From: Leifsonia virtsii
Lineage (GTDB): Bacteria > Actinomycetota > Actinomycetes > Actinomycetales > Microbacteriaceae
Assembly: GCF_030433675.1 (NCBI RefSeq)
Contig: NZ_JAROCB010000002.1
Location: 868,001 to 932,000 of the forward strand
Direction: 5' to 3'
Length of the DNA: 64,000 bases
Within the stretch, counting starts at the first letter, position 1. The number at the start of each line of letters is the position of its first letter. Positions 1 through 64,000 of the stretch are shown piece by piece. A model generated the notes under the pieces. That model was not told where the DNA came from and made no database searches. It saw nothing but the letters and a program-made list of their open reading frames with translations. A program made the position numbers and the translations under genes.

Positions 1-36
1 GATGCGCCGGGCGGCTTCGTCTCGTGTGGGGCCGGC

Positions 37-543
37 TCAGCCGGCGGCCGGCAGGATCGTCGGCGGCACGAGGCTGGAGTACTCGGGCAGGCCACCGTCG
101 AGCACGGGGACCTTGAGGTTGACCCCGGTCTGGTCGCCGTACTGGAAGTAGACCGGGAAGAGGCTGCCGGGCTTGGCGGTGAATTCCGGGATGAGCACGT
201 TGCTCGGGCCGCCGGTCTCCGGGTCCTGGCCGAGCTGCTTCACCTGGCCTGGCTTGACGGTCACCTCCGCGGCGCTCGAGCCCTTGTCGCCTGCCGTGAT
301 GGCGACGCGCTGGCTCGTGGAGCCGGTGTTCACCAGGGTGACCACGAGGTTGCCGACGGTGCCGTCCTTCGCGTCGGTGACGATGAGCGCGTTGCGGACG
401 TCAACCGTGCCGACGCTGCCGCTGACGCCGTCGCTCGCGTCGTAATGCTTGGTGGTCGCCTGCGGGGCGATGAGACCGCATCCCGCGGTGCTGAACGCGA
501 CGGCCAGGGCGAGGGCGACGGTCGTCGCGACTCGAGCTTTCAC
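37..543 (-). CDS. Secreted lipoprotein of unknown function
   Basis: 168 residues. The N-terminus is a short basic stretch (MKAR), a hydrophobic core, and a lipobox ending FSTAGC with Cys22 as the predicted lipidation site, so the mature protein should be anchored on the outer face of the membrane. The rest is a compact Gly/Thr/Val-rich domain with conserved-looking strands (VDVRNALIV, GNLVVTLVN) of the kind seen in copper-chaperone-like or DUF-type actinobacterial lipoproteins. There are no catalytic motifs or metal-binding Cys/His clusters. It is divergent from carD across about 140 bp. I do not recognise a specific function. Confidence 0.85.
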   Translation of the reverse strand: MKARVATTVALALAVAFSTAGCGLIAPQATTKHYDASDGVSGSVGTVDVRNALIVTDAKDGTVGNLVVTLVNTGSTSQRVAITAGDKGSSAAEVTVKPGQVKQLGQDPETGGPSNVLIPEFTAKPGSLFPVYFQYGDQTGVNLKVPVLDGGLPEYSSLVPPTILPAAG

Positions 544-648
544 TGATGACCCTCCAGGTGGTTTCTCCCTGCAACTCTAGCCCATCGCGGGGGCGGTTCC
601 GGGGGCCTGGGAGGCGTGAGGGCGAACCTTAGCATGTGCCTCGTGTGG

Positions 649-654
649 TATCCT
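649..654 (+). promoter_or_regulatory. Probable -10 element of carD
   Basis: TATCCT lies about 28 bp before the carD start. A GAAGGGA Shine-Dalgarno sequence follows at about 665-671, giving a short conventional leader. No convincing -35 box is visible. Confidence 0.45.
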
Positions 655-681
655 ATTCATTGCTGAAGGGACAACAAATCT

Positions 682-1164
682 ATGCTTTTCGAGGTTGGCG
701 AGACCGTCGTCTATCCGCACCACGGTGCCGCAACGATCACCGAAGTCAAGAAGAGAATCATCAAGGGTGAAGAGAAGCTGTACCTCAAGCTCAACGTGAC
801 GCAGGGCGACCTGACCATCGAGGTCCCCGCCGAGAACGTCGATCTGGTCGGTGTGCGCGACGTCATCGGCAAGGAGGGTCTCGACCGCGTTTTCGAGGTG
901 CTGCGAGCCCCCTTCACCGAGGAGCCCACCAACTGGTCGCGTCGCTACAAGGCCAACCTGGAGAAGCTGGCCTCCGGCGACGTCATCAAGGTGTCCGAGG
1001 TCGTCCGCGACCTGTGGCGCCGTGACCAGGACCGCGGCCTCTCCGCCGGCGAGAAGCGCATGCTCGCCAAGGCGCGGCAGATCCTCATCTCCGAGCTGGC
1101 CCTGGCCGAGAAGACCGACGACGAGCAGGCGTCCAGCCTCCTCGACGAGGTGCTCGCCTCCTAG
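682..1164 (+). CDS. carD: CarD-family RNA polymerase-binding regulator
   Basis: 160 residues, the usual length. The N-terminal RNAP-interaction domain (about 1-55) carries the family hallmark [14 protein letters not shown], and the helical C-terminal DNA-binding domain follows (about 65-160, [13 protein letters not shown] and [11 protein letters not shown]). In mycobacteria CarD binds the RNAP beta subunit and stabilises open complexes at rRNA and many other promoters, and a similar global role is expected here. The start is supported by a GAAGGGA Shine-Dalgarno sequence. It is followed by a strong stem-loop and then ispDF, the usual carD-ispD neighbourhood in actinobacteria. Confidence 0.95.
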
Positions 1165-1182
1165 GCTGCTCCACCCCGACTC

Positions 1183-1215
1183 ACGGCCCCGTCGCTCTCC
1201 GAGCGGCGGGGCCGT
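1183..1215 (+). terminator. Stem-loop terminator after carD
   Basis: A 9-bp outer stem (ACGGCCCCG/CGGGGCCGT) continues into CGCTC/GAGCG around a 3-nt loop. It starts 18 nt after the carD stop. There is no U-tract, as is common in actinobacteria. Confidence 0.7.
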
Positions 1216-1238
1216 CGTCGTTCCCGGCGACTGCGCCC

Positions 1239-1284
1239 TTTCGGAACGTCTGCGGCGCGGCGCGCGGGCGCAGACGTTCCGAAA
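1239..1284. repeat. Perfect 16-bp inverted repeat between carD and ispDF
   Basis: TTTCGGAACGTCTGCG (1239-1254) and its exact complement (1269-1284) flank a 14-nt GC-rich loop. It lies downstream of the carD terminator and 28 bp before the ispDF promoter hexamer. It could be a second terminator or an intergenic palindromic element. Confidence 0.6.
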
Positions 1285-1311
1285 CGCAGCACTCGCGGCG
1301 CGGGGTGCCGG

Positions 1312-1317
1312 TACGGT
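1312..1317 (+). promoter_or_regulatory. Putative leaderless -10 element of ispDF
   Basis: TACGGT ends exactly 6 nt before the GTG start at 1324, and there is no Shine-Dalgarno sequence. This is the leaderless arrangement repeated at several genes in the window. Confidence 0.5.
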
Positions 1318-1323
1318 GGTCGG

Positions 1324-2481
1324 GTGGAGAGCAGCAGCACACCCCGGATCGCCGTCGTCGTGGTCGCGGCGGGGAGCGGCACGCGCCTCGGCGCCGGGCA
1401 GCCCAAGGCGTTCGTGACCCTGCAGGGCCGGACCCTGCTGGAGCGGTCGCTGCATGCCGTGCGCGGCATGCGCCACACCGCCGACGCGATCGTCGTCGCC
1501 CCGGCCGACCGCGTCGACGACGCTGCCTGGCTCGCCGAGCGGTCCCTGGGCCGCCCGGCCACCGTGGTCGAGGGCGGCGCCACCCGGCAGCTCTCGGTCG
1601 CCGAAGGCCTCGCCGTCGTCGACCCGCACGTGGATGTGGTCCTCGTGCACGACGCCGCCCGCGCCCTCGCGCCCTCGGCCTTGTTCGACGCCGTCGTGGA
1701 CGCGGTGCGGGAGCGCGGCTACGGCGTGGTCCCCGGGCTCCCGGTCAGCGACACCGTGAAGCGGGTCGGCGACGACGGCGAGGTGCACGACACCGTCGAC
1801 CGGTCCGCGCTGGCCGCCGTGCAGACCCCGCAGGCGTTCCCCCGCGAGCAGCTGCTCACCGCCTACGCGCTCGCGCAGAGCGACGAGACCGACGACGCCG
1901 GCCTCGTCGCCGCCGCCGGCTTCCGGGTGGACGTGGTCCCCGGCGACGCGCACGCCTTCAAGGTGACGACGCCGTGGGACCTGCGCCGGGCCGAGGAGCT
2001 GCTCTCCGGCACCGGTGCGCCGCGCATCGGCGTGGGCAGCGACACGCATGCCGTCGAACCGTCCGCCGAGCTCTGGCTGGCCGGTCTGCACTGGCCGGGC
2101 GAGCCGGGTCTCGCCGGACACAGCGACGGCGACGCGGTCGCCCACGCGATCGTCGACGCGCTGCTCTCGGCCGCAGGGCTCGGCGACATCGGCGGGGTGT
2201 TCGGGACGGGCGATCCGCGTTTCGCCGGCGCGCACGGCGAGGTGTTCCTCGCGGAGGCGCGGCGACGCATCGAGGAGGCCGGCTTCCGGATCGGCAACGT
2301 CGCGGTGCAGGTGATCGGCAACCGCCCGAAGCTCGGGCCGCGCAGGCGGGAGGCGGAGGAGCGGCTGTCGACCATCCTCGGCGCCCCGGTCTCGCTCGGC
2401 GCGACCACGACCGACGGGCTCGGATTCACCGGCCGCGGCGAGGGCGTCACCGCGAACGCGACGGCGCTGCTGCTCGCGTGA
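1324..2481 (+). CDS. ispDF: Bifunctional IspD/IspF enzyme of the MEP pathway
   Basis: 385 residues; both domains are full length. Residues about 8-225 are IspD (2-C-methyl-D-erythritol 4-phosphate cytidylyltransferase), with the nucleotide-binding [18 protein letters not shown] loop and [10 protein letters not shown]. Residues about 228-385 are IspF (2,4-cyclodiphosphate synthase), with [10 protein letters not shown] and [16 protein letters not shown] supplying the metal-binding Asp/His. IspF then ends in the [14 protein letters not shown] motif. Together they catalyse two non-consecutive steps of isoprenoid precursor synthesis (the intervening kinase is IspE). The GTG start is fixed by a -10 hexamer only 6 nt upstream. 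Confidence 0.95.
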
Positions 2482-2568
2482 CCGGATCCCGCAGGCCGTA
2501 GCCGTCCGTCCCGCGCAGGCCTAGGGTGGCTTCGGGCGTCACGGCGACGCGGAACAGGAGCTCCGGAG

Positions 2569-2949
2569 ATGGCGGCAACGGACACCGAGACGGTCGCGAA
2601 GGCGTACATCCAGGCGGTCGGCGCCCACGATCCCGAGGCGCTCGAGAAGCTGCTCGACGACCAGGTGCGGGCCGAGTTCGCCGGGAGCACGAGCGACAAG
2701 GAGGCCTGGCTGACGGCCCTGAAGCGGCTCATGCCGGCGCTCGTGCGCAACGAGCTGCGCGAGGTGTTCACCGCGGGCGACCGTGCCTGCGTCGTCTACG
2801 ACTTCGTCACCGACACCTCCGCCGGCGCGGTGCGCTGCGTCGAGCTGCTGACGGTCGTCGACGGCCGCATCACGCAGATCGAGCTGCTGCTCGACCGGGC
2901 GGCGTTCGCGCCCGTCAACGCCGAGCTGGCCGAGCGCGCGAAGCAGTAG
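2569..2949 (+). CDS. SnoaL/NTF2-like fold protein
   Basis: 126 residues. The pattern TETVAKAYIQAVGAHDPEAL, a central hydrophobic strand and CVELLTVVDGRITQIELLLD is typical of the cone-shaped NTF2/SnoaL superfamily (polyketide cyclases, ketosteroid isomerase-like proteins, small-ligand binders). No catalytic residue set identifies the reaction. A TAGGGT hexamer at 2522-2527 and a GGAG before the ATG suggest its own promoter with a short leader. It lies between ispDF and cysS, with no obvious functional tie to either. Confidence 0.75.
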   Translation: MAATDTETVAKAYIQAVGAHDPEALEKLLDDQVRAEFAGSTSDKEAWLTALKRLMPALVRNELREVFTAGDRACVVYDFVTDTSAGAVRCVELLTVVDGRITQIELLLDRAAFAPVNAELAERAKQ

Positions 2950-2973
2950 CCGCGGCGAGCCGCCCACGACCCG

Positions 2974-2979
2974 TAGGCT
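2974..2979 (+). promoter_or_regulatory. Putative leaderless -10 element of cysS
   Basis: TAGGCT lies exactly 6 nt before the cysS GTG at 2986, with no Shine-Dalgarno sequence between. Confidence 0.5.
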
Positions 2980-2985
2980 TGTGCC

Positions 2986-4419
2986 GTGACTCTTCGGCTC
3001 TACGACACCCGGGCGGCGGCGCTGCGCGACTTCGTCCCGCTGCGCGACGGCGAGGTCGGCATGTACGTGTGCGGTCCGACCGTGCAGTCGTCGCCGCACA
3101 TCGGGCACCTCCGCTCCGCCCTCGTGTACGACCAGCTGCGCCGGTGGATGACGTACCGCGGCTACGATGTCACGCTCGTCCGCAACGTGACCGACATCGA
3201 CGACAAGATCCTCGTCAACGCGGCGGCGGCCCAGGCGGAGGGCGGCAGCGAGGAGTGGTGGGCGCTCGCGTACCGCTTCGAGCTGGAGTTCACCGACGCC
3301 TACCGCGCCCTCGGTGTGCAGCCGCCGACGTACGAGCCGCGGGCGACCGCCAGCATCCCGCAGATGCAGGAGATCATCCAGCGCCTCATCGACGCTGGTC
3401 ACGCGTACGCCGCGACCGACGGCTCCGGCGACGTGTACTTCGACGTGAAGAGCTGGCCGGCCTACGGCGAGCTCACCCGGCAGAGCATCGACAACATGGA
3501 GGCCGCGGCCGACGCCGACCCGCGCGCCAAGCGCGACCCGCGCGACTTCGCCCTGTGGAAGGGCCGCAAGGACGACGAGCCCGCGTCGGCAGCGTTCCCC
3601 TCTCCGTGGGGTGACGGGCGACCGGGATGGCACATCGAGTGCTCCGCGATGTCGCGGCGCTACCTCGGACCGCAGTTCGACATCCACGGCGGCGGCCTCG
3701 ACCTGCGGTTCCCGCACCACGAGAACGAGCTGGCCCAGTCGACCGCCGCGGGCGATGCGTTCGCGAACTACTGGGTGCACAACGGCCTGGTGCACGTCAA
3801 CGGCCAGAAGATGAGCAAGTCGCTCGGCAACTCGATCTACGCCGCCGACCTGCTCGGCGCCGCGCGTCCGCTGGTGGTCCGCTACTACCTCGGCTCGGCG
3901 CACTACCGCTCCACCATCGACTTCCACGACGGCTCGCTGAGCGAGGCGGAGGCGGCGCTCGACCGCATCGCCGGCTTCTTCGAGCGCGTGGAGCGCCGGC
4001 TCTCCGGCACCCGGTTCGCCGGGCACGGCGTCGAGGTCGTGCCGGAGGCGTTCGCCGAGGCCATGGACGACGACCTCGCCGTCCCGCAGGCGCTCGCCGT
4101 GCTGCACGACACCGTGCGTTCAGGCAACGCGGCGCTGGATGCGGAAGACTTGGAGGCGGCCGCCACCGCCCGCGGGCACGTCCTCGCCATGACGGAGGTG
4201 CTCGGCATCAACCCGCTGTCGCCGCAGTGGCGCACGAGCGGGTCCACCGCGGCCGAGTCGGCCCTCGGCGAGCTGATCGGCACCCTGCTCGCCGACCGGC
4301 AGCAGGCGAGGGCCGACCGCGACTTCGCCGCGGCCGATCGCATCCGCGACGAGCTGGCGGCGGCAGGAATCACCATCGAAGACACCCCGACGGGGTCGCA
4401 TTGGAGCATCGGATCATGA
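2986..4419 (+). CDS. cysS: Cysteinyl-tRNA synthetase
   Basis: 477 residues, normal for bacterial CysRS and longer than the mycothiol enzyme MshC (about 410), which it resembles at the N-terminus. Class I signatures are present: [16 protein letters not shown] (HIGH), the zinc-site residues in WHIECSAMS and HHENELAQS, and KMSKSLGNS (KMSKS). The C-terminal anticodon-binding region runs from about residue 370 and ends [19 protein letters not shown]. Its stop overlaps the rlmB start by ATGA, so the two genes are translationally coupled, a common actinobacterial pair. Confidence 0.96.
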
Positions 4420-5432
4420 AGAACTCGGGTGGGAAGCCCCGCGCCGGAGCCGTCCGGAAGAGCAAGAAGGGCCCCCAGGTGGGCACCGGCGGCCACGGCC
4501 GCAAGGCGCTGGAGGGCAGGGGCCCGACCCCGAAGGCGGAGGACCGCGAGTACCACAAGGCGCACAAGGCCAAGGCGCTCCGCGAGCGCGCGGCCGAGAA
4601 GGCCGGCCAGCGGGGCGGGCGGGATGCGGCCCCGCGCGGCGCGTCCGGCGCCTCGCGTCGCGCCAAGAGCGGGGACGAGAGCGAGATCGTCACCGGTCGC
4701 AACTCGGTGCTGGAGGCGCTGCGGGCCGACATCCCCGCCTCGACGCTGTACGTGGCGGCCCGGGTGGAGTTCGACGACCGGATGAAGGAGATCCTCTCGA
4801 TCGCGACCGGCCGTGCCATCCCGATCCTCGAGGTCATGCGCCCGGAGCTCGACCGCCTCGCCGGCCGCGACGCGGTGCACCAGGGCGTCGCGCTCAAGGT
4901 GCCGCCGTACGAGTACGCGCACCCCGGCGAGCTGCTCGACCGCACCGTCCGCCGCGGGCAGACCCCGCTGTTCGTCGCGCTCGACGGCATCACCGACCCG
5001 CGCAACCTCGGAGCGATCATCCGCTCCACCGCGGCGTTCGGCGGTCAGGGTGTGATCGTGCCGCAGCGCCGCTCGGTCGGCATGACGGCGGCGGCGTGGA
5101 AGACCTCAGCGGGTGCGGCGGCGCGCACGCCCGTCGCGATGGCGGCGAACCTCACCCAGACGCTGAAGGACTTCAAGAAGGCGGGCGTGTTCGTGCTCGG
5201 TCTCGACGGGGGAGGGGACGTCAGCCTTCCCGGGCTGTCGTTCGCCGACCGTCCCGTCGTCATCGTGGTCGGGAGCGAGGGCAAGGGCCTCTCCCGCCTC
5301 GTGACGGAGACCTGCGACGCGATCGTCAGCATCCCGATCGAGGCCGCGACAGAGTCGCTGAACGCCGGCATCGCCGCGAGCGTCACCCTCTACGAGATCG
5401 CCAAGCTCCGCGCCGAGGCCGGCACCCGCTGA
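4416..5432 (+). CDS. rlmB: 23S rRNA Gm2251 2'-O-methyltransferase, SpoU/TrmH family
   Basis: 338 residues. The first about 85 residues are a Lys/Arg/Gly-rich disordered extension typical of actinobacterial RlmB. A substrate-binding domain follows (about 88-160, [11 protein letters not shown]), then the SPOUT knot domain with [29 protein letters not shown] and [15 protein letters not shown] (motifs 1-3). It methylates the ribose of G2251 in the 23S rRNA P-loop. The start is chosen at the ATGA overlap with cysS. A 17-bp inverted repeat begins inside its stop codon. Confidence 0.93.
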
Positions 5433-5485
5433 GGTGCACGTCGTGGTGGCCATCGAGCCGCGATATCGACCACGACGTGCACCTC
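5431..5485. terminator. Long stem-loop between rlmB and the DUF6325 operon
   Basis: Perfect 17-bp arms (GAGGTGCACGTCGTGGT, 5431-5447, and its complement, 5469-5485) enclose a 21-nt loop. The left arm overlaps the rlmB stop, and the right arm ends 3 nt before the end of a convergent gene. It probably works as a bidirectional terminator. Confidence 0.65.
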
Positions 5486-5488
5486 GGG

Positions 5489-5641
5489 TCAGATGCGGCG
5501 GCGCCGCGGCGTGACGGCAGCGGCGACCACGGCGGTCTTGGCGACCGGAGCGGGCCCGGGCGTCACGGCACGCGTGACGACGGCCGCCTTGGCGACGGGG
5601 GCCCGGACGACGGGCGCGAGGCCCACACGTGCGACTCTCAT
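5489..5641 (-). CDS. 50-residue basic Ala/Val-rich protein downstream of DUF6325
   Basis: 50 residues (MRVARVGLAPVVRAPVAK to PRRRRI) with two repeats of the pattern APVAK(A/T)AVV and Arg at both ends. The start is unusually well supported: the ATG overlaps the upstream stop (ATGA), and a perfect AGGAGGT lies 6 nt before it, inside the upstream coding sequence. In other actinobacteria a DUF6325 gene is often followed by a small protein with an R..ARTAVVAGTATAV-like segment (recalled, not searched), and this may be a shortened relative. It could be a membrane- or nucleic-acid-binding peptide; function unknown. Confidence 0.65.
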   Translation of the reverse strand: MRVARVGLAPVVRAPVAKAAVVTRAVTPGPAPVAKTAVVAAAVTPRRRRI

Positions 5642-6123
5642 TCGGAGACCTCCTGCTTCTCGCTCTCGGCCTCGCCGTCGGCCTCGGCGTCCGCCTCCAG
5701 GGCGGCCGCGATGTCCTGGCTGTGGATGCGGCCGTCGGCGACCAGCCGACCGCCCGCCTTGCGCGCCGCGACCGCGAACGGTGCGGCCCACACGTTCTCG
5801 TACACGAGGGCGCCCGCGACACTGCCCGGCTCCATCGCCTCGGCCAGCGCCGCGATGTCGGCCTCGGCGAGGAAGTCGGCGACGTCCTCCACGAGGCTTC
5901 CCAGCGTGTCGTCGTCGCTGTCGAGCTCGGAGAGCTCCACCGCGTCGATGTCGCCGTTCTCGTCCTTGGCGATCACGATGGCGTCGACCACGCGGATGGT
6001 GCCCGCGTCGACCAGCGCCCGGATCTCGTCGATCACCTCACCGGAGAAGTTCTGCTCCCCGGGTGGGAACTCGATGATGACGTAGTCGATCGGCCCAAGC
6101 GTCTGTATTTCGTCGTCGGTCAT
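5638..6123 (-). CDS. DUF6325 family protein
   Basis: 161 residues. It opens LGPIDYVIIEFPPGEQNFSG and contains VDAGTIRVVDAIVIAKDENGD and MEPGSVAGALVYENVWA. These are recognisable features of the DUF6325/DUF1269-like family of small cytosolic actinobacterial proteins. The C-terminus is an acidic Ala/Glu tail. The ATG at 6123 is preferred over an in-frame upstream start because an AGAGAGG Shine-Dalgarno sequence precedes it and family homology begins there. It is coupled by ATGA to the 50-residue gene. Molecular function unknown. Confidence 0.8.
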   Translation of the reverse strand: MTDDEIQTLGPIDYVIIEFPPGEQNFSGEVIDEIRALVDAGTIRVVDAIVIAKDENGDIDAVELSELDSDDDTLGSLVEDVADFLAEADIAALAEAMEPGSVAGALVYENVWAAPFAVAARKAGGRLVADGRIHSQDIAAALEADAEADGEAESEKQEVSE

Positions 6124-6199
6124 GGCGATCCTCTCTGCTCCTGGTGCGCACAGTGTCGCATCGTGGACACCGCCCGCGGCAGACAGCAAAAAGGGCTCG

Positions 6200-7501
6200 T
6201 CAGACCTTCGACCGCCAGTCGTCGTCCTCGTCCTCGTCGTCGGGTGCCGCGCCGCCCAGCACCGGGATGCTGATGGTCTCGGTGGGCGGCGCGATGACCG
6301 TGGCCTCGTCGCGGCGGTGGCGCAGGATGTCGTTGATGTAGGAGGTCAGCGCCTCGGCGAGGGGCACATCCCGTCCCTCCTTCTGCGACATGAACCAGCG
6401 GTGCTCCAGCAGCTGGTGGAACACCTCGGCCGGCTCCAGCTTGCCCTTCAGATCGGCCGGGATGGAGCGGATGACGGGCTCGAACACGCGCATCAGCCAC
6501 TCGTGAGCCATCGCCTCTTCGTCGAGACCCTCCTTGCCGAGCGTGGCGGCGTAGGAGTCGAGGTCGTTGAGCAGGCGGCGCGCCTGGTTCTCGCCGGTGT
6601 CGAGGCCGGTGAGGCGCAGCAGGCGGCGCTGATGGTGGCCGGCATCCACGACCTTCGGCTGGATGCGCACCTTCGTGCCCTCCTCCGAGGTCTTGATCGC
6701 CAGCTCCTCGATGTCGAAGCCGAGCTCGTTGAGCCGCTCGACGCGTTCGCTGATGCGCCAGCGCTCCGACGACGAGAACGACTCGCTGCCGGTCAGCTCC
6801 TTCCAGAGCGAGCGGTAGGCGGCGACGATGCCGTCGGAGACGCGGATGGGGTCGAGCTCCTCGTCCGCGCGGCCGCCGGCCTCCAGGTCCATCAGCTCGC
6901 CGGCGATGTTCACGCGGGCGATCTCGAGGTCGTTCTCGCGCTGGCCGTTCGAGAGGCCGCCCTCGTACAGCTGGCCGGTCTCCGCATCCACCAGGTAGGC
7001 GGCGAACGCGCCGGCGTCACGGCGGAACAGCGTGTTCGAGAGCGACACGTCGCCCCAGAAGAAGCCGACGATGTGGAGGCGGACCAGCAGCACCGCCAGC
7101 GCGTCCACCAGACGCGTCGCGGTGTCGGGCCGCAGCGTCTGCGAGAACAGCGCGCGGTAGGGGAGGGAGAACTTGAGGTGCCGCGTCACCAGCGCCGCAT
7201 TGAGCGGGGTCCCGTCGTCGTCCGTGCGGTTCTTGATGACCGCGACCGGGTCGACGCAGGGCACGTCGAGGCGCTGCAGGGTGCGCAGCATGTCATACTC
7301 GCGCTGCGCCATCTCGGCCGTCGTCTCCTTGATGGCGATGACGTAGCCCGAGAGGTTCGCGAAACGCACCAGGTGCCGGCTGATGCCCTTGGGCAGCAGG
7401 GCGATGTGCTCGTTCGACCACTCCTCCAGCGGGATGTTCCAGGGGAGGTCGAGGAGCGCCGGGTCGACGGTCGCTGCGGTGATGTTGACGGATCCGGCCA
7501 C
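6200..7501 (-). CDS. DUF4032 protein with kinase-like fold
   Basis: 433 residues, GTG start. The N-terminal half looks like a lipopolysaccharide-kinase/phosphotransferase-like domain: an IAIKET Lys (about residue 57), a catalytic-loop-like FFWGDVSLSNTLF, and YLVDAETG as the metal-binding Asp motif. The C-terminal part (about 230-400) is DUF4032, ending in an acidic DDEDEDDDW tail. The substrate is unknown. It lies downstream of the ABC ATPase gene but is separated from it by a 13-bp hairpin, so it is probably a separate or attenuated unit. Confidence 0.82.
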   Translation of the reverse strand: MAGSVNITAATVDPALLDLPWNIPLEEWSNEHIALLPKGISRHLVRFANLSGYVIAIKETTAEMAQREYDMLRTLQRLDVPCVDPVAVIKNRTDDDGTPLNAALVTRHLKFSLPYRALFSQTLRPDTATRLVDALAVLLVRLHIVGFFWGDVSLSNTLFRRDAGAFAAYLVDAETGQLYEGGLSNGQRENDLEIARVNIAGELMDLEAGGRADEELDPIRVSDGIVAAYRSLWKELTGSESFSSSERWRISERVERLNELGFDIEELAIKTSEEGTKVRIQPKVVDAGHHQRRLLRLTGLDTGENQARRLLNDLDSYAATLGKEGLDEEAMAHEWLMRVFEPVIRSIPADLKGKLEPAEVFHQLLEHRWFMSQKEGRDVPLAEALTSYINDILRHRRDEATVIAPPTETISIPVLGGAAPDDEDEDDDWRSKV

Positions 7502-7547
7502 GATGGTCCTAACGGTCGGTGGTGCAGCGGTGGCCGCTGCGTGAAAG

Positions 7548-7586
7548 CACTCTGCCGCAGCCCGGGTTCCGGACTGCGGCAGAGTG
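7548..7586 (-). terminator. 13-bp perfect stem-loop after the ABC ATPase gene
   Basis: CACTCTGCCGCAG (7548-7560) pairs exactly with 7574-7586 around a 13-nt loop, 20 nt past the ATPase stop on the minus strand. There is no U-tract. Confidence 0.65.
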
Positions 7587-7605
7587 AGGAATCGCTCTTC
7601 GGACC

Positions 7606-8700
<1,095 letters not shown>

Positions 8701-8782
8701 TTTGTCTTTTCTCCTTCACCGGCAGGTACGTGCCGGACGATCCGTTGTGAATGGATGAACGTGGTCGACGTCCGATGGCGTC

Positions 8783-8809
8783 GATGCCACGTGGCCATAA
8801 TATGGCATC
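8783..8809 (-). promoter_or_regulatory. Palindromic operator candidate and -10 box of the ABC ATPase gene
   Basis: GATGCCA (8783-8789) and TGGCATC (8803-8809) form an inverted repeat that contains two adjacent palindromes, CCACGTGG (8787-8794) and CCATAATATGG (8795-8805). Read on the minus strand the centre gives TATTAT (8802-8797), a good -10 hexamer about 95 nt before the ATPase start. A repressor bound here would block this promoter; the regulator is unknown. Confidence 0.45.
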
Positions 8810-9008
8810 GGCGGACATGCTCTCGACCGCGGGACCCACGCACGGTCGGGCGGGCTGTTCCGCCTGCTGTACCGTGCGTCCAGCCACCGTCTGGTTCATT
8901 CCCAGACTGCCGTTCTACGCTGTCCCGGTTGTGTGGCGTCGGATGCGCGCCCCACGCGCCGCGTCCCCCGCGCGGCCGTCCGACCCCCGAGAGCAGTATC
9001 CGGAAGAC

Positions 9009-9923
9009 ATGAGCCAAGAGACCCCCCAGCCCGACGACAGCCGACCGGGCGACGTCCGCGCTGCCGCGCGGGAGAAAGCGCGACAGCTCCGCACCTCGCA
9101 CCAGCGGAAGGAGCGCAGGCGCCGGGCCCTGATCGGCGGAGGCATCACGGTCGCCGTGATCGCCGTGCTCGCGATCGTCGCCGTCGTCCTTGTCGGAGCG
9201 ATCCGGCCGACCGTTCCCGGCCCCAAGAACATGGCGAGCGACGGCGTCCTCGTCGGCTCGGGCCTCAAGGTGAAGACGACCACGGCGCTCAAAGCCGACG
9301 CCGCGCCCGTCACCAGCACGCCGGACCCCTCCGGCAGCACCGTCGACATCCGCATCTACGCGGACTACCTGTGCAAGCTGTGCGGCGACTTCCAGCGCAC
9401 CAACCTCAAGCAGCTGGAGCCGCTGGTGAAGAACGGCGCGGTCACGGTGGAGATGCATCCCGTCGCGATCTACACCAGCCACTCCGCCGGCACAAAGTAC
9501 TCCCTGCGTGCCGCGAACGCCGCGGCCTGCGTCGCGAACTACGACCCGAACGCCTTCTGGAAGTTCAACGCGTCGCTGTTCGAGAAGCAGCCGGCCGAGG
9601 GTGGCCCTGGCCTCAGCGACGACGTGCTGAAGAAGCGTGCGGAGGCCTCCGGGGCGTCCCGGACGAACGACATCGACGCGTGCATCGACGACGGACGCTT
9701 CAAGTCGTGGGTGACGACCGCGTCCGACCGGGCGCTGAGCGGCCCCATCCCGAATTCGGACGTCAAGAAGATGACCAACGCGCTGCTGGTGCTGGTGAAC
9801 GGCAAGCCGTACACCGGCTCGCTGACGAGCGCCGACGACTTCAAGGCGTTCGTGCTGCAGGCGCAGGGCGACCAGTACAGCTCGACGGCCACGCCGACGC
9901 CCACCCCCTCGGCGACGCCGTAG
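9009..9923 (+). CDS. Membrane-anchored DsbA/thioredoxin-fold protein
   Basis: 304 residues. A cytosolic basic N-terminus is followed by a transmembrane helix (about 41-63), then an extracytoplasmic thioredoxin-fold domain with the redox motif CKLC (in YADYLCKLCGDFQ, about 118-121). A helical insertion (KYSLRAANAAACVANY) follows, and a Pro/Thr-rich tail closes the protein. The DsbA/DsbG-like family (Thioredoxin_4) oxidises or isomerises disulfides in exported proteins. The ATG at 9009 is chosen because it gives the standard short N-terminus; upstream in-frame codons run into the divergent promoter region. Confidence 0.88.
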   Translation: MSQETPQPDDSRPGDVRAAAREKARQLRTSHQRKERRRRALIGGGITVAVIAVLAIVAVVLVGAIRPTVPGPKNMASDGVLVGSGLKVKTTTALKADAAPVTSTPDPSGSTVDIRIYADYLCKLCGDFQRTNLKQLEPLVKNGAVTVEMHPVAIYTSHSAGTKYSLRAANAAACVANYDPNAFWKFNASLFEKQPAEGGPGLSDDVLKKRAEASGASRTNDIDACIDDGRFKSWVTTASDRALSGPIPNSDVKKMTNALLVLVNGKPYTGSLTSADDFKAFVLQAQGDQYSSTATPTPTPSATP

Positions 9924-9960
9924 GCGCTGGCCGCTGGGGCCGGTCGGCCCCGGCAGCCTC

Positions 9961-9966
9961 TAGGAT
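9961..9966 (+). promoter_or_regulatory. Probable -10 element of tRNA-Thr
   Basis: TAGGAT begins 29 bp before the mature 5' end of the tRNA. Confidence 0.45.
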
Positions 9967-9989
9967 GGTGGCGGCGGGTGACCGCCGTC

Positions 9990-10062
9990 GCCGGCTTAGC
10001 TCAGTTGGTAGAGCACTCGCCTTGTAAGCGAGCGGTCGCGGGTTCGAGTCCCGCAGCCGGCT
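9990..10062 (+). tRNA. tRNA-Thr (anticodon UGU)
   Basis: 73 nt. The 7-bp acceptor stem GCCGGCT/AGCCGGC (9990-9996 with 10055-10061) pairs fully. The D-arm is TAGCTCAGTTGGTAGAGCA. The anticodon stem CTCGC/GCGAG encloses CTTGTAA with TGT at positions 34-36. The T-arm has the invariant GGTTCGAGTCC. The 3' CCA is not encoded. Confidence 0.96.
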
Positions 10063-10119
10063 CCCGTGCTCGCCGCGTCATGTCCTGTGCGTCATGTTCT
10101 ATGCGCACGTGGCGTCTCT

Positions 10120-10401
10120 GTGGATGTGACCCACCACAGCGACTCCTCCCACCCCCTCCTCCTCGACGCCCCGGAGCGTCCCGGCCGTCTGGAGGCCGAC
10201 ACCGCGGCAGCGATCGGCGCGAGTATCGTCGGCGCCCTGTGCGTCGTCGTCTGCGCCGTCGGACTGATCCGGGTCTACCTGGGGCCGTTGGGTGCCGTAC
10301 CCGTCGTGCTCGCCGGCGTCGCGACGGCGATCGTCGCCTGCGCCCTGCTCGCCGGTGGCGTCTGGGCCTGGGTGCAGGATCGCGCCAGGCGCTCCGGCTG
10401 A
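10120..10401 (+). CDS. Small two-helix membrane protein
   Basis: About 93 residues from GTG 10120; GTG 10126 is equally possible, and neither has a Shine-Dalgarno sequence. A short His/Ser/Pro-rich N-terminus precedes two hydrophobic helices (IGASIVGALCVVVCAVGLI and VPVVLAGVATAIVACALLAG) and a basic C-terminus (DRARRSG). No domain is recognised. It starts just after tRNA-Thr and may be read from the same promoter. Confidence 0.6.
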   Translation: MDVTHHSDSSHPLLLDAPERPGRLEADTAAAIGASIVGALCVVVCAVGLIRVYLGPLGAVPVVLAGVATAIVACALLAGGVWAWVQDRARRSG

Positions 10402-10414
10402 GCGGTGGGCCGCC

Positions 10415-10855
10415 TCAGTCGGCCGTCGCGACGGCCGGCGCGAGCAGGAGCCGGTCGAGCGCCTCGCGGGGGCTGGTGGCGTGACGCACGGCCTCATCCC
10501 ACACCCGCTCGTACGCCGCCTGGCTCACCGGCAGGGAGCGGGACCGGTTGCGCCGCCCCCGTGTCTGCGGGGTGGGCAGTCGCAGCAGACGCTCGCGCAG
10601 CAGGAACGGCAGGTTGTCGACCGGCGCGATGCCCCGGCGGCCCTGCCGCAGCGAGACGACCAGCTCGCCGGTGTTCGTCGCGTGCCGCACCTGCGCGATG
10701 GTCATGCCGCTGAACCGGGCGAACTCGCCGATGCTCATCAGTTCGGGGAGTTTGCCGATGTACTCCTCTGCGATCGCCCCGCGCAGGTGCAGCCACGACT
10801 CCCTGGTGCGCTGCTCCCGCTGCGCGTCGTGATGGGTCGTTGTTTCCTCGTTCAT
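10415..10855 (-). CDS. Helix-turn-helix DNA-binding protein (MerR/excisionase-like)
   Basis: 146 residues. The central segment LMSIGEFARFSGMTIAQVRH followed by TGELVVSLRQGRRGIAPVDN is the winged-helix pattern of MerR/excisionase-type proteins: first helix, turn, recognition helix, wing. The C-terminal half is basic (RGRRNRSRSL) and then helical. No second domain for a ligand is visible. The ATG is supported by GGGGGAG upstream. There are no phage genes nearby, so it is more likely a small transcription factor than a true excisionase. Confidence 0.75.
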   Translation of the reverse strand: MNEETTTHHDAQREQRTRESWLHLRGAIAEEYIGKLPELMSIGEFARFSGMTIAQVRHATNTGELVVSLRQGRRGIAPVDNLPFLLRERLLRLPTPQTRGRRNRSRSLPVSQAAYERVWDEAVRHATSPREALDRLLLAPAVATAD

Positions 10856-10963
10856 CTCGCTCCCCCGTCGGTCGGCTCTGCTGGGTGGTTCTACCTCTAG
10901 GGACGAGCCATCGACGCCCGGCATGACGCGGTAGACAGGGGAATCCACCCCGGTTTCTGGCGC

Positions 10964-11329
10964 TCAGGGCTGCGCGGTCTCGCCGGAGCCGCGACGGCGC
11001 TCCAGCTCCTGCTCGAGGCGGCGGATGCGCTCGGCGCGGCCGGCCTCCTCGATCTCGCGCTCCAGGGCGTCGAGCTGGGCCTGCGTCTCCGTCGCCGGTG
11101 CAGCCTGGGTCGCGCTCGCCGGGGGCACCGAGGCGACGGGCGCCGCGGGTGCGGCGCCGCGCCCGCGGCCCAGGGCGAACCAGAGGGCGCTTCCGATCAG
11201 CGGCAGCAGGATCACGACGAGCAGCCAGGCCGGCTTCGGCAGGCGGCGCACGCGGGAGCGGTCGCGGAGGGACACGTCCACGATCGTGTACACGTACACC
11301 GCGAGCAGCAGCACGGACGCGGTGACCAT
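10964..11329 (-). CDS. PLDc_N-type membrane protein with coiled-coil tail
   Basis: 121 residues. Two membrane helices flank a basic loop (VLLLAVYVYTIVDVSL, then RRLPKPAWLLVVILLPLIGS). This layout, with KPAW and LPLIG, matches the phospholipase D nuclease N-terminal (PLDc_N) domain of Gram-positive membrane proteins. A Pro/Ala linker leads into a charged coiled coil (about 86-115, QLDALEREIEEAGRAERIRR). There is no catalytic HKD domain. Function unknown; envelope localisation is likely. Confidence 0.75.
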   Translation of the reverse strand: MVTASVLLLAVYVYTIVDVSLRDRSRVRRLPKPAWLLVVILLPLIGSALWFALGRGRGAAPAAPVASVPPASATQAAPATETQAQLDALEREIEEAGRAERIRRLEQELERRRGSGETAQP

Positions 11330-11348
11330 GCCGCAGAGTCTAGGGCGC

Positions 11349-12878
11349 TCACCCGAAGGCGAGCACCTCGTCGCCCCAGCCGGCCCGCAGGGCGGCGTCG
11401 AGGTCGGAGGCGACGCGGTCCTCGCGGGCCACGACGAGGCTCCTCCTGCTCTCCGTGTCGTAGGGGGGCCAGCCGTCGCCGGGGGTGCCGGAGCGGGCGA
11501 ACGACGCCCAGCGCGTGAGCATCCGGTCCGACACCGCGTCGGCATCGGAGCGGCCGCCCAGCAGGAACGACGGGTCGTGGGGGAGGCCGCCGAACTCGCC
11601 CCAGACGTAGGGCAGGTCGGTGGCGTGCGCCGCGCCGATGCCGCTCAGTCGGAGCAGCGGGGGTGCGAAGTCGAAGCGGTACAGGTAGGTCGGCGCGATC
11701 GCGGCGTGCCCGGCGGCGACCCAGAGCGCCGGCATCCGGAACGCGATGTCCGTCGCCACGCGGACGCCGAGCGAGAGCCGCGTCCGTGGGTACGCGGCGA
11801 GCACCCGGCTGGGCGGCGGGAGGCGCAGCCCGCGCTCGCGCTCCTCCTGCATCGCGGCGAACATCCGCTGCAGCGCGGGCCGCCGGATCGGGAGCAGAGG
11901 CGACCGCATCAGGCGGAACAGGGTCGCCTCGTCGCGATTGGTCCCGACGACGAGGGGAACGGGGAGGCCGCGGCCGTCGCTGAGGACGCGCAGCGGCGCC
12001 TCCGGCAGCAGGTCGTCGCCCACCGTCGGCGCGAACGCCAGCCTGCCGGGGTGCTCGCGCGGGATCTCGGTGTACACCGCCGCGCCCGCGGCCACGATCG
12101 ACTCCACCGGCGCCTGCCGCGGGTCGCCACCGCCCGGCAGTGCGCCGAGGTGCTCGGTGAACCGCCGGGCGACCGTCGCGGAGCGCTCCGGGCCGTACAT
12201 CGAGCCGGCCGGGGGACTCTGCGCGATCGCGCGCTGGAACAGCCCGGCGGCCGCAGGGCTCGCGAGGAGAGCCGTGACGAGTCCGGCGCCCGCGCTCTGG
12301 CCGAACACGGTCACCGCGTGCGGGTCGCCGCCGAACGCCCGGATGTTGTCGCGCACCCAGCGCAGCGCGAGCAGTACATCCCGCAGCGCCACGTTGGTCT
12401 CCGCGTCGTCGACGCCCGCGGCGCGCAGATCGAGGAAGCCGAGGGCGCCGAGCCGGTAGCCGACCGTCACGACGACGACGTCGCCCCGCACCACGAGCGC
12501 GTCTCCGCGGTAGACCAGTTGGCTGGTCGCCCCGACCGCGTAGGCGCCGCCGTGCAGCCAGACCATCACCGGGCGCAACCCGCCGACGGGTGGGGGAGCG
12601 GAGGGGCGGACGACGTTGAGGAACAGGCAGTCCTCATCCATCCGGGCCTCGTCGCCGCCGGCGAGCGGGACGGACGGGTTCGGACGCTGCGGAGCCGCCG
12701 GCGCGAAGTCGCCGGCGTCGGCGGTGCCCGTCCAGGGCGCGGCAGGCACGGGCGCGCGCCACCGCAACCGGCCGGTCGGCGGCTCGGCGTAGCGGATGCC
12801 GCGCCAGGCGGCGACACGGCCGTCGTCGCGGCCGCGGACCGCGCCCGCGGCCGTGACGACGACCGGCCGCTCGCTCAC
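11349..12878 (-). CDS. Type B carboxylesterase family protein
   Basis: 509 residues, alpha/beta hydrolase. Family marks are EDCLFLNVVRP, the oxyanion-hole HGGAY, the nucleophile elbow FGQSAGAG (Ser about residue 190), NRDEATLF (acid) and AAHATDLPYVWG (His). It hydrolyses carboxylic esters; the substrate is unknown. There is no signal peptide, so it is probably cytosolic. The GTG start overlaps the upstream yciI-like stop by GTGA, so the pair is co-translated. Confidence 0.88.
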   Translation of the reverse strand: MSERPVVVTAAGAVRGRDDGRVAAWRGIRYAEPPTGRLRWRAPVPAAPWTGTADAGDFAPAAPQRPNPSVPLAGGDEARMDEDCLFLNVVRPSAPPPVGGLRPVMVWLHGGAYAVGATSQLVYRGDALVVRGDVVVVTVGYRLGALGFLDLRAAGVDDAETNVALRDVLLALRWVRDNIRAFGGDPHAVTVFGQSAGAGLVTALLASPAAAGLFQRAIAQSPPAGSMYGPERSATVARRFTEHLGALPGGGDPRQAPVESIVAAGAAVYTEIPREHPGRLAFAPTVGDDLLPEAPLRVLSDGRGLPVPLVVGTNRDEATLFRLMRSPLLPIRRPALQRMFAAMQEERERGLRLPPPSRVLAAYPRTRLSLGVRVATDIAFRMPALWVAAGHAAIAPTYLYRFDFAPPLLRLSGIGAAHATDLPYVWGEFGGLPHDPSFLLGGRSDADAVSDRMLTRWASFARSGTPGDGWPPYDTESRRSLVVAREDRVASDLDAALRAGWGDEVLAFG

Positions 12879-13219
12879 GCCTGCTCGGTCTCCTCCCACT
12901 GCATGAACGGCCGCAGCTCCAGCTGGCCGTTGCGCGCCATCGGGTGCCGGGAGGCGATCTCGATCGCCTCGTCGAGGTCGTCCACCTCCAGGATGTCGAA
13001 GCCGCAGATCCACTCCTTCGTCTCGGCGAACGGCCCGTCGGTGACGTAGACCTTTCCGTCGCGGACGCGCACCACGCGCGCCTCGCTCGGCGGCTGCAGC
13101 ACCTCGCCGATGACGCGCTTGCCCGAGGCGTCCAGCTCGTCGACCCACAGGTCGACGTCGGACTCGTCGGACTCGGCGTCCCGCTCGGTGGCGGTGACGA
13201 CGAACATCATGTACTTCAT
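12875..13219 (-). CDS. YciI family protein
   Basis: 114 residues. It begins MKYMMFVVTATERDAES, and contains the family signature VYVTDGPFAETKEWICGF and IEIASRHPMA. YCII-related proteins have a ferredoxin-like fold with a possible His/Asp active site. In actinobacteria they often accompany ECF sigma factors, but here the partner is an esterase (4-bp GTGA overlap). It is divergent from the siderophore reductase gene; the 185-bp gap holds the iron box. Confidence 0.85.
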   Translation of the reverse strand: MKYMMFVVTATERDAESDESDVDLWVDELDASGKRVIGEVLQPPSEARVVRVRDGKVYVTDGPFAETKEWICGFDILEVDDLDEAIEIASRHPMARNGQLELRPFMQWEETEQA

Positions 13220-13358
13220 CGTTCTGTCCTCTCGATCGTGAACGTGTCATCCGGACGTCGAACGGATCAGCCCCCGTTCGACATTCTGGCCCGAGGAGGA
13301 TCGATGGCCCAGCGTCCGAGTCGAGGCTCCGCTCCTCGACAGGTCCGCCGTGAGCGAG

Positions 13359-13377
13359 TTAGTGTAGCCTTACCTTA
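13359..13377 (+). promoter_or_regulatory. IdeR/DtxR iron box upstream of the siderophore-interacting protein
   Basis: TTAGTGTAGCCTTACCTTA matches the actinobacterial iron-box consensus TTAGGTTAGSCTWACCTAA at 15 of 19 positions, with the central TAGCCT..ACCT conserved. It ends 27 bp before the gene start, where bound repressor would block transcription when iron is plentiful. Confidence 0.8.
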
Positions 13378-13404
13378 CTTATTCACCCCGTCCGAAAGGC
13401 CGCC

Positions 13405-14352
13405 GTGACCATCCTCGCCCCCGCCCTCACCGACCGCCCACGGCCCGCCTACCGGCCGTATCGCGCGGTCGTGGCCGAGGTCAGGAGGCTGAGCCCGCTC
13501 TTCACGCGCGTCACCTTCCACTGCGACGACTTCGAGCACTTCGGCACGGAGTGCCTGGACCAGCGCATCAAGCTCGTCTTCCCACTCCCGGACGGCAGCT
13601 TCTCCGACCTCGGCGTCGACGACGAGGAGGCCCACTTCGCCGGCGACTGGTACACGCGCTGGCGCGAGCTGCCCGAGCACAGGCGCAACCCCTTCCGCAC
13701 GTACACCGTGCGGGCGATCGACCCGGTCGGCTGCCGCCTCGACATCGACTTCGTCGTCCACGCCGACGGCGGCCCCGCGGCGCGCTGGCTGCTCGCGGCC
13801 GAAGCCGGCGACGAGCTCGTGGTGATCGGTCCGGACGCCCGCAGCGAGCACCGCGGCGTCGGCATCGACTGGCGTCCGGGCGACGCGCGGGAGCTCCTCC
13901 TCGCGGGCGACGAGACGGCCGCGCCGGCCATCGCGTCCATCCTGGAGTCGCTCCCCACGGACCGCCGGGCGCACGCCTTCATCGAGGTGCGGCATCCGGA
14001 GGACGTGATCGAGCTCGCGGCGCCCGCTCACGCGACGGTCACCTGGCTGCACCGAGGGGATGCGGCGACCGGCGCGGCCCTCGACCCGGCCGTGCGCCGC
14101 TGGCTGGCCGCGAACGAGCGCATCGTCGCCGCAGCGGCCGCGCCCGGCGCGCAGCGGCTCGACGATGTGGACATCGACCGCGACGTCCTCTGGGAGACGC
14201 CGGAGACCGCCGGCACCGGCCTCTACGCGTGGATCGCGGGGGAGTCGGCGGCGGTGAAGACGCTGCGCCGGATGCTCGTGCGCGAGCACGGGATCGACCG
14301 CTCGCGCGTCGCCTTCATGGGCTACTGGCGCCGCGGCCGATCCGAGAACTGA
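13405..14352 (+). CDS. Siderophore-interacting protein (FAD-dependent ferric-siderophore reductase)
   Basis: 315 residues, GTG start preceded by GAAAGG. The N-terminal FAD-binding barrel contains RTYTVRAIDPVGCRLDIDFV, the RxYTxR motif that binds the FAD phosphate. The SIP C-terminal domain follows, with ELLLAGDETAAPAIASILES (NAD(P)H-binding core) and a C-terminal ALRRMLV..HGIDRSRVAFMGYWRRG-type ending. The enzyme releases iron from imported ferric siderophores in the cytosol. The upstream iron box predicts induction during iron starvation. No transporter is adjacent. Confidence 0.93.
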   Translation: MTILAPALTDRPRPAYRPYRAVVAEVRRLSPLFTRVTFHCDDFEHFGTECLDQRIKLVFPLPDGSFSDLGVDDEEAHFAGDWYTRWRELPEHRRNPFRTYTVRAIDPVGCRLDIDFVVHADGGPAARWLLAAEAGDELVVIGPDARSEHRGVGIDWRPGDARELLLAGDETAAPAIASILESLPTDRRAHAFIEVRHPEDVIELAAPAHATVTWLHRGDAATGAALDPAVRRWLAANERIVAAAAAPGAQRLDDVDIDRDVLWETPETAGTGLYAWIAGESAAVKTLRRMLVREHGIDRSRVAFMGYWRRGRSEN

Positions 14353-14371
14353 ACCGGCTGCTCGGCCTGGC

Positions 14372-15112
14372 CTACTTGTCCTCGCGCTCGACGCCGCGGA
14401 ACACGTCCGGGTAGTCGTCGAGCCAGGACCAGTGGCTGACCGGCCAGCTGATCACGAACGCCTTGCCGACCACGTCGGAGAGAGGCACGAACCCCTTGCC
14501 CGGGTCGTCCATGTGGTAGCGGGAGTCGGCCGAGTTGTAGCGGTTGTCGCCCATCACCCAGACCTTGCCGGCCGGGACGGTGACGTCGAACGACTTCTCG
14601 GAGACGGCCTCCACGCCGGCGGGCAGCAGCACGTACGGCTCCTTCAGCGGGACGCCGTTGACGCTCATCTGACCGAGCGCGTTGCAGCAGCTGATGTGGT
14701 CGCCGGGAAGGCCGATGAGCCGCTTCACCAGGTGCTGGTCGGAGTCCGAGGCGCCGAGGCCGACGAAGTCGAGCACCGCGCCGACGCCCTGCTGCACGGC
14801 GTTGCCCGTCGGCGGGGGCGCGGGGGGCAGCCAGCCGCCCGGATCCTTGAACACGACGACATCGCCGCGCTGCAGTCCGAACACCTTCGGCTGGAGCTCG
14901 TTCACGATGATCCGGTCGTTGATCTGGAGCGTGTTCTCCATCGACCCCGAAGGGATGTAGAACGAGCGCGCCACGAACGTCTTGATCAGGAACGACACCA
15001 GGACGGCGACGACAAAGATGACCACCACATCCCGCAGCAGGGTCTTCCAGCTGGAGGCGCGCCGGGCGGATCGTCGCGGGCGCGTGGTGGCAGTGCTGTC
15101 GGTCACAGTCAA
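14372..15112 (-). CDS. lepB: Type I signal peptidase
   Basis: 246 residues. One N-terminal membrane helix (about 28-46) is followed by the catalytic serine in FYIPSGSMENTL (Ser57) and the general-base lysine in HLVKRLIGLPGDHI (Lys130). Box E is VMGDNRYNSADSR. It cleaves signal peptides of Sec and Tat substrates on the outer face of the membrane. It is divergent from the M23 peptidase gene and convergent with the siderophore reductase gene. Confidence 0.95.
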   Translation of the reverse strand: MTVTDSTATTRPRRSARRASSWKTLLRDVVVIFVVAVLVSFLIKTFVARSFYIPSGSMENTLQINDRIIVNELQPKVFGLQRGDVVVFKDPGGWLPPAPPPTGNAVQQGVGAVLDFVGLGASDSDQHLVKRLIGLPGDHISCCNALGQMSVNGVPLKEPYVLLPAGVEAVSEKSFDVTVPAGKVWVMGDNRYNSADSRYHMDDPGKGFVPLSDVVGKAFVISWPVSHWSWLDDYPDVFRGVEREDK

Positions 15113-15235
15113 TCACCGTAACGTGCCGAGGCTGTGAGCCGCATCCAACCTCGTTCGGGTGTCTTGTTGTCCGCCCGGCCTGGTGAGAACATCTCACTAC
15201 GGGTTCGCGGCAGGTTCCGCGGGCGCGGCAGCATC

Positions 15236-16645
15236 ATGGGGACCAGGCTCAGGCGACACCGGCTTGCGACGCGATCCGCGGGACCGCGCCGGATGGGTCC
15301 TGCGTGGGCCGCGCTGCTCCTGGTCGCGGGGACGCTGTTGGCGGCGCCGCAGGCCGCGACCGCCGACGAGTGCCCGGCGGTGTGTGCGACGCCCGCGCCG
15401 ACGGAGGGGACGGCGACGCCCACGCCCGAGCCGACGCCGTCCGAGGATCCGACGCCGACGCCGGATCCGACCCCGACCCCGACCCCGACACCGACGCCGG
15501 ATCCGACGCCCACTCCGACTCCCACGCCGACACCGACTCCAACGCCGACTCCGACCGGGACCTCGACTCCCGCCCCCTCTCCATCGCAGCCCGCGCCCGA
15601 CCCCGCGGCCGCGTCGCCGAGCGACCAGATCACCCTCTCGGCGCCCGAGCTGCCGGTGTTCCAGACCCTCGACCCGGCCGAGCTGGAGCAGACGGTGCAG
15701 CTGGCGAGCGAGCTCGCGGCGGCGCAGCAGCAGCTCGCCGACGCCACCACCGCCTCCGAGGACGCCCAGCGCGAGCACGACAGGGCCCAGGCCTCGGCGG
15801 ACGCGCTGACCAAGCAGGCGGAGGCCGCGCAGAAGCGGTCGGCCGAGGCGGCGGCGTTCGTCACCGCCCTGATCCGCACCTCCGGCACCCGGCTGCTCAC
15901 CCAGGACCCGATCACCGCGGCGCTGCAGGGCCCGGGCGACCTGCTGACCAAGCTCGGGGCGGCCGACCGGCTGTCGGCGCTGTCGCGCGACCGCGACGCG
16001 GCGATCCGGGAGGCCGCGCAAGCGAAGAAGACCGCGGAGACGCTCGCCGGGCAGGCGCAGGCCGCCGTGGACGCGGCCTCGGCCGTCGACGTCGAGAGCA
16101 GTCTCCAGGCCGTCACCGCCGCCCAGTCCCGGGTGGACGCGGCGTCGGCGGCGCTCGCCGCGGCGCCCTCGGTGATGCAGGCGGGATCGGGGTGGCAGGT
16201 GCTCACCTCGAACCCGGCACTGGTCGCCGACGGCTGGGCGCTCCCGGTGCACGGACCGCTGACCGACGTGTTCGGGCCGCGACCGTCCCGTCCGCTCGGC
16301 ACCGACCCGTTCCATCCCGGCGACGACATCGGCGCAGCCTGCGGCACGACCATCTACGCCGCCGCGGCGGGCACCGTCGTCCGCGCCGGGCCGTTCAGCG
16401 GGTACGGCAACTTCATCCTGATCGACCACGGCGGCGGGGTCGAGACCGCGTACGGCCACATCCGCGACGGCGGCATCGGCGTCACGGTGGGCCAGCAGGT
16501 CGCGGCGGGCCAGCCCATCGCGCAGGTCGGGTCCACCGGTCTCTCGACGGGCTGCCACCTCCACTTCGAGGTGCGCGTCAACGGACTGCAGATCGACCCG
16601 CAGCCGTTCCTCGCGGCGCGCGGGGTCGTCGTCGGCACCCGCTGA
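15236..16645 (+). CDS. Secreted M23-family peptidoglycan peptidase with coiled coil
   Basis: 469 residues. A signal peptide (about 1-43, ending AAPQAATADE) is followed by a long Thr-Pro repeat (about 65-125), an Ala/Gln-rich coiled coil (about 155-310) resembling EnvC/RipA-type regulators, and a C-terminal LytM/M23 domain. That domain keeps the zinc ligands HPGDDIG (His361, Asp365) and CHLHFEV. It should cut peptide cross-links of the wall outside the cell, probably in growth or division. The Thr-Pro segment is encoded by in-frame 6-bp tandem repeats that could vary in length. Confidence 0.88.
   Translation: MGTRLRRHRLATRSAGPRRMGPAWAALLLVAGTLLAAPQAATADECPAVCATPAPTEGTATPTPEPTPSEDPTPTPDPTPTPTPTPTPDPTPTPTPTPTPTPTPTPTGTSTPAPSPSQPAPDPAAASPSDQITLSAPELPVFQTLDPAELEQTVQLASELAAAQQQLADATTASEDAQREHDRAQASADALTKQAEAAQKRSAEAAAFVTALIRTSGTRLLTQDPITAALQGPGDLLTKLGAADRLSALSRDRDAAIREAAQAKKTAETLAGQAQAAVDAASAVDVESSLQAVTAAQSRVDAASAALAAAPSVMQAGSGWQVLTSNPALVADGWALPVHGPLTDVFGPRPSRPLGTDPFHPGDDIGAACGTTIYAAAAGTVVRAGPFSGYGNFILIDHGGGVETAYGHIRDGGIGVTVGQQVAAGQPIAQVGSTGLSTGCHLHFEVRVNGLQIDPQPFLAARGVVVGTR
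15452..15556 (+). repeat. 6-bp tandem repeat coding Thr-Pro in the M23 peptidase
   Basis: Degenerate units of the form (CCSACN)n encode a run of PT/PD dipeptides. Slippage by whole 6-bp units would keep frame, so only the length of the wall-spanning linker would change. Confidence 0.6.
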
Positions 16646-16692
16646 ACCTCCGCATTGCCCGCGACCCCGGCGCGCAAACGCGGGAGCGGGCG

Positions 16693-16698
16693 TACGGT
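16693..16698 (+). promoter_or_regulatory. Putative leaderless -10 element of the maltokinase-like gene
   Basis: TACGGT lies exactly 6 nt before the ATG at 16705, without a Shine-Dalgarno sequence. Confidence 0.5.
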
Positions 16699-16704
16699 TC
16701 AGGC

Positions 16705-18042
16705 ATGACGGAACTCACCGAGCTGGTCGGCACGTGGATGCGGCGACAGCGCTGGTACTCGACGAAGAACGTCGAGCCCCGCCTGCGCCTGCTCGCCTCG
16801 TTCGAGGCCGAACCGGCGGACGCCGACGTCCGCATCGTCACCCACTTCTTCTGCGACGACGCACCGCGCACCCCGCGCGTGTACCAGGTCCCGGTCGTCG
16901 CGCGTCCGGCCCGCGACGGCGACGAGGCGGCGCTGATCGGGGAGGCCGGAGGGAGATTCCTCTACGACGGGCCGACCGAGGAGGCCTATGTCGCCTCCCT
17001 CGTCCGTCTGATGACCGGCGCGCAGCGCGCAGACGGCAGGGACGCTCATGCGCAGGGGCACACGCTCTCCCGGCCGATCGCCGTGCGGTCGTCGCGCAGA
17101 CTGACGGGGGAGCAGTCCAACACCTCCATCGTGGGCGAGCTGGAGGACGGCCGGCGCGCACTCATCAAGGTGTTCCGTGTCGTGCAGAACGGCGAGAACC
17201 CCGACGTCTCCACCCTCGCGGCCCTCACCTCCGGAGGCTCGCGCCGCACGCCCTCACTGCTCGGCTGGCTGACCGGCCGCTGGCCGACGCCCGACGGCGG
17301 CTCGGCGGCGGGCGAGCTCGCCCTGATGCAGGACTTCGTGCCCGGTGCGGAGGACGGCTGGGAGCTGGCCGTCAGCGCCGCCGAACAGGGCGAGGACTTC
17401 ACCGAGCGCGCCTTCGACCTCGGTGCGGGCACCGCGGAGCTGCACCGCCTGATGGCCCGCGTGCTCCCGACCACGCCGGCGACGGCGGAGGACGTGGCCC
17501 TCGCCCTCGACGGCATGTTCCGCCGGCTGACCGTCACCACGACCGAGGTTCCGGAGGTGGAGCAGCTGCGCGCCGGCATTGCCGCGGTGTACGAGGAGGC
17601 GGCGGCCGCGCCGCTGCCCGTGCTGCAACGCATCCACGGCGACCTGCACCTCGGCCAGGTGCTCTACGCTCCCGAGCGCGGCTGGCAGTTCATCGACTTC
17701 GAGGGGGAGCCGCTGCGCCCGCTCGCCGAGCGCTCCCTGCCGGACGCGACGATGCGGGATGTGGCGGGCATGCTGCGCTCGTTCGATTATGTCGCGGGGT
17801 CGCTGGCCCGGCGCGAGACGCCCATCGACGCGACCGGCTGGGCCGCGGACGCCAGGAAGGCGTACCTCGACGGCTACGCCTCGGTCGCGGGTTCCGAGGT
17901 GGACGACTTCCACCTGTTGCTCGACGCGTTCGAGCTCGACAAGGCGGTGTACGAGATCGCGTACGAGGCGCGCCACCGTCCCGCGTGGATCCCGATCCCG
18001 CTCTCGGCGGTGCAGCGGCTGCTCGCGACGCGCGTGCGCTGA
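16705..18042 (+). CDS. Maltokinase-like phosphotransferase (Mak/Pep2 type)
   Basis: 445 residues, close to mycobacterial maltokinase (about 455). The N-terminal cap has the family opening LVGTWMRRQRWYSTKNVEPR. The kinase core shows SRRLTGEQSNTS, a nucleotide-site Lys (ALIKVFRVV), the catalytic loop RIHGDLHLGQVLY (about 309-321) and FIDFEGEP (about 329-336). Mak phosphorylates maltose to maltose-1-phosphate for alpha-glucan synthesis by GlgE. No treS or glgE gene is adjacent, so the exact substrate is uncertain; some homologues act on glucosamine or other sugars. Confidence 0.82.
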   Translation: MTELTELVGTWMRRQRWYSTKNVEPRLRLLASFEAEPADADVRIVTHFFCDDAPRTPRVYQVPVVARPARDGDEAALIGEAGGRFLYDGPTEEAYVASLVRLMTGAQRADGRDAHAQGHTLSRPIAVRSSRRLTGEQSNTSIVGELEDGRRALIKVFRVVQNGENPDVSTLAALTSGGSRRTPSLLGWLTGRWPTPDGGSAAGELALMQDFVPGAEDGWELAVSAAEQGEDFTERAFDLGAGTAELHRLMARVLPTTPATAEDVALALDGMFRRLTVTTTEVPEVEQLRAGIAAVYEEAAAAPLPVLQRIHGDLHLGQVLYAPERGWQFIDFEGEPLRPLAERSLPDATMRDVAGMLRSFDYVAGSLARRETPIDATGWAADARKAYLDGYASVAGSEVDDFHLLLDAFELDKAVYEIAYEARHRPAWIPIPLSAVQRLLATRVR

Positions 18043-18111
18043 CCCTGTCGGAGGCCTGGCGGCGACGTCCGGCCGCGTCATAGTCCTGCGAGGCCCACCG
18101 TCTAAGAGGGT

Positions 18112-18783
18112 GTGACTCGTCTCCTCCCTCGAGCCCGCGGTGTCCTCGCGCGGGCGGCCGTATGCGCGGCAGCCGTCGTGCTCGCACTGCTCGCCGCCGT
18201 CGCGCCCGTGTCGGCGGCGGCCGCGGCACCGGCGCCGGTGTGCAGTTCGTCTGCCGACGTCTCCTCCTGCGACGCCGACGGCGACACCGTGCCGGACACG
18301 GTCGAGCGGGTCGTCTGCGGTTCGGCGACCTGTGCGACGGGCCGTGAGGACCGCGACCGGGACGGAATCCCGGACTGGGTGGAGGTCGTCGCCTGCGGCT
18401 CCGTGACGTGCGCGTCCCCGACTCGCGACTCCGTCGGAGACGCGATCCCGGACTACGCCCGGCAGATCGTGTGCGGTTCGGCCACATGTTGGACCGGCAA
18501 CGCCGACGCCAACGAGAACGGCGTGCCGAAGTGGGCCTCCGTCGTCATCTGCGGCACCGTGTCGTGCGCCACCGGGCACGAGGACTACGACGCCGACGGC
18601 GTCTCGGACGCGATCCAGCTGGCGGCGTGCGTCCTGGGTCGTGGCGATCTGGCCAAGACCGGCGCGAGCATCGCGATCGGCGTGATCGCCGCCGTCGCGG
18701 GGGCCCTCATCGTCACCGGCATGGCGCTCGCGCGCAAGCGGCGCCTGTTCTCCGCCGCCCTCGACGCCGGCGCCGCCGCCTGA
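18112..18783 (+). CDS. Cell-wall-anchored protein with Cys/Asp repeats and LAKTG sortase signal
   Basis: 223 residues, GTG start. A signal peptide (about 1-38) is followed by four and a half repeats of about 26 residues (53-173). Each has a calcium-binding-like DxDxDGxPDxVE stretch, as in thrombospondin type 3 repeats, and a CGSxTCxTG block with two cysteines. The C-terminus is a sorting signal: LAKTG (180-184), a hydrophobic helix, and RKRR. LAxTG is the motif used by class E sortases in high-GC Gram-positives. Its stop overlaps the start of the Rhs gene (TGATG), so both are made together. Role inferred: surface partner of the Rhs protein. Confidence 0.8.
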   Translation: MTRLLPRARGVLARAAVCAAAVVLALLAAVAPVSAAAAAPAPVCSSSADVSSCDADGDTVPDTVERVVCGSATCATGREDRDRDGIPDWVEVVACGSVTCASPTRDSVGDAIPDYARQIVCGSATCWTGNADANENGVPKWASVVICGTVSCATGHEDYDADGVSDAIQLAACVLGRGDLAKTGASIAIGVIAAVAGALIVTGMALARKRRLFSAALDAGAAA

Positions 18784-21700
18784 TGCGCCGGTCATGGACG
18801 CGGTCGGCGGTCACCTCCCTCGCGCTGGGAGCCCTCGTCGCGACGGGCACGGTGACACCCGCCGAGGCGGCGCCGTGGGAGATCGCGCGCCGCACGTCCG
18901 CCGCGACCCTCGCCGAGGTGCGTGCCGCCGCGGCGGACCGCGAGGTGCGCGAGAAGGAGGAGACGACCGCCCCTCCGCCGGTGACCGAGGGCACCGTCCG
19001 CCCTGGCGCGACGTCGAAGGTCGCGGCCGAGAGCCTCGGCGTGACCGCGACCTTCTCGGGGCACACCGTCGACGACCAGCTGACCGTCACCGTGGGCGAA
19101 GCGCCCAGGACGGCCGAGGTCTCCGCGCGGGCTGAGCAGCCGGGCGGCGGCGTCCCGGTCTCCGATCCCGTCGAGATCACCGCCGTGGACGGCGCGGGCA
19201 AGGAGCGCACCTCGTTCCCGGCGAAGCGCGTCGACACCCGCGGCGGGGGCGGCAAGGGGCCCGTCGTGTCGGATGTCGTACCCGGGCTCGCCCTCGCGCT
19301 GAAGCCCGACTCGAAGGCGGTGAAGGCCGCCGACGTCGAGCTCGCGACGCTCCGCATCTACACGCGCGAAGGGGCGGGGGACCCCTGGGTGCAGCTGCCG
19401 TCCTACTACGACACGAAGACCGGGCTGGTGAAGGGCGAGTCGACGCACCTGTCGCAGTTCGTGGTGATCGGCACGAAGTTCGTCCCGCCTCCCGGACCGG
19501 TCGTGGTCCTCGACCCCGACAACGACGACGGTCGCGTCACGACTCCGGCCCCGCCGGTATCGGAGCTCGGCTACAACATCCGACTCGCACAGCTCGTCCG
19601 CGGGATCCTGCAGCAAGACTGCCGGGCTTCGGTGCAACTCACCCGTGAGGACCCGGCCGTCCCGTTCGTCAGTCGCACGACACGCGCTGGGATCGCGGCG
19701 AGCTTCAACCCCGTGGCGACGGTCGGGCTCGCGTTCAACACGCTCGACGGCGAGTCGTGGGGCGGTGGGGATGCGTCGCTCGGCGGCTCGCAGGTCTACT
19801 CGCGCGGCGGGGGCGCCGACGACGCGCTGTCGAACGCTCTCGTCGGCAACCTGCCCACGTACACGACACGGCCGGCCAGGAACCTGGGCAACAACGGCAC
19901 CTTCCCGGGCAGCGAGTTCGACGGGGTTCCCGGCGCCCTGACCCACCTCGAGGCGCTCTTCCTCGACAACAACCTCGATCGGGCGATCATCGACGACCCG
20001 GCAGGCTTCCAGCACATCGCCAACGGCGTTCTGGTCGGCCTCGGCACCTGGCTCGAGACGCAGGGCTTCGACTGCACGGATCCCGTGACCGGCGGCTGGC
20101 CCGCTCCGCCGTCGGCCGCCGACATCGCCCGCTGGCGTCTGCTCGGCCTGCAGAACTACCTGACCTACGGCGGGGAGCCGTTCTCGTTCTCCACCGGCAA
20201 CCTGGTGGAGCAGGAGAAGCTCTTCTCCCTTCCCGGTCTCGGCGGCTCGACCACCGACCTGACGCTGTTCTACAACTCGCAGGACGGCCGGCTCTCCCGC
20301 GTGGGCGCCGGCTGGTCGTTCGGGCTCGGCGCCCGCGCGCAACGCTTCGACGACGGAGGCGTCATGGTCGTACGCGGCGACGGCGCCAGCTTCGTCTTCA
20401 ACCCGGACGGCGCCGGCGGCTACCGCACAGAGCCCGGCCTGCACCAGACGCTGACCGAGCAGCCCGGCGGCCGGCTCCTGCTGACGGATGTCTCCGGGGA
20501 GTCCTGGGTCTTCGACGCAGGCGACATCGAGGGCATCGGCGAGCTCATCTCGCACACGGATGAGAACGGCAGCACGACCGCGCTGAGCTACGGCCCGGCG
20601 GATCCCGACGTGCAGCAGTTCGTCCCGCTCACGTCCATCACCGTGCCCGGTGGCCAGGTCATCCAGGTGCAATCGGACGCCGAGGGGCGCGTGACCGGGT
20701 TCACCCGGCCTGGCGGCGATCGCTGGAGCCTCGAGTACGACGCCGCGGGCGACCTGCGCACCATCACGCTGCCCGACGGGCGCACGCATCGGTTCGCCTA
20801 CGACGGGTCCCACCAGCTGCTCACCGCGACGGATGCGACCGGAACGCTGTACCTGAGGAACGAGTACGACGGCGCGGGGCGCATCGTGAAGCAGTGGGAC
20901 GCGGCCGGCAAGCTCCGCACCCTCGACTATTCGAAGGCCGGTCAGACCACTTACACCGACACACTCGGCCGGAAGAGCGTGTACTTCTACGACTCGGCGT
21001 TCCGGGTCACGAAGGTGCAGCATCCCGACGGCACGACGGCGTCGTTCGCGTTCGACGGCCAGAACAACGTCACGACCTCGACCGACGAGAACGCACACAC
21101 CACGCGGTACGCCTACGACAGTTCCGGCAACATCCTGAGCGAGACCACGCCCTCCGGCCAGGTGATCAAGTACACCTACACACCGACCGGGCGGCTCGCG
21201 ACGAAGACGGACGCGGGCGGGGCGAAGGGCGCGGCCCGCACCTGGGCATACGACTACGATGCCGCCGGCCGTCTGACCACGGTGCATCAGCCCGACGGGA
21301 CTGCACTTACGCGCCGCTACGACGCCGCCGGGAACCTGGTCGCGTCCGTCCAGCCGTCGGGTGCGACCACCACCTACGGGCACGATGCTGCGGGCAACAT
21401 CACGACCGTCACCGACGCGACCGGTGCCGTGACCCGGTACGCCTACGATGCCGCGGGACGGATCACGTCCGTCACCGATGCGAACGGCCGCACGACCGGA
21501 TACTCCTGGGACAGCGGCGATCGGGTCACCGCCGTGACCGACCCGGCGGGCGGAGTCACGGTCTACGGCTACGAGCCGAACGACCACGTCTCGTCGGTGA
21601 CCGACCCTGCCGGCGGGCGGAGCGCATTCGTATGGGACGCACTCTTCCACCTGACGCAGACGACAAATCCGGTCGGCGGCGTCACCGCCTACACGTACGA

Positions 21701-24700
21701 CGGTGAGGACTCACTCATCGGCGCGAAGAACCCGCTCGGCGACACGACGAATTACCGCACCGACGGCCAGGACCGTGTGACGGAGGTGACCGACCCGAAC
21801 GGCGGCAACTGGAAGCGCGAGTACGACGGCGTCGGCAACGTGACACGTGTCACGTCGCCGACCGGCGCATCCACCAGGTACGCCTACAACGCGTCCGGCA
21901 ACCTGCTGTCGCAGACGGACCCGACCGGCGCCGTCACCCGGTACGCGTACGACGGAGTCGGTCGCCCGGTGGCGGTGACGGACGCGGACGGCGTGACCAC
22001 CCGCTTCGCCTACGACGTGATGGACCGCGTCACCCGGGTGACCGACGGCGCGGGAAAGCACACCGACTACGCCTACGACGCCGACGGGAACGTCGTCACG
22101 GTCACCGACCGTAAGGGCGACGCCACGGTGTACGCGTACGACGCCGCCGGCCGGCTGCGCTCGTCGACGACCCCGACCGGGTCGACCACCTCCTACTCGT
22201 ACGACTCCGTCGGAAACGTCGTCGCGACGACCGACCCGCTCGGCCGCTCCACCACGATCGCGTACACGCCGACCGATCAGGTCGCCTCGGTCACGGACGC
22301 GGCCGGGAACACGACCTCCTACGGCTACGACGGCGCCGGACGCCGCACCTCCGTGACGGATGCGAACGGCCACACCACGCGTTACGCCTACGACCCGGCC
22401 GGCCGCCAGACCGGCCTGACCGACCCGACGGGAGCGACGACCGCCTACGGGTATGACGTAGGCGGCAGGCAGACCTCTCTCACCGCTCCGGGCGGGAGCA
22501 TCACCCGGTACGAGTACGACCCTGCGGGTCAGCTGACGCAGGTCGTCGAAGGGTACAAGAAGGGCGCGAAGCCGGGTCCCGCCGTCAACGTCTCGACCCG
22601 TTACGCGTACGACCCCGATGGCAACCTGCTGACGGTCTCGGACCCGAACGGGCACACCACCCGCTACACCGTGGACGCTGCCGGCCGCACCACGAGCGAG
22701 ACGAACCCGGTCGGCAACACCAGTCGCAGGACCTACACGGCCGCCGGCCGGGAGTCGTCCGTCGTCACGGGCACGGGTGCGACGACGAGCTTCCGGTACG
22801 ACAAGCGCGGCGACCTGGTCCGGCAGGATGCCGCAGGCGCGATCGCGACCTTCGAGTACGACAGCGAGCAGAACCTCATCGCCGTCACCGACCCGGGCGG
22901 GGTGACCGGGTTCCAGTACGACGCCGACGGCCGGATCACCGTCCAGCTCGACCAGCAGGGCGGTCGGCTGAAGACGGCGTACGACAAGGCGGGACAGACG
23001 GCGAGTGTCACCCTCCCGACCGGTAAGAAGCTGTCGTACACCTACGACCGCGCCGGCCGGGCGACCTCGCAGTCGTCGCCGTGGGGCGACCTGGCCTACG
23101 CGTGGGATGCCGTCGGCAACCTCACCCGCCTGGACCGCTCGACGGGCGTCGGCTCGGCGTACGCCTACGACGCCGCGGACCGCGTCACGGCGATCACGCA
23201 CACGACCCCGCAGCCGTCCGCTCCTGCCGTCCCTGTGGCGACACCGACGCCGGCGCCGTATGCGAAGGGCTCCGCCGCAGCCACGGCATGCACCGGAGTC
23301 TCCGGCTACCTGGGGGCTCGTGCGGCATCTACGACCGCAGCCCCGCTGTGCGAGAAGGCGGCGGAGTACGTGAAAGTCCGCACCCTCCCGGCCGAGGGCA
23401 ACCCCGTCCCGGATGGAGGCGTGCTCTCGTACCGCTACGCGTACGACGCCGACGGCAACGTCACCTCCGCGACCCGGAGGATCGCGTCCACGCCGGACAA
23501 GCTGGGTTCGTCCGCGCTGCCGACGACCCCTGCTCCCGCCACCTCCGTCACGACATCGACGACGGACTACGCCTACGACCCGCTGGGCCGCCTTGCGTCA
23601 TCGAAGACCACGGCGGGGGAAAAGAACACTTACGGCTATGACGCCGCCGGGAACCGGACGAGCTGGTCCCGGTCGGGCGCGAAGGACGGCGACTTCTCGC
23701 AGCGTGCGTCGTTCAACGACGCCAACCAGCTGACCGGGTCGGAGACCAGCGGTCGTGGTCGTGGCGTGAGCGCTGGCACCGCATCGTATTCGTACGACGC
23801 CGCGGGCAACCGGGTGAATCAGACGGTGGCGGGTGTGTCGACGCGGTTCGCGTACAACCCGGCGGGTCAGACAACGGAGGTCGCGCGTGAGGGCCGGACG
23901 ACCTCGTACGGCTACGACGGCCTGGGCCGGAACACGTCCGTGACCGACCAGTCCCGGTACGGGACTTCGACCACCCGTACCGTCTTCGACGGCCTCCAGC
24001 CCGCCCAGCAGTCCGCGCGGTCCACCGGCACGACCACGCTGATCCGGGACGCGCTGGGCAGCCTGGCCGAGCATGTCACCCAGGACGGCACCGCCACCTG
24101 GGACCTGCTCGACCGCCTCGGCTCGACGGTCGCCGGCGCGGCCGGCGGTTCGATCACGCAGTTGTCCTCCTACGAGGACTGGGGCGCCCAGCGTTTCGAG
24201 ACGGGCGCCTGGTCGGCACCCGAGAACTTCACCGGCGAGTCGACCGACCCGACCGAGGGCCTCAACCACTACTACGCCCGCACCTACGACCCGGCAGCGG
24301 CCGTGTGGACGAGTGCGGACCCGTGGCGCGGCCTCCTGACCCAGCCCCAGTCGCTGCACCGCTACGCGTACGTCGAGAACGACCCGGCGACGTCGTTCGA
24401 CGAACTCGGCTTCAAGGCGAAGCAGCAGCGACTGAAGCTGCCACCGCCGCTGCCGAAGTGCGAACCGCTGCGTCAGAAGTGCGGAGGCTCGCCGTTGCCG
24501 ATTGCTGGGACGGGTCCCACCAACATGTGCATCAGCGACCCCCGCCCACCGTGCTCATCGCAATACCTACCGCCGAGCCCACAGCCGTCGAGAGGTCCCG
24601 GATCGCCAGAAAGGCCGAAGGCGACTGGGCCGAACAGCAAGAGCGACGTCACGGACAGCCACGGATGCAAGCCAGGCACACTTTGGCAAAGCAACGCCTA

Positions 24701-25079
24701 TACGAACGGGAAGTGCGAGTCGGTCGAGGTCCTGAAGCAACAGGCTGCAAATGTGGGCAAGTTCTTCGACTTGTTGGGTTGGATCGGCGCGGCCGCTGGA
24801 TTGGCTTCCCTCATCCCGGGCCTTCAGTGGCTCGCTCCCATCGCCCTAGTGGCTGGTGCAGCCAGCACAATTTACAACTGCGTTGTAGGCGGAAAGAAGG
24901 TCGGGAGTTGCATCGTCGGCATCGTAGGTACTGTCATTCCCGGTGCAGGGAAGCTGTTGGGCGCTGCGCTAAGAGGGAAAGTCGAGGCGTGGATCTCAGA
25001 CGCGCTGTCTCAGGGGTTTGGTGCCCTGGGGATCGCAGGAGACGGATTTGGGATTGCGCAATTGGATGGTTTCAAGTGA
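18783..25079 (+). CDS. Giant secreted Rhs/YD-repeat protein with variable C-terminal tip
   Basis: 2098 residues. It has a signal peptide (about 1-30, TVTPAEAAP), an N-terminal region without recognised domain (30-455), and a DUF6531-like opening of the Rhs shell (about 460-520, FSFSTGNLVEQEKLF). Several dozen YD repeats follow (about 590-1800, RYAYDAAGR pattern). The Rhs core end is NHYYARTYDPAAAVWTSADP to NDPATSFDELG (about 1835-1875). After DELG comes a 220-residue tip with a Pro/Cys-rich linker and a hydrophobic Gly/Ala-rich segment (about 1993-2063). In the WapA/Rhs class the shell encloses and delivers a toxic tip. Lower GC in the tip suggests exchange. The start is fixed by TGATG coupling. 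Confidence 0.9.
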   Translation: MRRSWTRSAVTSLALGALVATGTVTPAEAAPWEIARRTSAATLAEVRAAAADREVREKEETTAPPPVTEGTVRPGATSKVAAESLGVTATFSGHTVDDQLTVTVGEAPRTAEVSARAEQPGGGVPVSDPVEITAVDGAGKERTSFPAKRVDTRGGGGKGPVVSDVVPGLALALKPDSKAVKAADVELATLRIYTREGAGDPWVQLPSYYDTKTGLVKGESTHLSQFVVIGTKFVPPPGPVVVLDPDNDDGRVTTPAPPVSELGYNIRLAQLVRGILQQDCRASVQLTREDPAVPFVSRTTRAGIAASFNPVATVGLAFNTLDGESWGGGDASLGGSQVYSRGGGADDALSNALVGNLPTYTTRPARNLGNNGTFPGSEFDGVPGALTHLEALFLDNNLDRAIIDDPAGFQHIANGVLVGLGTWLETQGFDCTDPVTGGWPAPPSAADIARWRLLGLQNYLTYGGEPFSFSTGNLVEQEKLFSLPGLGGSTTDLTLFYNSQDGRLSRVGAGWSFGLGARAQRFDDGGVMVVRGDGASFVFNPDGAGGYRTEPGLHQTLTEQPGGRLLLTDVSGESWVFDAGDIEGIGELISHTDENGSTTALSYGPADPDVQQFVPLTSITVPGGQVIQVQSDAEGRVTGFTRPGGDRWSLEYDAAGDLRTITLPDGRTHRFAYDGSHQLLTATDATGTLYLRNEYDGAGRIVKQWDAAGKLRTLDYSKAGQTTYTDTLGRKSVYFYDSAFRVTKVQHPDGTTASFAFDGQNNVTTSTDENAHTTRYAYDSSGNILSETTPSGQVIKYTYTPTGRLATKTDAGGAKGAARTWAYDYDAAGRLTTVHQPDGTALTRRYDAAGNLVASVQPSGATTTYGHDAAGNITTVTDATGAVTRYAYDAAGRITSVTDANGRTTGYSWDSGDRVTAVTDPAGGVTVYGYEPNDHVSSVTDPAGGRSAFVWDALFHLTQTTNPVGGVTAYTYDGEDSLIGAKNPLGDTTNYRTDGQDRVTEVTDPNGGNWKREYDGVGNVTRVTSPTGASTRYAYNASGNLLSQTDPTGAVTRYAYDGVGRPVAVTDADGVTTRFAYDVMDRVTRVTDGAGKHTDYAYDADGNVVTVTDRKGDATVYAYDAAGRLRSSTTPTGSTTSYSYDSVGNVVATTDPLGRSTTIAYTPTDQVASVTDAAGNTTSYGYDGAGRRTSVTDANGHTTRYAYDPAGRQTGLTDPTGATTAYGYDVGGRQTSLTAPGGSITRYEYDPAGQLTQVVEGYKKGAKPGPAVNVSTRYAYDPDGNLLTVSDPNGHTTRYTVDAAGRTTSETNPVGNTSRRTYTAAGRESSVVTGTGATTSFRYDKRGDLVRQDAAGAIATFEYDSEQNLIAVTDPGGVTGFQYDADGRITVQLDQQGGRLKTAYDKAGQTASVTLPTGKKLSYTYDRAGRATSQSSPWGDLAYAWDAVGNLTRLDRSTGVGSAYAYDAADRVTAITHTTPQPSAPAVPVATPTPAPYAKGSAAATACTGVSGYLGARAASTTAAPLCEKAAEYVKVRTLPAEGNPVPDGGVLSYRYAYDADGNVTSATRRIASTPDKLGSSALPTTPAPATSVTTSTTDYAYDPLGRLASSKTTAGEKNTYGYDAAGNRTSWSRSGAKDGDFSQRASFNDANQLTGSETSGRGRGVSAGTASYSYDAAGNRVNQTVAGVSTRFAYNPAGQTTEVAREGRTTSYGYDGLGRNTSVTDQSRYGTSTTRTVFDGLQPAQQSARSTGTTTLIRDALGSLAEHVTQDGTATWDLLDRLGSTVAGAAGGSITQLSSYEDWGAQRFETGAWSAPENFTGESTDPTEGLNHYYARTYDPAAAVWTSADPWRGLLTQPQSLHRYAYVENDPATSFDELGFKAKQQRLKLPPPLPKCEPLRQKCGGSPLPIAGTGPTNMCISDPRPPCSSQYLPPSPQPSRGPGSPERPKATGPNSKSDVTDSHGCKPGTLWQSNAYTNGKCESVEVLKQQAANVGKFFDLLGWIGAAAGLASLIPGLQWLAPIALVAGAASTIYNCVVGGKKVGSCIVGIVGTVIPGAGKLLGAALRGKVEAWISDALSQGFGALGIAGDGFGIAQLDGFK

Positions 25080-25516
25080 ACGCATATGACGAAATCGAGC
25101 AGCACGACTTGTTGCCCGGCCCGAGTGCCAACAAATGGGCGGAGGTTGCCATCGTCGGCGGAGTCGTCTGGATCGTAGGAACGGTCGGGTCGCTGACTTG
25201 TGCGCTTGCCCTGGTTCGCGACACGGGAGTGCTCGATCCCACCACCTTGAGTTTCATGGGTCTCTTCGTTGGTGGCCTCGCGGCACTCGCGTTCTCGACC
25301 TGGATGATGAAGGCCAAGGAGAAGAAGGAACTAAGCGCGGGCTACACGACGATGGCCCAGGGACACTACGAGGTTGAGCGACGTCATTCGCCAACGGGAG
25401 CGATCATGCGGCGTGCAGGCCAGCCAGCCTTGACCCAGGCGCAGTGGAAAGCTGCGATGGCCGCCGTTCGAGCTTACGAGCAGCGGTCAGGACGCGGCGC
25501 CAGGAAGCAGCGGTAA
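25076..25516 (+). CDS. Two-helix membrane protein, candidate immunity protein
   Basis: 146 residues, GTG start overlapping the Rhs stop (GTGA). Two hydrophobic helices (VAIVGGVVWIVGTVGSLTCALAL and LSFMGLFVGGLAALAFSTWMM) are followed by a basic C-terminal part (KAKEKKEL to GRGARKQR). Position and coupling directly after an Rhs tip are the standard place for an immunity gene. A membrane immunity protein fits a tip that looks membrane-active. No homologue is recognised, so the role is inference. Base composition is lower in GC than in the flanking housekeeping genes. Confidence 0.7.
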   Translation: MNAYDEIEQHDLLPGPSANKWAEVAIVGGVVWIVGTVGSLTCALALVRDTGVLDPTTLSFMGLFVGGLAALAFSTWMMKAKEKKELSAGYTTMAQGHYEVERRHSPTGAIMRRAGQPALTQAQWKAAMAAVRAYEQRSGRGARKQR

Positions 25517-25591
25517 TGGGGCATTGCTCAGGCCTTATCCTCCGAGTCGCAATGAGTGCCCACGATCGCTCGGTCTGAATGCGTCCGCTGA

Positions 25592-25717
25592 CAAACCACA
25601 AACCGGGGCACGGTGCTGAGACCGATCGTCCGCGACGCAATTGACCCGTTCGGTGCAGTCATCGGCGGCCTCGGCGGTTGGAAGAGTGCTGGCGGCAACT
25701 GGCCAGCGGTTAGGTGA
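25592..25717 (+). pseudogene. Remnant of a second C-terminal toxin tail
   Basis: An open frame without a convincing start codon gives 41 residues ending PFGAVIGGLGGWKSAGGNWP and then AVR-stop. Its stop overlaps the GTG of the next gene by GTGA, the same junction as between the Rhs tip and its immunity gene. It therefore looks like the 3' end of an older tip left behind after replacement, still attached to its immunity gene. Confidence 0.45.
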
Positions 25718-25917
25718 GCATGGTGAGTGAAACGACCCCTCCTTACGCGGACAGTATGCCTTTGGTGATCTTGGCCATCACAGTGCCGCTAGCGCTTGTG
25801 GTCGTCGTGGCCATTGTCCATGCTGCGTTGACGAATACCGGTGGGACCAGAAGGCGGCCGCCGACGCCTACGCCCTGCTCATCGCCGCAGCTGCTGGCTC
25901 CGCATGACGACCGCTGA
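25714..25917 (+). CDS. Small single-helix membrane protein, possible orphan immunity gene
   Basis: 67 residues from GTG 25714; ATG 25720 is the alternative. A short polar N-terminus (VSETTPPYADS) is followed by one strong membrane helix (PLVILAITVPLALVVVVAIV) and a Pro/Thr-rich tail. It overlaps the preceding tail remnant by 4 bp and the following gene by 14 bp, so all three appear coupled. No homologue is recognised. In an Rhs locus, displaced cassettes commonly leave immunity genes behind, which is the reason for the call. Confidence 0.5.
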   Translation: MSMVSETTPPYADSMPLVILAITVPLALVVVVAIVHAALTNTGGTRRRPPTPTPCSSPQLLAPHDDR

Positions 25918-26380
25918 CCTCGCCTCCACGATCCTCTGGAACAGGAGCGCTCTCAACGGTGCTGGGTGGATGAGTTGCATCCTCATACTCGAGGGCGGGG
26001 TTCTCGAGCTTCGTGGCGACAGCGGTACGGTGTTCCGTTCGCCGGTTTCGGCGGTCACTGCTCGCATCACGCCGCCGGGTGACCTGGAGATCAGGATCGC
26101 GGGCGAGCCGGCTCGCTACCGTCTCACGGTGTACAGCAACTGGACGACCCCGCAGCCGACGCCGCGACAGCTCCTGGTGCTCCGCGAAGCGCAGCTGCGG
26201 ACGGGTACTTCGCAGCGCGCACAGGCGATCATTCCCGCATGGCGGCGGGCGCTGGAGGAGTCCGGGGCACACGTCGTGGGCCGCCGCGGTCATGGCCCGT
26301 TCTACGTCATCGCTGCATGCGTCGTTGTGCCGGCGGTCACGGTCGTGCTCCTGACCTTCGCCACCCTCACCGCCCCGTGA
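25904..26380 (+). CDS. Membrane-tethered protein with PH-like N-terminal domain
   Basis: 158 residues, ATG start, overlapping the upstream gene by 14 bp. Residues about 20-90 alternate strands (SCILILEGGVLELRGDSGTV, VFRSPVSAVTARI, GDLEIRIAGEPARYRLTVY) as in bacterial PH-like domains. A helical stretch follows (QLLVLREAQLRTG), and one C-terminal membrane helix (FYVIAACVVVPAVTVVLLTF) closes the protein. It is convergent with paaG and ends 14 bp inside no gene, overlapping the paaG 3' end at 26367-26380. Function unknown; it may belong to the remnant toxin-immunity array. Confidence 0.6.
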   Translation: MTTADLASTILWNRSALNGAGWMSCILILEGGVLELRGDSGTVFRSPVSAVTARITPPGDLEIRIAGEPARYRLTVYSNWTTPQPTPRQLLVLREAQLRTGTSQRAQAIIPAWRRALEESGAHVVGRRGHGPFYVIAACVVVPAVTVVLLTFATLTAP

Positions 26381-27137
26381 ACCGCGGCTTCCGCTTCTCC
26401 TGGAACGCCGCAAACCCTTCCCGATAGTCCGCCGTGTCGCGCAGCTGCGCCTGGGCGGCGTTCTCGGCGGCCACGGAGCCCCACAGGTCGAGGGGGCCGT
26501 CGCGGAGGGCGTCGATGATGCGCTTGCTCGCCAGGAACGCCTGGGTGGCGCCGGTCGCGGCGGCGCGGGCGGCGGCGTCCACGGCCGCGTCCAGCTCGTC
26601 GGCCGGGAGGGAACGGGAGAAGAGGCCGCCGGCGACCGCCTCGGCGCCGGAGATGAGCGTGCCCGAGTAGATGAGGTCGAGCGCGCGGTGGGGGCCGAGC
26701 CGGGAGACCAGGAGCCAGTGCCCGCCCGAGTCGAGGGTGGCGCCGAGCGCCGCGAACGGGGAGCCCACCTTGGCGTCGTCGGCGACGTAGACGACGTCCG
26801 TCGCGACCAGGAGGCCGAGGCCTACACCGAGGCACGCGCCCTGAGCGGCGGCGAAGGTGGGGGCGGGGAAGTCCGCGATCCGGTGCAGCAGCGGCGCGAC
26901 CAGGCGGTCGAGGTAGCCGCTGACGTCGTCGGTGGTCGGGTCGACGCCCGCGATGTCACGGCCGGCGCAGAAGGCGCGGCCCTCGCCGCGCAGGACGAGG
27001 GCGCGCACGTTCGCGGCGGCGGCGTCGTCGTAGGCGGTGGCGAGGGCGCGGAGGTCGTCCGGGCCGAGCGCGTTCAGCTTCGACGGCGCGTTCAGGGTCA
27101 CGTGGGCGATGTCGTCGGCGATGTCCAGGTCGATCAC
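26367..27137 (-). CDS. paaG: Ring 1,2-epoxyphenylacetyl-CoA isomerase, crotonase family
   Basis: 256 residues, GTG start with GGAGG upstream. Crotonase marks are LNAPSKLNALGPDDL, the CoA-site GRAFCAGRDIAG, AQGACLGVGLGL and an active-site Asp in GATLDSGGHWLL, the position of the catalytic Asp of E. coli PaaG. The C-terminus ADYREGFAAFQEKRKPRFTG closely resembles PaaG. It converts the ring epoxide to oxepin-CoA. It lies 14 bp downstream of paaE as the last gene of the paaABCDE operon. Confidence 0.87.
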   Translation of the reverse strand: MIDLDIADDIAHVTLNAPSKLNALGPDDLRALATAYDDAAAANVRALVLRGEGRAFCAGRDIAGVDPTTDDVSGYLDRLVAPLLHRIADFPAPTFAAAQGACLGVGLGLLVATDVVYVADDAKVGSPFAALGATLDSGGHWLLVSRLGPHRALDLIYSGTLISGAEAVAGGLFSRSLPADELDAAVDAAARAAATGATQAFLASKRIIDALRDGPLDLWGSVAAENAAQAQLRDTADYREGFAAFQEKRKPRFTGR

Positions 27138-27151
27138 GCGTGGCCTCCAAT

Positions 27152-28240
27152 TCAGACGTCGTAGTCGACGACGACGCGGTCGGTGAGGGGATGGGACTGG
27201 CAGGTGAGCACGTAGCCGCGCTCGAGCTCCTCCGGCTCCAGCGCGTAGTTCTCCGTCATGCGCACGTCGCCCGAGACCAGGCGGGCGCGGCAGGTGCCGC
27301 AGACGCCGCCGGTGCAGGCGAAGGGGACGTCCGGCCGCACCCGGAGGGCCGCGTTCAGCACCGACTCGTTGGCGTCGACCGGCGTGCTCACACTCGACGT
27401 CATCCCGTCGAGCGTGAACTCGATCTCGGCGGTGCGCTCGCCGTCGTGCACGACCACAGGTCTGCCGATGTCGCCGCGCGGCTCCACAGGGTCGCCGGTG
27501 GTGAACAGTTCGAAGTGGATGCGGTCCCGCGGCACGCCGTACTCCTCCAGCACGTCGCGGCACAGCTGTACCAGCTCGAAGGGCCCGCACAGGAACCACT
27601 CGTCGACCGACGACGGCGGCACCAGCGCGTCCAGCATCCGCCGCAGCCGGTCCTCGTCGATGCGGCCCGACAGCAGCGGCGCCGACCGCTGCTCGCGGGA
27701 GAGCACGTGGTGCAGCGCGAGGCGCGCCGGGTAGCGGTCCTTGAGGTCGGCCAGCTCCTCCAGGAACATGACGTCGATCGCGGTGCGGTTGGTGTAGACG
27801 AGGGTGAAGCGGGAGTCCGGCGAGCCGGAGAGCACGCTGCCCGCGAGCGCCATCAAGGGGGTGATCCCGGAACCGGCGGCGATGCCGACGATGTGCCGGC
27901 CGGCGGTGCGGGCCGGGTCGATGGTGAAGGTCCCTTGCGGGCTCATCACGTCGATCTCGTCGCCCGGGCGCAGCTCGCTCGTCGCCCAGGTGGAGAACGC
28001 ACCGCCCAGTTCGCGCTTGATCGCGACGCTCAGACGCCCGGCCGACGGCGGACGGCACAGCGAGTAGCTGCGCCGCAGCTCCCGCCCGCCGACGTGAGCG
28101 CGGAGGGCGACATGCTGGCCGGGCAGGTAGTCGTACTCGCCGCGCAGCTCGTCCGGCACGGCGAAGGTGACCTCGACGCTCGCAGCGGTGAGCGGCCGCA
28201 CGTCGGCGACGGCGAGGGAGTGGAAGCGGGCGCGCGCCAT
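27152..28240 (-). CDS. paaE: Phenylacetyl-CoA epoxidase reductase subunit
   Basis: 362 residues. A ferredoxin-NADP reductase-like FAD domain (RRSYSLCRPPSAG, about 55-67) and an NAD(P)H domain (GIAAGSGITPLMAL; FLCGPFELVQLC) are followed by a C-terminal plant-type 2Fe-2S domain. Its cysteines are in FACTGGVCGTCRARL and VLTCQSHPL. PaaE passes electrons from NADPH to the diiron subunit PaaA. The start is 2 nt from the paaD stop. Length matches the family (about 355). Confidence 0.95.
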   Translation of the reverse strand: MARARFHSLAVADVRPLTAASVEVTFAVPDELRGEYDYLPGQHVALRAHVGGRELRRSYSLCRPPSAGRLSVAIKRELGGAFSTWATSELRPGDEIDVMSPQGTFTIDPARTAGRHIVGIAAGSGITPLMALAGSVLSGSPDSRFTLVYTNRTAIDVMFLEELADLKDRYPARLALHHVLSREQRSAPLLSGRIDEDRLRRMLDALVPPSSVDEWFLCGPFELVQLCRDVLEEYGVPRDRIHFELFTTGDPVEPRGDIGRPVVVHDGERTAEIEFTLDGMTSSVSTPVDANESVLNAALRVRPDVPFACTGGVCGTCRARLVSGDVRMTENYALEPEELERGYVLTCQSHPLTDRVVVDYDV

Positions 28241-28242
28241 CC

Positions 28243-28725
28243 TCAGATCGCCTTGAAGTGGTCGAACGGCTCGCCGCAGCCGCGGCAGACGAACAGCGCC
28301 TTGCACGAGGTCGACCCGAAGTGGGCGACCTCGCGGGTGTCGAGCGAGCCGCAGTGCGGGCACTTCACCGACAGGCGGAGGCTGACGGGACCTGTGGCGG
28401 ACGGCGGGGCGATGCCGAACTCCTTCAGCGCGGTGCGGCCCTTCGCGCTGATCCAGTCCGTGGTCCAGGCGGGGGAGAGCTCCAGCCGCACGCGCACGTC
28501 GCCGAAACCGGCGGCGGCGAGCGCGCGCACGACATCCTCCCGGATGGCGTCCATGGCCGGGCAGCCGGAGTAGGTGGGGGTGATGACGACCTCCACACCG
28601 TCGTCCGTGACGGTCACCTCGCGCAGCACCCCCAGGTCGTCGATGCTCAGCACCGGCACCTCCGGGTCGACCACCGCAGCGGCGGCCGACCAGGCGCGGG
28701 CGGCGTCGGCGTGATGCGTCACCAT
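28243..28725 (-). CDS. paaD: Phenylacetate epoxidase assembly protein PaaD
   Basis: 160 residues. The N-terminal MIP18/DUF59 domain (VDPEVPVLSIDDLGVLREV; TPTYSGCPAMDAI) is followed by a C-terminal metal or Fe-S site with four cysteines (CPHCGS and CKALFVCRGC). PaaD is needed for epoxidase activity, most likely for cofactor insertion. It overlaps the paaC end by 7 bp. Confidence 0.93.
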   Translation of the reverse strand: MVTHHADAARAWSAAAAVVDPEVPVLSIDDLGVLREVTVTDDGVEVVITPTYSGCPAMDAIREDVVRALAAAGFGDVRVRLELSPAWTTDWISAKGRTALKEFGIAPPSATGPVSLRLSVKCPHCGSLDTREVAHFGSTSCKALFVCRGCGEPFDHFKAI

Positions 28726-29537
28726 GTCGCCCCCGGATGCTGACGCGCCAGCACCTGCAGCTCGGCGAGCAGCGGCGCCAGGTGCTCCGAGTGCCGGCCG
28801 CGCCGCCCGCCGCCCGCGGCGTGGAACGCCTGCGGCGGCTCCAGCCCGGCCTCCGCCAGCACCGGCGCGGTGTCGGCGTCGAACGCGGCGCGGAGGGTGG
28901 AGGGGCGGACGGCGACGCCGTCCAGCTCCTCCAGCACCGGCTCGTCGGCGAACAGTTCGTCGACGTACGGCCACAGGTCGTCCATCGCACGCAGCAGGCG
29001 GCGACGGGACTCGTCGGTGCCGAGGGCGAGGCGCAGCATCCACTGGTCGGCGTGGTCGCGGTGGTAGTCGACCTCCTTGACCGCCTTCGCGGCCACCCCG
29101 GCGAGCACGGGGTCGGTGGAGGCGCGCAACCGGTCGTACAGCGCGTACAGGTAGTGCGCGGTGGCGAACTGGCGCACGATCGTGTGCGCGAAGTCGCCGT
29201 TCGGCTGCTCGAACAGGTGCGCGGAACGGAAGTCGCCCTCGTCTCGCCAGTAGGCGAGGTCGTCCTCGCTGCGGCCGTCGGCCGAGCCCGCGTACCGGAG
29301 AAGACTGCGGGCGTGGCCGAGCAGGTCAAGCGCGATGTTGGCGAGGGCGACGTCCTCCTCCAGTTCGGGCGCGCGCGTGATCCAGCCGCCGAGGCGCTGG
29401 GCTAGGACGAGGGAGTCGTCGCCGAGCCACAGAGCGTACTCGGCGACCGCGGAAGAGGCCGGGGCGTCGGCGCTGACGAACTCGTCGGACAGCGTCACGG
29501 CGCTCAGCTCGACGTGGCCGTGCTCGGTGTCGGTCAC
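28719..29537 (-). CDS. paaC: Phenylacetyl-CoA epoxidase structural subunit PaaC
   Basis: 272 residues, slightly longer than E. coli PaaC (248). The fold is ferritin-like, with LWLGDDSLVLAQRLGGWI, ANIALDLLGHARSLLRYAG and KEVDYHRDHADQWMLRL. PaaC forms a dimer with PaaA and supports the diiron site without being catalytic. The GTG start overlaps the paaB stop by GTGA. Confidence 0.94.
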   Translation of the reverse strand: MTDTEHGHVELSAVTLSDEFVSADAPASSAVAEYALWLGDDSLVLAQRLGGWITRAPELEEDVALANIALDLLGHARSLLRYAGSADGRSEDDLAYWRDEGDFRSAHLFEQPNGDFAHTIVRQFATAHYLYALYDRLRASTDPVLAGVAAKAVKEVDYHRDHADQWMLRLALGTDESRRRLLRAMDDLWPYVDELFADEPVLEELDGVAVRPSTLRAAFDADTAPVLAEAGLEPPQAFHAAGGGRRGRHSEHLAPLLAELQVLARQHPGATW

Positions 29538-29836
29538 AGGTGCTTGACCCCCTCGGCGGCGGTGTAGTAGGTGGCGTGGCGGAAGTTCTTGCCCTCCGGG
29601 GAGGTGAAGAAGGCGTCCTTGGCGTCGGGGTCGCTCGCGGTGATCGCGTCGGAGCGCACCACCCAGATCGAGACGCCCTCGCCGCGGCGGGTGTACAGGT
29701 CGCGCGCGTTGCGGACGGCCAGCTCCTCGTCCGGGGCGTGCAGTGAGCCGACATGGACGTGGCTGAGGCCCCGCGAGGCGCGCACGAAGACCTCCCAGAG
29801 CGGCCACGGCTGTGCGGCCGTCGGCTCGGCGCTCAT
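29534..29836 (-). CDS. paaB: Phenylacetyl-CoA epoxidase subunit PaaB
   Basis: 100 residues, the usual size. [20 protein letters not shown] and [20 protein letters not shown] are the conserved core of PaaB, a small subunit that bridges the PaaAC dimers in the epoxidase complex. It overlaps paaA by ATGA and paaC by GTGA. Confidence 0.95.
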
Positions 29837-30816
29837 GCGACGGCCTCCGCGGTCGCCGCCGCCCGTGAGGCCGCTTGCTTCGCGGCGTACGCGGCCGCGG
29901 CCTCCCGCACCCACGCGCCGTCCTCGTGGGCCTCGCGCCGGCGTTGCAGCCGCTGCGCGTTGCACGGGCCGCGGCCGGCGATGACCTCCTGCAGCTCGCT
30001 CCAGTCGATCGGGCCGAGGTCGTACGCCTGCCGTTGCTCGTTCCAGCGCAGGTCGGGGTCGGGGAGGGTGACGCCGAGCGCCTCCGCCTGCGGCACCAGC
30101 ATGGCGACGAAGCGCTGCCGCAGCTCGTCGTTCGAGAAGCGCTTGATCTTCCACCCCATCGAGCGCGCCGAGTTGGGGGAGTCGGCGTCGGGCGGGCCGA
30201 ACATCATCAGCGACGGCCAGTACCAGCGGTCGACCGCATCCTGAGCCATCCTCTGCTGCTCGGGCGTCCCGCGCATGAGCGTCAGCAGGATCTCGAACCC
30301 CTGCCGCTGGTGGAACGACTCCTCCTTGCAGATGCGCACCATCGCCCGGCCGTACGGGGCGTACGAGCAGCGGCACAGCGGCACCTGGTTGCAGATCGCG
30401 GCGCCGTCGACGAGCCAGCCGATGGCGCCGATGTCGGCCCAGCTGAGGGTCGGGTAGTTGAAGATCGACGAGTACTTGGCCTTGCCGGCGAGCAGCTGCT
30501 CGGTCAGCTCGTCGCGCGTGACGCCCAGGGTCTCGGTCGCCGAGTAGAGGTAGAGGCCGTGGCCGGCCTCGTCCTGCACCTTGGCCATCAGGATGGCCTT
30601 GCGCTTCAGGCTCGGAGCGCGTGATATCCAGTTGGCCTCCGGCTGCATGCCGATGATCTCGGAGTGGGCGTGCTGCGACATCTGCCGGATGAGCGTGCGC
30701 CGGTAGTCGTCCGGCATCCAGTCGCGCGGCTCGATGCGGTCGTCGGCGGCGATGAGCTCGTCGAACCGGGCCGCTTCGGTGTTCGCCTCGGCACCTGCCT
30801 CGGTGGTGGTCTCCAT
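29833..30816 (-). CDS. paaA: Phenylacetyl-CoA epoxidase catalytic subunit
   Basis: 327 residues (E. coli 309, extra residues mainly at the C-terminus). The diiron carboxylate ligands sit in [18 protein letters not shown] and [16 protein letters not shown] (ExxH). It introduces one oxygen atom of O2 into the aromatic ring of phenylacetyl-CoA. It is first in the paaABCDE-paaG operon and divergent from the TetR gene; a palindromic operator lies 18 bp upstream of its start. Confidence 0.96.
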
Positions 30817-30833
30817 CGACCTCCCCTTTACTT

Positions 30834-30851
30834 ACTGATCGTTCGGTCAGT
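30834..30851. promoter_or_regulatory. TetR-type operator between paaA and its regulator
   Basis: ACTGATCGTTCGGTCAGT is an 18-bp palindrome with one mismatched pair in the 72-bp divergent gap. Its reverse complement contains ACCGAACGATC. The palindrome before paaJ carries ACCGAACAATC, so both share the core CCGAACRATC. Confidence 0.7.
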
Positions 30852-30888
30852 ATATGCCGGATCGGGGCCGCCGTGCCAGACTGGGCGC

Positions 30889-31467
30889 ATGACCGACGTC
30901 CTGCGCCGAGGCCGCCCCGGCTACGACCAGCGCGGCATCCTCGAGGTCGCGGTGGCGGCGTTCAACGAGCACGGGTACGACGCGACCTCGATCGGGATGC
31001 TCGCCGACCGGCTGGGGCTGTCGAAGTCGGCGATCTACCACCACGTCTCGTCGAAGGACGAATTGCTCGGCCTCGCGCTCGACGAGGCGCTCGACGGCCT
31101 GGAGGGCGTGCTGCGGGCTCCGGAGACGGAGGCCGGCACGGCGGCCGACCGGCTCGCGTACGTGCTGCGCGGCGCGGTGCGCGTGCTCGCCGACCGGCTG
31201 CCGTACGTGACGCTGCTGCTGCGCGTGCGCGGCAACACGGAGGTGGAGCGGTCGGCGCTGGGACGCCGCCGCGCGTTCGACCACGCGGTCGCCGCGCTCG
31301 TCGCGGAGGCCCGCGCGGAAGGCTCCCTGCGCACCGACGCCGACCCGGCGGTCGTCGCGCGCCTCCTGTTCGGCATGATCAACTCGCTCACCGAGTGGTA
31401 CGACCCCGCGGGTCCCCTGACCCCCGACGACCTCGCCGACATCATCCTCGCCCTCGCCCTCCGCTGA
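30889..31467 (+). CDS. paaR: TetR-family repressor of the phenylacetate genes
   Basis: 192 residues. The N-terminal HTH (about 16-60) reads GILEVAVAAFNEHGYDATSI and MLADRLGLSKSAIYHHVSSK, typical of TetR. The C-terminal ligand domain resembles TetR_C_17/KstR2-like acyl-CoA-responsive regulators (RLLFGMINSLTEWYDP). It is divergent from paaA across the palindromic operator. It probably represses the cluster until phenylacetyl-CoA binds, as in actinobacterial PaaR; the ligand is inferred from context. Confidence 0.85.
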   Translation: MTDVLRRGRPGYDQRGILEVAVAAFNEHGYDATSIGMLADRLGLSKSAIYHHVSSKDELLGLALDEALDGLEGVLRAPETEAGTAADRLAYVLRGAVRVLADRLPYVTLLLRVRGNTEVERSALGRRRAFDHAVAALVAEARAEGSLRTDADPAVVARLLFGMINSLTEWYDPAGPLTPDDLADIILALALR

Positions 31468-31475
31468 CCCGGGGT

Positions 31476-31555
31476 GCCGCCACCATCGAGTCCGCAAAGA
31501 GTGCACGCTCCGACGGCGTGTCGCGTGCAGTCTTTGCGGACTCGACGGTGGCGGC
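31476..31555. terminator. Long bidirectional stem-loop between paaR and paaZ
   Basis: Two 33-bp arms (31476-31508 and 31523-31555) pair with two mismatches around a 14-nt loop. It fills the gap between convergent genes, and its right arm enters the paaZ stop codon. It is the longest stem in the window. Confidence 0.7.
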
Positions 31556-33603
31556 TACTTGGCGACGAGGGTGAGCACGTCGTAGGTGGCGACGAGCTCG
31601 TCTCGCTGGTTGAGGATGCGGGCGTCCCAGCGCACCTCGCCGTAGTCGTCCGTCTCGCGCGGGGTGATCTGCTTCGCGGTCAGGGCGACCCGGATGCTGT
31701 CGCCGGGCACGACCGGCGTCAGGAACCGCAGGTCCTCCAGGCCGTAGTTGGCGAGCACCGGGCCCGGCTCGGGGTCGACGAACAGTCCGGCCGCCCACGA
31801 CACCAGCAGGTAGCCGTGCGCCACCCGGCCGGGGAAGAACGGGTTCGCGGCGGCGGCCTCCTCGTCCATGTGCGCGTAGAAGGTGTCACCGGTGAAGGTC
31901 GCGAACTCCTCGATGTCGTCGAGGCTCACCCGTCGCGGCCCGGACTTCACCTGGTCGCCGATGCGCAGCGTCGCCAGCGACTTGCGGAACGGATGCGGCC
32001 CCTCCGCCGACGCCGCCGCGCCCGGGTGCCACACCCCGGTGATCGCGGTCAGCTGGTCGGGGGAGCCCTGCAGCGCGGTCCGCTGCATGTGGTTCAGCAC
32101 CGCCCGGATGCCGCCGAGCTCCTCGCCTCCGCCCGCGCGTCCCGGCCCCCCGTGCACCAGGTGCGGCATGGGCGAGCCGTGGCCGGTGGAGGTGCGCGCG
32201 TCGTCGCGGTCGAGCACCAGGATGCGGCCGTTGTAGGCCGCCGAGCCGAGCACGAAGGTGCGCGCGAACGCGGGGTCGTGCGTCGCGACGCTGGTGACCA
32301 GCGAGCCGCCGCCGCGCGCCACCAGCTCCACCGCCTCCGCCGGGTCCTCGTACGCGAGCACGCTGGCGACCGGCCCGAACGCCTCGACGGTGTGCGCCTC
32401 GGGCGTCCACGCGTCGGCGAAGCGGAGCAGCAGGGGAGCGACGAACGCGCCCTCCGGCGCCACCCCGGTGGTGCCGTCGGCGTGCGTCACCGTCGGCTGG
32501 TCGAGACCGCCGAGCACCAGCTCGCCGCCGGCGGCGACCAGACGCGCGACCTGACGCAGCACCTCCTCCCGCTGCGTGCGCGACGCGAGCGGCCCCATGG
32601 TAACGCCCTCCGCGCGCGGGTCGCCGACGACCACGCGCGACGCAATCCGGTCGCGGACGGCGGCGACCACGTCGTCCACGAGCGGCGCCGGCACGATCGC
32701 GCGCCGGATGGCGGTGCACTTCTGGCCCGACTTCGCCGTCAGCTCGACGACGAGCCCCTTCACGTAGGCGTCGAACTCGGGCGTGCCGGTCACGGCGTCC
32801 GGCCCGAGCACCGACGCGTTGATGGAGTCGGTCTCGCTCGTGAACCGCACGCCGCCGGTCTGCACGGCGTCGTGCGCCTTCAGCCGCTCCGCCGTGGACG
32901 CGGAGCCGGTGAACGCCACCAGGTCGCCCAGCCGCAGGTGGTCGAACAGGTCGGGCACTGACCCGGAGACGAGCTGCAGCGAGCCCGCGGGGAGCAGCCC
33001 GGAGTCGACCATGATCCGCACCGCCGCCTCGGCGATCAAGGCGGTCGGGGTCGCCGGCTTCACCAGGGTCGGCATCCCGGCGAGGAATGACGGACCGAAC
33101 TTCTCCAGCATCCCCCAGACCGGGAAGTTGAACGCGTTGATCTGCACGGCGACGCCCGGCAGCCGTGTGTAGACGTGCCGGCCGAGGAAGCTGCCGTCCT
33201 TCGACAGCGACTCCGCCGGGCCGTCGAGAACGACCTGCGCGTTCGGGAGCTCTCGGCGGCCCTTGGACCCGTACGTGAACAGGGCGCCGATGCCGCCGTC
33301 GACGTCGATCCAGGCGTCGGATCGGGTGGCGCCGGCCTGCGCGGACAGCGCGTACAGCTCGTCCTTCCGCTCGGTGAGCGCCTGGGCGAGCTGCTTCAGG
33401 AGCAGTGCGCGCTGGTGGAAGGTCAGCTCGCCGAGTGAGCGCTGGCCCGCGGTCCTGGCGTGCTCCAGCGCGCCGCCGAGGTCGAGGCCGGCCGTGCTGA
33501 CCCGGGTGATGAGCTCCCCGGTGGAGGCGTCGAGCACGTCGGCCGCGCCGTCCTCGGTGTCGGGCGTCCACCATCCGTCGCGGAGGTAGCTGGGCAGGAT
33601 CAT
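31555..33603 (-). CDS. paaZ: Bifunctional oxepin-CoA hydrolase / 3-oxo-5,6-dehydrosuberyl-CoA semialdehyde dehydrogenase
   Basis: 682 residues, normal. Residues about 1-520 are the aldehyde dehydrogenase domain, with INAFNFPVWGMLEKFGPSF, AFTGSASTAERL and the catalytic cysteine in AKSGQKCTAIRRAIVP (about 297). Residues about 545-682 are a MaoC-type hydratase, with the Asp/His pair in GDTFYAHMDEEAAAANPFF and PGRVAHGYLLVSWAAG. It opens the oxepin ring and oxidises the resulting aldehyde. AAGGAG precedes the ATG. It is divergent from paaI. Confidence 0.96.
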   Translation of the reverse strand: MILPSYLRDGWWTPDTEDGAADVLDASTGELITRVSTAGLDLGGALEHARTAGQRSLGELTFHQRALLLKQLAQALTERKDELYALSAQAGATRSDAWIDVDGGIGALFTYGSKGRRELPNAQVVLDGPAESLSKDGSFLGRHVYTRLPGVAVQINAFNFPVWGMLEKFGPSFLAGMPTLVKPATPTALIAEAAVRIMVDSGLLPAGSLQLVSGSVPDLFDHLRLGDLVAFTGSASTAERLKAHDAVQTGGVRFTSETDSINASVLGPDAVTGTPEFDAYVKGLVVELTAKSGQKCTAIRRAIVPAPLVDDVVAAVRDRIASRVVVGDPRAEGVTMGPLASRTQREEVLRQVARLVAAGGELVLGGLDQPTVTHADGTTGVAPEGAFVAPLLLRFADAWTPEAHTVEAFGPVASVLAYEDPAEAVELVARGGGSLVTSVATHDPAFARTFVLGSAAYNGRILVLDRDDARTSTGHGSPMPHLVHGGPGRAGGGEELGGIRAVLNHMQRTALQGSPDQLTAITGVWHPGAAASAEGPHPFRKSLATLRIGDQVKSGPRRVSLDDIEEFATFTGDTFYAHMDEEAAAANPFFPGRVAHGYLLVSWAAGLFVDPEPGPVLANYGLEDLRFLTPVVPGDSIRVALTAKQITPRETDDYGEVRWDARILNQRDELVATYDVLTLVAK

Positions 33604-33639
33604 GGGTGGCTCCTTCGATTCGAGGGGCGAGTGTATGCG

Positions 33640-33645
33640 TAAGCT
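33640..33645 (+). promoter_or_regulatory. Putative leaderless -10 element of paaI
   Basis: TAAGCT ends exactly 6 nt before the paaI ATG at 33652; no Shine-Dalgarno sequence is present. Confidence 0.45.
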
Positions 33646-33651
33646 GACGGC

Positions 33652-34053
33652 ATGGCCGACGGCGACTGGACGATCGAACTGGGCGAGCTCGATACGAAGA
33701 TGGGTGTGCGCATCCTGGAGCAGTCGGCGGAGCGCGTGGTCGCGACCATGCCCGTGGAGGGCAACCGCCAATCGTTCGGCCTGCTGCATGGCGGCGCCTC
33801 TGTGGCGTTCGCGGAGGCGCTGGGGTCGTGGGCGGCCGTCATCCATGCGGGTCCGGGGCGCAGCGCGGTCGGCGTGGACATCAACGCGACGCACCACCGG
33901 TCGGCGCGCTCGGGCCTCGTGACGGGCGTCGCGACCGCGATCCGGCTCGGCCGCACGATCGCGTCGCACGAGATCGTCATCACCGACGAGGAGGGCAACC
34001 GGCTCTGCACGGCGCGCATCACCAACCTCATCATCGACGCCCCGGAGAGGTAG
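33652..34053 (+). CDS. paaI: Hotdog-fold acyl-CoA thioesterase PaaI
   Basis: 133 residues. The hotdog signature is GLLHGGASVAFAEALGSWAAV, with the catalytic-type HGG and the Asp/Glu helix. VGVDINATHHRSARSG is the second conserved strand. PaaI hydrolyses ring-hydroxylated phenylacetyl-CoA that has left the pathway and rescues CoA. It overlaps the convergent paaH by 23 bp at the 3' end. Confidence 0.9.
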   Translation: MADGDWTIELGELDTKMGVRILEQSAERVVATMPVEGNRQSFGLLHGGASVAFAEALGSWAAVIHAGPGRSAVGVDINATHHRSARSGLVTGVATAIRLGRTIASHEIVITDEEGNRLCTARITNLIIDAPER

Positions 34054-34918
34054 GGGCGCCGGGGGCGTCGCCCTCGGTCCAGTCGTAGAAGCCGCGGCCC
34101 GACTTCCGCCCGAGCATGCCCTCGGCGACCATCCGCCGCAGCAGTTCCGGAGGCTCGAACCGGGGGCCGAGTTCGCGCGCGAGGTACTCGGCGATGTCGA
34201 GCCGCACATCCAGCCCGACGATGTCGGTGAGCCGGAGCGGGCCGACCGGATGCTTGTAGCCGAGCGTCATCGCCGTGTCGATGTCCTCGGGCGTCGCGAC
34301 GCCGTCCTCCACCATCCGGATCGCCTCGAGACCCAGCAGGACCCCGAGTCGCGAGGAGGCGAAGCCGGGGGAGTCGCGCACCGTGACCGGCGTCTTGCCG
34401 ATCGCGCGGATCCAGCGCTCTGCGGCCTCTGCGGCCGTCGGTGCTGTCGCGGTGCCGGTGACCAGTTCGACCAGCGTGGACGCGGGCACGGGATTGAAGA
34501 AGTGCATCCCGAGGAACGCGCCCGGGCGTTGCAGCCCCTCGGCCAGCACGTCGATCGACAGGGACGAGGTGTTGGTCGCGAGCACGGCATCCACCGGGAG
34601 CAGGTCCTCCGCCCTCTGCAGGGCCTCGCGCTTGAGGCCGACCAGCTCGGGCACCGCCTCGACGGCGAGGCCGGCTCCGTTGAGCGCCTCCCAGGTGACG
34701 GTGACCAGCAGGCGTTCGGGGTCGGGCGTCGCGGCCCCGCGGCGGACGCTGCCCTCCACCGCCGCGAGGATGCGGTCGCGCGCCTCGGCCGCCGCCGACG
34801 CGTCCCGCTCGATCACGACGACCTCCGCGCCCGCCATCAGGAAGGCGTGCGCGATGCCCGCACCCATCCGGCCGCCGCCGATGACAGCGATCCGCTCGGG
34901 AAGTGCCGCCTCGGTCAT
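34031..34918 (-). CDS. paaH: 3-hydroxyadipyl-CoA / 3-hydroxybutyryl-CoA dehydrogenase
   Basis: 295 residues. The Rossmann fold opens IAVIGGGRMGAGIAHAFLMAG, with VVVIERD as the NAD-selective acidic end of strand 2. The catalytic histidine lies in GMHFFNPVPASTLVELV, and the C-terminal domain has SPGFASSRLGVLLGLEAIRM and YKHPVGPLRLTDIVGLD. It oxidises the 3-hydroxyacyl-CoA intermediate. ATGA overlap with paaF. Confidence 0.92.
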   Translation of the reverse strand: MTEAALPERIAVIGGGRMGAGIAHAFLMAGAEVVVIERDASAAAEARDRILAAVEGSVRRGAATPDPERLLVTVTWEALNGAGLAVEAVPELVGLKREALQRAEDLLPVDAVLATNTSSLSIDVLAEGLQRPGAFLGMHFFNPVPASTLVELVTGTATAPTAAEAAERWIRAIGKTPVTVRDSPGFASSRLGVLLGLEAIRMVEDGVATPEDIDTAMTLGYKHPVGPLRLTDIVGLDVRLDIAEYLARELGPRFEPPELLRRMVAEGMLGRKSGRGFYDWTEGDAPGAPTSPGRR

Positions 34919-35661
34919 GTGCGTCTCCTCCGTTCCAGGAACTCGGTCATCCTCCGGTGCTTCTCCGGAGAGCCGAAGAGCTCGGCCTGCGCCTCCCGCT
35001 CTGCGGCGGGGTGCCGCTCGGCGGGCTCCCGCAGCACGCGCTTGGTGTGCCGGGTGGCGAGCGGGTCGTTCGCGGCGATCCGGTCGGCGAGTGCGTGGGC
35101 GGCGGCGAGCAGGTCGTCCGCCTCGTGCAGCGACGACACCAGGCCCGCGGCCAGGGCTTCCTCGCCGGTCAGGATGCGGCCGGTCAGCACGAGCTCGGTC
35201 GCAAGCGGCAGGCCGACCAGCGCGGGGAGCCGCCACAGTGCGCCGGCGGCCGCGATGATCCCGAGGCCGGTCTCCGGGTTGCCGATGCGCAGGCGCGGCG
35301 TGCCGAGGCGCAGGTCGGCGGCGTACGCGAGTTCGGCCCCTCCGCCCAGCGCGTAACCGTCGAGGGCGGCGACCACCGGCATGGGCAGGTCGGCGATGCG
35401 GGTGAACACCGAGTCGTTGATGCCGAGCGCGGCGTCGGCGGCGGTGCGATCGCGCAGCTCGGCGATGTCGGCGCCCGACGCGAACACCCCGCCCGAACCG
35501 GTGAGGATTAGGATGCGCGGCTCGCGCTCCAGGGACTCGCACACGTCGTGCAGCTCGTCCACCATCCGCTGGTCGATCGCGTTGCGCCGCTCCGGCCGGT
35601 CGAGGGTCACCACCACGCGGTCGGGGAACTCGTCGACCGTGAGGCTGCGGGTGCCGCTCAT
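34915..35661 (-). CDS. paaF: 2,3-dehydroadipyl-CoA hydratase, crotonase family
   Basis: 248 residues. Crotonase marks are LDRPERRNAIDQRMVDEL, the oxyanion hole GVFASGADIAEL and ALDGYALGGGAELAYAADLR, then GNPETGLGIIAAAGALWRLP. The Glu in NPETG and the position of the second acidic residue fit a hydratase. The paaH-paaF-paaJ order supports the assignment over a generic enoyl-CoA hydratase. Both ends overlap neighbours by ATGA or TCAT. Confidence 0.87.
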   Translation of the reverse strand: MSGTRSLTVDEFPDRVVVTLDRPERRNAIDQRMVDELHDVCESLEREPRILILTGSGGVFASGADIAELRDRTAADAALGINDSVFTRIADLPMPVVAALDGYALGGGAELAYAADLRLGTPRLRIGNPETGLGIIAAAGALWRLPALVGLPLATELVLTGRILTGEEALAAGLVSSLHEADDLLAAAHALADRIAANDPLATRHTKRVLREPAERHPAAEREAQAELFGSPEKHRRMTEFLERRRRT

Positions 35662-36842
35662 ACCGCCTCCACGATGAGCGAGGTGCCCTGGCCGACGCCG
35701 ACGCACATGGTGGCGAGGCCGTAGCGTGCGCCCTCCCGCTCCATCCGGCCGAGCAGGGTGACCAGGATGCGCGACCCGCTCGACCCGAGCGCGTGGCCGA
35801 GGGCGATCGCGCCGCCGTCGGCGTTCACCGTCGCGGGGTCGAGCCCGAGCCGGCGGATGCACGCGAGCGCCTGGCTGGCGAACGCCTCGTTGAGCTCGAC
35901 CGCGCCCAGGTCGGAGACGTCGAGGCCGGCGCGCGCCAGGGCCTTCTGCGTGGCGGGCACCGGGCCGAGCCCCATGACCTCCGGGGCGACGCCGGCGCTC
36001 GCCGCGGCGACGATGCGGGCGCGCGGCCGCAGCCCGTGGCGCTCGACCGCCTCCGCACTCGCCACGACGATCGCCGAGGCGCCGTCGTTCAGCGGGGAGG
36101 AGTTGCCCGCCGTCACGACGGAGCCTGCGGCGACGACGGGCTTCAAGCGCGAGAGGGCGTCCAGGCTGGTGTCGCGCCGGATGCCCTCGTCGGTCGCGAC
36201 CGGCCCGGCGGGGGTGTCGACCGCGAGCAGCTCGGCGTCGAACCGTCCCGCGTCGGCCGCGGCGGCCGCCCGCCGATGGCTCTGCAGGGCGAAGGCGTCG
36301 GCCTCCTCGCGGGTGATGCCGTCGATCCTGGCGACCTCCTCGGCCGTCTCCGGCATCGTGTAGGTGGCCTTGTCGCGGGCCAGCAGGCGGGGGTTTGTGA
36401 AGCGCCAGCCGATCGACGTGTCGTACTGCGGGCCGGGCTTCGCGTAGGCGCGCTCCGGCTTGCCCTGCACCCAGGGGGCGCGGGTCATCGACTCGACGCC
36501 GCCCGCGACGACGAGGTCGGCGTCGCCGGCGCGGATGCCCTGCGCGGCCTGGATGACGGCGGTCAGGCCCGAGGCGCACAGCCGGTTGACGGTGAGAGCG
36601 GGGATCTCGTCGGGCAGCCCGGCGAGGAGGACGGCCATCCGGGCGACGTTGCGGTTGTCCTCGCCCGCCTGGTTGGCCGCGCCGAGCACCACCTCGTCGA
36701 GTGCGTCGCCGGGAACGCCGGCGCGGCGGACCACCTCGCCGACGACCAGCGCCGCGAGGTCGTCGGGCCGGACGCCCGCCAGCGCGCCGCCGTAGCGGCC
36801 GACCGGTGTGCGCACCCCGTCGACCAGGTAGGCCTCCGCCAT
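35658..36842 (-). CDS. paaJ: 3-oxoadipyl-CoA/3-oxo-5,6-dehydrosuberyl-CoA thiolase
   Basis: 394 residues. The thiolase active-site cysteine is in VNRLCASGLTAVIQAAQGI (about Cys90). The His motif is IALGHALGSSGSRI, and the second Cys is in LATMCVGVGQGTSLIVE. VELNEAFASQALACI is also typical. It releases acetyl-CoA from the chain-shortened intermediates. First gene of the paaJ-paaF-paaH operon; an imperfect palindrome lies 25 bp upstream. Confidence 0.92.
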   Translation of the reverse strand: MAEAYLVDGVRTPVGRYGGALAGVRPDDLAALVVGEVVRRAGVPGDALDEVVLGAANQAGEDNRNVARMAVLLAGLPDEIPALTVNRLCASGLTAVIQAAQGIRAGDADLVVAGGVESMTRAPWVQGKPERAYAKPGPQYDTSIGWRFTNPRLLARDKATYTMPETAEEVARIDGITREEADAFALQSHRRAAAAADAGRFDAELLAVDTPAGPVATDEGIRRDTSLDALSRLKPVVAAGSVVTAGNSSPLNDGASAIVVASAEAVERHGLRPRARIVAAASAGVAPEVMGLGPVPATQKALARAGLDVSDLGAVELNEAFASQALACIRRLGLDPATVNADGGAIALGHALGSSGSRILVTLLGRMEREGARYGLATMCVGVGQGTSLIVEAV

Positions 36843-36866
36843 CGTGCCCTCTCCCTCGACGCCACG

Positions 36867-36892
36867 AATTACCGAACAATCGTTCAGCAATT
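36867..36892. promoter_or_regulatory. TetR-type operator upstream of paaJ
   Basis: A 26-bp imperfect palindrome, pairing at 20 of 26 positions. The core GAAC-AATC-GTTC is at 36874-36885 and the outer ends are AATT. It shares ACCGAACRATC with the paaA-paaR operator, so the same repressor probably controls both operons. Confidence 0.65.
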
Positions 36893-36958
36893 GCATCGTC
36901 GCAGAACCCGCCGTCGCAATCAACCCGCCGCCCACGCCACTAGCGTCCCCGCCATCGG

Positions 36959-37009
36959 TTCCTCGATTAATCCGGGCTTTCGGGGTCGAATCGCGGACTA
37001 ATCGAGGAA
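36959..37009. repeat. 16-bp inverted repeat downstream of the ltrA-like gene
   Basis: TTCCTCGATTAATCCG (36959-36974) pairs with 36994-37009 with one mismatch around a 19-nt loop. It ends 19 bp before the 3' end of the LtrA gene and probably serves as its terminator. Confidence 0.6.
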
Positions 37010-37027
37010 GCGATGGTTGGGGACGGG

Positions 37028-38206
37028 TCAGGGGGAGGGGGAGGGAGAGGGGGAGGCGGCGCGGGCGCGGCGGCGGGAGGCGCGCTCCGCGGCGGCGACG
37101 ACGTAGGCGAGCACGAGCACCGCGCAGGCGACCGTCACCGCCGCCGGCAGCACCGCCCCGAGCGGCACCAGCAGCAGTGACAGCACGACCGCGGGCACGC
37201 CCCACCGCAGCACCACCCGCCACTCGTCGCCGTAGCGCCGGGAGATTACCGTGTTCGCGAAGTAGAACAGCGCGATCCCGCCGCCGAGGCACAGCGAGAG
37301 CGCGAGCGGGAGCGGCTCGCCAGGATGCGCGATCGCCGCCGACAGTGCTCCCGACAGCGCCGTCACCCCGGCCAGCAGGAGGAACGGCAGGAACGCCACC
37401 GTGTCCCGGACGCCGCGGATGTCGCCGCGGGCGAGCAGACGCTCCAGCCCCTGGTGCATCGCGTCCACCCCGTACAGGAAGAACGTCCACGCCAGCCCGG
37501 CGGCGATGAGCAGGCCGAGCAGGCCGACGACAGCCCCGGCCGCGGTCCACGTCGCGCTCACCGCCGCGACGATGCTGAGCACGGACTCGCCGAGCACGAT
37601 GATCACCAGCAGCCCGAACCGCTCCGACAGGTGGTCGACGTTCAGCGTCTCGAACGCTCCGGACGCCCAGCTCGACGCCGTCGTGATCAGCAGCACGACC
37701 TCGAGCGCGATCGCGACGGCCCACAGCACGTACCCGGCCGGCTCCGGCAGCACGATCGAGACCAGCCAGAGCACTGCCGTGACACCGTTATAGACGCTGA
37801 TCCGGATGCGCGAGCCGACCCCGTCGGCCCACGACAGCCGGATCCAGGCCACAAGCAGCACGATCCGCAGCGCCGCGTTCCCGGCCGCGAACAGCCACGC
37901 CCGCTCGCCGATCGCCTCGGGGGCGGCGACGGCCATCGCGCCGACCGCCACCATGGCCAGCAGCATCACCAGCGACAGCCCGCGCCGGGTGAGCCGCCGC
38001 GACACGTTGACGACGAAGGTCAGGTTGCCCCACGACCACCACACGGCGGCGAACAGGGCGAGAAACACCCCGATCGCCGCGAACCCGGGATGCTCGTGGA
38101 GGCCGTGCGCCAGCTGCCCGACCAGCGCCACGAAGATCAGATCGAAGAACAGCTCCATCCAGTCGGCCCTGCCCGGGTCGCGGTCGCTGTTCCCGATCAT
38201 CCTCAT
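37028..38206 (-). CDS. LtrA (low temperature requirement A) family membrane protein
   Basis: 392 residues with about ten to twelve membrane helices. The family opening WMELFFDLIFVALVGQLAHG and the central HLSERFGLLVIIVLGESVLS are diagnostic of LtrA proteins, first found in Listeria as needed for growth in the cold. Biochemical function is unknown. It ends in a repeated SP tail. Its start overlaps the AsnC-type regulator stop by ATGA. Confidence 0.9.
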   Translation of the reverse strand: MRMIGNSDRDPGRADWMELFFDLIFVALVGQLAHGLHEHPGFAAIGVFLALFAAVWWSWGNLTFVVNVSRRLTRRGLSLVMLLAMVAVGAMAVAAPEAIGERAWLFAAGNAALRIVLLVAWIRLSWADGVGSRIRISVYNGVTAVLWLVSIVLPEPAGYVLWAVAIALEVVLLITTASSWASGAFETLNVDHLSERFGLLVIIVLGESVLSIVAAVSATWTAAGAVVGLLGLLIAAGLAWTFFLYGVDAMHQGLERLLARGDIRGVRDTVAFLPFLLLAGVTALSGALSAAIAHPGEPLPLALSLCLGGGIALFYFANTVISRRYGDEWRVVLRWGVPAVVLSLLLVPLGAVLPAAVTVACAVLVLAYVVAAAERASRRRARAASPSPSPSP

Positions 38207-38631
38207 CGCAGGTCGTGGTCCTCGAACACGAGCGAGGTCTTCGTGTCGCGCACGGAGGGGATGGCGGTGAGCTCCTCCAGCACCACGCGCCGCAGGTCCT
38301 CGTTGTCGCGGGCCCGCACCAGCAGGATGACGTCGAAGTCGCCGCCGACCAGCGCGAAGTGCTCCACCTCCGGGATGCGCTGCAGCCGCTCGCGCAGGTC
38401 GTGCCAGTCCGCCTGCTCCACCCGCAGCGTCACGTACGCGGACGACGCCCGCCCCGAGCGCCGCGGGTCGACCTTCGCGGTGAACCCCGTGATGACGCCC
38501 TCCGACACCAGCCGGGAGACCCGCGAGTAGGCGTTGGCGCGCGACACGTGGGCCGCCTCCGCCACGGAGGTGATGGAGGCGCGGCCGTCCGCGCGCAGAG
38601 CGTCCAGGATCCGTACGTCGATGTCGTCCAT
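38203..38631 (-). CDS. Lrp/AsnC-family transcriptional regulator
   Basis: 142 residues. The N-terminal HTH is DIDVRILDALRADGRASITS followed by VAEAAHVSRANAYSRVSRL, and the C-terminal RAM ligand domain has VEHFALVGGDFDVILLVRA. It is divergent (127 bp) from the 2-oxoacid dehydrogenase operon, the arrangement of BkdR regulators, which sense branched-chain amino acids. It is translationally coupled to the downstream ltrA-like gene. Its target is inferred. Confidence 0.88.
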   Translation of the reverse strand: MDDIDVRILDALRADGRASITSVAEAAHVSRANAYSRVSRLVSEGVITGFTAKVDPRRSGRASSAYVTLRVEQADWHDLRERLQRIPEVEHFALVGGDFDVILLVRARDNEDLRRVVLEELTAIPSVRDTKTSLVFEDHDLR

Positions 38632-38758
38632 GGTGCTGGACAGTCTGGCACCGATCCCGGCCGTGCGCACCCGTTCGTCTCGACTCGCGCGCACCCGTAG
38701 CGTTCCGCGTCTGCCGAAGTCATCCTGGGGAGGAGCGACGTCTTTCGAAGGAGAACAG

Positions 38759-39850
38759 ATGCACGCGGACGATCTGCTGCCCGGCGACACCCCGCTGCGG
38801 CTCATCGACCAGGATGGCGCGTCCCACCCGGACGACCGCCACCGGATGCCCACGGCCGACACCCTGCTGGAGGGCTACCGCCGGCTCGTGCTGGCCCGGA
38901 GGATCAACGACCAGGCCGACGCGCTGGTGCGCCAGGGCCGCCTCGCGGTCTATCCGTCGTCGCACGGCCAGGAGGCGTGCGAGATCGCCGCCGCGATGGT
39001 CCTCGGCGAGCAGGACTGGCTCTTCCCGACCTACCGCGACAGCGTCGCCGTCATCGCCCGCGGCGTCGACCCGTTCGAGGCGTTCGTGCTGCTCCGCGGC
39101 GACTGGCACTCCGGGTACGACCCGCACGAGCACCACGTGGCGCCGCAGTCGACGCCGCTCGCGACGCAGCTGCTGCACGCGGTCGGCTTCGCGCACGCCG
39201 CCCGGATGCGCGGCGAGGACACCGTCGTGCTCGCCCTCTGCGGTGACGGCGCGACGAGCGAGGGCGACTTCCACGAGGCGCTCAACTTCGCCGCCGTCTT
39301 CCACCTGCCCGTCGTCTTCCTCGTGCAGAACAACGGCTACGCGATCTCCGTGCCGCTCAGCCGGCAGACGGCGGCTCCGAGCCTCGCCCACAAGGGCGTC
39401 GGGTACGGGATGCGCGGCCGGCTGGTCGACGGCAACGACCTGGCCGCGCTGCTCGCGGTGCTCGGCGACGCGGTCGCGGAGGCGCGCGACGGCGGCGGCC
39501 CGACCCTGGTCGAGGCCCTGACCTACCGGATGAAGTCGCACACCAACGCCGACGACGCCACCCGCTACCGCACCGACGACGAGGTGGAGCCGTGGCGCGC
39601 CCGCGACCCGCTGCTGCGCCTGGCCACCTGGTTGACCGCCGAGGGAGCACTCAGCGAGGGCGACGACGCCGAGGCGCACGCGCACGCCGAGCGGGTCGCC
39701 GCCGAGCTTCGCACGGCGATCATGGCCGACGCGGAACCGCATCCCGAAGACCTGTTCGCCCACGTCTACGCCAGCCCGACGCCCCAGCTGCGCGAGCAGG
39801 CGGAGCAGCTCGCCGGCGAGCTCGCCGCAGCGGAGGAGGCCGCACGATGA
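38759..39850 (+). CDS. bkdA: 2-oxoacid dehydrogenase E1 alpha, branched-chain type
   Basis: 363 residues, ATG with GAAGGAG upstream. The thiamine-diphosphate motif runs from GDGATSEGDFHEALNFAAVF to LVQNNGYAIS (GDG to NN). SSHGQEACEIAAAMVL and PTYRDSVAVIARGV are typical of branched-chain or acetoin-type E1 alpha. With E1 beta it decarboxylates a 2-oxoacid and transfers the acyl group to lipoate. The divergent Lrp-type regulator favours branched-chain oxoacids over pyruvate. ATGA overlap with E1 beta. Confidence 0.87.
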   Translation: MHADDLLPGDTPLRLIDQDGASHPDDRHRMPTADTLLEGYRRLVLARRINDQADALVRQGRLAVYPSSHGQEACEIAAAMVLGEQDWLFPTYRDSVAVIARGVDPFEAFVLLRGDWHSGYDPHEHHVAPQSTPLATQLLHAVGFAHAARMRGEDTVVLALCGDGATSEGDFHEALNFAAVFHLPVVFLVQNNGYAISVPLSRQTAAPSLAHKGVGYGMRGRLVDGNDLAALLAVLGDAVAEARDGGGPTLVEALTYRMKSHTNADDATRYRTDDEVEPWRARDPLLRLATWLTAEGALSEGDDAEAHAHAERVAAELRTAIMADAEPHPEDLFAHVYASPTPQLREQAEQLAGELAAAEEAAR

Positions 39851-40875
39851 CCCTGATGCACGATGCCCCGGCGGAGCGGCCGGCCACCCCGGCGCCCGCC
39901 ACCCTGACGATGGCGCAGGCCCTCAACCGCGCGCTCGCCGATGCGCTCGCCGCCGACCCGACCGTCGTCGTCTTCGGCGAGGACGTCGGCCCGCTCGGCG
40001 GCGTCTTCCGCATCACCGACGGGCTGACCGCCCGCTTCGGCGAGGACCGCTGCTTCGACACCCCGCTCGCCGAGGCCGGCATCGTCGGCACAGCGGTCGG
40101 GATGGCGATGAACGGGATGCGCCCGGTCGTCGAGATGCAGTTCGACGCCTTCGCCTACCCGGCGTTCGAGCAGATCGTCGACCACGTCGCCAAGATGGGC
40201 AACCGCACGCGCGGGCGGATGCGGCTGCCGCTGGTCATCCGCATCCCGTACGCCGGCGGCATCGGCGGGGTCGAGCACCACTCCGACTCGTCGGAGGCGT
40301 ACTACGTGCACACGCCCGGCCTGACCGTGGTGTCGCCGACGACCCCGCAGGACGCGTACGGGCTGCTGCGCGCCGCGATCGCGCATCCCGACCCGGTGAT
40401 CTTCCTCGAGCCGAAGAAGCTGTACTGGTCGACCGGCGTGGTGGACACGGAGGCTCCGCTTCCGGAGATCGGCCGCGCCCGTGTCGCGCGGGAGGGGACC
40501 GACGCGACGCTCATCGCGTACGGACCCTCGGTCCCGGTGGCGCTCGCCGCCGCCGAGGCCGCCGCGGAGGACGGCCGCAGCCTCGGCGTGATCGACCTGC
40601 GCTCGCTTGTGCCGTTCGACGACGAGACGGTGTGCGCCGCGGTGCGCGCGACGGGCCGGGCGGTGGTCATCGCCGAGGCTCCTGGCTTCGCGAGCATGGC
40701 GGCCGAGATCGCGGCGCGCGTCTCGGAGCGCTGCTTCCACCACCTGCTCGCCCCGGTGCGGCGCGTGGCCGGCTTCGACACTCCGTTCGCGCCGCCCAAG
40801 CTGGAGCGGTTCTACCTGCCGGATGTCGACCGCGTCCTGGACGCCGTCGACGCGCTGCAGTGGGAGGACGCGTGA
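39847..40875 (+). CDS. bkdB: 2-oxoacid dehydrogenase E1 beta
   Basis: 342 residues. Transketolase-type pyrimidine-binding domain: VVVFGEDVGPLGGVFRITDG, FDTPLAEAGIVGTAVGMAMN and PVVEMQFDAFAYPAFEQIVD. The C-terminal transketolase domain runs from about 210 (ATLIAYGPSVPVALAAAEAA; VIDLRSLVPFDDETV). It pairs with E1 alpha. Both borders are 4-bp overlaps (ATGA, GTGA), so subunit synthesis is coupled. Confidence 0.92.
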   Translation: MTLMHDAPAERPATPAPATLTMAQALNRALADALAADPTVVVFGEDVGPLGGVFRITDGLTARFGEDRCFDTPLAEAGIVGTAVGMAMNGMRPVVEMQFDAFAYPAFEQIVDHVAKMGNRTRGRMRLPLVIRIPYAGGIGGVEHHSDSSEAYYVHTPGLTVVSPTTPQDAYGLLRAAIAHPDPVIFLEPKKLYWSTGVVDTEAPLPEIGRARVAREGTDATLIAYGPSVPVALAAAEAAAEDGRSLGVIDLRSLVPFDDETVCAAVRATGRAVVIAEAPGFASMAAEIAARVSERCFHHLLAPVRRVAGFDTPFAPPKLERFYLPDVDRVLDAVDALQWEDA

Positions 40876-42200
40876 GCCCCCGGGTGTTCACCCTCCCCGA
40901 CCTGGGGGAGGGGCTGACCGACGCCGAACTGGTCCGCTGGCTGGTCGCGGTGGGAGACACGGTCACGACCGATCAGCCCATCGCCGAGGTGGAGACCGCG
41001 AAGTCGGTGGTGGAGGTGCCGTCGCCGTTCGCCGGACGGGTCGCAGCGCTTCACGGCGACGAGGGCGAGACGATCCTCGTCGGCGCTCCGCTGCTGGAGG
41101 TGGAGGAGGAGACGGCGGCTGCCGCGCCGGCCGCGTCCGGCTCGGGGCAGGTGCTCGTCGGGTACGGTACGACCGCGCACGGCGCGCGGAGGACCCGCGC
41201 GGCGCGGGCCGGTGGCGCTGCTACGGCCGTGGCGACGTCTCCGGCGTCCGCGCCGCCGCGCGGCCGGATCGTCCCGGTCGTCTCCCCGGTCGTGCGCGCG
41301 CTGGCGCGCAGCCACGGCATCGACCTGGCCACGCTGCGCCCCAGCCGACCCGACGGTGTGGTGACGAGACGGGATGTGGAGGCCGCCTTCGCGACCGCAT
41401 CCGCAGGCGTGACCACCTCGCCGCAGAGCACGCCCGCGCCCGCGCCCCTCACCGACCCCGGCGCCTCCGACCCCCGCACGGGCCTCACCGTCGCCGCGAC
41501 GACCCCGTTCTCGCGCCTGCGCCGCACCGTGGCCGAGACGATGACGCGCAGCCGCTCCGAGATCCCGGAGGCGACCGTCTGGGTGGATGTGGACGCGACC
41601 GAGCTGTGGGACGGCCGCCGTCGGCTGGCCCGGGACGGCCGCGCCCCGTCGTTCCTCTCCTTCGTCGCGCGGTTCGCCCTCGCAGCGCTGGCGCGGCATC
41701 CCGAGCTCGCGGGCCGCGTCGCCCCCGACGGACAGGGTCTCGTCACCTTCGAGGGCGTCAACCTCGGCTTCGCAGCCGACACCGAGCGGGGACTGCTCGT
41801 GCCCGTGGTGCGCCGCGCCGACCGGCTCTCGGTTCGCGAGCTCGACGCCGAGCTCGACCGGCTGGCACGCGCGGCCCGTGAGGGGAAGCTGCCGCCGGCC
41901 GACCTCGCGGGGTCGACCTTCACGATCAACAACTACGGCAGCCTGGGCGTCGACGGCAGCGCCGCGATCATCAACCACCCGGAGGTCGCCATCCTCGGCC
42001 TCGGCCGCGCCATCGAGCGGCCCTGGGTGGTGGAGGGCGCGGTCGTGCCCCGGCGCATCCTGCAGCTCTCGCTCGTCTTCGACCACCGGGTCACCGACGG
42101 CGGCGTCGCGGCGGCCTTGCTTCGCGAGGTCGCGGACGCGATCGAGTCGCCGCTCGGCGCCCTCGCCGACCTCCCCGGCGCCGTCGGCGGCCGGGCGTAG
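40872..42200 (+). CDS. bkdC: Dihydrolipoamide acyltransferase (E2)
   Basis: 442 residues. One lipoyl domain (1-80) has the lipoylated Lys44 in EVETAKSVVEVPSPFAG. A flexible Ala/Pro linker leads to a peripheral-subunit-binding domain (about 138-172, VSPVVRALARSHGIDLATLR). The catalytic domain starts at about 205 and has SLVFDHRVTDGGVAAALL (catalytic His/Asp) near the end. It transfers the acyl group to CoA. No E3 (lipoamide dehydrogenase) gene follows, so E3 must come from elsewhere. Confidence 0.92.
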   Translation: MSPRVFTLPDLGEGLTDAELVRWLVAVGDTVTTDQPIAEVETAKSVVEVPSPFAGRVAALHGDEGETILVGAPLLEVEEETAAAAPAASGSGQVLVGYGTTAHGARRTRAARAGGAATAVATSPASAPPRGRIVPVVSPVVRALARSHGIDLATLRPSRPDGVVTRRDVEAAFATASAGVTTSPQSTPAPAPLTDPGASDPRTGLTVAATTPFSRLRRTVAETMTRSRSEIPEATVWVDVDATELWDGRRRLARDGRAPSFLSFVARFALAALARHPELAGRVAPDGQGLVTFEGVNLGFAADTERGLLVPVVRRADRLSVRELDAELDRLARAAREGKLPPADLAGSTFTINNYGSLGVDGSAAIINHPEVAILGLGRAIERPWVVEGAVVPRRILQLSLVFDHRVTDGGVAAALLREVADAIESPLGALADLPGAVGGRA

Positions 42201-42203
42201 GGT
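42198..42203 (+). promoter_or_regulatory. Putative leaderless -10 element of the 40-residue gene
   Basis: TAGGGT overlaps the E2 stop codon and lies exactly 6 nt before the ATG at 42210. Confidence 0.45.
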
Positions 42204-42209
42204 GGCGGC

Positions 42210-42332
42210 ATGAGCGACAAGAAGAACGACGACGACTACGACCTCAGCGAGGAGAAGGAGGTCGCGCCCGAGGAGAACATCGACTGGCTGCCCCAGCCGG
42301 AGCCGACCGACGGCGAAGCGCCCGCGCCCTGA
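42210..42332 (+). CDS. 40-residue acidic protein
   Basis: 40 residues, Asp/Glu-rich (MSDKKNDDDYDLSEEKEVAP and then ENIDWLPQPEPTDGEAPAP). The ATG sits 6 nt after a TAGGGT hexamer, the same spacing as other leaderless genes here. Codon choice is GC-rich throughout, as in genuine genes. No fold or homologue is recognised; it may be a small regulatory or intrinsically disordered protein. Confidence 0.55.
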   Translation: MSDKKNDDDYDLSEEKEVAPEENIDWLPQPEPTDGEAPAP

Positions 42333-42364
42333 GCTCCTGCGCCCCGAGCCAAGGCGTCACGGCA

Positions 42365-42370
42365 TAGGGT
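42365..42370 (+). promoter_or_regulatory. Putative leaderless -10 element of the DMT transporter gene
   Basis: TAGGGT lies 7 nt before the GTG at 42378. Confidence 0.4.
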
Positions 42371-42377
42371 GGGAGGA

Positions 42378-43331
42378 GTGACCCCTCGCTCCCTCCCGCT
42401 CTGGCTCGCCCTCGTCCTCGCGCTGCTGTGCGGTGCTCTGGTGGCGATCCAGTCCCGCATCAACGGGGAGCTGGGCAGCAGGCTCGGCGACGGCTTCACC
42501 GCCGCAAGCATCTCGTTCGGCTCGGGACTCGTCATCCTCTGCATCGCCCTCGCCATCGCTCCCGTCGGCCGGCGCGGTCTCGCGCGGGTCCGGGAGGCGC
42601 TCCGCGACCGGCGGCTGCGCTGGTGGTACGTCTGCGGCGGCGCCGCCGGCTCCTTCCTGGTGCTCTCGCAGGGCCTCGCCGCGGCGGCGCTCGGCGTCGC
42701 CCTGTTCACCGTCGCGGTCGTCGCGGGACAGACGCTCAGCGGTCTCGTGCTCGATCGCGTCGGCATCGGCCCGGGCGGCCGCCGTCCGTTGACGCCGGCG
42801 CGGCTCGTCGGCGCGCTGCTCGCCCTCGTCGCCGTCACCTGGGCGGTGTCCGCCCAATTCGGCGGCAGCGCCCCGGTGCTCCTCATGCTGCTCCCGTTCA
42901 TCGCCGGCCTCGGCACCGGGTGGCAGCAGGCGGTGAACGGGCAGGTCCGCGTGGTCGCCGAGAGCGCCCTCACCGCGACCTTCATCAACTTCGCCGTCGG
43001 CACGACTGTGCTCGTCGTGCTGATGCTGGTGCGCTGGGGCGTCGGCGGGATGCCGCAGCGGCTGCCGGCGGAGCCGTGGCTCTACATCGGCGGCGCGCTC
43101 GGCTGCGTGTTCATCGGCGTCACCGCGCTGCTGGTCCGGATCACCGGCGTCCTGCTGCTCGGACTCGCGACGGTCGCCGGCCAGCTCGCCGCGGCGCTGC
43201 TGCTCGACCTGCTGCTCCCGACGGCCGGACACCAGCTGGCGTTCTCCACCATCGGCGGCACGCTGCTCGCGATCGTCGCCGTCGCGATCGCCAGCGTCCG
43301 GTGGCGCGGCCGGACGCGGGCCGGCGCCTAG
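42378..43331 (+). CDS. DMT-superfamily transporter of the YdcZ (DUF606) type
   Basis: 317 residues with about ten membrane helices in two similar halves. ALLCGALVAIQSRINGELGS and the second-half equivalent PFIAGLGTGWQQAVNGQVRV are the internal repeat and the hallmark of YdcZ/DUF606 proteins. The substrate is unknown; related DMT proteins export amino acids or other metabolites. The GTG start is chosen from the promoter spacing; the in-frame GTG at 42369 is possible. Confidence 0.85.
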   Translation: MTPRSLPLWLALVLALLCGALVAIQSRINGELGSRLGDGFTAASISFGSGLVILCIALAIAPVGRRGLARVREALRDRRLRWWYVCGGAAGSFLVLSQGLAAAALGVALFTVAVVAGQTLSGLVLDRVGIGPGGRRPLTPARLVGALLALVAVTWAVSAQFGGSAPVLLMLLPFIAGLGTGWQQAVNGQVRVVAESALTATFINFAVGTTVLVVLMLVRWGVGGMPQRLPAEPWLYIGGALGCVFIGVTALLVRITGVLLLGLATVAGQLAAALLLDLLLPTAGHQLAFSTIGGTLLAIVAVAIASVRWRGRTRAGA

Positions 43332-43349
43332 CGTCGGAGAGCCGGCGGG

Positions 43350-43901
43350 TCACTCCAGGGTCGTCAGGAACCGCTCCGGGTCGATCGTCGTGCGGTGACC
43401 CTCCTTGCTGTCCGCGGGGATCCCCCCGACGTACAGCCAGCCCAGCAGCCGCTCGTTCTTCGCCAGGCCGTGCATCCGGTGCACCGCCTTCGACCGGGTG
43501 TGGTGGCCGGTCCGCCACATCACGCCCCAGCCCGCGTCGTGCAGCAACAGGCTCAGGATGTGCGCGACACCGGATGCGACCGCGTCCTGCTCCCAACCGG
43601 GCACCTTCTCGCTCTTCGTCCGGACCGACACGATCGCCAGCAGCAGCGAGGAGCGCAGCGGCTTGGCGGCGAGCTTCTCCGCGTCCGTCCCGCTCGCCTT
43701 CGCGTCGGCGACGAACGCCCGGCCCAGCCGCTCCCGCGCTTCGCCGCGCAGCTCGATCAGCCGCCACGGGTGCAGCGCGCTGTGGTCGGCGACCCGGCCG
43801 GCCGCCGCGACGAGGGGCAGCAGCTCCTCGTGCGTCGGCGCGTCCGCCGTCACCCGCGAGTACGACCGCCGCGCGGCGACGCGGCCCGCGAGCTCGGTCA
43901 T
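43350..43901 (-). CDS. Nitroreductase family FMN-dependent oxidoreductase
   Basis: 183 residues, at the short end for the family. It has the FMN-phosphate site RRSYSRVTADAPTHEEL, the PWR segment HPWRLIELRGEARERLG, and GVAHILSLLLHDAGWGVMWR followed by GWLYVGGIPADS. The substrate is unknown (quinone or nitro reduction). Its start shares one base with the msrB stop (TGATG), so the two redox genes form an operon. Confidence 0.85.
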   Translation of the reverse strand: MTELAGRVAARRSYSRVTADAPTHEELLPLVAAAGRVADHSALHPWRLIELRGEARERLGRAFVADAKASGTDAEKLAAKPLRSSLLLAIVSVRTKSEKVPGWEQDAVASGVAHILSLLLHDAGWGVMWRTGHHTRSKAVHRMHGLAKNERLLGWLYVGGIPADSKEGHRTTIDPERFLTTLE

Positions 43902-44326
43902 CACGCCTCCGGCGTGAAATTCAGCGAGATCGAGTTCATGCAGTAACGGTCGCCCGTCGGAGTGCCGAAGCCGTCCGGGAAGACGTGGCCCAGGTGCGAG
44001 CCGCAGCTCGCGCAGCGGACCTCGGTGCGCACCATGCCGAGGCTGGTGTCCTCGAGCAGCTGGACCGCCTCCGGGCGCACCGACTCGTAGAAGCTCGGCC
44101 AGCCGCATCCCGAGTCGAACTTCGTGCCCGACTTGAACAGCTCGGCGCCGCACGCCGCACAGGTGTAGAGGCCGGCGCGGCCCTCGTCGAGCAGCTCGCC
44201 CGTCCACGGGCGCTCCGTCCCCGCCTCGCGCAGCACCGCGTACTGCTCAGGGCTGAGCTCCTCGCGCCACTCGTCCTCGGTCTTGGAGACGGTGTAGCCG
44301 TCCTCGGCGGTGTGGTTCTGTGCCAT
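43901..44326 (-). CDS. msrB: Peptide-methionine (R)-S-oxide reductase
   Basis: 141 residues. The SelR domain shows zinc ligands in YTCAACGAELF and RCASCGSHLGHVF, the substrate-site SGCGWPSFYESV, and the catalytic cysteine in GDRYCMNSISLNF. It repairs methionine-R-sulfoxide with reducing power from thioredoxin. The N-terminal Cys of GCGWPS may act as resolving Cys. An AAAGGGA Shine-Dalgarno sequence precedes the ATG. Confidence 0.96.
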   Translation of the reverse strand: MAQNHTAEDGYTVSKTEDEWREELSPEQYAVLREAGTERPWTGELLDEGRAGLYTCAACGAELFKSGTKFDSGCGWPSFYESVRPEAVQLLEDTSLGMVRTEVRCASCGSHLGHVFPDGFGTPTGDRYCMNSISLNFTPEA

Positions 44327-44504
44327 GCCTGTCCCTTTCGTCGTCACCAGACTAAACGGCGCGGTTCCGGATCCTGTTCCCGTTGCGTCCCGCGACGTGC
44401 CGCGGCGAAACGGGGAACACACAGGACCAGCGCCCTAGGATGACGTGCGAACGCGGGGCACGACCGGGATGCCGGCCGCCCGGCGTCCGCGACGAGGGAA
44501 GGCG

Positions 44505-44822
44505 GTGCGCGTGACCCGGTCAGCCGACGGACGGCGTGCCACCGAGCACGAGCCCTCGGAAGCGGGCGGCCTGAGCGAACGGGATGCCGCGATCCTCGCG
44601 TTCGAACGCCAGTGGTGGCGTCACGCCGGAGCCAAAGAGCAGGCCATCCGCGAGGAGTTCGGTCTGTCGGCGGCTCGGTACTATCAGTTGCTCGGTGCGC
44701 TGATCGACTCTCCGGCGGCACTTCGCCACGACCCCATGCTCGTCAAGCGGCTGCTCCGGCTGCGCGAGGCGAGACTGGCCGCACGACACGCACGGACGCT
44801 CCCGTCCGGCGACCGACCCTGA
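44505..44822 (+). CDS. DUF3263 family DNA-binding-like protein
   Basis: About 105 residues from GTG 44505 (GTG 44511 and an earlier GTG at 44445 are alternatives). The domain LSERDAAILAFERQWWRHAG, AKEQAIREEFGLSAARYYQL and HDPMLVKRLLRLR is DUF3263, with an HTH-like helix pair, found only in actinobacteria. It is followed by a LytR_C protein gene, a conserved actinobacterial neighbour pair. Role unknown. Confidence 0.85.
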   Translation: MRVTRSADGRRATEHEPSEAGGLSERDAAILAFERQWWRHAGAKEQAIREEFGLSAARYYQLLGALIDSPAALRHDPMLVKRLLRLREARLAARHARTLPSGDRP

Positions 44823-44837
44823 GGACCCCCACCCCCG

Positions 44838-45392
44838 ATGGCAGAGAAGTTCCCCCGCGACCGGTTCGACGAGATCCCGGACGACCTCCAGCGCGTCGGC
44901 GCCCACCGGGCCCCACGCCGTCGCGGCCGCGGCTGGATCGCCGTCGGCTGGGCGGCGCTCGCCACCGTGCTGCTCGTCGGCGCGGGCATCTTCGGACTCT
45001 CACTCGTGAACGGCAGCATCGACTTCCACGGGCCGTCCGGCACCGGGTCGCGCACCGCATCCACGACGCCGACCGCGACGCCGACCCCGACGATCGTCCC
45101 GACCGTGAACCCGTCCCTCAACGTCAACGTGCTCAACGGCACCGCGAAAGAGGGGCTCGCCGCCTCCGTGGGCGAGAAGCTCAAGGCCGCCGGGTGGAAG
45201 GTCGGAGCGCTCGCGAACGCCGACAAGACCGACCTCGCGGCCACCATCGTCTACTACGGCGACCCGGCCAACCAGGCGGCGGCGCTCGGCGTCGCGCAGT
45301 CCCTCCCCGGGGCCACGATCCAGCAGAGCACCGCCTTCAGCGACACCGGCGCCGACATCACCGTGGTCATCGGCGCGAACTATCCGGGCTGA
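44838..45392 (+). CDS. Membrane-anchored LytR C-terminal domain protein
   Basis: 184 residues. A cytosolic basic N-terminus, one membrane helix (about 33-55, WIAVGWAALATVLLVGAGIF), and a Thr/Pro linker precede a LytR_C domain (about 92-182, LNVNVLNGTAKEGLAASVGE; TIVYYGDPANQAAALGVAQ). It lacks the LytR-CpsA-Psr catalytic domain. It is probably an accessory envelope protein. It starts 15 bp after the DUF3263 gene. Confidence 0.88.
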   Translation: MAEKFPRDRFDEIPDDLQRVGAHRAPRRRGRGWIAVGWAALATVLLVGAGIFGLSLVNGSIDFHGPSGTGSRTASTTPTATPTPTIVPTVNPSLNVNVLNGTAKEGLAASVGEKLKAAGWKVGALANADKTDLAATIVYYGDPANQAAALGVAQSLPGATIQQSTAFSDTGADITVVIGANYPG

Positions 45393-45486
45393 GCGCGCTC
45401 GTCCCATTGTTTCGCGCGTGTTTAAGTTCGGACACAATTCGGAACGGATTCCCGAAAACACTGGCGACGCGGGGCATTGCACGCAT

Positions 45487-45492
45487 TAGGAT
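45487..45492 (+). promoter_or_regulatory. Probable -10 element of the cold shock gene
   Basis: TAGGAT lies about 57 bp before the cspA start, leaving a leader of about 50 nt with a GGGAG ribosome-binding site near its end. Confidence 0.4.
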
Positions 45493-45548
45493 CGGGAGTC
45501 AACGTGCGGCGTCGGATCGCGCGAGCGACACAGCAATGGGAGTAATGC

Positions 45549-45752
45549 ATGGCGAACGGGACCGTGAAGTGGTTCAACGCTGAGAAGGGCTACGGCTTCA
45601 TCACCGTCGAAGGTGGGGGACAGGACGTTTTCGTTCATTACTCCGCGATCGACATGAACGGATACAAGGTTCTCGAGGAGGGCCAGCAGGTCGTGTTCGA
45701 GGTCGGCTCCGGGCAAAAGGGCCCGCAGGCCGAGTCGGTGCGCCTGGCCTGA
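45549..45752 (+). CDS. cspA: Cold shock protein, CspA family
   Basis: 67 residues. RNP1 KGYGFITVE and RNP2 VFVHYSAI sit in a single cold-shock OB-fold ([19 protein letters not shown]). It binds single-stranded RNA and DNA and prevents RNA structure. A GGGAG ribosome-binding site lies 6-7 nt before the ATG. A stem-loop with a short T run follows. Confidence 0.96.
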
Positions 45753-45777
45753 CCGGCAGCGCGACGAAACCCGTGAG

Positions 45778-45803
45778 ACGCCGTCCCCTGCGGGGGGCGG
45801 CGT
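45778..45803 (+). terminator. Terminator of the cold shock gene
   Basis: ACGCCG/CGGCGT plus CCCC/GGGG around a TGCG loop, followed by TTTCG, 25 nt past the stop. Confidence 0.65.
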
Positions 45804-45830
45804 TTCGCCGTTGTGGGAGCTTTGCGTCAT

Positions 45831-45868
45831 CCTCGGTCGCAGGCTCCACCCTCGGTCGCAGGCTCCCT
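45831..45868 (+). repeat. 19-bp tandem duplication
   Basis: CCTCGGTCGCAGGCTCCAC is repeated directly (45831-45849, 45850-45868), with the last two bases changed, in the noncoding region before groEL. Confidence 0.75.
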
Positions 45869-45869
45869 C

Positions 45870-45967
45870 GGCGCTGGGGTCGCGGCATCGCTCCGCGCTG
45901 CCCTCAGCTCCACCGCGCGGCGCTGGGGTCGCGGCATCGCTCCGCGCTGCTCTGAGCTCCACCGCGC
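45870..45967 (+). repeat. 49-bp tandem duplication upstream of groEL
   Basis: Two adjacent 49-bp units (45870-45918 and 45919-45967) differ at two positions and end just before the groEL promoter. The 45753-46074 gap holds no gene. Confidence 0.8.
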
Positions 45968-45970
45968 GCG

Positions 45971-45997
45971 CTTGCACTCTCCCGCTCCGAGTGCCAG
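45971..45997 (+). promoter_or_regulatory. Degenerate CIRCE operator (upstream copy)
   Basis: CTTGCACTC-N9-GAGTGCCAG. The GCACTC/GAGTGC arms and the 9-nt spacing match CIRCE; only the outer three bases on each side deviate. Confidence 0.7.
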
Positions 45998-46000
45998 AAT
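45972..46000 (+). promoter_or_regulatory. groEL promoter
   Basis: -35 TTGCAC (45972-45977) and -10 CAGAAT (45995-46000), spaced by 17 bp. The upstream CIRCE copy overlaps the -35 element and reaches the -10. Confidence 0.6.
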
Positions 46001-46004
46001 CGCT

Positions 46005-47694
<1,690 letters not shown>

Positions 47695-47708
47695 GTCCCA
47701 CCCACCAC

Positions 47709-47745
47709 GAAGAGGGCGTCTCCCCGTTGGGGAGGCGCCCTCTTC
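47709..47745 (+). terminator. Terminator of groEL
   Basis: GAAGAGGGCG (47709-47718) pairs with 47736-47745, and an inner CTCCCC/GGGGAG closes a GTT loop, 15 nt past the stop. Confidence 0.8.
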
Positions 47746-47751
47746 GCGTCC

Positions 47752-48050
47752 GGCGCCGCACGCGATCCGTGGGACGCAACACGCCGCGTCGCCGTCACCA
47801 TAACGGCGTGTTGCGTCCCGCGGATACGCCAGGTGACACAACACGCCGCGCGCCCGGCGGCCGCCGCGGCGCGTCGCGTCAACCAGGTGTCCGGCCGCCG
47901 GGGCGCCGCACGCGATCCATGGGACGCAACACGCCGCATCGCCGCCGGCGTAGCGGCGTTTTGCGCCCCACGGATGCGCCTGGTTGACACAACACTCCGG
48001 CCGCCGGGCGGCCGCCGCGGCGCGTTGCGTCAACCAGGCGGCGGCCGGGC
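47752..48050. repeat. 150-bp tandem repeat (two copies) rich in palindromes
   Basis: Copies start at 47752 and 47902 with GGCGCCGCACGCGATCC. Each contains one palindrome built from GGGACGCAACACGCCG (perfect 16-bp arms at 47771-47786/47804-47819 in copy 1) and a second from CCTGGTTGACACAAC (47979-47993/48024-48038 in copy 2). The motif GACRCAACACNCCG occurs four times directly. It fills the noncoding gap between groEL and the sensor kinase gene. Confidence 0.8.
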
Positions 48051-48055
48051 GGGCG

Positions 48056-49756
48056 TTACGGGGTGAGCGGCTTGGGGGCGGCGGGGGAGCCGGCCAGGGG
48101 CAGGGAGACGCGGAAGGTGGCGCCGCCGCCCTCGGTGTCGACGACCTCCACGGTGCCGTTGTGGGCGGCCACGATCGACGACACGATCGCGAGGCCCAGG
48201 CCGCTGCCGCCGGTCTCGCGGGCGCGGGACGTGTCGGCGCGCCAGAAGCGCTGGAAGATCTTCTCCCGGATCTGCGGCGGGATGCCCTCGCCGTGGTCCC
48301 GCACCTCCAGGGTCGCCCGTTCGCTGCGGTGGTCGATCTGCACCGCGATCTCGATCGGGCTGCCCTCCGGCGTGTAGCGCAGGGCGTTCCCCATCAGGTT
48401 GGTGACCACCTGGCGGAGCTTGTTCTCCTCCGCGAGCACGATCGCCGGCTCCGTCGGCGGGTGCTGCGCGAGCACGACCTTCTCGGTCGTGCTGATCGGG
48501 AGCGGGCCGGTGGACGCGCGCCTGCTGCGCCCGCGCCGCAGCCGGGCGAGCGCGGACCCGGCGAAGGCGATCGGGCCTGTCGCGTTCGACGGACGACCGG
48601 CGAGGTCGGGCACCGTCATCGGCACCGTGTCGACGCCGGGCTCCGGCTCCTCGTCCCGTTCCGGCTGCACCGGCTCGGGCGTGAGCACGGTGACGACGCG
48701 TCCGGGGGCCCCGGCCATGGTGTCCATCGCCGCGTCCTGGGCGATCTTCACCAGGTCGACGCGCGTGAGGTCGAGCGGCTTGGTCTCGTCGAGGCGGGCG
48801 AGCTCCAGGAGGTCCTCGACGAGGGTCCCCATCCGGATCGCCTCCTTCTCGATGCGGTCCATGGCCTGCGCCACGTCCTCCGGAGTCTGCAGCGCGCCCA
48901 TCCGGTACAGCTCGGCGTAGCCGCGCACCGAGACCAGGGGAGTGCGCAGCTCGTGCGAGGCGTCGCCCACGAATCGGCGCATCTGGTCGATGGTGCGCGC
49001 GCGGTCGCTGAAGGCGCGGTCGATCCGGTTCAGCATGGTGTTGAGGGAGCGGTTCAGCCGCCCGACCTCGGTGTTGGGCGTCGCGCCGCCGAGGCGCTGG
49101 CTGAAGTCGCCGTCCGCGATGGCGGCCGCGGTCTGCTCCACCTCGCGCAGCGGAGCGAACGTCGTTGTCACCAGCATGCGCGTGAGTCCCGCGCCGACGA
49201 TGATGACGATGACGCCGAAGCCGAGGAAGATCGCGAGGAAGCTCGCCATCACGGTGTCGATCTGCGACGTGGTGGTCGCCACGATCGCTGTCGCCAGCTC
49301 GCCCGAGTTGGCGAATGTCTGCGTGGTGGCGAGTGCGCGGTACGTGGTGCGCCCGTCGTTGCTCTGCAATGTGAAGGGGCCGAGCATCGCCTTGGCCTCG
49401 GGCAGCGTCAGCGTCTGCGGGATGTCGGGGCGGTGCGCGTACGGGATGTTCTTCCAGTTGTACGTGACCAGCTTGCCGTTGGAGTCGTACAGCGCCGCGA
49501 AGTAGTCCGAGGGGCTCGAATCGGTCGCGATCTTGTCGCCCTCTGTCGAGGAGCTGAACAGGTACGTGTTCAGGTACGACGCCCCCGACGCCGCCGACAG
49601 TTGCGCATCCAGCTGGTCGAGCAGCACCGGCTTCAGCATCGACATCGTGCCGATGCCGGTCACGAGCAGCCCGAGCGTCAGCATCAGCACGGTCACGCCC
49701 GTGATCTTCGTGCGGAGGGAGATCGCGTTCCAGCGGTCGAGCAGGCGTGAGTGCAT
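48056..49756 (-). CDS. Two-component sensor histidine kinase (TcrY/TrcS-like)
   Basis: 566 residues. Membrane helices at about 18-38 and 172-192 flank an extracytoplasmic sensor domain. A HAMP linker (about 193-245) and HisKA with the phosphorylated His268 in VGDASHELRTPLVSVRGYAE follow. A Pro/Glu/Arg-rich insertion (about 360-435) precedes the HATPase domain (VTNLMGNALRYTPEGSPIEI; GGSGLGLAIVSSIVAAHNG). The insertion is not usual in the family. It is cotranscribed with the response regulator 61 bp upstream. Confidence 0.92.
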   Translation of the reverse strand: MHSRLLDRWNAISLRTKITGVTVLMLTLGLLVTGIGTMSMLKPVLLDQLDAQLSAASGASYLNTYLFSSSTEGDKIATDSSPSDYFAALYDSNGKLVTYNWKNIPYAHRPDIPQTLTLPEAKAMLGPFTLQSNDGRTTYRALATTQTFANSGELATAIVATTTSQIDTVMASFLAIFLGFGVIVIIVGAGLTRMLVTTTFAPLREVEQTAAAIADGDFSQRLGGATPNTEVGRLNRSLNTMLNRIDRAFSDRARTIDQMRRFVGDASHELRTPLVSVRGYAELYRMGALQTPEDVAQAMDRIEKEAIRMGTLVEDLLELARLDETKPLDLTRVDLVKIAQDAAMDTMAGAPGRVVTVLTPEPVQPERDEEPEPGVDTVPMTVPDLAGRPSNATGPIAFAGSALARLRRGRSRRASTGPLPISTTEKVVLAQHPPTEPAIVLAEENKLRQVVTNLMGNALRYTPEGSPIEIAVQIDHRSERATLEVRDHGEGIPPQIREKIFQRFWRADTSRARETGGSGLGLAIVSSIVAAHNGTVEVVDTEGGGATFRVSLPLAGSPAAPKPLTP

Positions 49757-49816
49757 CAGGCCGTCAGTCTATGCGGGGGATGCTGTGCCGGGCATGTGTG
49801 CTCCCGGTGACCCAGC

Positions 49817-50509
49817 TCAGGCCTTGGCGGCCTTGAGCATGTAGCCGAAGCCGCGCTTGGTCTGGATGAGCGGCTCGCTGGAGTGCGCATCCACCTTGCG
49901 GCGCAGGTACGAGATGTACGACTCGACGATGCCGGCGTCGCCGTTGAAGTCGTACTCCCAGACGTGGTCGAGGATCTGCGCCTTCGACAGCACGCGGTTG
50001 GGGTTGAGCATCAGGTAGCGCAGCAGCTTGAACTCGGTCGGCGAGAGCTCGATCGGGGTGTCGCCGACGAAGACCTCGTGGGTGTCCTGGTCCATCGTCA
50101 GCTCGCCCGCGCGGATCACGGCGTCCTCGTCGGCCTGCATCGTGCGGCGCAGGATGGCCTTGATGCGGGCGACGATCTCGTCGAGGCTGAACGGCTTGGT
50201 CACGTAGTCGTCGCCGCCGACCGTGAGCCCGGTGATCTTGTCCTCCGTGTCGTCCTTCGCCGTGAGGAAGAGGATGGGCGCGGTGTAGCCGGCGCCGCGG
50301 AGTCGCTTGGTGACGCCGAACCCGTTCATGTCGGGGAGCATGACGTCGAGGATGATGAGGTCTGGCTCCTCTTCGAGGACCGCGGAGATCGCCTGCGCGC
50401 CGTTGCCGACCGCCCGGACGGCGAACCCGGCGAAACGGAGGCTGGTGGTGAGGAGATCGCGGATGTTCGGCTCGTCGTCGACGATGAGAATGCGGGGTCC
50501 GGCGTTCAT
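49817..50509 (-). CDS. OmpR-family response regulator
   Basis: 230 residues from ATG 50509. The receiver domain has DDEP (11-14), the phospho-acceptor Asp55 in LIILDVMLPDMNG, and FLTAKDD. The C-terminal winged helix has ELSPTEFKLLRYLMLNPNRV and SYISYLRRKVD. The start at 50509 rather than the ATG at 50518 is preferred because a GATAAT hexamer ends 7 nt before it, fitting the leaderless rule seen in this window. Partner of the sensor kinase just downstream. Confidence 0.94.
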   Translation of the reverse strand: MNAGPRILIVDDEPNIRDLLTTSLRFAGFAVRAVGNGAQAISAVLEEEPDLIILDVMLPDMNGFGVTKRLRGAGYTAPILFLTAKDDTEDKITGLTVGGDDYVTKPFSLDEIVARIKAILRRTMQADEDAVIRAGELTMDQDTHEVFVGDTPIELSPTEFKLLRYLMLNPNRVLSKAQILDHVWEYDFNGDAGIVESYISYLRRKVDAHSSEPLIQTKRGFGYMLKAAKA

Positions 50510-50516
50510 GCACACC

Positions 50517-50522
50517 ATTATC
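50517..50522 (-). promoter_or_regulatory. Putative leaderless -10 element of the response regulator
   Basis: On the minus strand GATAAT lies 7 nt before the ATG at 50509. If this is the promoter, the ATG at 50518 cannot be in the transcript. Confidence 0.45.
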
Positions 50523-50613
50523 TGCGCGTGGGCTGAGTCCTACCTGTGAGCCGTCGGTGCGCGATGAGTGCGCGGGTCTGGCGCCCGCAGTGTGAAGAGT
50601 GGATGCTGAGGTC

Positions 50614-51834
50614 ATGTCGAATCCCACCGTCGTCATCGCGGGCGCCGGCCTGGCCGGTGCGACCGTCGCGACCGAGCTGCGCGAGCGCGGCTTCGAGGGG
50701 CGGATCCTGCTGCTCGGCGCCGAGGAGCACCGCCCCTACATCCGGCCGCCGCTGTCCAAGGAGTACCTGAAAGGGGACGCGCCCGTCGACGACGCCGACG
50801 TCCATCCCGGGCACTGGTACGCCGAGCACGCGGTCGAGTTCCTGCCGGGTGTCACGGCCGGCTCGTTCGACCCGGGCGCGCACGAGCTGTTCGTCTCCGA
50901 GGGCGGGCGTATCACCTACGACAGCCTGGTGCTGGCGACCGGCGCGAGCGCACGGCCGCTCGGCGTGCCCGGCAGCGGGCACGGCGCCGTCTTCCCGCTG
51001 CGCACCAGGGAGGACGCCGGCCGGCTGCGCGCCGCTCTCGAGGTCGGCGGCCGCCGCGTCGTCGTGGTCGGATCGGGCTGGATCGGGCTCGAGGTCGCCG
51101 CCGCGGCCCGCGGCTACGGCAACGAGGTCACCGTCCTCGGCCGCGCCGCCGTGCCGCTGAGCGCCGCGATCGGCCCGGAACTCGGCGCGGTCTTCGAGCG
51201 GCTGCACCGCGACAACGGCGTCACCGTCCGCAACGGCGCGAAGGTGGTCGGCGTCGACGGAGGCGCCGAGCAGGTGGTCGTGCTCGCCTCGGGCGAGCGC
51301 ATCCCCGCCGACGTGGTCGTCGCGGGGGTCGGGGCGACGCCGAACACCCAGGTGGCCGAGCGCAGCGGCGTGCGGCTCTCCAACGGCGTGCTCACCGACA
51401 AGGGGATGCGCACCAGCATCGACGACGTGTACGCCGTGGGCGACGTGGCCAACCCGTTCCTCCCCGCGCTCGGCCGGCACTACCGCAACGAGCACTGGGC
51501 GAACGCGATCGCCGGCGGCACGGTGGCCGCGCACGCCATCCTCGGCGAGCGCGCGTCGTACGACGACATCCCGTACTTCTACTCCGACCAATACGATCTG
51601 GGCATGGAGTATTCGGGCTACCCGCCGCTGGCCGCTGGCAGCCGCGTCGTCTTCCGGGGCGACGTGGAGGCGCGCGAGTTCATCGCGTTCTGGCTGCGCA
51701 ACGACCGTGTCGTCGCCGGCATGAACGTGAACGTCTGGGACGTGCAGGACGACATCCAGCGCCTCATCCGCGGCGGTGAACGGGTGGATGCCGACCGGCT
51801 CGCCGACCAGAGCGTCGACCTTGCCGCCGTCTGA
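50614..51834 (+). CDS. FAD-dependent NAD(P)H oxidoreductase (ferredoxin reductase-like)
   Basis: 406 residues. The FAD-binding site is VVIAGAGLAGATVATELRER, the NAD(P)H site VVVVGSGWIGLEVAAAARGY, and the second FAD motif TSIDDVYAVGDVA. The C-terminal reductase domain starts at about 320 (YSDQYDLGMEYSG). It belongs to the Pyr_redox_2 group with Reductase_C (rubredoxin/ferredoxin reductases of oxygenases, AIF-like). No ferredoxin or P450 is adjacent, so the electron acceptor is unknown. Confidence 0.9.
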   Translation: MSNPTVVIAGAGLAGATVATELRERGFEGRILLLGAEEHRPYIRPPLSKEYLKGDAPVDDADVHPGHWYAEHAVEFLPGVTAGSFDPGAHELFVSEGGRITYDSLVLATGASARPLGVPGSGHGAVFPLRTREDAGRLRAALEVGGRRVVVVGSGWIGLEVAAAARGYGNEVTVLGRAAVPLSAAIGPELGAVFERLHRDNGVTVRNGAKVVGVDGGAEQVVVLASGERIPADVVVAGVGATPNTQVAERSGVRLSNGVLTDKGMRTSIDDVYAVGDVANPFLPALGRHYRNEHWANAIAGGTVAAHAILGERASYDDIPYFYSDQYDLGMEYSGYPPLAAGSRVVFRGDVEAREFIAFWLRNDRVVAGMNVNVWDVQDDIQRLIRGGERVDADRLADQSVDLAAV

Positions 51835-52747
51835 GGCGCGGAGCGCGGAGCCGTACCTCCCTCCGCTGCGCGTCCCGGTGCGGACCATCGGCGCCCGCAC
51901 CTTCGACTTCTCCCGCCGGGTGGCGGTGATGGCCGTCGTCAACCGCACGCCCGACTCGTTCTTCGACCAGGGCCGCACGTACGCGTTCGACCGGGCGGTG
52001 GACGCCTGCTTCGAAGCGGTCGCGCTCGGCGCCGACTGGGTCGACATCGGCGGCGCGCCCTTCGCGCCGGGGGAGCCCGTCCCGGTCGAGGAGGAGGTGG
52101 AGCGGGTGGTCCCGGTCGTCGAGGCGCTGCGGGCGGGCTCCGACGTCGTCATCTCGGTGGACACCTTCCACTCGACCGTGGCCCGGCACGCGATCGCCGC
52201 GGGTGCGACCGTCATCAACGACACCACAGGGCTCAGCGACCCCGAGCTCGCGCCGGTCGTCGCCGACAGCGACGCCACCCTCGTCATCACCCACAGCCTG
52301 GCGGAGCCGCGGCGGCCGTACCCGCGTCCGCACTACGACGACGTCGTCGCCGACGTGTCGCGGTTCCTGCTGGAGCGGGTGGACCGCGCGATGGCGGCCG
52401 GAGTTCCGGAGGAGCGCATCATCCTGGACCCCGGTCACGACCTGAACAAGAACACGCTGCACTCGCTGGAGCTGACCCGGCGGCTCTCGGAGATCGCCGA
52501 CCTCGGCTTCCCGACCCTCGCCGCCGTCTCGAACAAGGACTTCGTCGGTGAGACCCTCGACGCCCCGCGCTCCGAGCGGCTGGAGGGGTCGCTCGCGGCC
52601 GCGGTCATCAGCGTGATGAACGGTGCGCGTATCGTGCGGATGCACGACGTGCGCGCCTCGGTCGCCGCCATGCGGATGACGGAGGCGGTGCTCGGCCTCC
52701 GTGCGCCCGCCTACCTCAAGCACAACATGGGAGACGTGAATGACTGA
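51821..52747 (+). CDS. folP2: FolP2-type dihydropteroate synthase homologue
   Basis: About 308 residues from a tentative TTG at 51821. TIM-barrel with VMAVVNRTPDSFFDQG and SVDTFHSTVARHAIAAGATV and the late NKDFVGETL segment. The pterin/sulfa loop normally reading GGESTRPG is GGAPFAPG, and the MHxxG pterin motif is ITHSLAEP. NKDFVGETL and RMHDVRAS match mycobacterial FolP2, reported to lack dihydropteroate synthase activity. Folate synthesis is therefore doubtful. It overlaps the upstream oxidoreductase and the downstream reductase genes. Confidence 0.82.
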   Translation: MPPSEARSAEPYLPPLRVPVRTIGARTFDFSRRVAVMAVVNRTPDSFFDQGRTYAFDRAVDACFEAVALGADWVDIGGAPFAPGEPVPVEEEVERVVPVVEALRAGSDVVISVDTFHSTVARHAIAAGATVINDTTGLSDPELAPVVADSDATLVITHSLAEPRRPYPRPHYDDVVADVSRFLLERVDRAMAAGVPEERIILDPGHDLNKNTLHSLELTRRLSEIADLGFPTLAAVSNKDFVGETLDAPRSERLEGSLAAAVISVMNGARIVRMHDVRASVAAMRMTEAVLGLRAPAYLKHNMGDVND

Positions 52748-53501
52748 CCCTGCGGTCCCCGCCATCCACCGGCTGTCGCCGCTGCCGTCGCAGACCGGCT
52801 TGACCGACGAGGAGATCGCGGAGCTGTACCGCGAGGGCGCGGGCGACCCGTGGCTGCGCGTGAACTTCGTCACCAGCGTGGACGGCGCCGCCACCCACCA
52901 GGGCCTCTCCGGCGGTCTCTCGAACGACGTCGACGCCCGGGTGTTCGAGATCCTGCGCCGGCTGTGCGACGTCGTGCTGGTCGGCGCCGGGACCGTGCGC
53001 GCCGAGGGCTACGGGGCTATGCGGGTGGATGCCGCGTCGGCGCGGGCGCGCAGCGGCGCCGGGATGACCGCGCACCCCGTCTTCGCGATCGTCTCAGCCG
53101 GACTCGACCTCGACCCCCGCAGCAGCATCTTCCAGGACGCGCCAGAGCGTCCGATCGTGCTCACCACCGAGCTTTCCCGGCCGGAGGCGCGCGAGGCGCT
53201 CTCCGAGGTCGCGGATGTCGTGATCTGCGGCCGGGAACGCGTGCAGGCCGAGCGCGGGCTCGCGGTGCTGCACGAGCGCGGGCTGACGCGCATCCACTGC
53301 GAGGGAGGCCCGCACCTGTTCGCCGACCTCATCGCGGCGCGCGCGGTCGACGAGCTGTGCCTGACCGTCAGTCCGCGGCTGGAGGGCGGCACGTCGCCGC
53401 GCATCGCGACCGGCGCGGCCCCCATCGCACCGCTCGGGCTGCGGCTCGCCCACACGCTGGCGGGAGACGACACGCTGCTGCTGCGGTATGTCCGCGGCTG
53501 A
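52740..53501 (+). CDS. Pyrimidine reductase (RibD C-terminal domain) family protein
   Basis: 253 residues. RibD_C/DHFR-like fold: VNFVTSVDGAATHQGLSGGL, DVVLVGAGTVRAEGYGAMR and RIHCEGGPHLFADLIAARAV. It has no deaminase domain, so it is not a full RibD. Proteins of this type reduce pyrimidine or pterin-like rings with NADPH; position next to folP2 makes a pterin substrate possible, which is inference. It overlaps folP2 by 8 bp and the kinase gene by 14 bp. Confidence 0.85.
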   Translation: MTDPAVPAIHRLSPLPSQTGLTDEEIAELYREGAGDPWLRVNFVTSVDGAATHQGLSGGLSNDVDARVFEILRRLCDVVLVGAGTVRAEGYGAMRVDAASARARSGAGMTAHPVFAIVSAGLDLDPRSSIFQDAPERPIVLTTELSRPEAREALSEVADVVICGRERVQAERGLAVLHERGLTRIHCEGGPHLFADLIAARAVDELCLTVSPRLEGGTSPRIATGAAPIAPLGLRLAHTLAGDDTLLLRYVRG

Positions 53502-54390
53502 GCTGCGCCCGGGGATCGACGCCGCGCTGGTGCGGCGGCTCGTCGACGCGCAGTTCCCGCAGTGGCGGGGGCTGCCGGTCCGGCCGGTCGACCACGACGG
53601 CTGGGACAACCGCACCTTCCGCCTCGGGGATGCGCTGAGCGTCCGGCTGCCGAGCGCCGAGGGGTACATCGAGCAGGTGGCGAAGGAGCAGCGCTGGCTG
53701 CCGCGGCTCGCGCCGCTGCTGCCGGTGGCGATCCCGCAGCCGGTCGCGCAGGGCGAGCCGGGGGAGGGATACCCGTTCCCGTGGTCGGTCTATCGCTGGC
53801 TGCCCGGCACGCCCGTCGTGCTCGCCGGCGATGTGTCGCGGGATGCGGCGCTCGCCGACGCGGTCGGCCGGTTCCTGGTCACGCTGCGGGCCGCGCCGAC
53901 AGCGGGAGCGCCGGCTCCCGGGACGCACAACTTCTTCCGCGGGGCGCCGCCTGCGGTGTACGAGGAGGAGGCGCTCGCGGCGTTCGACCTGCTCGATGGG
54001 CCGTGGCGCGGCCGCGCGCGGGCGCTGTGGAAGGAGGCCACCGACTCCCGGTGGCAGGCCGACCCGGTGTGGTTCCACGGCGACGTCGCACCGGGCAATC
54101 TGCTGCTGGATGCGGCGGGCGCGCTGTCTGCGGTGATCGACTTCGGAACCTCGGGCGTCGGCGACCCCGCCTGCGACCTGGTGCCGGCCTGGACGATGTT
54201 CGAGGGAGAGGCCAGGGAGGCCTTCGTCGCGGCCGTCGGCCTCGACGAACCCGCGTGGTCGCGCGCTCGCGGCTGGGCGCTGTGGAAGTCGGCGATCACC
54301 GTGCGCGACCGCCCGGCCGACGCCGAGGCGCGCGCCACCCTCGCGCGCATCCTGTCGCACGGCTACCCGCAGTACTCCGGCGCCGGGTAG
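53488..54390 (+). CDS. Aminoglycoside phosphotransferase-fold kinase
   Basis: 300 residues. APH fold with the opening VDHDGWDNRTFRLGDALSVR, ATP-site Lys-containing QVAKEQRWLPRL, catalytic loop WFHGDVAPGNLLLD (about 191-204) and Mg-binding Asp in AVIDFGTSGVGDPACDLVPA. Substrates of this large family range from aminoglycosides to sugars, choline and homoserine; nothing here points to antibiotic resistance. It converges on the PT-rich membrane protein gene with a 28-bp overlap. Confidence 0.85.
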   Translation: MSAAELRPGIDAALVRRLVDAQFPQWRGLPVRPVDHDGWDNRTFRLGDALSVRLPSAEGYIEQVAKEQRWLPRLAPLLPVAIPQPVAQGEPGEGYPFPWSVYRWLPGTPVVLAGDVSRDAALADAVGRFLVTLRAAPTAGAPAPGTHNFFRGAPPAVYEEEALAAFDLLDGPWRGRARALWKEATDSRWQADPVWFHGDVAPGNLLLDAAGALSAVIDFGTSGVGDPACDLVPAWTMFEGEAREAFVAAVGLDEPAWSRARGWALWKSAITVRDRPADAEARATLARILSHGYPQYSGAG

Positions 54391-55142
54391 TCGCTGCCGC
54401 CGACGAAGATCGCGATGACCCGATCCCCGTCGTTGGCGATCTCGAAGTCGATCCAGCTTCCGTCCGCCTGCCGCAGCGAGTACCACGGGTACCGGTTGGG
54501 TGCGGGAGGCTGGATGTCCGGGTAAGCGCCGAGGATCTCTGCCACGGTGGAGCCCAGGCCGATTCCGGCTGACGTCCGGGGAGACGGCGAGGCGTCGTCG
54601 TTCGACCCGTTGATGAGGATCGACGCGATGCGCGTGGATTCGGCATCCGGAGTCACGACGATGTTCATTCTCGAGACGGTCGACGCGTACACGTCGACAT
54701 CGCACTGATAGGGCGTGGTCGTGAAGGCTCGGCCGAGCGCAGCTGCGGCGCTCGCGCGGTCATCGCCGACGACGACCGGTCCGACGCGGTTCTGCTCGAT
54801 GATCCACGTCTCCGGTGCCGACAGATCGACGGTCGGAGTCGGAGTCGGAGTCGGAGTCGGGGTCGGAGTCGGGGTCGGCGGGAACGTCGGTGTCTCGGTC
54901 GGCACAGGGCTCGGGCTGCTCAGGGCCGGGGGCGCCTGCTGCGGAAGAAAGGGGATGTTGCCGGTCAGCGCAAGCGCGACTCCCCCACTCGAGAGGAGGA
55001 GAGCGGCCACGATGAGCGACACCAGCAGCGTCACCCGCTTGGCGAGCCCGTTCCCGCTGCGGACGTCGTTCCGGGCCTCCGAGACGAGCATCGCGCGGAT
55101 GTTCCTGCTGCGGCGAGGGTCGAAAGTGGGCTGTTCGGTCAT
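54363..55142 (-). CDS. Membrane protein with Thr-Pro linker, coupled to an ECF sigma factor
   Basis: 259 residues. A cytosolic N-terminus of about 35 residues, one membrane helix (about 37-59, RVTLLVSLIVAALLLSSGGV), a Thr-Pro repeat linker (about 75-105) and an extracytoplasmic domain (about 108-259) with two cysteines (YQCDVD and PEYCG). Its ATG overlaps the sigma-factor stop (ATGA). This genetic position is that of an anti-sigma factor, but no zinc-binding HxxxCxxC anti-sigma motif is present, so the sensor/anti-sigma role is inferred only from context. Confidence 0.75.
   Translation of the reverse strand: MTEQPTFDPRRSRNIRAMLVSEARNDVRSGNGLAKRVTLLVSLIVAALLLSSGGVALALTGNIPFLPQQAPPALSSPSPVPTETPTFPPTPTPTPTPTPTPTPTVDLSAPETWIIEQNRVGPVVVGDDRASAAAALGRAFTTTPYQCDVDVYASTVSRMNIVVTPDAESTRIASILINGSNDDASPSPRTSAGIGLGSTVAEILGAYPDIQPPAPNRYPWYSLRQADGSWIDFEIANDGDRVIAIFVGGSDYPAPEYCG
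54830..54882 (-). repeat. 6-bp tandem repeat coding Thr-Pro
   Basis: About eight GTCGGA/GTCGGG units on the plus strand encode Pro-Thr pairs on the minus strand, in the linker of the membrane protein. Confidence 0.7.
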
Positions 55143-55735
55143 TTCACGCCTCCGGAAACGGACCCTGCGTCGGTCAGGTCGGTGGTCAGTCGAAGTAGGC
55201 GCGCCTTCGCTCTGGACAGACGGGACTTGACCGTTCCCGTCGGTATGCCGAGGGCCGCGGCGGCCTGCGCGAGCGACATGTCCTCGAGGACGCAGAGGGA
55301 GACGACATCCTGATCCTTGGGCGAGAGCCGCGCGAATGCCTCCATCACCGCCTCCCGCCGAGCTGCGCCGTCGAGGTGAGCGTCGGACTCCGGAGCGAAA
55401 TCGGGGAGGTCGCGTTCGGGCGAGACTCTGGCCATCGCCCGCTGATGCCGTCGTTGGGTGCGTGCGTGGTTCCGCGCGACGTTATTGGCCGTGACGAGGA
55501 GCCAGGGAAGAGGCGACCCGTCGACGACTCTGACTCGCACCCTGTTGCGCCACGCTTCGAGGAAGACGAGGGCAGTGATGTCTTCCGCATCGTGCGCGCT
55601 GCCCGTGTGCCGGAGCGCCTGCCAGTAGACCCTGTCGCGGAACCTGTCGAAGAGCTCGCCGAACGCTTCGGCGTCCCCCGCGCTGACCCGGGACCACAGT
55701 TGCGGTTCGCGATCATCGAAGCTGAGTGCTGTCAC
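55139..55735 (-). CDS. ECF-type RNA polymerase sigma factor
   Basis: 198 residues, sigma-2 (about 25-95; GELFDRFRDRVYWQALRHTG, DAEDITALVFLEAWRNR) and sigma-4 (about 130-185; FARLSPKDQDVVSLCVLEDM and GTVKSRLSRAKARLLR). There is no sigma-3 and no C-terminal sensor extension. It drives a stress-type regulon of unknown content. The coupled downstream membrane gene is probably its regulator. Confidence 0.93.
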   Translation of the reverse strand: MTALSFDDREPQLWSRVSAGDAEAFGELFDRFRDRVYWQALRHTGSAHDAEDITALVFLEAWRNRVRVRVVDGSPLPWLLVTANNVARNHARTQRRHQRAMARVSPERDLPDFAPESDAHLDGAARREAVMEAFARLSPKDQDVVSLCVLEDMSLAQAAAALGIPTGTVKSRLSRAKARLLRLTTDLTDAGSVSGGVK

Positions 55736-55790
55736 ACTCCATCATGTCCGCTGGTCCGGAAAGGTTCCGTTCTTCGCAGGCGTGCCGCCG

Positions 55791-57434
55791 CTACGCGGCC
55801 TCGAGCGCGTGCGCGTCGAGGATCGTGTACGAGTAGCCCTGCTCGGCCAGGAAGCGCTGCCGGTTCTGCGCGAAGTCCTGGTCGACCGTGTCGCGCGCGA
55901 CGAGCGTGTAGAAGTTCGCCGACAGGCTCGACTCCTTCGGGCGCAGCAGGCGCCCGAGGCGCTGAGCCTCCTCCTGCCGGCTACCGTACGACCCCGAGAC
56001 CTGGATGGCGACGGTCGCCTCGGGCAGGTCGACCGAGAAGTTCGCGACCTTGCTGACCACGAGCACCTTCGTCCGGCCGTCGCGGAACTCCTGGAACAGC
56101 CGCTCGCGCTCGTCAACGGGGGTCGCGCCGGTCAGCTGCGGAGCATCCAGCGCCTCCGCCAGCTCGTCGATCTGGTCGAGGTACTGCCCGATGATCAGGA
56201 TGCGCTCGCCCTCGTGCCGCGCCACCAGCTGCCGCACGATGTCGAGCTTCGCGGGCGCCGTCGCGGCCAGGCGGTAGCGCTCGTCGTCGGGAGCGGCGGC
56301 GTAGCTGAGCCGCTCGGAGGCCGGCAGGTCGACGCGCACCTCGTAGCAGGCGGCGGGGGAGATGAAGCCCTGCGCCTCGATCTCCTTCCACGGCGCGTCG
56401 AAGCGCTTCGGCCCGATCAGGCTGAACACGTCGCCCTCGCGGCCGTCCTCGCGCACCAGCGTCGCCGTCAGCCCGAGCCGGCGGCGGGCCTGCAGCTCGG
56501 CCGTCAGCTTGAACACCGGCGCCGGGAGCAGGTGCACCTCGTCGTAGACCACGAGGCCCCAGTCGAGCGCGTCGAGCAGCGCCAGGTGCGCGTACTCGCC
56601 CTTCCGCTTGGCCGTGAGGATCTGGTAGGTCGCGATCGTGACCGGCTTGACCTCCTTCACCTGTCCCGAGTACTCGCCGATCTCCTCCGCGGTCAGCGTC
56701 GTGCGCTTCAGCAGCTCGTCGCGCCACTGCCGGGCGGAGACCGTGTTGGTGACCAGGATGAGCGTCGTCGTCTTCGCGGTCGCCATCGCGCCCGCGCCGA
56801 CCAGGGTCTTGCCCGCGCCGCAGGGGAGCACGACGACGCCCGACCCGCCGTCGAAGAAGTTCATGACCGCCTTGCGCTGGTAGTCGCGCAGCGCCCAGCC
56901 GTCCTCCAGCAGCCCGATCTCGTGCGGGGTGCCCGGCGTGTAGCCGGCCAGGTCTTCCGCCGGCCAGCCGAGCTTGACCAGCTCCTGCTTCAGCTGCCCG
57001 CGGGCCCACGCCTCCACCACGAACGTCTCGTCGTCGCGCCGCTGCAGCAGCAGCGGGGCGATCCGCTTCGCGCTCGCGACCTCCGTCAGCACGGCGAGGT
57101 CGGTGGAGCGCAGCAGCAGCGTCCCCTCGTCGTCGCGCTCGATGACCAGCCGGCCGTAACGGGCGACGGTCTCGCTCACATCCACCGAGACGGTCTGCGG
57201 GATGGGGAACTTCGAGTACCGCTCCAGCGTCCCGAGCATGTCCTCGGCGGTGTGGCCGGCGGCGCGCGCGTTCCACAGCCCGAGCCGGGTGATCCGGTAG
57301 GTGTGGATGTGCTCGGGCGCCCGCTCCAGCTCGGCGAAGACGGCGAGGTCGTGGCGGGCGTCCTCCGCGGCCGGGTGCGCCACCTCGAGCAGGACGGTGC
57401 GGTCGCTCTGGACGATCAGGGGGCCATCGGACAT
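55791..57434 (-). CDS. XPB/Rad25-type superfamily 2 DNA helicase
   Basis: 547 residues. An N-terminal helicase-associated part (1-165) precedes SF2 motifs: Walker A VLPCGAGKTLVGA (Lys209), ATLILVTNTVSARQW-like motif Ia, DEVH box (298-301) in VVYDEVHLLPAPV, RRRLGLTATLVRED (motif III) and QEEAQRLGRLLRPK (motif VI). It unwinds DNA in repair; bacterial XPB is linked to excision repair and recombination. It is in a common actinobacterial neighbourhood with the helicase-associated protein at 58059-59930. Confidence 0.95.
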   Translation of the reverse strand: MSDGPLIVQSDRTVLLEVAHPAAEDARHDLAVFAELERAPEHIHTYRITRLGLWNARAAGHTAEDMLGTLERYSKFPIPQTVSVDVSETVARYGRLVIERDDEGTLLLRSTDLAVLTEVASAKRIAPLLLQRRDDETFVVEAWARGQLKQELVKLGWPAEDLAGYTPGTPHEIGLLEDGWALRDYQRKAVMNFFDGGSGVVVLPCGAGKTLVGAGAMATAKTTTLILVTNTVSARQWRDELLKRTTLTAEEIGEYSGQVKEVKPVTIATYQILTAKRKGEYAHLALLDALDWGLVVYDEVHLLPAPVFKLTAELQARRRLGLTATLVREDGREGDVFSLIGPKRFDAPWKEIEAQGFISPAACYEVRVDLPASERLSYAAAPDDERYRLAATAPAKLDIVRQLVARHEGERILIIGQYLDQIDELAEALDAPQLTGATPVDERERLFQEFRDGRTKVLVVSKVANFSVDLPEATVAIQVSGSYGSRQEEAQRLGRLLRPKESSLSANFYTLVARDTVDQDFAQNRQRFLAEQGYSYTILDAHALEAA

Positions 57435-57479
57435 AGCTCACCAGCCTACGCCCTGCCGGTGTGCACCCCGCCCAGGATA

Positions 57480-57524
57480 CGGGCGTTCAGGATGCGGACG
57501 TTCAGGATGCGGGCGTTCAGGATG
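57480..57524 (-). repeat. Three 15-bp tandem repeats upstream of the XPB gene
   Basis: CGGGCGTTCAGGATG, CGGACGTTCAGGATG, CGGGCGTTCAGGATG (57480-57524) lie between the XPB start and the hypothetical gene, and extend a few bases into the end of the hypothetical gene. Confidence 0.85.
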
Positions 57525-57933
57525 CGGTGACCGACCCGCACAGCGGGCACGACGGCATCGCGTCGAGCGGCGCCTCGAACAGCGGGTGGCTGCGTCCCTC
57601 CGCCGCGAGCCACGGCACGTCGGAGCGCGACGCCTCCGCGATCAGGGCGCGGTCGGTGAACAGCCGCACGCGCGACGCCAGCCAGACCCGTGCGGAGCCC
57701 CGGACCTCGGCGCGGCTCAGCGCGAGCACCATCCGTGCGACGCCGTGACGGGATCCCGTGGCCAGGTCGAGCCGGTCGAGCAGCTGGTCGATCGTCACGG
57801 CGACGATCTCCAGAGCCGGGCCGGCGGGATCCGCGTCGGGGACGACCGTGGCGAACAGCACATCGCCGAGCTCGTCGTAACCCCAGAAGCTCGCCGCGGA
57901 GTAGCCCGCGATGTCCAGCACGTACCCGTTCAC
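57517..57933 (-). CDS. Uncharacterised protein with C-terminal CPLCG motif
   Basis: 138 residues, GTG start. It begins MNGYVLDIAGYSAASFWGYD, contains RLDLATGSRHGVARMVLALS, and ends SCPLCGSVTAS. The single CxxC at the end could bind zinc only as a dimer or with unseen ligands. It lies between the XPB helicase gene and the helicase-associated gene in the same orientation, so a link to DNA repair is possible but unproven. I do not recognise the family. Confidence 0.65.
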   Translation of the reverse strand: MNGYVLDIAGYSAASFWGYDELGDVLFATVVPDADPAGPALEIVAVTIDQLLDRLDLATGSRHGVARMVLALSRAEVRGSARVWLASRVRLFTDRALIAEASRSDVPWLAAEGRSHPLFEAPLDAMPSCPLCGSVTAS

Positions 57934-57998
57934 AGGCCCCCGTCTCTCTCCGCGCTGGACAAGCTATTCCACCCTCGCGGGGCGGCGAAAGAGAGTCG

Positions 57999-58024
57999 GG
58001 AAAGGAATGCTGGCATACCTTTCC
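57999..58024 (-). terminator. Stem-loop after the helicase-associated gene
   Basis: On the minus strand GGAAAGGTATGC pairs with GCATTCCTTTCC (one mismatch) around a 2-nt loop, 35 nt past the stop, followed by CGACTCTCTTT. Confidence 0.6.
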
Positions 58025-58058
58025 GGAGCGTGTTCCGGACCCGGACCCGGACCGTGGA

Positions 58059-59930
58059 TCAGGGCGCCGGGCGCACCCCGCGCACGCTCGAGAGCGGCAG
58101 CGTCCGCTCGATGTCGGCAGCCCGGTCTCGCCCGCGCAGCCGGCCCCCGCCGACCCCGGTCGGCTCGAGCAGGTAGTCGACGACACGGCCGTCCGGCATC
58201 GCGACCTCGATCACGATCGGAGACCTCGCCCGCACCGCCAGGTCGAGCTGGCGTGCCAGCCAGCGCTCGCCGGTGTCGTCTCCCGCCTCGGCCTCCGCGG
58301 CCCGCAGGCGCTGCACCAGCTCCGCGTCGCGGTCCTCGACGGATGCGGACCGCGCCCGCGCCACGCGCTGGCGGCGCAGGATCACCTCGCGGCCCTCCGC
58401 ATCCTCCGCCACCACCGGGTACCGGGCGTCGCTGAGCGCCCAGAACACGACATCCCGTGCGAACCGGCTGAGCAGCTCCCCGTCGCCGCCCTGCGCGAGC
58501 CTGAGCGACCCGAGCGCCTGGTCCACCTGGATGGTGCGCAGCAGCGTCGCGTCCGCCGACCGCACAGCCGACCGCACCCCGTCGGCGCCCTCCGCCTCGC
58601 GCACGCGCACCCGGCCGTGCCGCTCCGCCGCGTCGGTGACGAGGTAGTCGAGCGGCTGCGGGAGGCCGGTGAGCGAGATCGAGGAGAGGAACTCCCGGAT
58701 GCCCTCGGCCGTCTCGCCCGCCGTCAGAGCCCGGTCCACCGACGCGGCCGAAAGGCGGAACGTCGACGCCAGGGCGCGCGACTCCAGGTCCGCGATCCCG
58801 CGCAGCCGCGTCTCCACCTCCGGCGCCAGCGGGCCGGGGGAGACGATGGTCAGGTCGTGCTGCAGGTAGACGCGGTCCACCTCGGCCGGGAACAGCTCCG
58901 CCATCGCCGCGGTCGCCGCCTCCGGTCCCTGCTCCACCAGCGCGGCCCCCGCGGTGCTGGGGGCCTGGTGGGCCGTGATGCCGAGCCAGTCGGCGAGGCG
59001 GGTGTGCGCGTCCACCCGCTCCTGTGCCTCCTCGACGGCTGCGGGATGGAGCCACGCGACGTGCTCGCGCAGACTCTCGCCCCACGCGGCCCTGCTGCGG
59101 AGCGCGAGCAGCGCCCGGACGTCGTCCGGCAGCGCCTCCAGCCACGCCGCGGCCAGGGCGCGCCAGCGGTCAGGGGTCGGGGCGTGCGTCCAGGTGGCGG
59201 CGCGGTCGGTCGGCAGCCACATCCCGTCGTCCACCGCCGCGAGGTCGGCGCGCTCGGCCGCCGAGAGGGCGACTGGCACGATCTCGGCGTCGACCGAGAG
59301 GGCCTCGGCGAGACGCTTGATCGCCGGGAGCGCGAGGCCGCCCTTCTGCAGCCGCCGTGCGCCCTCTCTGGCAAGCTCCGCGAGCAGCTCGGACACGGCC
59401 GTGACCGCCTCGAACGCGCGTTCGGCCGCGAGCCGGTCGGTGAACCGCCGCTCGGTGTCGGGCACCGGCGCCAGCGCGGGCGGCGGCGGGGTGTGCAGCA
59501 GCTCGTCGGGGGAGGGAAGGCCGAGGTCGGGCCAGGCGGCCAGCTGGGCGGTGACCGCGTCGTAGACGGTGAAGCGCCGGGGGTCGCCGTCGCCCGGATG
59601 CGCGAGCAGCAGGCCAGTGAGGTCGTCCAGGGCCGCGACGACCGTGTCGACGGCGATGCCGGCGGTAGCCGGCTCGGCGGAGAGGCGTTCGGCGACCTCC
59701 TCTGCGCTCAGCGGCTCGTCGGCCCGGCCCAGCACGACGGCCGCGGCGAGCCGGGGCCGGTCGAGCGGGACGAGCGCGCGCTGCACCGAGTCGGCGTCCA
59801 GCAGGGCGTCGGCCAGGTCGAAGAAGTCGGAGACGCCCGTCCGCCGGTAGGTGCGGCGATGGAGCGCGCCGACGAGCGCGGCGTCGTCCGGCTCCCGCAG
59901 CCGGGCTGCGAGAGCGAGGGTGGTCGTCAT
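58059..59930 (-). CDS. Helicase-associated (Helicase_C_3) domain protein
   Basis: 623 residues. No Walker motifs. The C-terminal third contains the Helicase_C_3/XPB-associated domain (AELFPAEVDRVYLQHDLTIV; LEPTGVGGGRLRGRDRA at the end). The N-terminal half is a helical, Ala/Leu-rich region with possible winged-helix segments (PDDAALVGALHRR, LSAEEVAERLS). It is the usual partner of the actinobacterial XPB helicase and probably acts with it on damaged DNA. The mechanism is not established. Confidence 0.88.
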   Translation of the reverse strand: MTTTLALAARLREPDDAALVGALHRRTYRRTGVSDFFDLADALLDADSVQRALVPLDRPRLAAAVVLGRADEPLSAEEVAERLSAEPATAGIAVDTVVAALDDLTGLLLAHPGDGDPRRFTVYDAVTAQLAAWPDLGLPSPDELLHTPPPPALAPVPDTERRFTDRLAAERAFEAVTAVSELLAELAREGARRLQKGGLALPAIKRLAEALSVDAEIVPVALSAAERADLAAVDDGMWLPTDRAATWTHAPTPDRWRALAAAWLEALPDDVRALLALRSRAAWGESLREHVAWLHPAAVEEAQERVDAHTRLADWLGITAHQAPSTAGAALVEQGPEAATAAMAELFPAEVDRVYLQHDLTIVSPGPLAPEVETRLRGIADLESRALASTFRLSAASVDRALTAGETAEGIREFLSSISLTGLPQPLDYLVTDAAERHGRVRVREAEGADGVRSAVRSADATLLRTIQVDQALGSLRLAQGGDGELLSRFARDVVFWALSDARYPVVAEDAEGREVILRRQRVARARSASVEDRDAELVQRLRAAEAEAGDDTGERWLARQLDLAVRARSPIVIEVAMPDGRVVDYLLEPTGVGGGRLRGRDRAADIERTLPLSSVRGVRPAP

Positions 59931-59953
59931 CGCGCGGACCGCCGCGATCGCGA

Positions 59954-60256
59954 CTAGCGCCGGCCCTTGGAGTCGCCTGGCCGAGAGTCGCCGGACCGGT
60001 TGGCGGCCCTGTTCCGCACAGCGCTCACGATCAGCAGCACGATGATCAGCACGAAGGCGATCGGCAGCGCGATCAGCGGGAAGAAGAAGACCGTCGGCCA
60101 GATCCCCTGACCGGAGCCCTGCGACGCGAACTGGCCCGCCGCGGTGCCGATGAGGATGGCCGCGATGCAGACCAGAGAGACGATGACGAGCGCCGCGACG
60201 ATGTACGACAGGATGCGCTGGAGCCGCGATGCCGGCGGCGGGGTCTGCTGGGTCAC
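59954..60256 (-). CDS. Small two-helix membrane protein
   Basis: 100 residues. Two membrane helices (YIVAALVIVSLVCIAAILIG and FFFPLIALPIAFVLIIVLLI), a Gln/Gly/Ser loop between them, and a basic C-terminus (RNRAANRSGDSRPGDSKGRR). Homologues in actinobacteria are often labelled ABC-transporter-like without evidence; there is no ATPase domain. It lies between the helicase-associated gene and the divergent cold-shock gene. Confidence 0.75.
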   Translation of the reverse strand: MTQQTPPPASRLQRILSYIVAALVIVSLVCIAAILIGTAAGQFASQGSGQGIWPTVFFFPLIALPIAFVLIIVLLIVSAVRNRAANRSGDSRPGDSKGRR

Positions 60257-60312
60257 GAAATCAAGGATAATTGAGGCTGGTCATTCGATCCCCCATGCGA
60301 AGTGAGGTTCCC

Positions 60313-60693
60313 ATGCCAACCGGCAAGGTCAAGTTCTACGACGAGGAGAAAGGCTTCGGCTTCATCAGCTCCGATGACGGCCAGGAAGTCTTCCTGCACG
60401 CCTCGGCTCTTCCCGCCGGCGCCGTCGTGAAGTCGGGGACCCGTCTCGAGTTCGGCATCGCCGACGGCAAGCGCGGCGCCCAGGCGCTGTCCGTGCGCGT
60501 GCTCGACGCCCCGCCGAGTCTCGTGAAGCTGAAGCGCAAGTCGGCCGACGACATGGCGATCATCGTCGAAGACCTGGTCAAGCTGCTCGACGGCATCGGC
60601 GCGAACCTGCGCCGCGGCAAGTACCCGGACAAGGCGCACGGCGCGAAGATCGCGGCCGTGCTGCGCAAGGTCGCGGACGACCTGGATGCCTGA
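60313..60693 (+). CDS. Cold-shock domain protein with C-terminal extension
   Basis: 126 residues. The N-terminal cold-shock OB-fold (1-65; MPTGKVKFYDEEKGFGFISS, QEVFLHASAL) binds RNA. The extension (about 66-126) is helical and basic (SLVKLKRKSADDMAIIVEDL; GANLRRGKYPDKAHGAKI), twice the length of CspA. The ATG is chosen at the start of the cold-shock domain, with GAGG upstream. It overlaps the DUF3027 gene by 8 bp. Confidence 0.9.
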   Translation: MPTGKVKFYDEEKGFGFISSDDGQEVFLHASALPAGAVVKSGTRLEFGIADGKRGAQALSVRVLDAPPSLVKLKRKSADDMAIIVEDLVKLLDGIGANLRRGKYPDKAHGAKIAAVLRKVADDLDA

Positions 60694-61429
60694 GCTCGGC
60701 GACGAGGTCGACCCGGCGGCGGAGACGCCGGCCGGGGAGACGGGCGCGCCCGCGGACGCTGCGGCTGAGGGGGCGGAGGCCGCTGAGGCTGCCGAGCCCG
60801 AGGTGGAGCTGGTCGCCGACCCCGAGCTGGTGGCCGCCGTTCCGCTGGCGCGGCAGGCGCTCGCCGAGATCACCCCGGAGCGGACGATCGGCGAGCCCCT
60901 CGGCCACGTCGTCGAGGCGCCGGGCGTCGTGTCCCTGCTCTTCGCGAGCCTGCTGCCCGGCTACCCGGACTGGCGCTGGACCGTGACCGTCGGCCGCACC
61001 GGCGACGACGAGGAGCCGACCGTGCTGGAGGCGGAGCTGATGCCCGGCGACGGCTCCCTGCTCGCGCCCGACTGGGTGCCGTGGTCGGAGCGGCTCGCGG
61101 AGTATCAGGCCGCCCAGGAGGCCCTCGCGGCGCAGGAGGCCGAGTCCGCCGAGGACGAGGACGACGACGAGTCCGACGACGACGAGTCGGGTGACGACGC
61201 GGACGCCGAGGACGACCACGACATCCACGACCTGCACGCGGGCGACGACCTGGACGGCGTCGACATCGACAGCGTCGACGTCGACTTCGACGAGGAGACC
61301 GACGTCGACTCCGACCTCGACCTGGAGGCGGAGGAGGCCGCGGCGCTCGCCGACGCGGACGACGACGAGTCGGACGAGGGCGACGAGGACGACGACTCCG
61401 ACGACGACGAGTCCGACGAGGACGAGTGA
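60686..61429 (+). CDS. DUF3027 family protein with long acidic tail
   Basis: 247 residues. The DUF3027 domain (about 45-150) includes VPLARQALAEITPERTIGEP and WRWTVTVGRTGDDEEPTVLE and GSLLAPDWVPWSERL. The last about 95 residues are almost all Asp, Glu, Ser and Ala (DDDESDDDESGDDADAEDD) and should be disordered. The gene overlaps a cold-shock gene, a conserved actinobacterial pair, so a role with RNA is possible. Function unknown. Confidence 0.87.
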   Translation: MPELGDEVDPAAETPAGETGAPADAAAEGAEAAEAAEPEVELVADPELVAAVPLARQALAEITPERTIGEPLGHVVEAPGVVSLLFASLLPGYPDWRWTVTVGRTGDDEEPTVLEAELMPGDGSLLAPDWVPWSERLAEYQAAQEALAAQEAESAEDEDDDESDDDESGDDADAEDDHDIHDLHAGDDLDGVDIDSVDVDFDEETDVDSDLDLEAEEAAALADADDDESDEGDEDDDSDDDESDEDE

Positions 61430-61450
61430 CCCCTCACCGCCGCCGGGCGG

Positions 61451-61675
61451 TCACCGCCGCCGGCGTGTGATCGTCAGGTAGCCCATCCCGAGCGCGCCGA
61501 GCGCCAGCCCGACCACCACGGTCCACATCGCGGTGGTCCCGCCGCCGCCGACTGCGAGCACGACGATGAGCGCGACCACCCACAGCGCGAGGCCGACGAG
61601 CACGGCCCGGCGGTCGTCCGTCTTCGCCGGGACCGGGTCGGGCCTGCGCTCGTCGTCCCGCAGCCAGAGGCGCAT
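61451..61675 (-). CDS. DUF2530 small membrane protein
   Basis: 74 residues. A charged N-terminus (MRLWLRDDERRPDPVPAK) is followed by two membrane helices (VLVGLALWVVALIVVLAVGG; MWTVVVGLALGALGMGYLTI) and RRRR. The layout and gene position downstream of serC fit the actinobacterial DUF2530 family. Function unknown. It starts 8 bp after serC. Confidence 0.8.
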   Translation of the reverse strand: MRLWLRDDERRPDPVPAKTDDRRAVLVGLALWVVALIVVLAVGGGGTTAMWTVVVGLALGALGMGYLTITRRRR

Positions 61676-61683
61676 GCGGTCGC

Positions 61684-63623
<1,940 letters not shown>

Positions 63624-63660
63624 TCGCCGTTACCGATTCGTTAAAAAGCGGCCAAAACGT

Positions 63661-63689
63661 GTGACAAACGGCGGCGCTTCCCCTAGGCT
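63661..63689 (+). promoter_or_regulatory. Promoter of the gene at the window end
   Basis: -35 GTGACA (63661-63666) and -10 TAGGCT (63684-63689), separated by 17 bp, the clearest two-part promoter in the window. The predicted start near 63696 gives a leader of about 150 nt. Confidence 0.6.
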
Positions 63690-63695
63690 CTAACG

Positions 63696-63845
63696 AGTCC
63701 GAACGGGCCAGAAGCCGGCCCATCAGGACCCCGGATCGTGACGCTCCACCCTCCTATGACCCGTCTCGCGATCCGTGAAGCCGAAGCCACCCAGCTTGGG
63801 ACGGGGGCAGCATCCCTAGTGCTGCCGGAGCGCTGGAGGTCACAC
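63696..63845 (+). ncRNA. Structured 5' leader, riboswitch candidate
   Basis: Complementary pairs that can form: GGGCC/GGCCC (63705-63709/63717-63721), CGGATCG/CGATCCG (63732-63738/63769-63775), CCCGTC/GACGGG (63760-63765/63800-63805), CGCTCC/GGAGCG (63742-63747/63827-63832), and the perfect hairpin GGCAGCA/TGCTGCC (63806-63826). The second and third cross, implying a pseudoknot or a switch. GTGAC/GTCAC (63738-63742/63839-63843) can cover the GGAGG ribosome-binding site. The class is not identified; a c-di-AMP (ydaO) element is one possibility. Confidence 0.45.
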
Positions 63846-64000
63846 TTGGCACTGTCGAGCACGCCCGGTCCCGACAAGGACCGTACGAACCCGGACCAGA
63901 GCACCACGGACATCTCGTCTTCCCCCGCCGTCTCGCGTCGCGTCGCGCGTGCTGCGTCGCGCCCCGCCGCAGTCTCCACCGCGACCGGTTCGACCGCCGC
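63846..64000 (+). CDS. N-terminus of a secreted or wall-associated protein, cut by the window end
   Basis: 51 complete codons from a TTG at 63846, preceded by GGAGG (63835-63839). The visible part (ALSSTPGPDKDRTNPDQSTT and a run of Arg/Ala/Ser) has an Arg-rich pre-signal region (VSRRVARAASRP), as in long N-terminal extensions of actinobacterial wall hydrolases behind riboswitch leaders. No domain is seen, so function is undetermined. No in-frame ATG is available. Confidence 0.5.
   Translation, partial: MALSSTPGPDKDRTNPDQSTTDISSSPAVSRRVARAASRPAAVSTATGSTA

Follow-up and report, generated by a model that had tools for sequence, protein, structure and literature searches.

The window analysed here is a stretch of 64,000 nucleotides of the Leifsonia virtsii genome, to which all positions refer. 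It carries three overlapping genes on the forward strand that encode, in this order, a repeat protein, a giant Rhs protein and a small membrane protein. A sequence-only reading had given the places of these genes and their overlaps, TGATG and GTGA, an account that proved exact and if anything understated. It had closed the locus at 25516, whereas an orphan toxin tip remnant and then an orphan immunity gene continue it to 26380. The features of the locus are as follows.

18112..18783, + strand: repeat protein, the predicted wall-anchored partner; GTG start, 223 aa.
18783..25079, + strand: Rhs protein, a very probable polymorphic toxin; 2098 aa, signal peptide; RHS_repeat E 9e-174, Rhs_assc_core E 2e-13.
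18972..19484, + strand: ZU5/GAIN-like domain of Rhs (predicted fold), residues about 64-234; invariant His222-Leu223-Ser224 (HL|S).
19488..20072, + strand: Amidase_3-like domain of Rhs, residues about 236-430; lacks either zinc His, predicted inactive.
24171..24410, + strand: Rhs_assc core, residues 1797-1876; C-terminal aspartyl self-cleavage-like Asp pair here and just after.
24657..25076, + strand: variable toxin tip, residues 1959-2098, three hydrophobic segments.
25076..25516, + strand: third gene, candidate cognate immunity, membrane protein; GTG start, 146 aa, two hydrophobic segments; covaries with tip type.
25592..25717, + strand: orphan toxin tip remnant, 41 codons and stop; 28 aa align at 71% identity with the orphan tip of locus L021, E 1e-10.
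25907..26380, + strand: orphan immunity gene; 50% identical over 153 aa to the gene that immediately follows Rhs in L021.

The stop codon of the repeat-protein gene overlaps the Rhs start (TGATG, 18781-18785) and the Rhs stop overlaps the start of the third gene (GTGA, 25076-25079), an arrangement that implies a single operon and probably coupled translation. The first overlap exceeds what chance would give, because it recurs in all 15 loci that we found in the genus Leifsonia and because in the 11 other loci the Rhs start lies close to the stop, at -3, +5 or +6 bases from its last base. One locus, L015, has starts at both -3 and +6.

A pair not conserved in any related genome had been named as an outcome that would refute this reading, and the reading withstood that check. 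The two genes are directly adjacent in all 26 distinct loci (15 in the genus Leifsonia and 11 in other Microbacteriaceae), which span 21 upstream contexts. In a sample of 299 genomes of the family, the same 12 carry the partner and the Rhs N-terminus (a count that leaves out four further genomes for the partner and one for Rhs, where the matches were weak at E 1e-4 to 9e-4). Among 26 genomes of the genus searched with both proteins, 11 have both and 15 have neither. A further genome searched with Rhs only, G335, carries the pair at two loci, and the four genomes in which Rhs is complete at two loci (G000, G002, G229 and G335) all have two partners. G014 has one partner and, cut off by contig ends, two further divergent Rhs fragments, and one-to-one pairing is not proven in this genome because the upstream genes of the fragments lie beyond the contig ends. 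Coupled gene overlaps are common in high-GC actinobacteria, and the two genes might be adjacent simply by inheritance, without acting together. We consider this most improbable, and reject chance neighbourhood, since the pair remains intact over so many upstream contexts and the presence and absence of both genes agree in the samples of the family and of the genus. We conclude with high confidence that the repeat protein is a dedicated partner of the Rhs protein.

The Rhs protein has RHS/YD repeats, an Rhs-associated core, a variable tip, an adjacent immunity candidate and orphan cassettes, i.e., the hallmarks of polymorphic Rhs toxins. The tips that follow the conserved core vary among relatives (HNH, Ntox24 and hydrophobic types), with an HNH tip in the sister locus L044 (E 1e-8) and an Ntox24 tip in L050 (E 5e-16), and GC content is 0.586 in the tip of the window against 0.705 in its core. 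This tip has no match to a Pfam or NCBIfam toxin family, and a PDB sequence search with it gave chance-level matches only; on balance, it is probably membrane-active. The C-terminal Asp pair pattern is found in 20 of the 26 loci (with Glu first in L028; among the six unmatched loci, L018 is truncated by a contig end). The profile of the third gene's product is adjacent to Rhs in 6 of 7 loci with the window's tip type and in none of 16 others (Fisher p 7e-5), the main tips of L019, L022 and L089 being counted as other tips as they match the first 33-48 positions of the profile only. Locus L013, of the leaf isolate Leifsonia sp. Leaf336, bears the window's tip type. When BLAST is run without composition correction, the main tip of L088, which has no adjacent immunity gene of the same family, also resembles the window's type, giving 6 of 8. 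This covariation with tip type designates the product of 25076..25516 as the candidate cognate immunity protein.

The view of Rhs as a toxin, already held in the sequence-only reading, is thus backed because the tips are polymorphic, tip and immunity covary and orphan cassettes are present, and we hold it as nearly certain that the locus encodes a polymorphic Rhs toxin. A teneurin-like adhesin or surface structure devoid of toxin activity would agree with the window's tip falling in no known toxin family and with the adhesion-type partner adjoining it, but it is very unlikely in the face of the HNH and Ntox24 tips of sister loci, the tip polymorphism, the drop in GC content at the tip, the orphan cassettes and the covariation with immunity. 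We therefore rejected Rhs as a mere adhesin.

The N-terminal part of the toxin appears to contain two domains, ZU5/GAIN-like and amidase-like, whose folds were both recognised from a medium-confidence AF2 model (built on four sequences, mean pLDDT 61.3, pTM 0.43) together with Foldseek. Active Amidase_3 domains bind zinc through His-Glu-His and have a catalytic Glu. Here, both zinc His positions are lost in all 25 aligned loci, with Glu261 and Glu390 retained, and the domain is predicted to be inactive because both His are missing; an active cell-wall amidase was rejected. An alternative zinc His a few residues downstream in the first zinc loop, present in many loci, was also discarded, since the window has Arg there and other loci have Tyr or Trp. 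Pfam Amidase_3 scores below its gathering threshold for the window's Rhs and is reported for two of four members. Four distant Rhs proteins with this amidase-like domain (L090-L093) have no such partner upstream.

The predicted fold of the other domain matches the ZU5/GAIN superfamily in the model, with Foldseek alone retrieving ZU5 chains at only E 6e-3 to 3e-2 and Pfam, run over the full-length protein at E up to 1, giving no ZU5, GAIN or GPS family. Its HLS motif is conserved throughout the 26 loci, and in two of the three distant Rhs proteins that have the domain, and HL|T/S is the self-cleavage triad of GAIN domains (PMC11697300). The ZU5 autopeptidases have a CxH motif (PMC3482391), at whose Cys position we find Ser, Leu or Ile. 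Self-cleavage of the domain at HL|S is likely. At the canonical Rhs N-terminal cut-like site, a pattern matched in 25 of 26 loci (L028 is unmatched), Glu is the acidic residue that precedes Pro in 19 of the 25. In the bolder version of the model given below, HL|S being invariant and Asp being often lost where Rhs is usually cut near its N-terminus are taken as hints that a GAIN-like cut may have replaced the usual one.

The partner consists of a signal peptide, Cys/Asp repeats resembling TSP3 (residues about 44-176), LAKTG at 180-184, a transmembrane helix and a basic tail. The repeat region has four CG[ST]xxC units and D-rich repeats carrying DxDxDGxPD loops. Of the 26 partners, 25 carry LAxTG, the exception being L050, and class E sortases pair with LAXTG (PMC5148588). 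The genome encodes a class E sortase scoring above the NCBIfam cut-off; its two sortase matches are on contig C4 and the window is on C3. Signal peptide, LAXTG, transmembrane helix, basic tail and class E sortase together make the partner a predicted class E sortase substrate that would be fixed to the cell wall. The family looks narrow by its sequence: at E up to 1e-6, with few first-look candidates scored per genome, the partner profile matched its own genome only among 396 of the phylum, and its own and one from another family (G515) among 248 of the order. In G515 the partner gene borders the end of a contig, and its stop is followed at once by what looks like the start of a signal peptide; the Rhs search there came back empty, which carries little weight in a genome that is 75% complete and split into 510 contigs.

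The repeats raise the question of whether the partner is rather a calcium-dependent adhesin that joins the producer to target or sibling cells and never touches Rhs, which would be held by its own amidase-like domain. The DxDxDGxPD loops are consistent with this, as are weak NCBIfam matches to MtsD, a thrombospondin-type-3 cohesion protein (three of four members, best E 3e-4), and to CglD (one of four members, E 0.0016); contact-dependent killing would benefit from adhesion, and the inactive amidase domain might bind the wall unaided. Pfam TSP_3 stays below its cut-off on the partner (E 0.16, 12.2 bits against 25), indicating resemblance only, and neither Foldseek on the partner model (pLDDT 60) nor a PDB sequence search found a chain or a match. 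A coupled pairing at every site examined and a second partner for the second full Rhs locus in four genomes exceed what a general adhesin would need, and a repeat region of about 130 aa has poor reach. We regard an independent adhesin as rather unlikely.

Partner-Rhs distance correlations do not point to one Rhs domain as the contact. Over 24 loci, the partial r given the core is 0.19 for the ZU5 part (reached by 91 of 2000 permutations) and 0.09 for the amidase part (383 of 2000); over 14 loci of the genus Leifsonia, the values are -0.12 (1672 of 2000) and 0.24 (53 of 2000), respectively.

From the module's conservation, signals, motifs and tip/immunity covariation, we infer a model with partner-Rhs binding, cleavage, release on contact and membrane activity, i.e., a polymorphic Rhs toxin module that is self-contained and displayed on the wall, to which we give close to an even chance as a whole. 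Both proteins would be exported by Sec, and the class E sortase would link the LAKTG protein to the wall. The ZU5/GAIN-like domain would self-cleave at His222-Leu223|Ser224, yielding a small N-terminal fragment that would non-covalently clasp the remainder, made up of the inactive amidase domain, the Rhs shell and the tip enclosed in it. The anchored partner would grip this fragment, displaying a shell that could be removed by a pull at contact, and the inactive amidase domain may serve as a peptidoglycan-binding module. The C-terminal Asp pair would then release the membrane-active tip, from which the adjacent membrane protein (25076-25516) would shield siblings. That the partner keeps the Rhs shell at the wall, as suggested from the sequence at the outset, is plausible; as a tether that binds Rhs, we place it slightly below even. 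A bolder version, a spring-loaded two-gene weapon in which a calcium-stabilised wall post holds a GAIN-like self-cleaved joint by its N-terminal half and contact force pulls off shell and toxin, as adhesion receptors shed their halves, seems doubtful.

The partner might instead be an extracellular chaperone, aiding export or wall passage of the very large Rhs without tethering it. In S. suis, secF-like and srtB genes lie upstream of wapA, and killing is impaired when they are lost (PMC12704120); a helper encoded first and coupled would fit the gene order. We judge such a helper unlikely, since covalent attachment through LAxTG fits display better than transient aid and the four distant Rhs proteins that share the amidase-like domain manage without a partner.

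WapA of B. subtilis is a large signal-peptide Rhs/YD protein with a C-terminal toxin and an immunity gene, and in this it is like the Leifsonia Rhs; its N-terminal part differs, its tip is a nuclease and, to our knowledge, it has no coupled repeat protein. It acts as a tRNase toxin (PMC5566331). WapA-CT of S. suis, with SrtB and a SecF-like protein, is likewise a Gram-positive, Sec-exported, autocleaving Rhs toxin linked to sortase and wall display, but the neighbouring gene encodes a class B sortase there and a sortase substrate here (PMC12704120). The S. suis protein has N-terminal LysM and DNRLRE domains (PMC12704120), both absent from the Leifsonia Rhs (Pfam scan of the whole protein, E up to 1), which falls outside WapA proper. 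The locus also differs from the S. suis type, with its adjacent srtB and secF-like genes, in the two genes upstream of the pair, which are M23-like and maltokinase-like, and in the sortases, which are on the other contig.

Sec-exported RHS toxins with an N-terminal ZU5 autopeptidase are known (Zhang et al. 2012, PMC3482391), and they share with the Leifsonia protein an N-terminal ZU5-superfamily domain, central RHS repeats, a variable C-terminal toxin and immunity genes. Their ZU5 domains are mostly tied to SpvB and beta-propeller domains, with no inactive amidase domain noted in the excerpts of that paper, and the words 'sortase' and 'LPXTG' have no occurrence in the first 300,000 of its 357,715 characters. 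Tse5 of P. aeruginosa is also an Rhs protein that brings a membrane-acting, pore-forming tip (putative here), a likeness of type and not of compared sequences, and it uses Type VI secretion, unlike the Leifsonia Rhs (PMC10684867). Adhesion GPCRs share the N-terminal domain fold, as far as the model tells, and the HL|T/S triad, and their cleaved halves stay attached; the domain lies in receptors there and in a secreted bacterial toxin, with predicted cleavage, here (PMC11697300).

The description of the locus as an undescribed toxin-delivery system is too strong as a whole, because ZU5-bearing RHS toxins (PMC3482391) and S. suis WapA with its cognate sortase (PMC12704120) have been described. 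It may hold for the predicted sortase-anchored partner, as no Rhs toxin with such a neighbour was found in the titles, abstracts and excerpts covered of open-licence papers. The new element is thus the adjacent sortase-substrate partner, the Rhs toxin type itself being known. How giant Rhs toxins are held at the Gram-positive surface and released on contact is poorly understood, and the partner could be how bacteria of the Leifsonia group keep the toxin ready on their surface. A sortase substrate tied to a toxin gene over many contexts, a predicted GAIN-like cut and an inactive amidase domain make this directly testable. Alongside WapA, which comes with a sortase of its own, the pair may represent a second route by which sortases are connected with Rhs toxins.

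The sequence-only reading had described three overlapping genes, and a second reading of the sequence placed them at the same positions with the same overlaps. The features of the locus are:

18112..18783 (+): first gene, repeat protein, 223 aa, with signal peptide, Cys/Asp-rich repeats, LAKTG, transmembrane helix and basic tail
18783..25079 (+): second gene, Rhs, 2098 aa, with signal peptide, RHS_repeat (E 9e-174), DUF6531 and Rhs_assc_core (E 2e-13)
25076..25516 (+): third gene, candidate immunity protein, 146 aa, two hydrophobic segments
25592-25717: orphan tip remnant, 41 codons, matching the end of the orphan tip of locus L021 (71% over 28 aa)
25907-26380: orphan immunity gene, 50% identical to the gene directly 3' of Rhs in L021

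Upstream, the protein encoded at 15134-16645 resembles M23 peptidases and contains an extended Pro/Thr segment (PTPDPTP).

The search proposed earlier, for Rhs genes preceded by the repeat protein in other genomes, found the pair kept: the repeat gene lies directly 5' of Rhs, on the same strand, in all 26 distinct loci (the window, L013-L015, L018-L028, L043-L051, L088 and L089). Of 299 family genomes, 12 match the repeat protein strongly (E at most 1e-43), and the identical 12 match the Rhs N-terminus strongly; these counts exclude four further repeat-protein matches that are weak (E between 1e-4 and 9e-4) and a single weak match to Rhs (7e-4). When 26 genus genomes were queried with both proteins, 11 had both and 15 neither; queried with Rhs only, genome G335 has two Rhs loci, each with the partner upstream, and G334 has no Rhs match. 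Two partners are present in each of the four genomes that carry two complete Rhs loci of this kind (the window's own, G002, G229 and G335). The second pair of the window's genome (L028, contig 6) has an Rhs frame broken after residue 271, and frames are also split in L022 and L049. Genome G014 has one pair and, where contigs end, two further divergent pieces of Rhs, L094 and L095, which keep part of the predicted amidase-like domain and whose upstream genes fall outside the contigs. The Rhs ATG overlaps the partner stop (TGATG) in 15/15 loci of the genus Leifsonia, and in the 11 others Rhs starts -3, +5 or +6 bases from it. Since the upstream stretches (1.8 to 4 kb, compared as DNA and protein) form 21 unrelated contexts among the 26 loci, the comparison indicates that the two genes move or persist as one unit.

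Beyond the family, the partner was matched only in the window's genome in a phylum sample (396 genomes), and only there and in G515 in an order sample (248 genomes). In G515, a signal-peptide-like start follows the partner stop shortly before the contig ends; an Rhs search gave no match in this genome, which is 75% complete, so that the absence shows little. No anchored partner lies upstream of four order-level Rhs with an amidase-like domain (L090-L093, other families). Given this rarity and these four loci, the partner gene was probably added in or near Microbacteriaceae.

The Rhs had been taken for a toxin, and this is borne out by tips that vary from locus to locus after the core, by an immunity gene that covaries with the tip and by orphan Rhs or tip pieces downstream (L019, L021, L043, L045, L050 and others). 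By these sequence criteria, the window Rhs is a polymorphic toxin. The L044 tip is an HNH nuclease (E 1e-8, Pfam) and that of L050 is Ntox24 (E 5e-16, Pfam); the other eight of ten scanned tips have no convincing Pfam family. The window tip has no family match in Pfam or NCBIfam. It shares 46-57% identity with its homologs in L013, L025 and L027, is more weakly related to the tips of L020, L021 and L023, and has a GC of 0.586 vs 0.705 in the core. Three hydrophobic segments in this tip and two in its immunity protein make a membrane target likely. When main tips were scored as window-type if they matched the tip profile in its membrane part, a profile of the third gene found a homolog no more than 200 bases from the Rhs stop in 6/7 loci with such tips and in 0/16 with others (Fisher p 7e-5), with both profiles built from four of the counted loci and with L014, L015 and L018, whose records end there, omitted. 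L021 has a window-type tip but a different immunity gene, and the L088 main tip may count as window-type by BLAST, making the tally 6/8. The window's own orphan cassette (25592-26380) falls past the end of the locus as first delimited; between its two parts, a short open frame encoding a single hydrophobic segment (25715-25918) is possibly another remnant.

LAxTG is present in 25/26 partners, the exception (L050) having a transmembrane helix only. LAXTG is used by class E sortases, according to an excerpt of PMC5148588, and the window's genome encodes one (239 bits vs a cut-off of 160). The same genome carries a class C sortase adjoining an LPFTG protein (L096). The partner's repeat region, with four CG[ST]xxC units and DxDxDGxPD-like loops, weakly resembles thrombospondin-type-3 repeats (TSP_3 E 0.16; MtsD best E 3e-4).

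The locus reads as a display-and-release device: the module, its motifs and the tip-immunity covariation are seen in the sequences, and binding, cleavage, release and killing are inferred. The anchored repeat protein would be a wall post, followed by a GAIN-like joint, a wall-binding inactive amidase domain, the Rhs shell and a membrane-active tip, and the immunity protein would complete the device. The ZU5/GAIN-like and amidase folds of the Rhs N-terminus are model-supported. Distance correlation between partner and Rhs domains did not single out one predicted contact domain. A stretch of the Rhs (residues 462-474, window ~20166-20204) is similar to the site of the canonical N-terminal self-cut of Rhs proteins; across this stretch and its homologs, the position that looks like the canonical Asp is Glu in 19/25 loci.

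The earlier claim of an undescribed toxin-delivery system holds in part. In the open-licence literature we found neither a dedicated sortase substrate as Rhs partner nor an Rhs protein in which an inactive Amidase_3 domain separates ZU5 from the shell. However, excerpts of published work already describe RHS toxins with N-terminal ZU5 domains and a proposed releasing role of ZU5 (PMC3482391), an Rhs toxin linked to a sortase in S. suis (PMC12704120) and a pore-forming Rhs tip, Tse5 (PMC10684867). In S. suis, according to the excerpt, the neighbouring gene is the sortase itself (PMC12704120), whereas in the window it encodes a sortase substrate. The locus is thus best seen as a variation on a known toxin type, distinguished by its anchored partner and its predicted inactive amidase domain.
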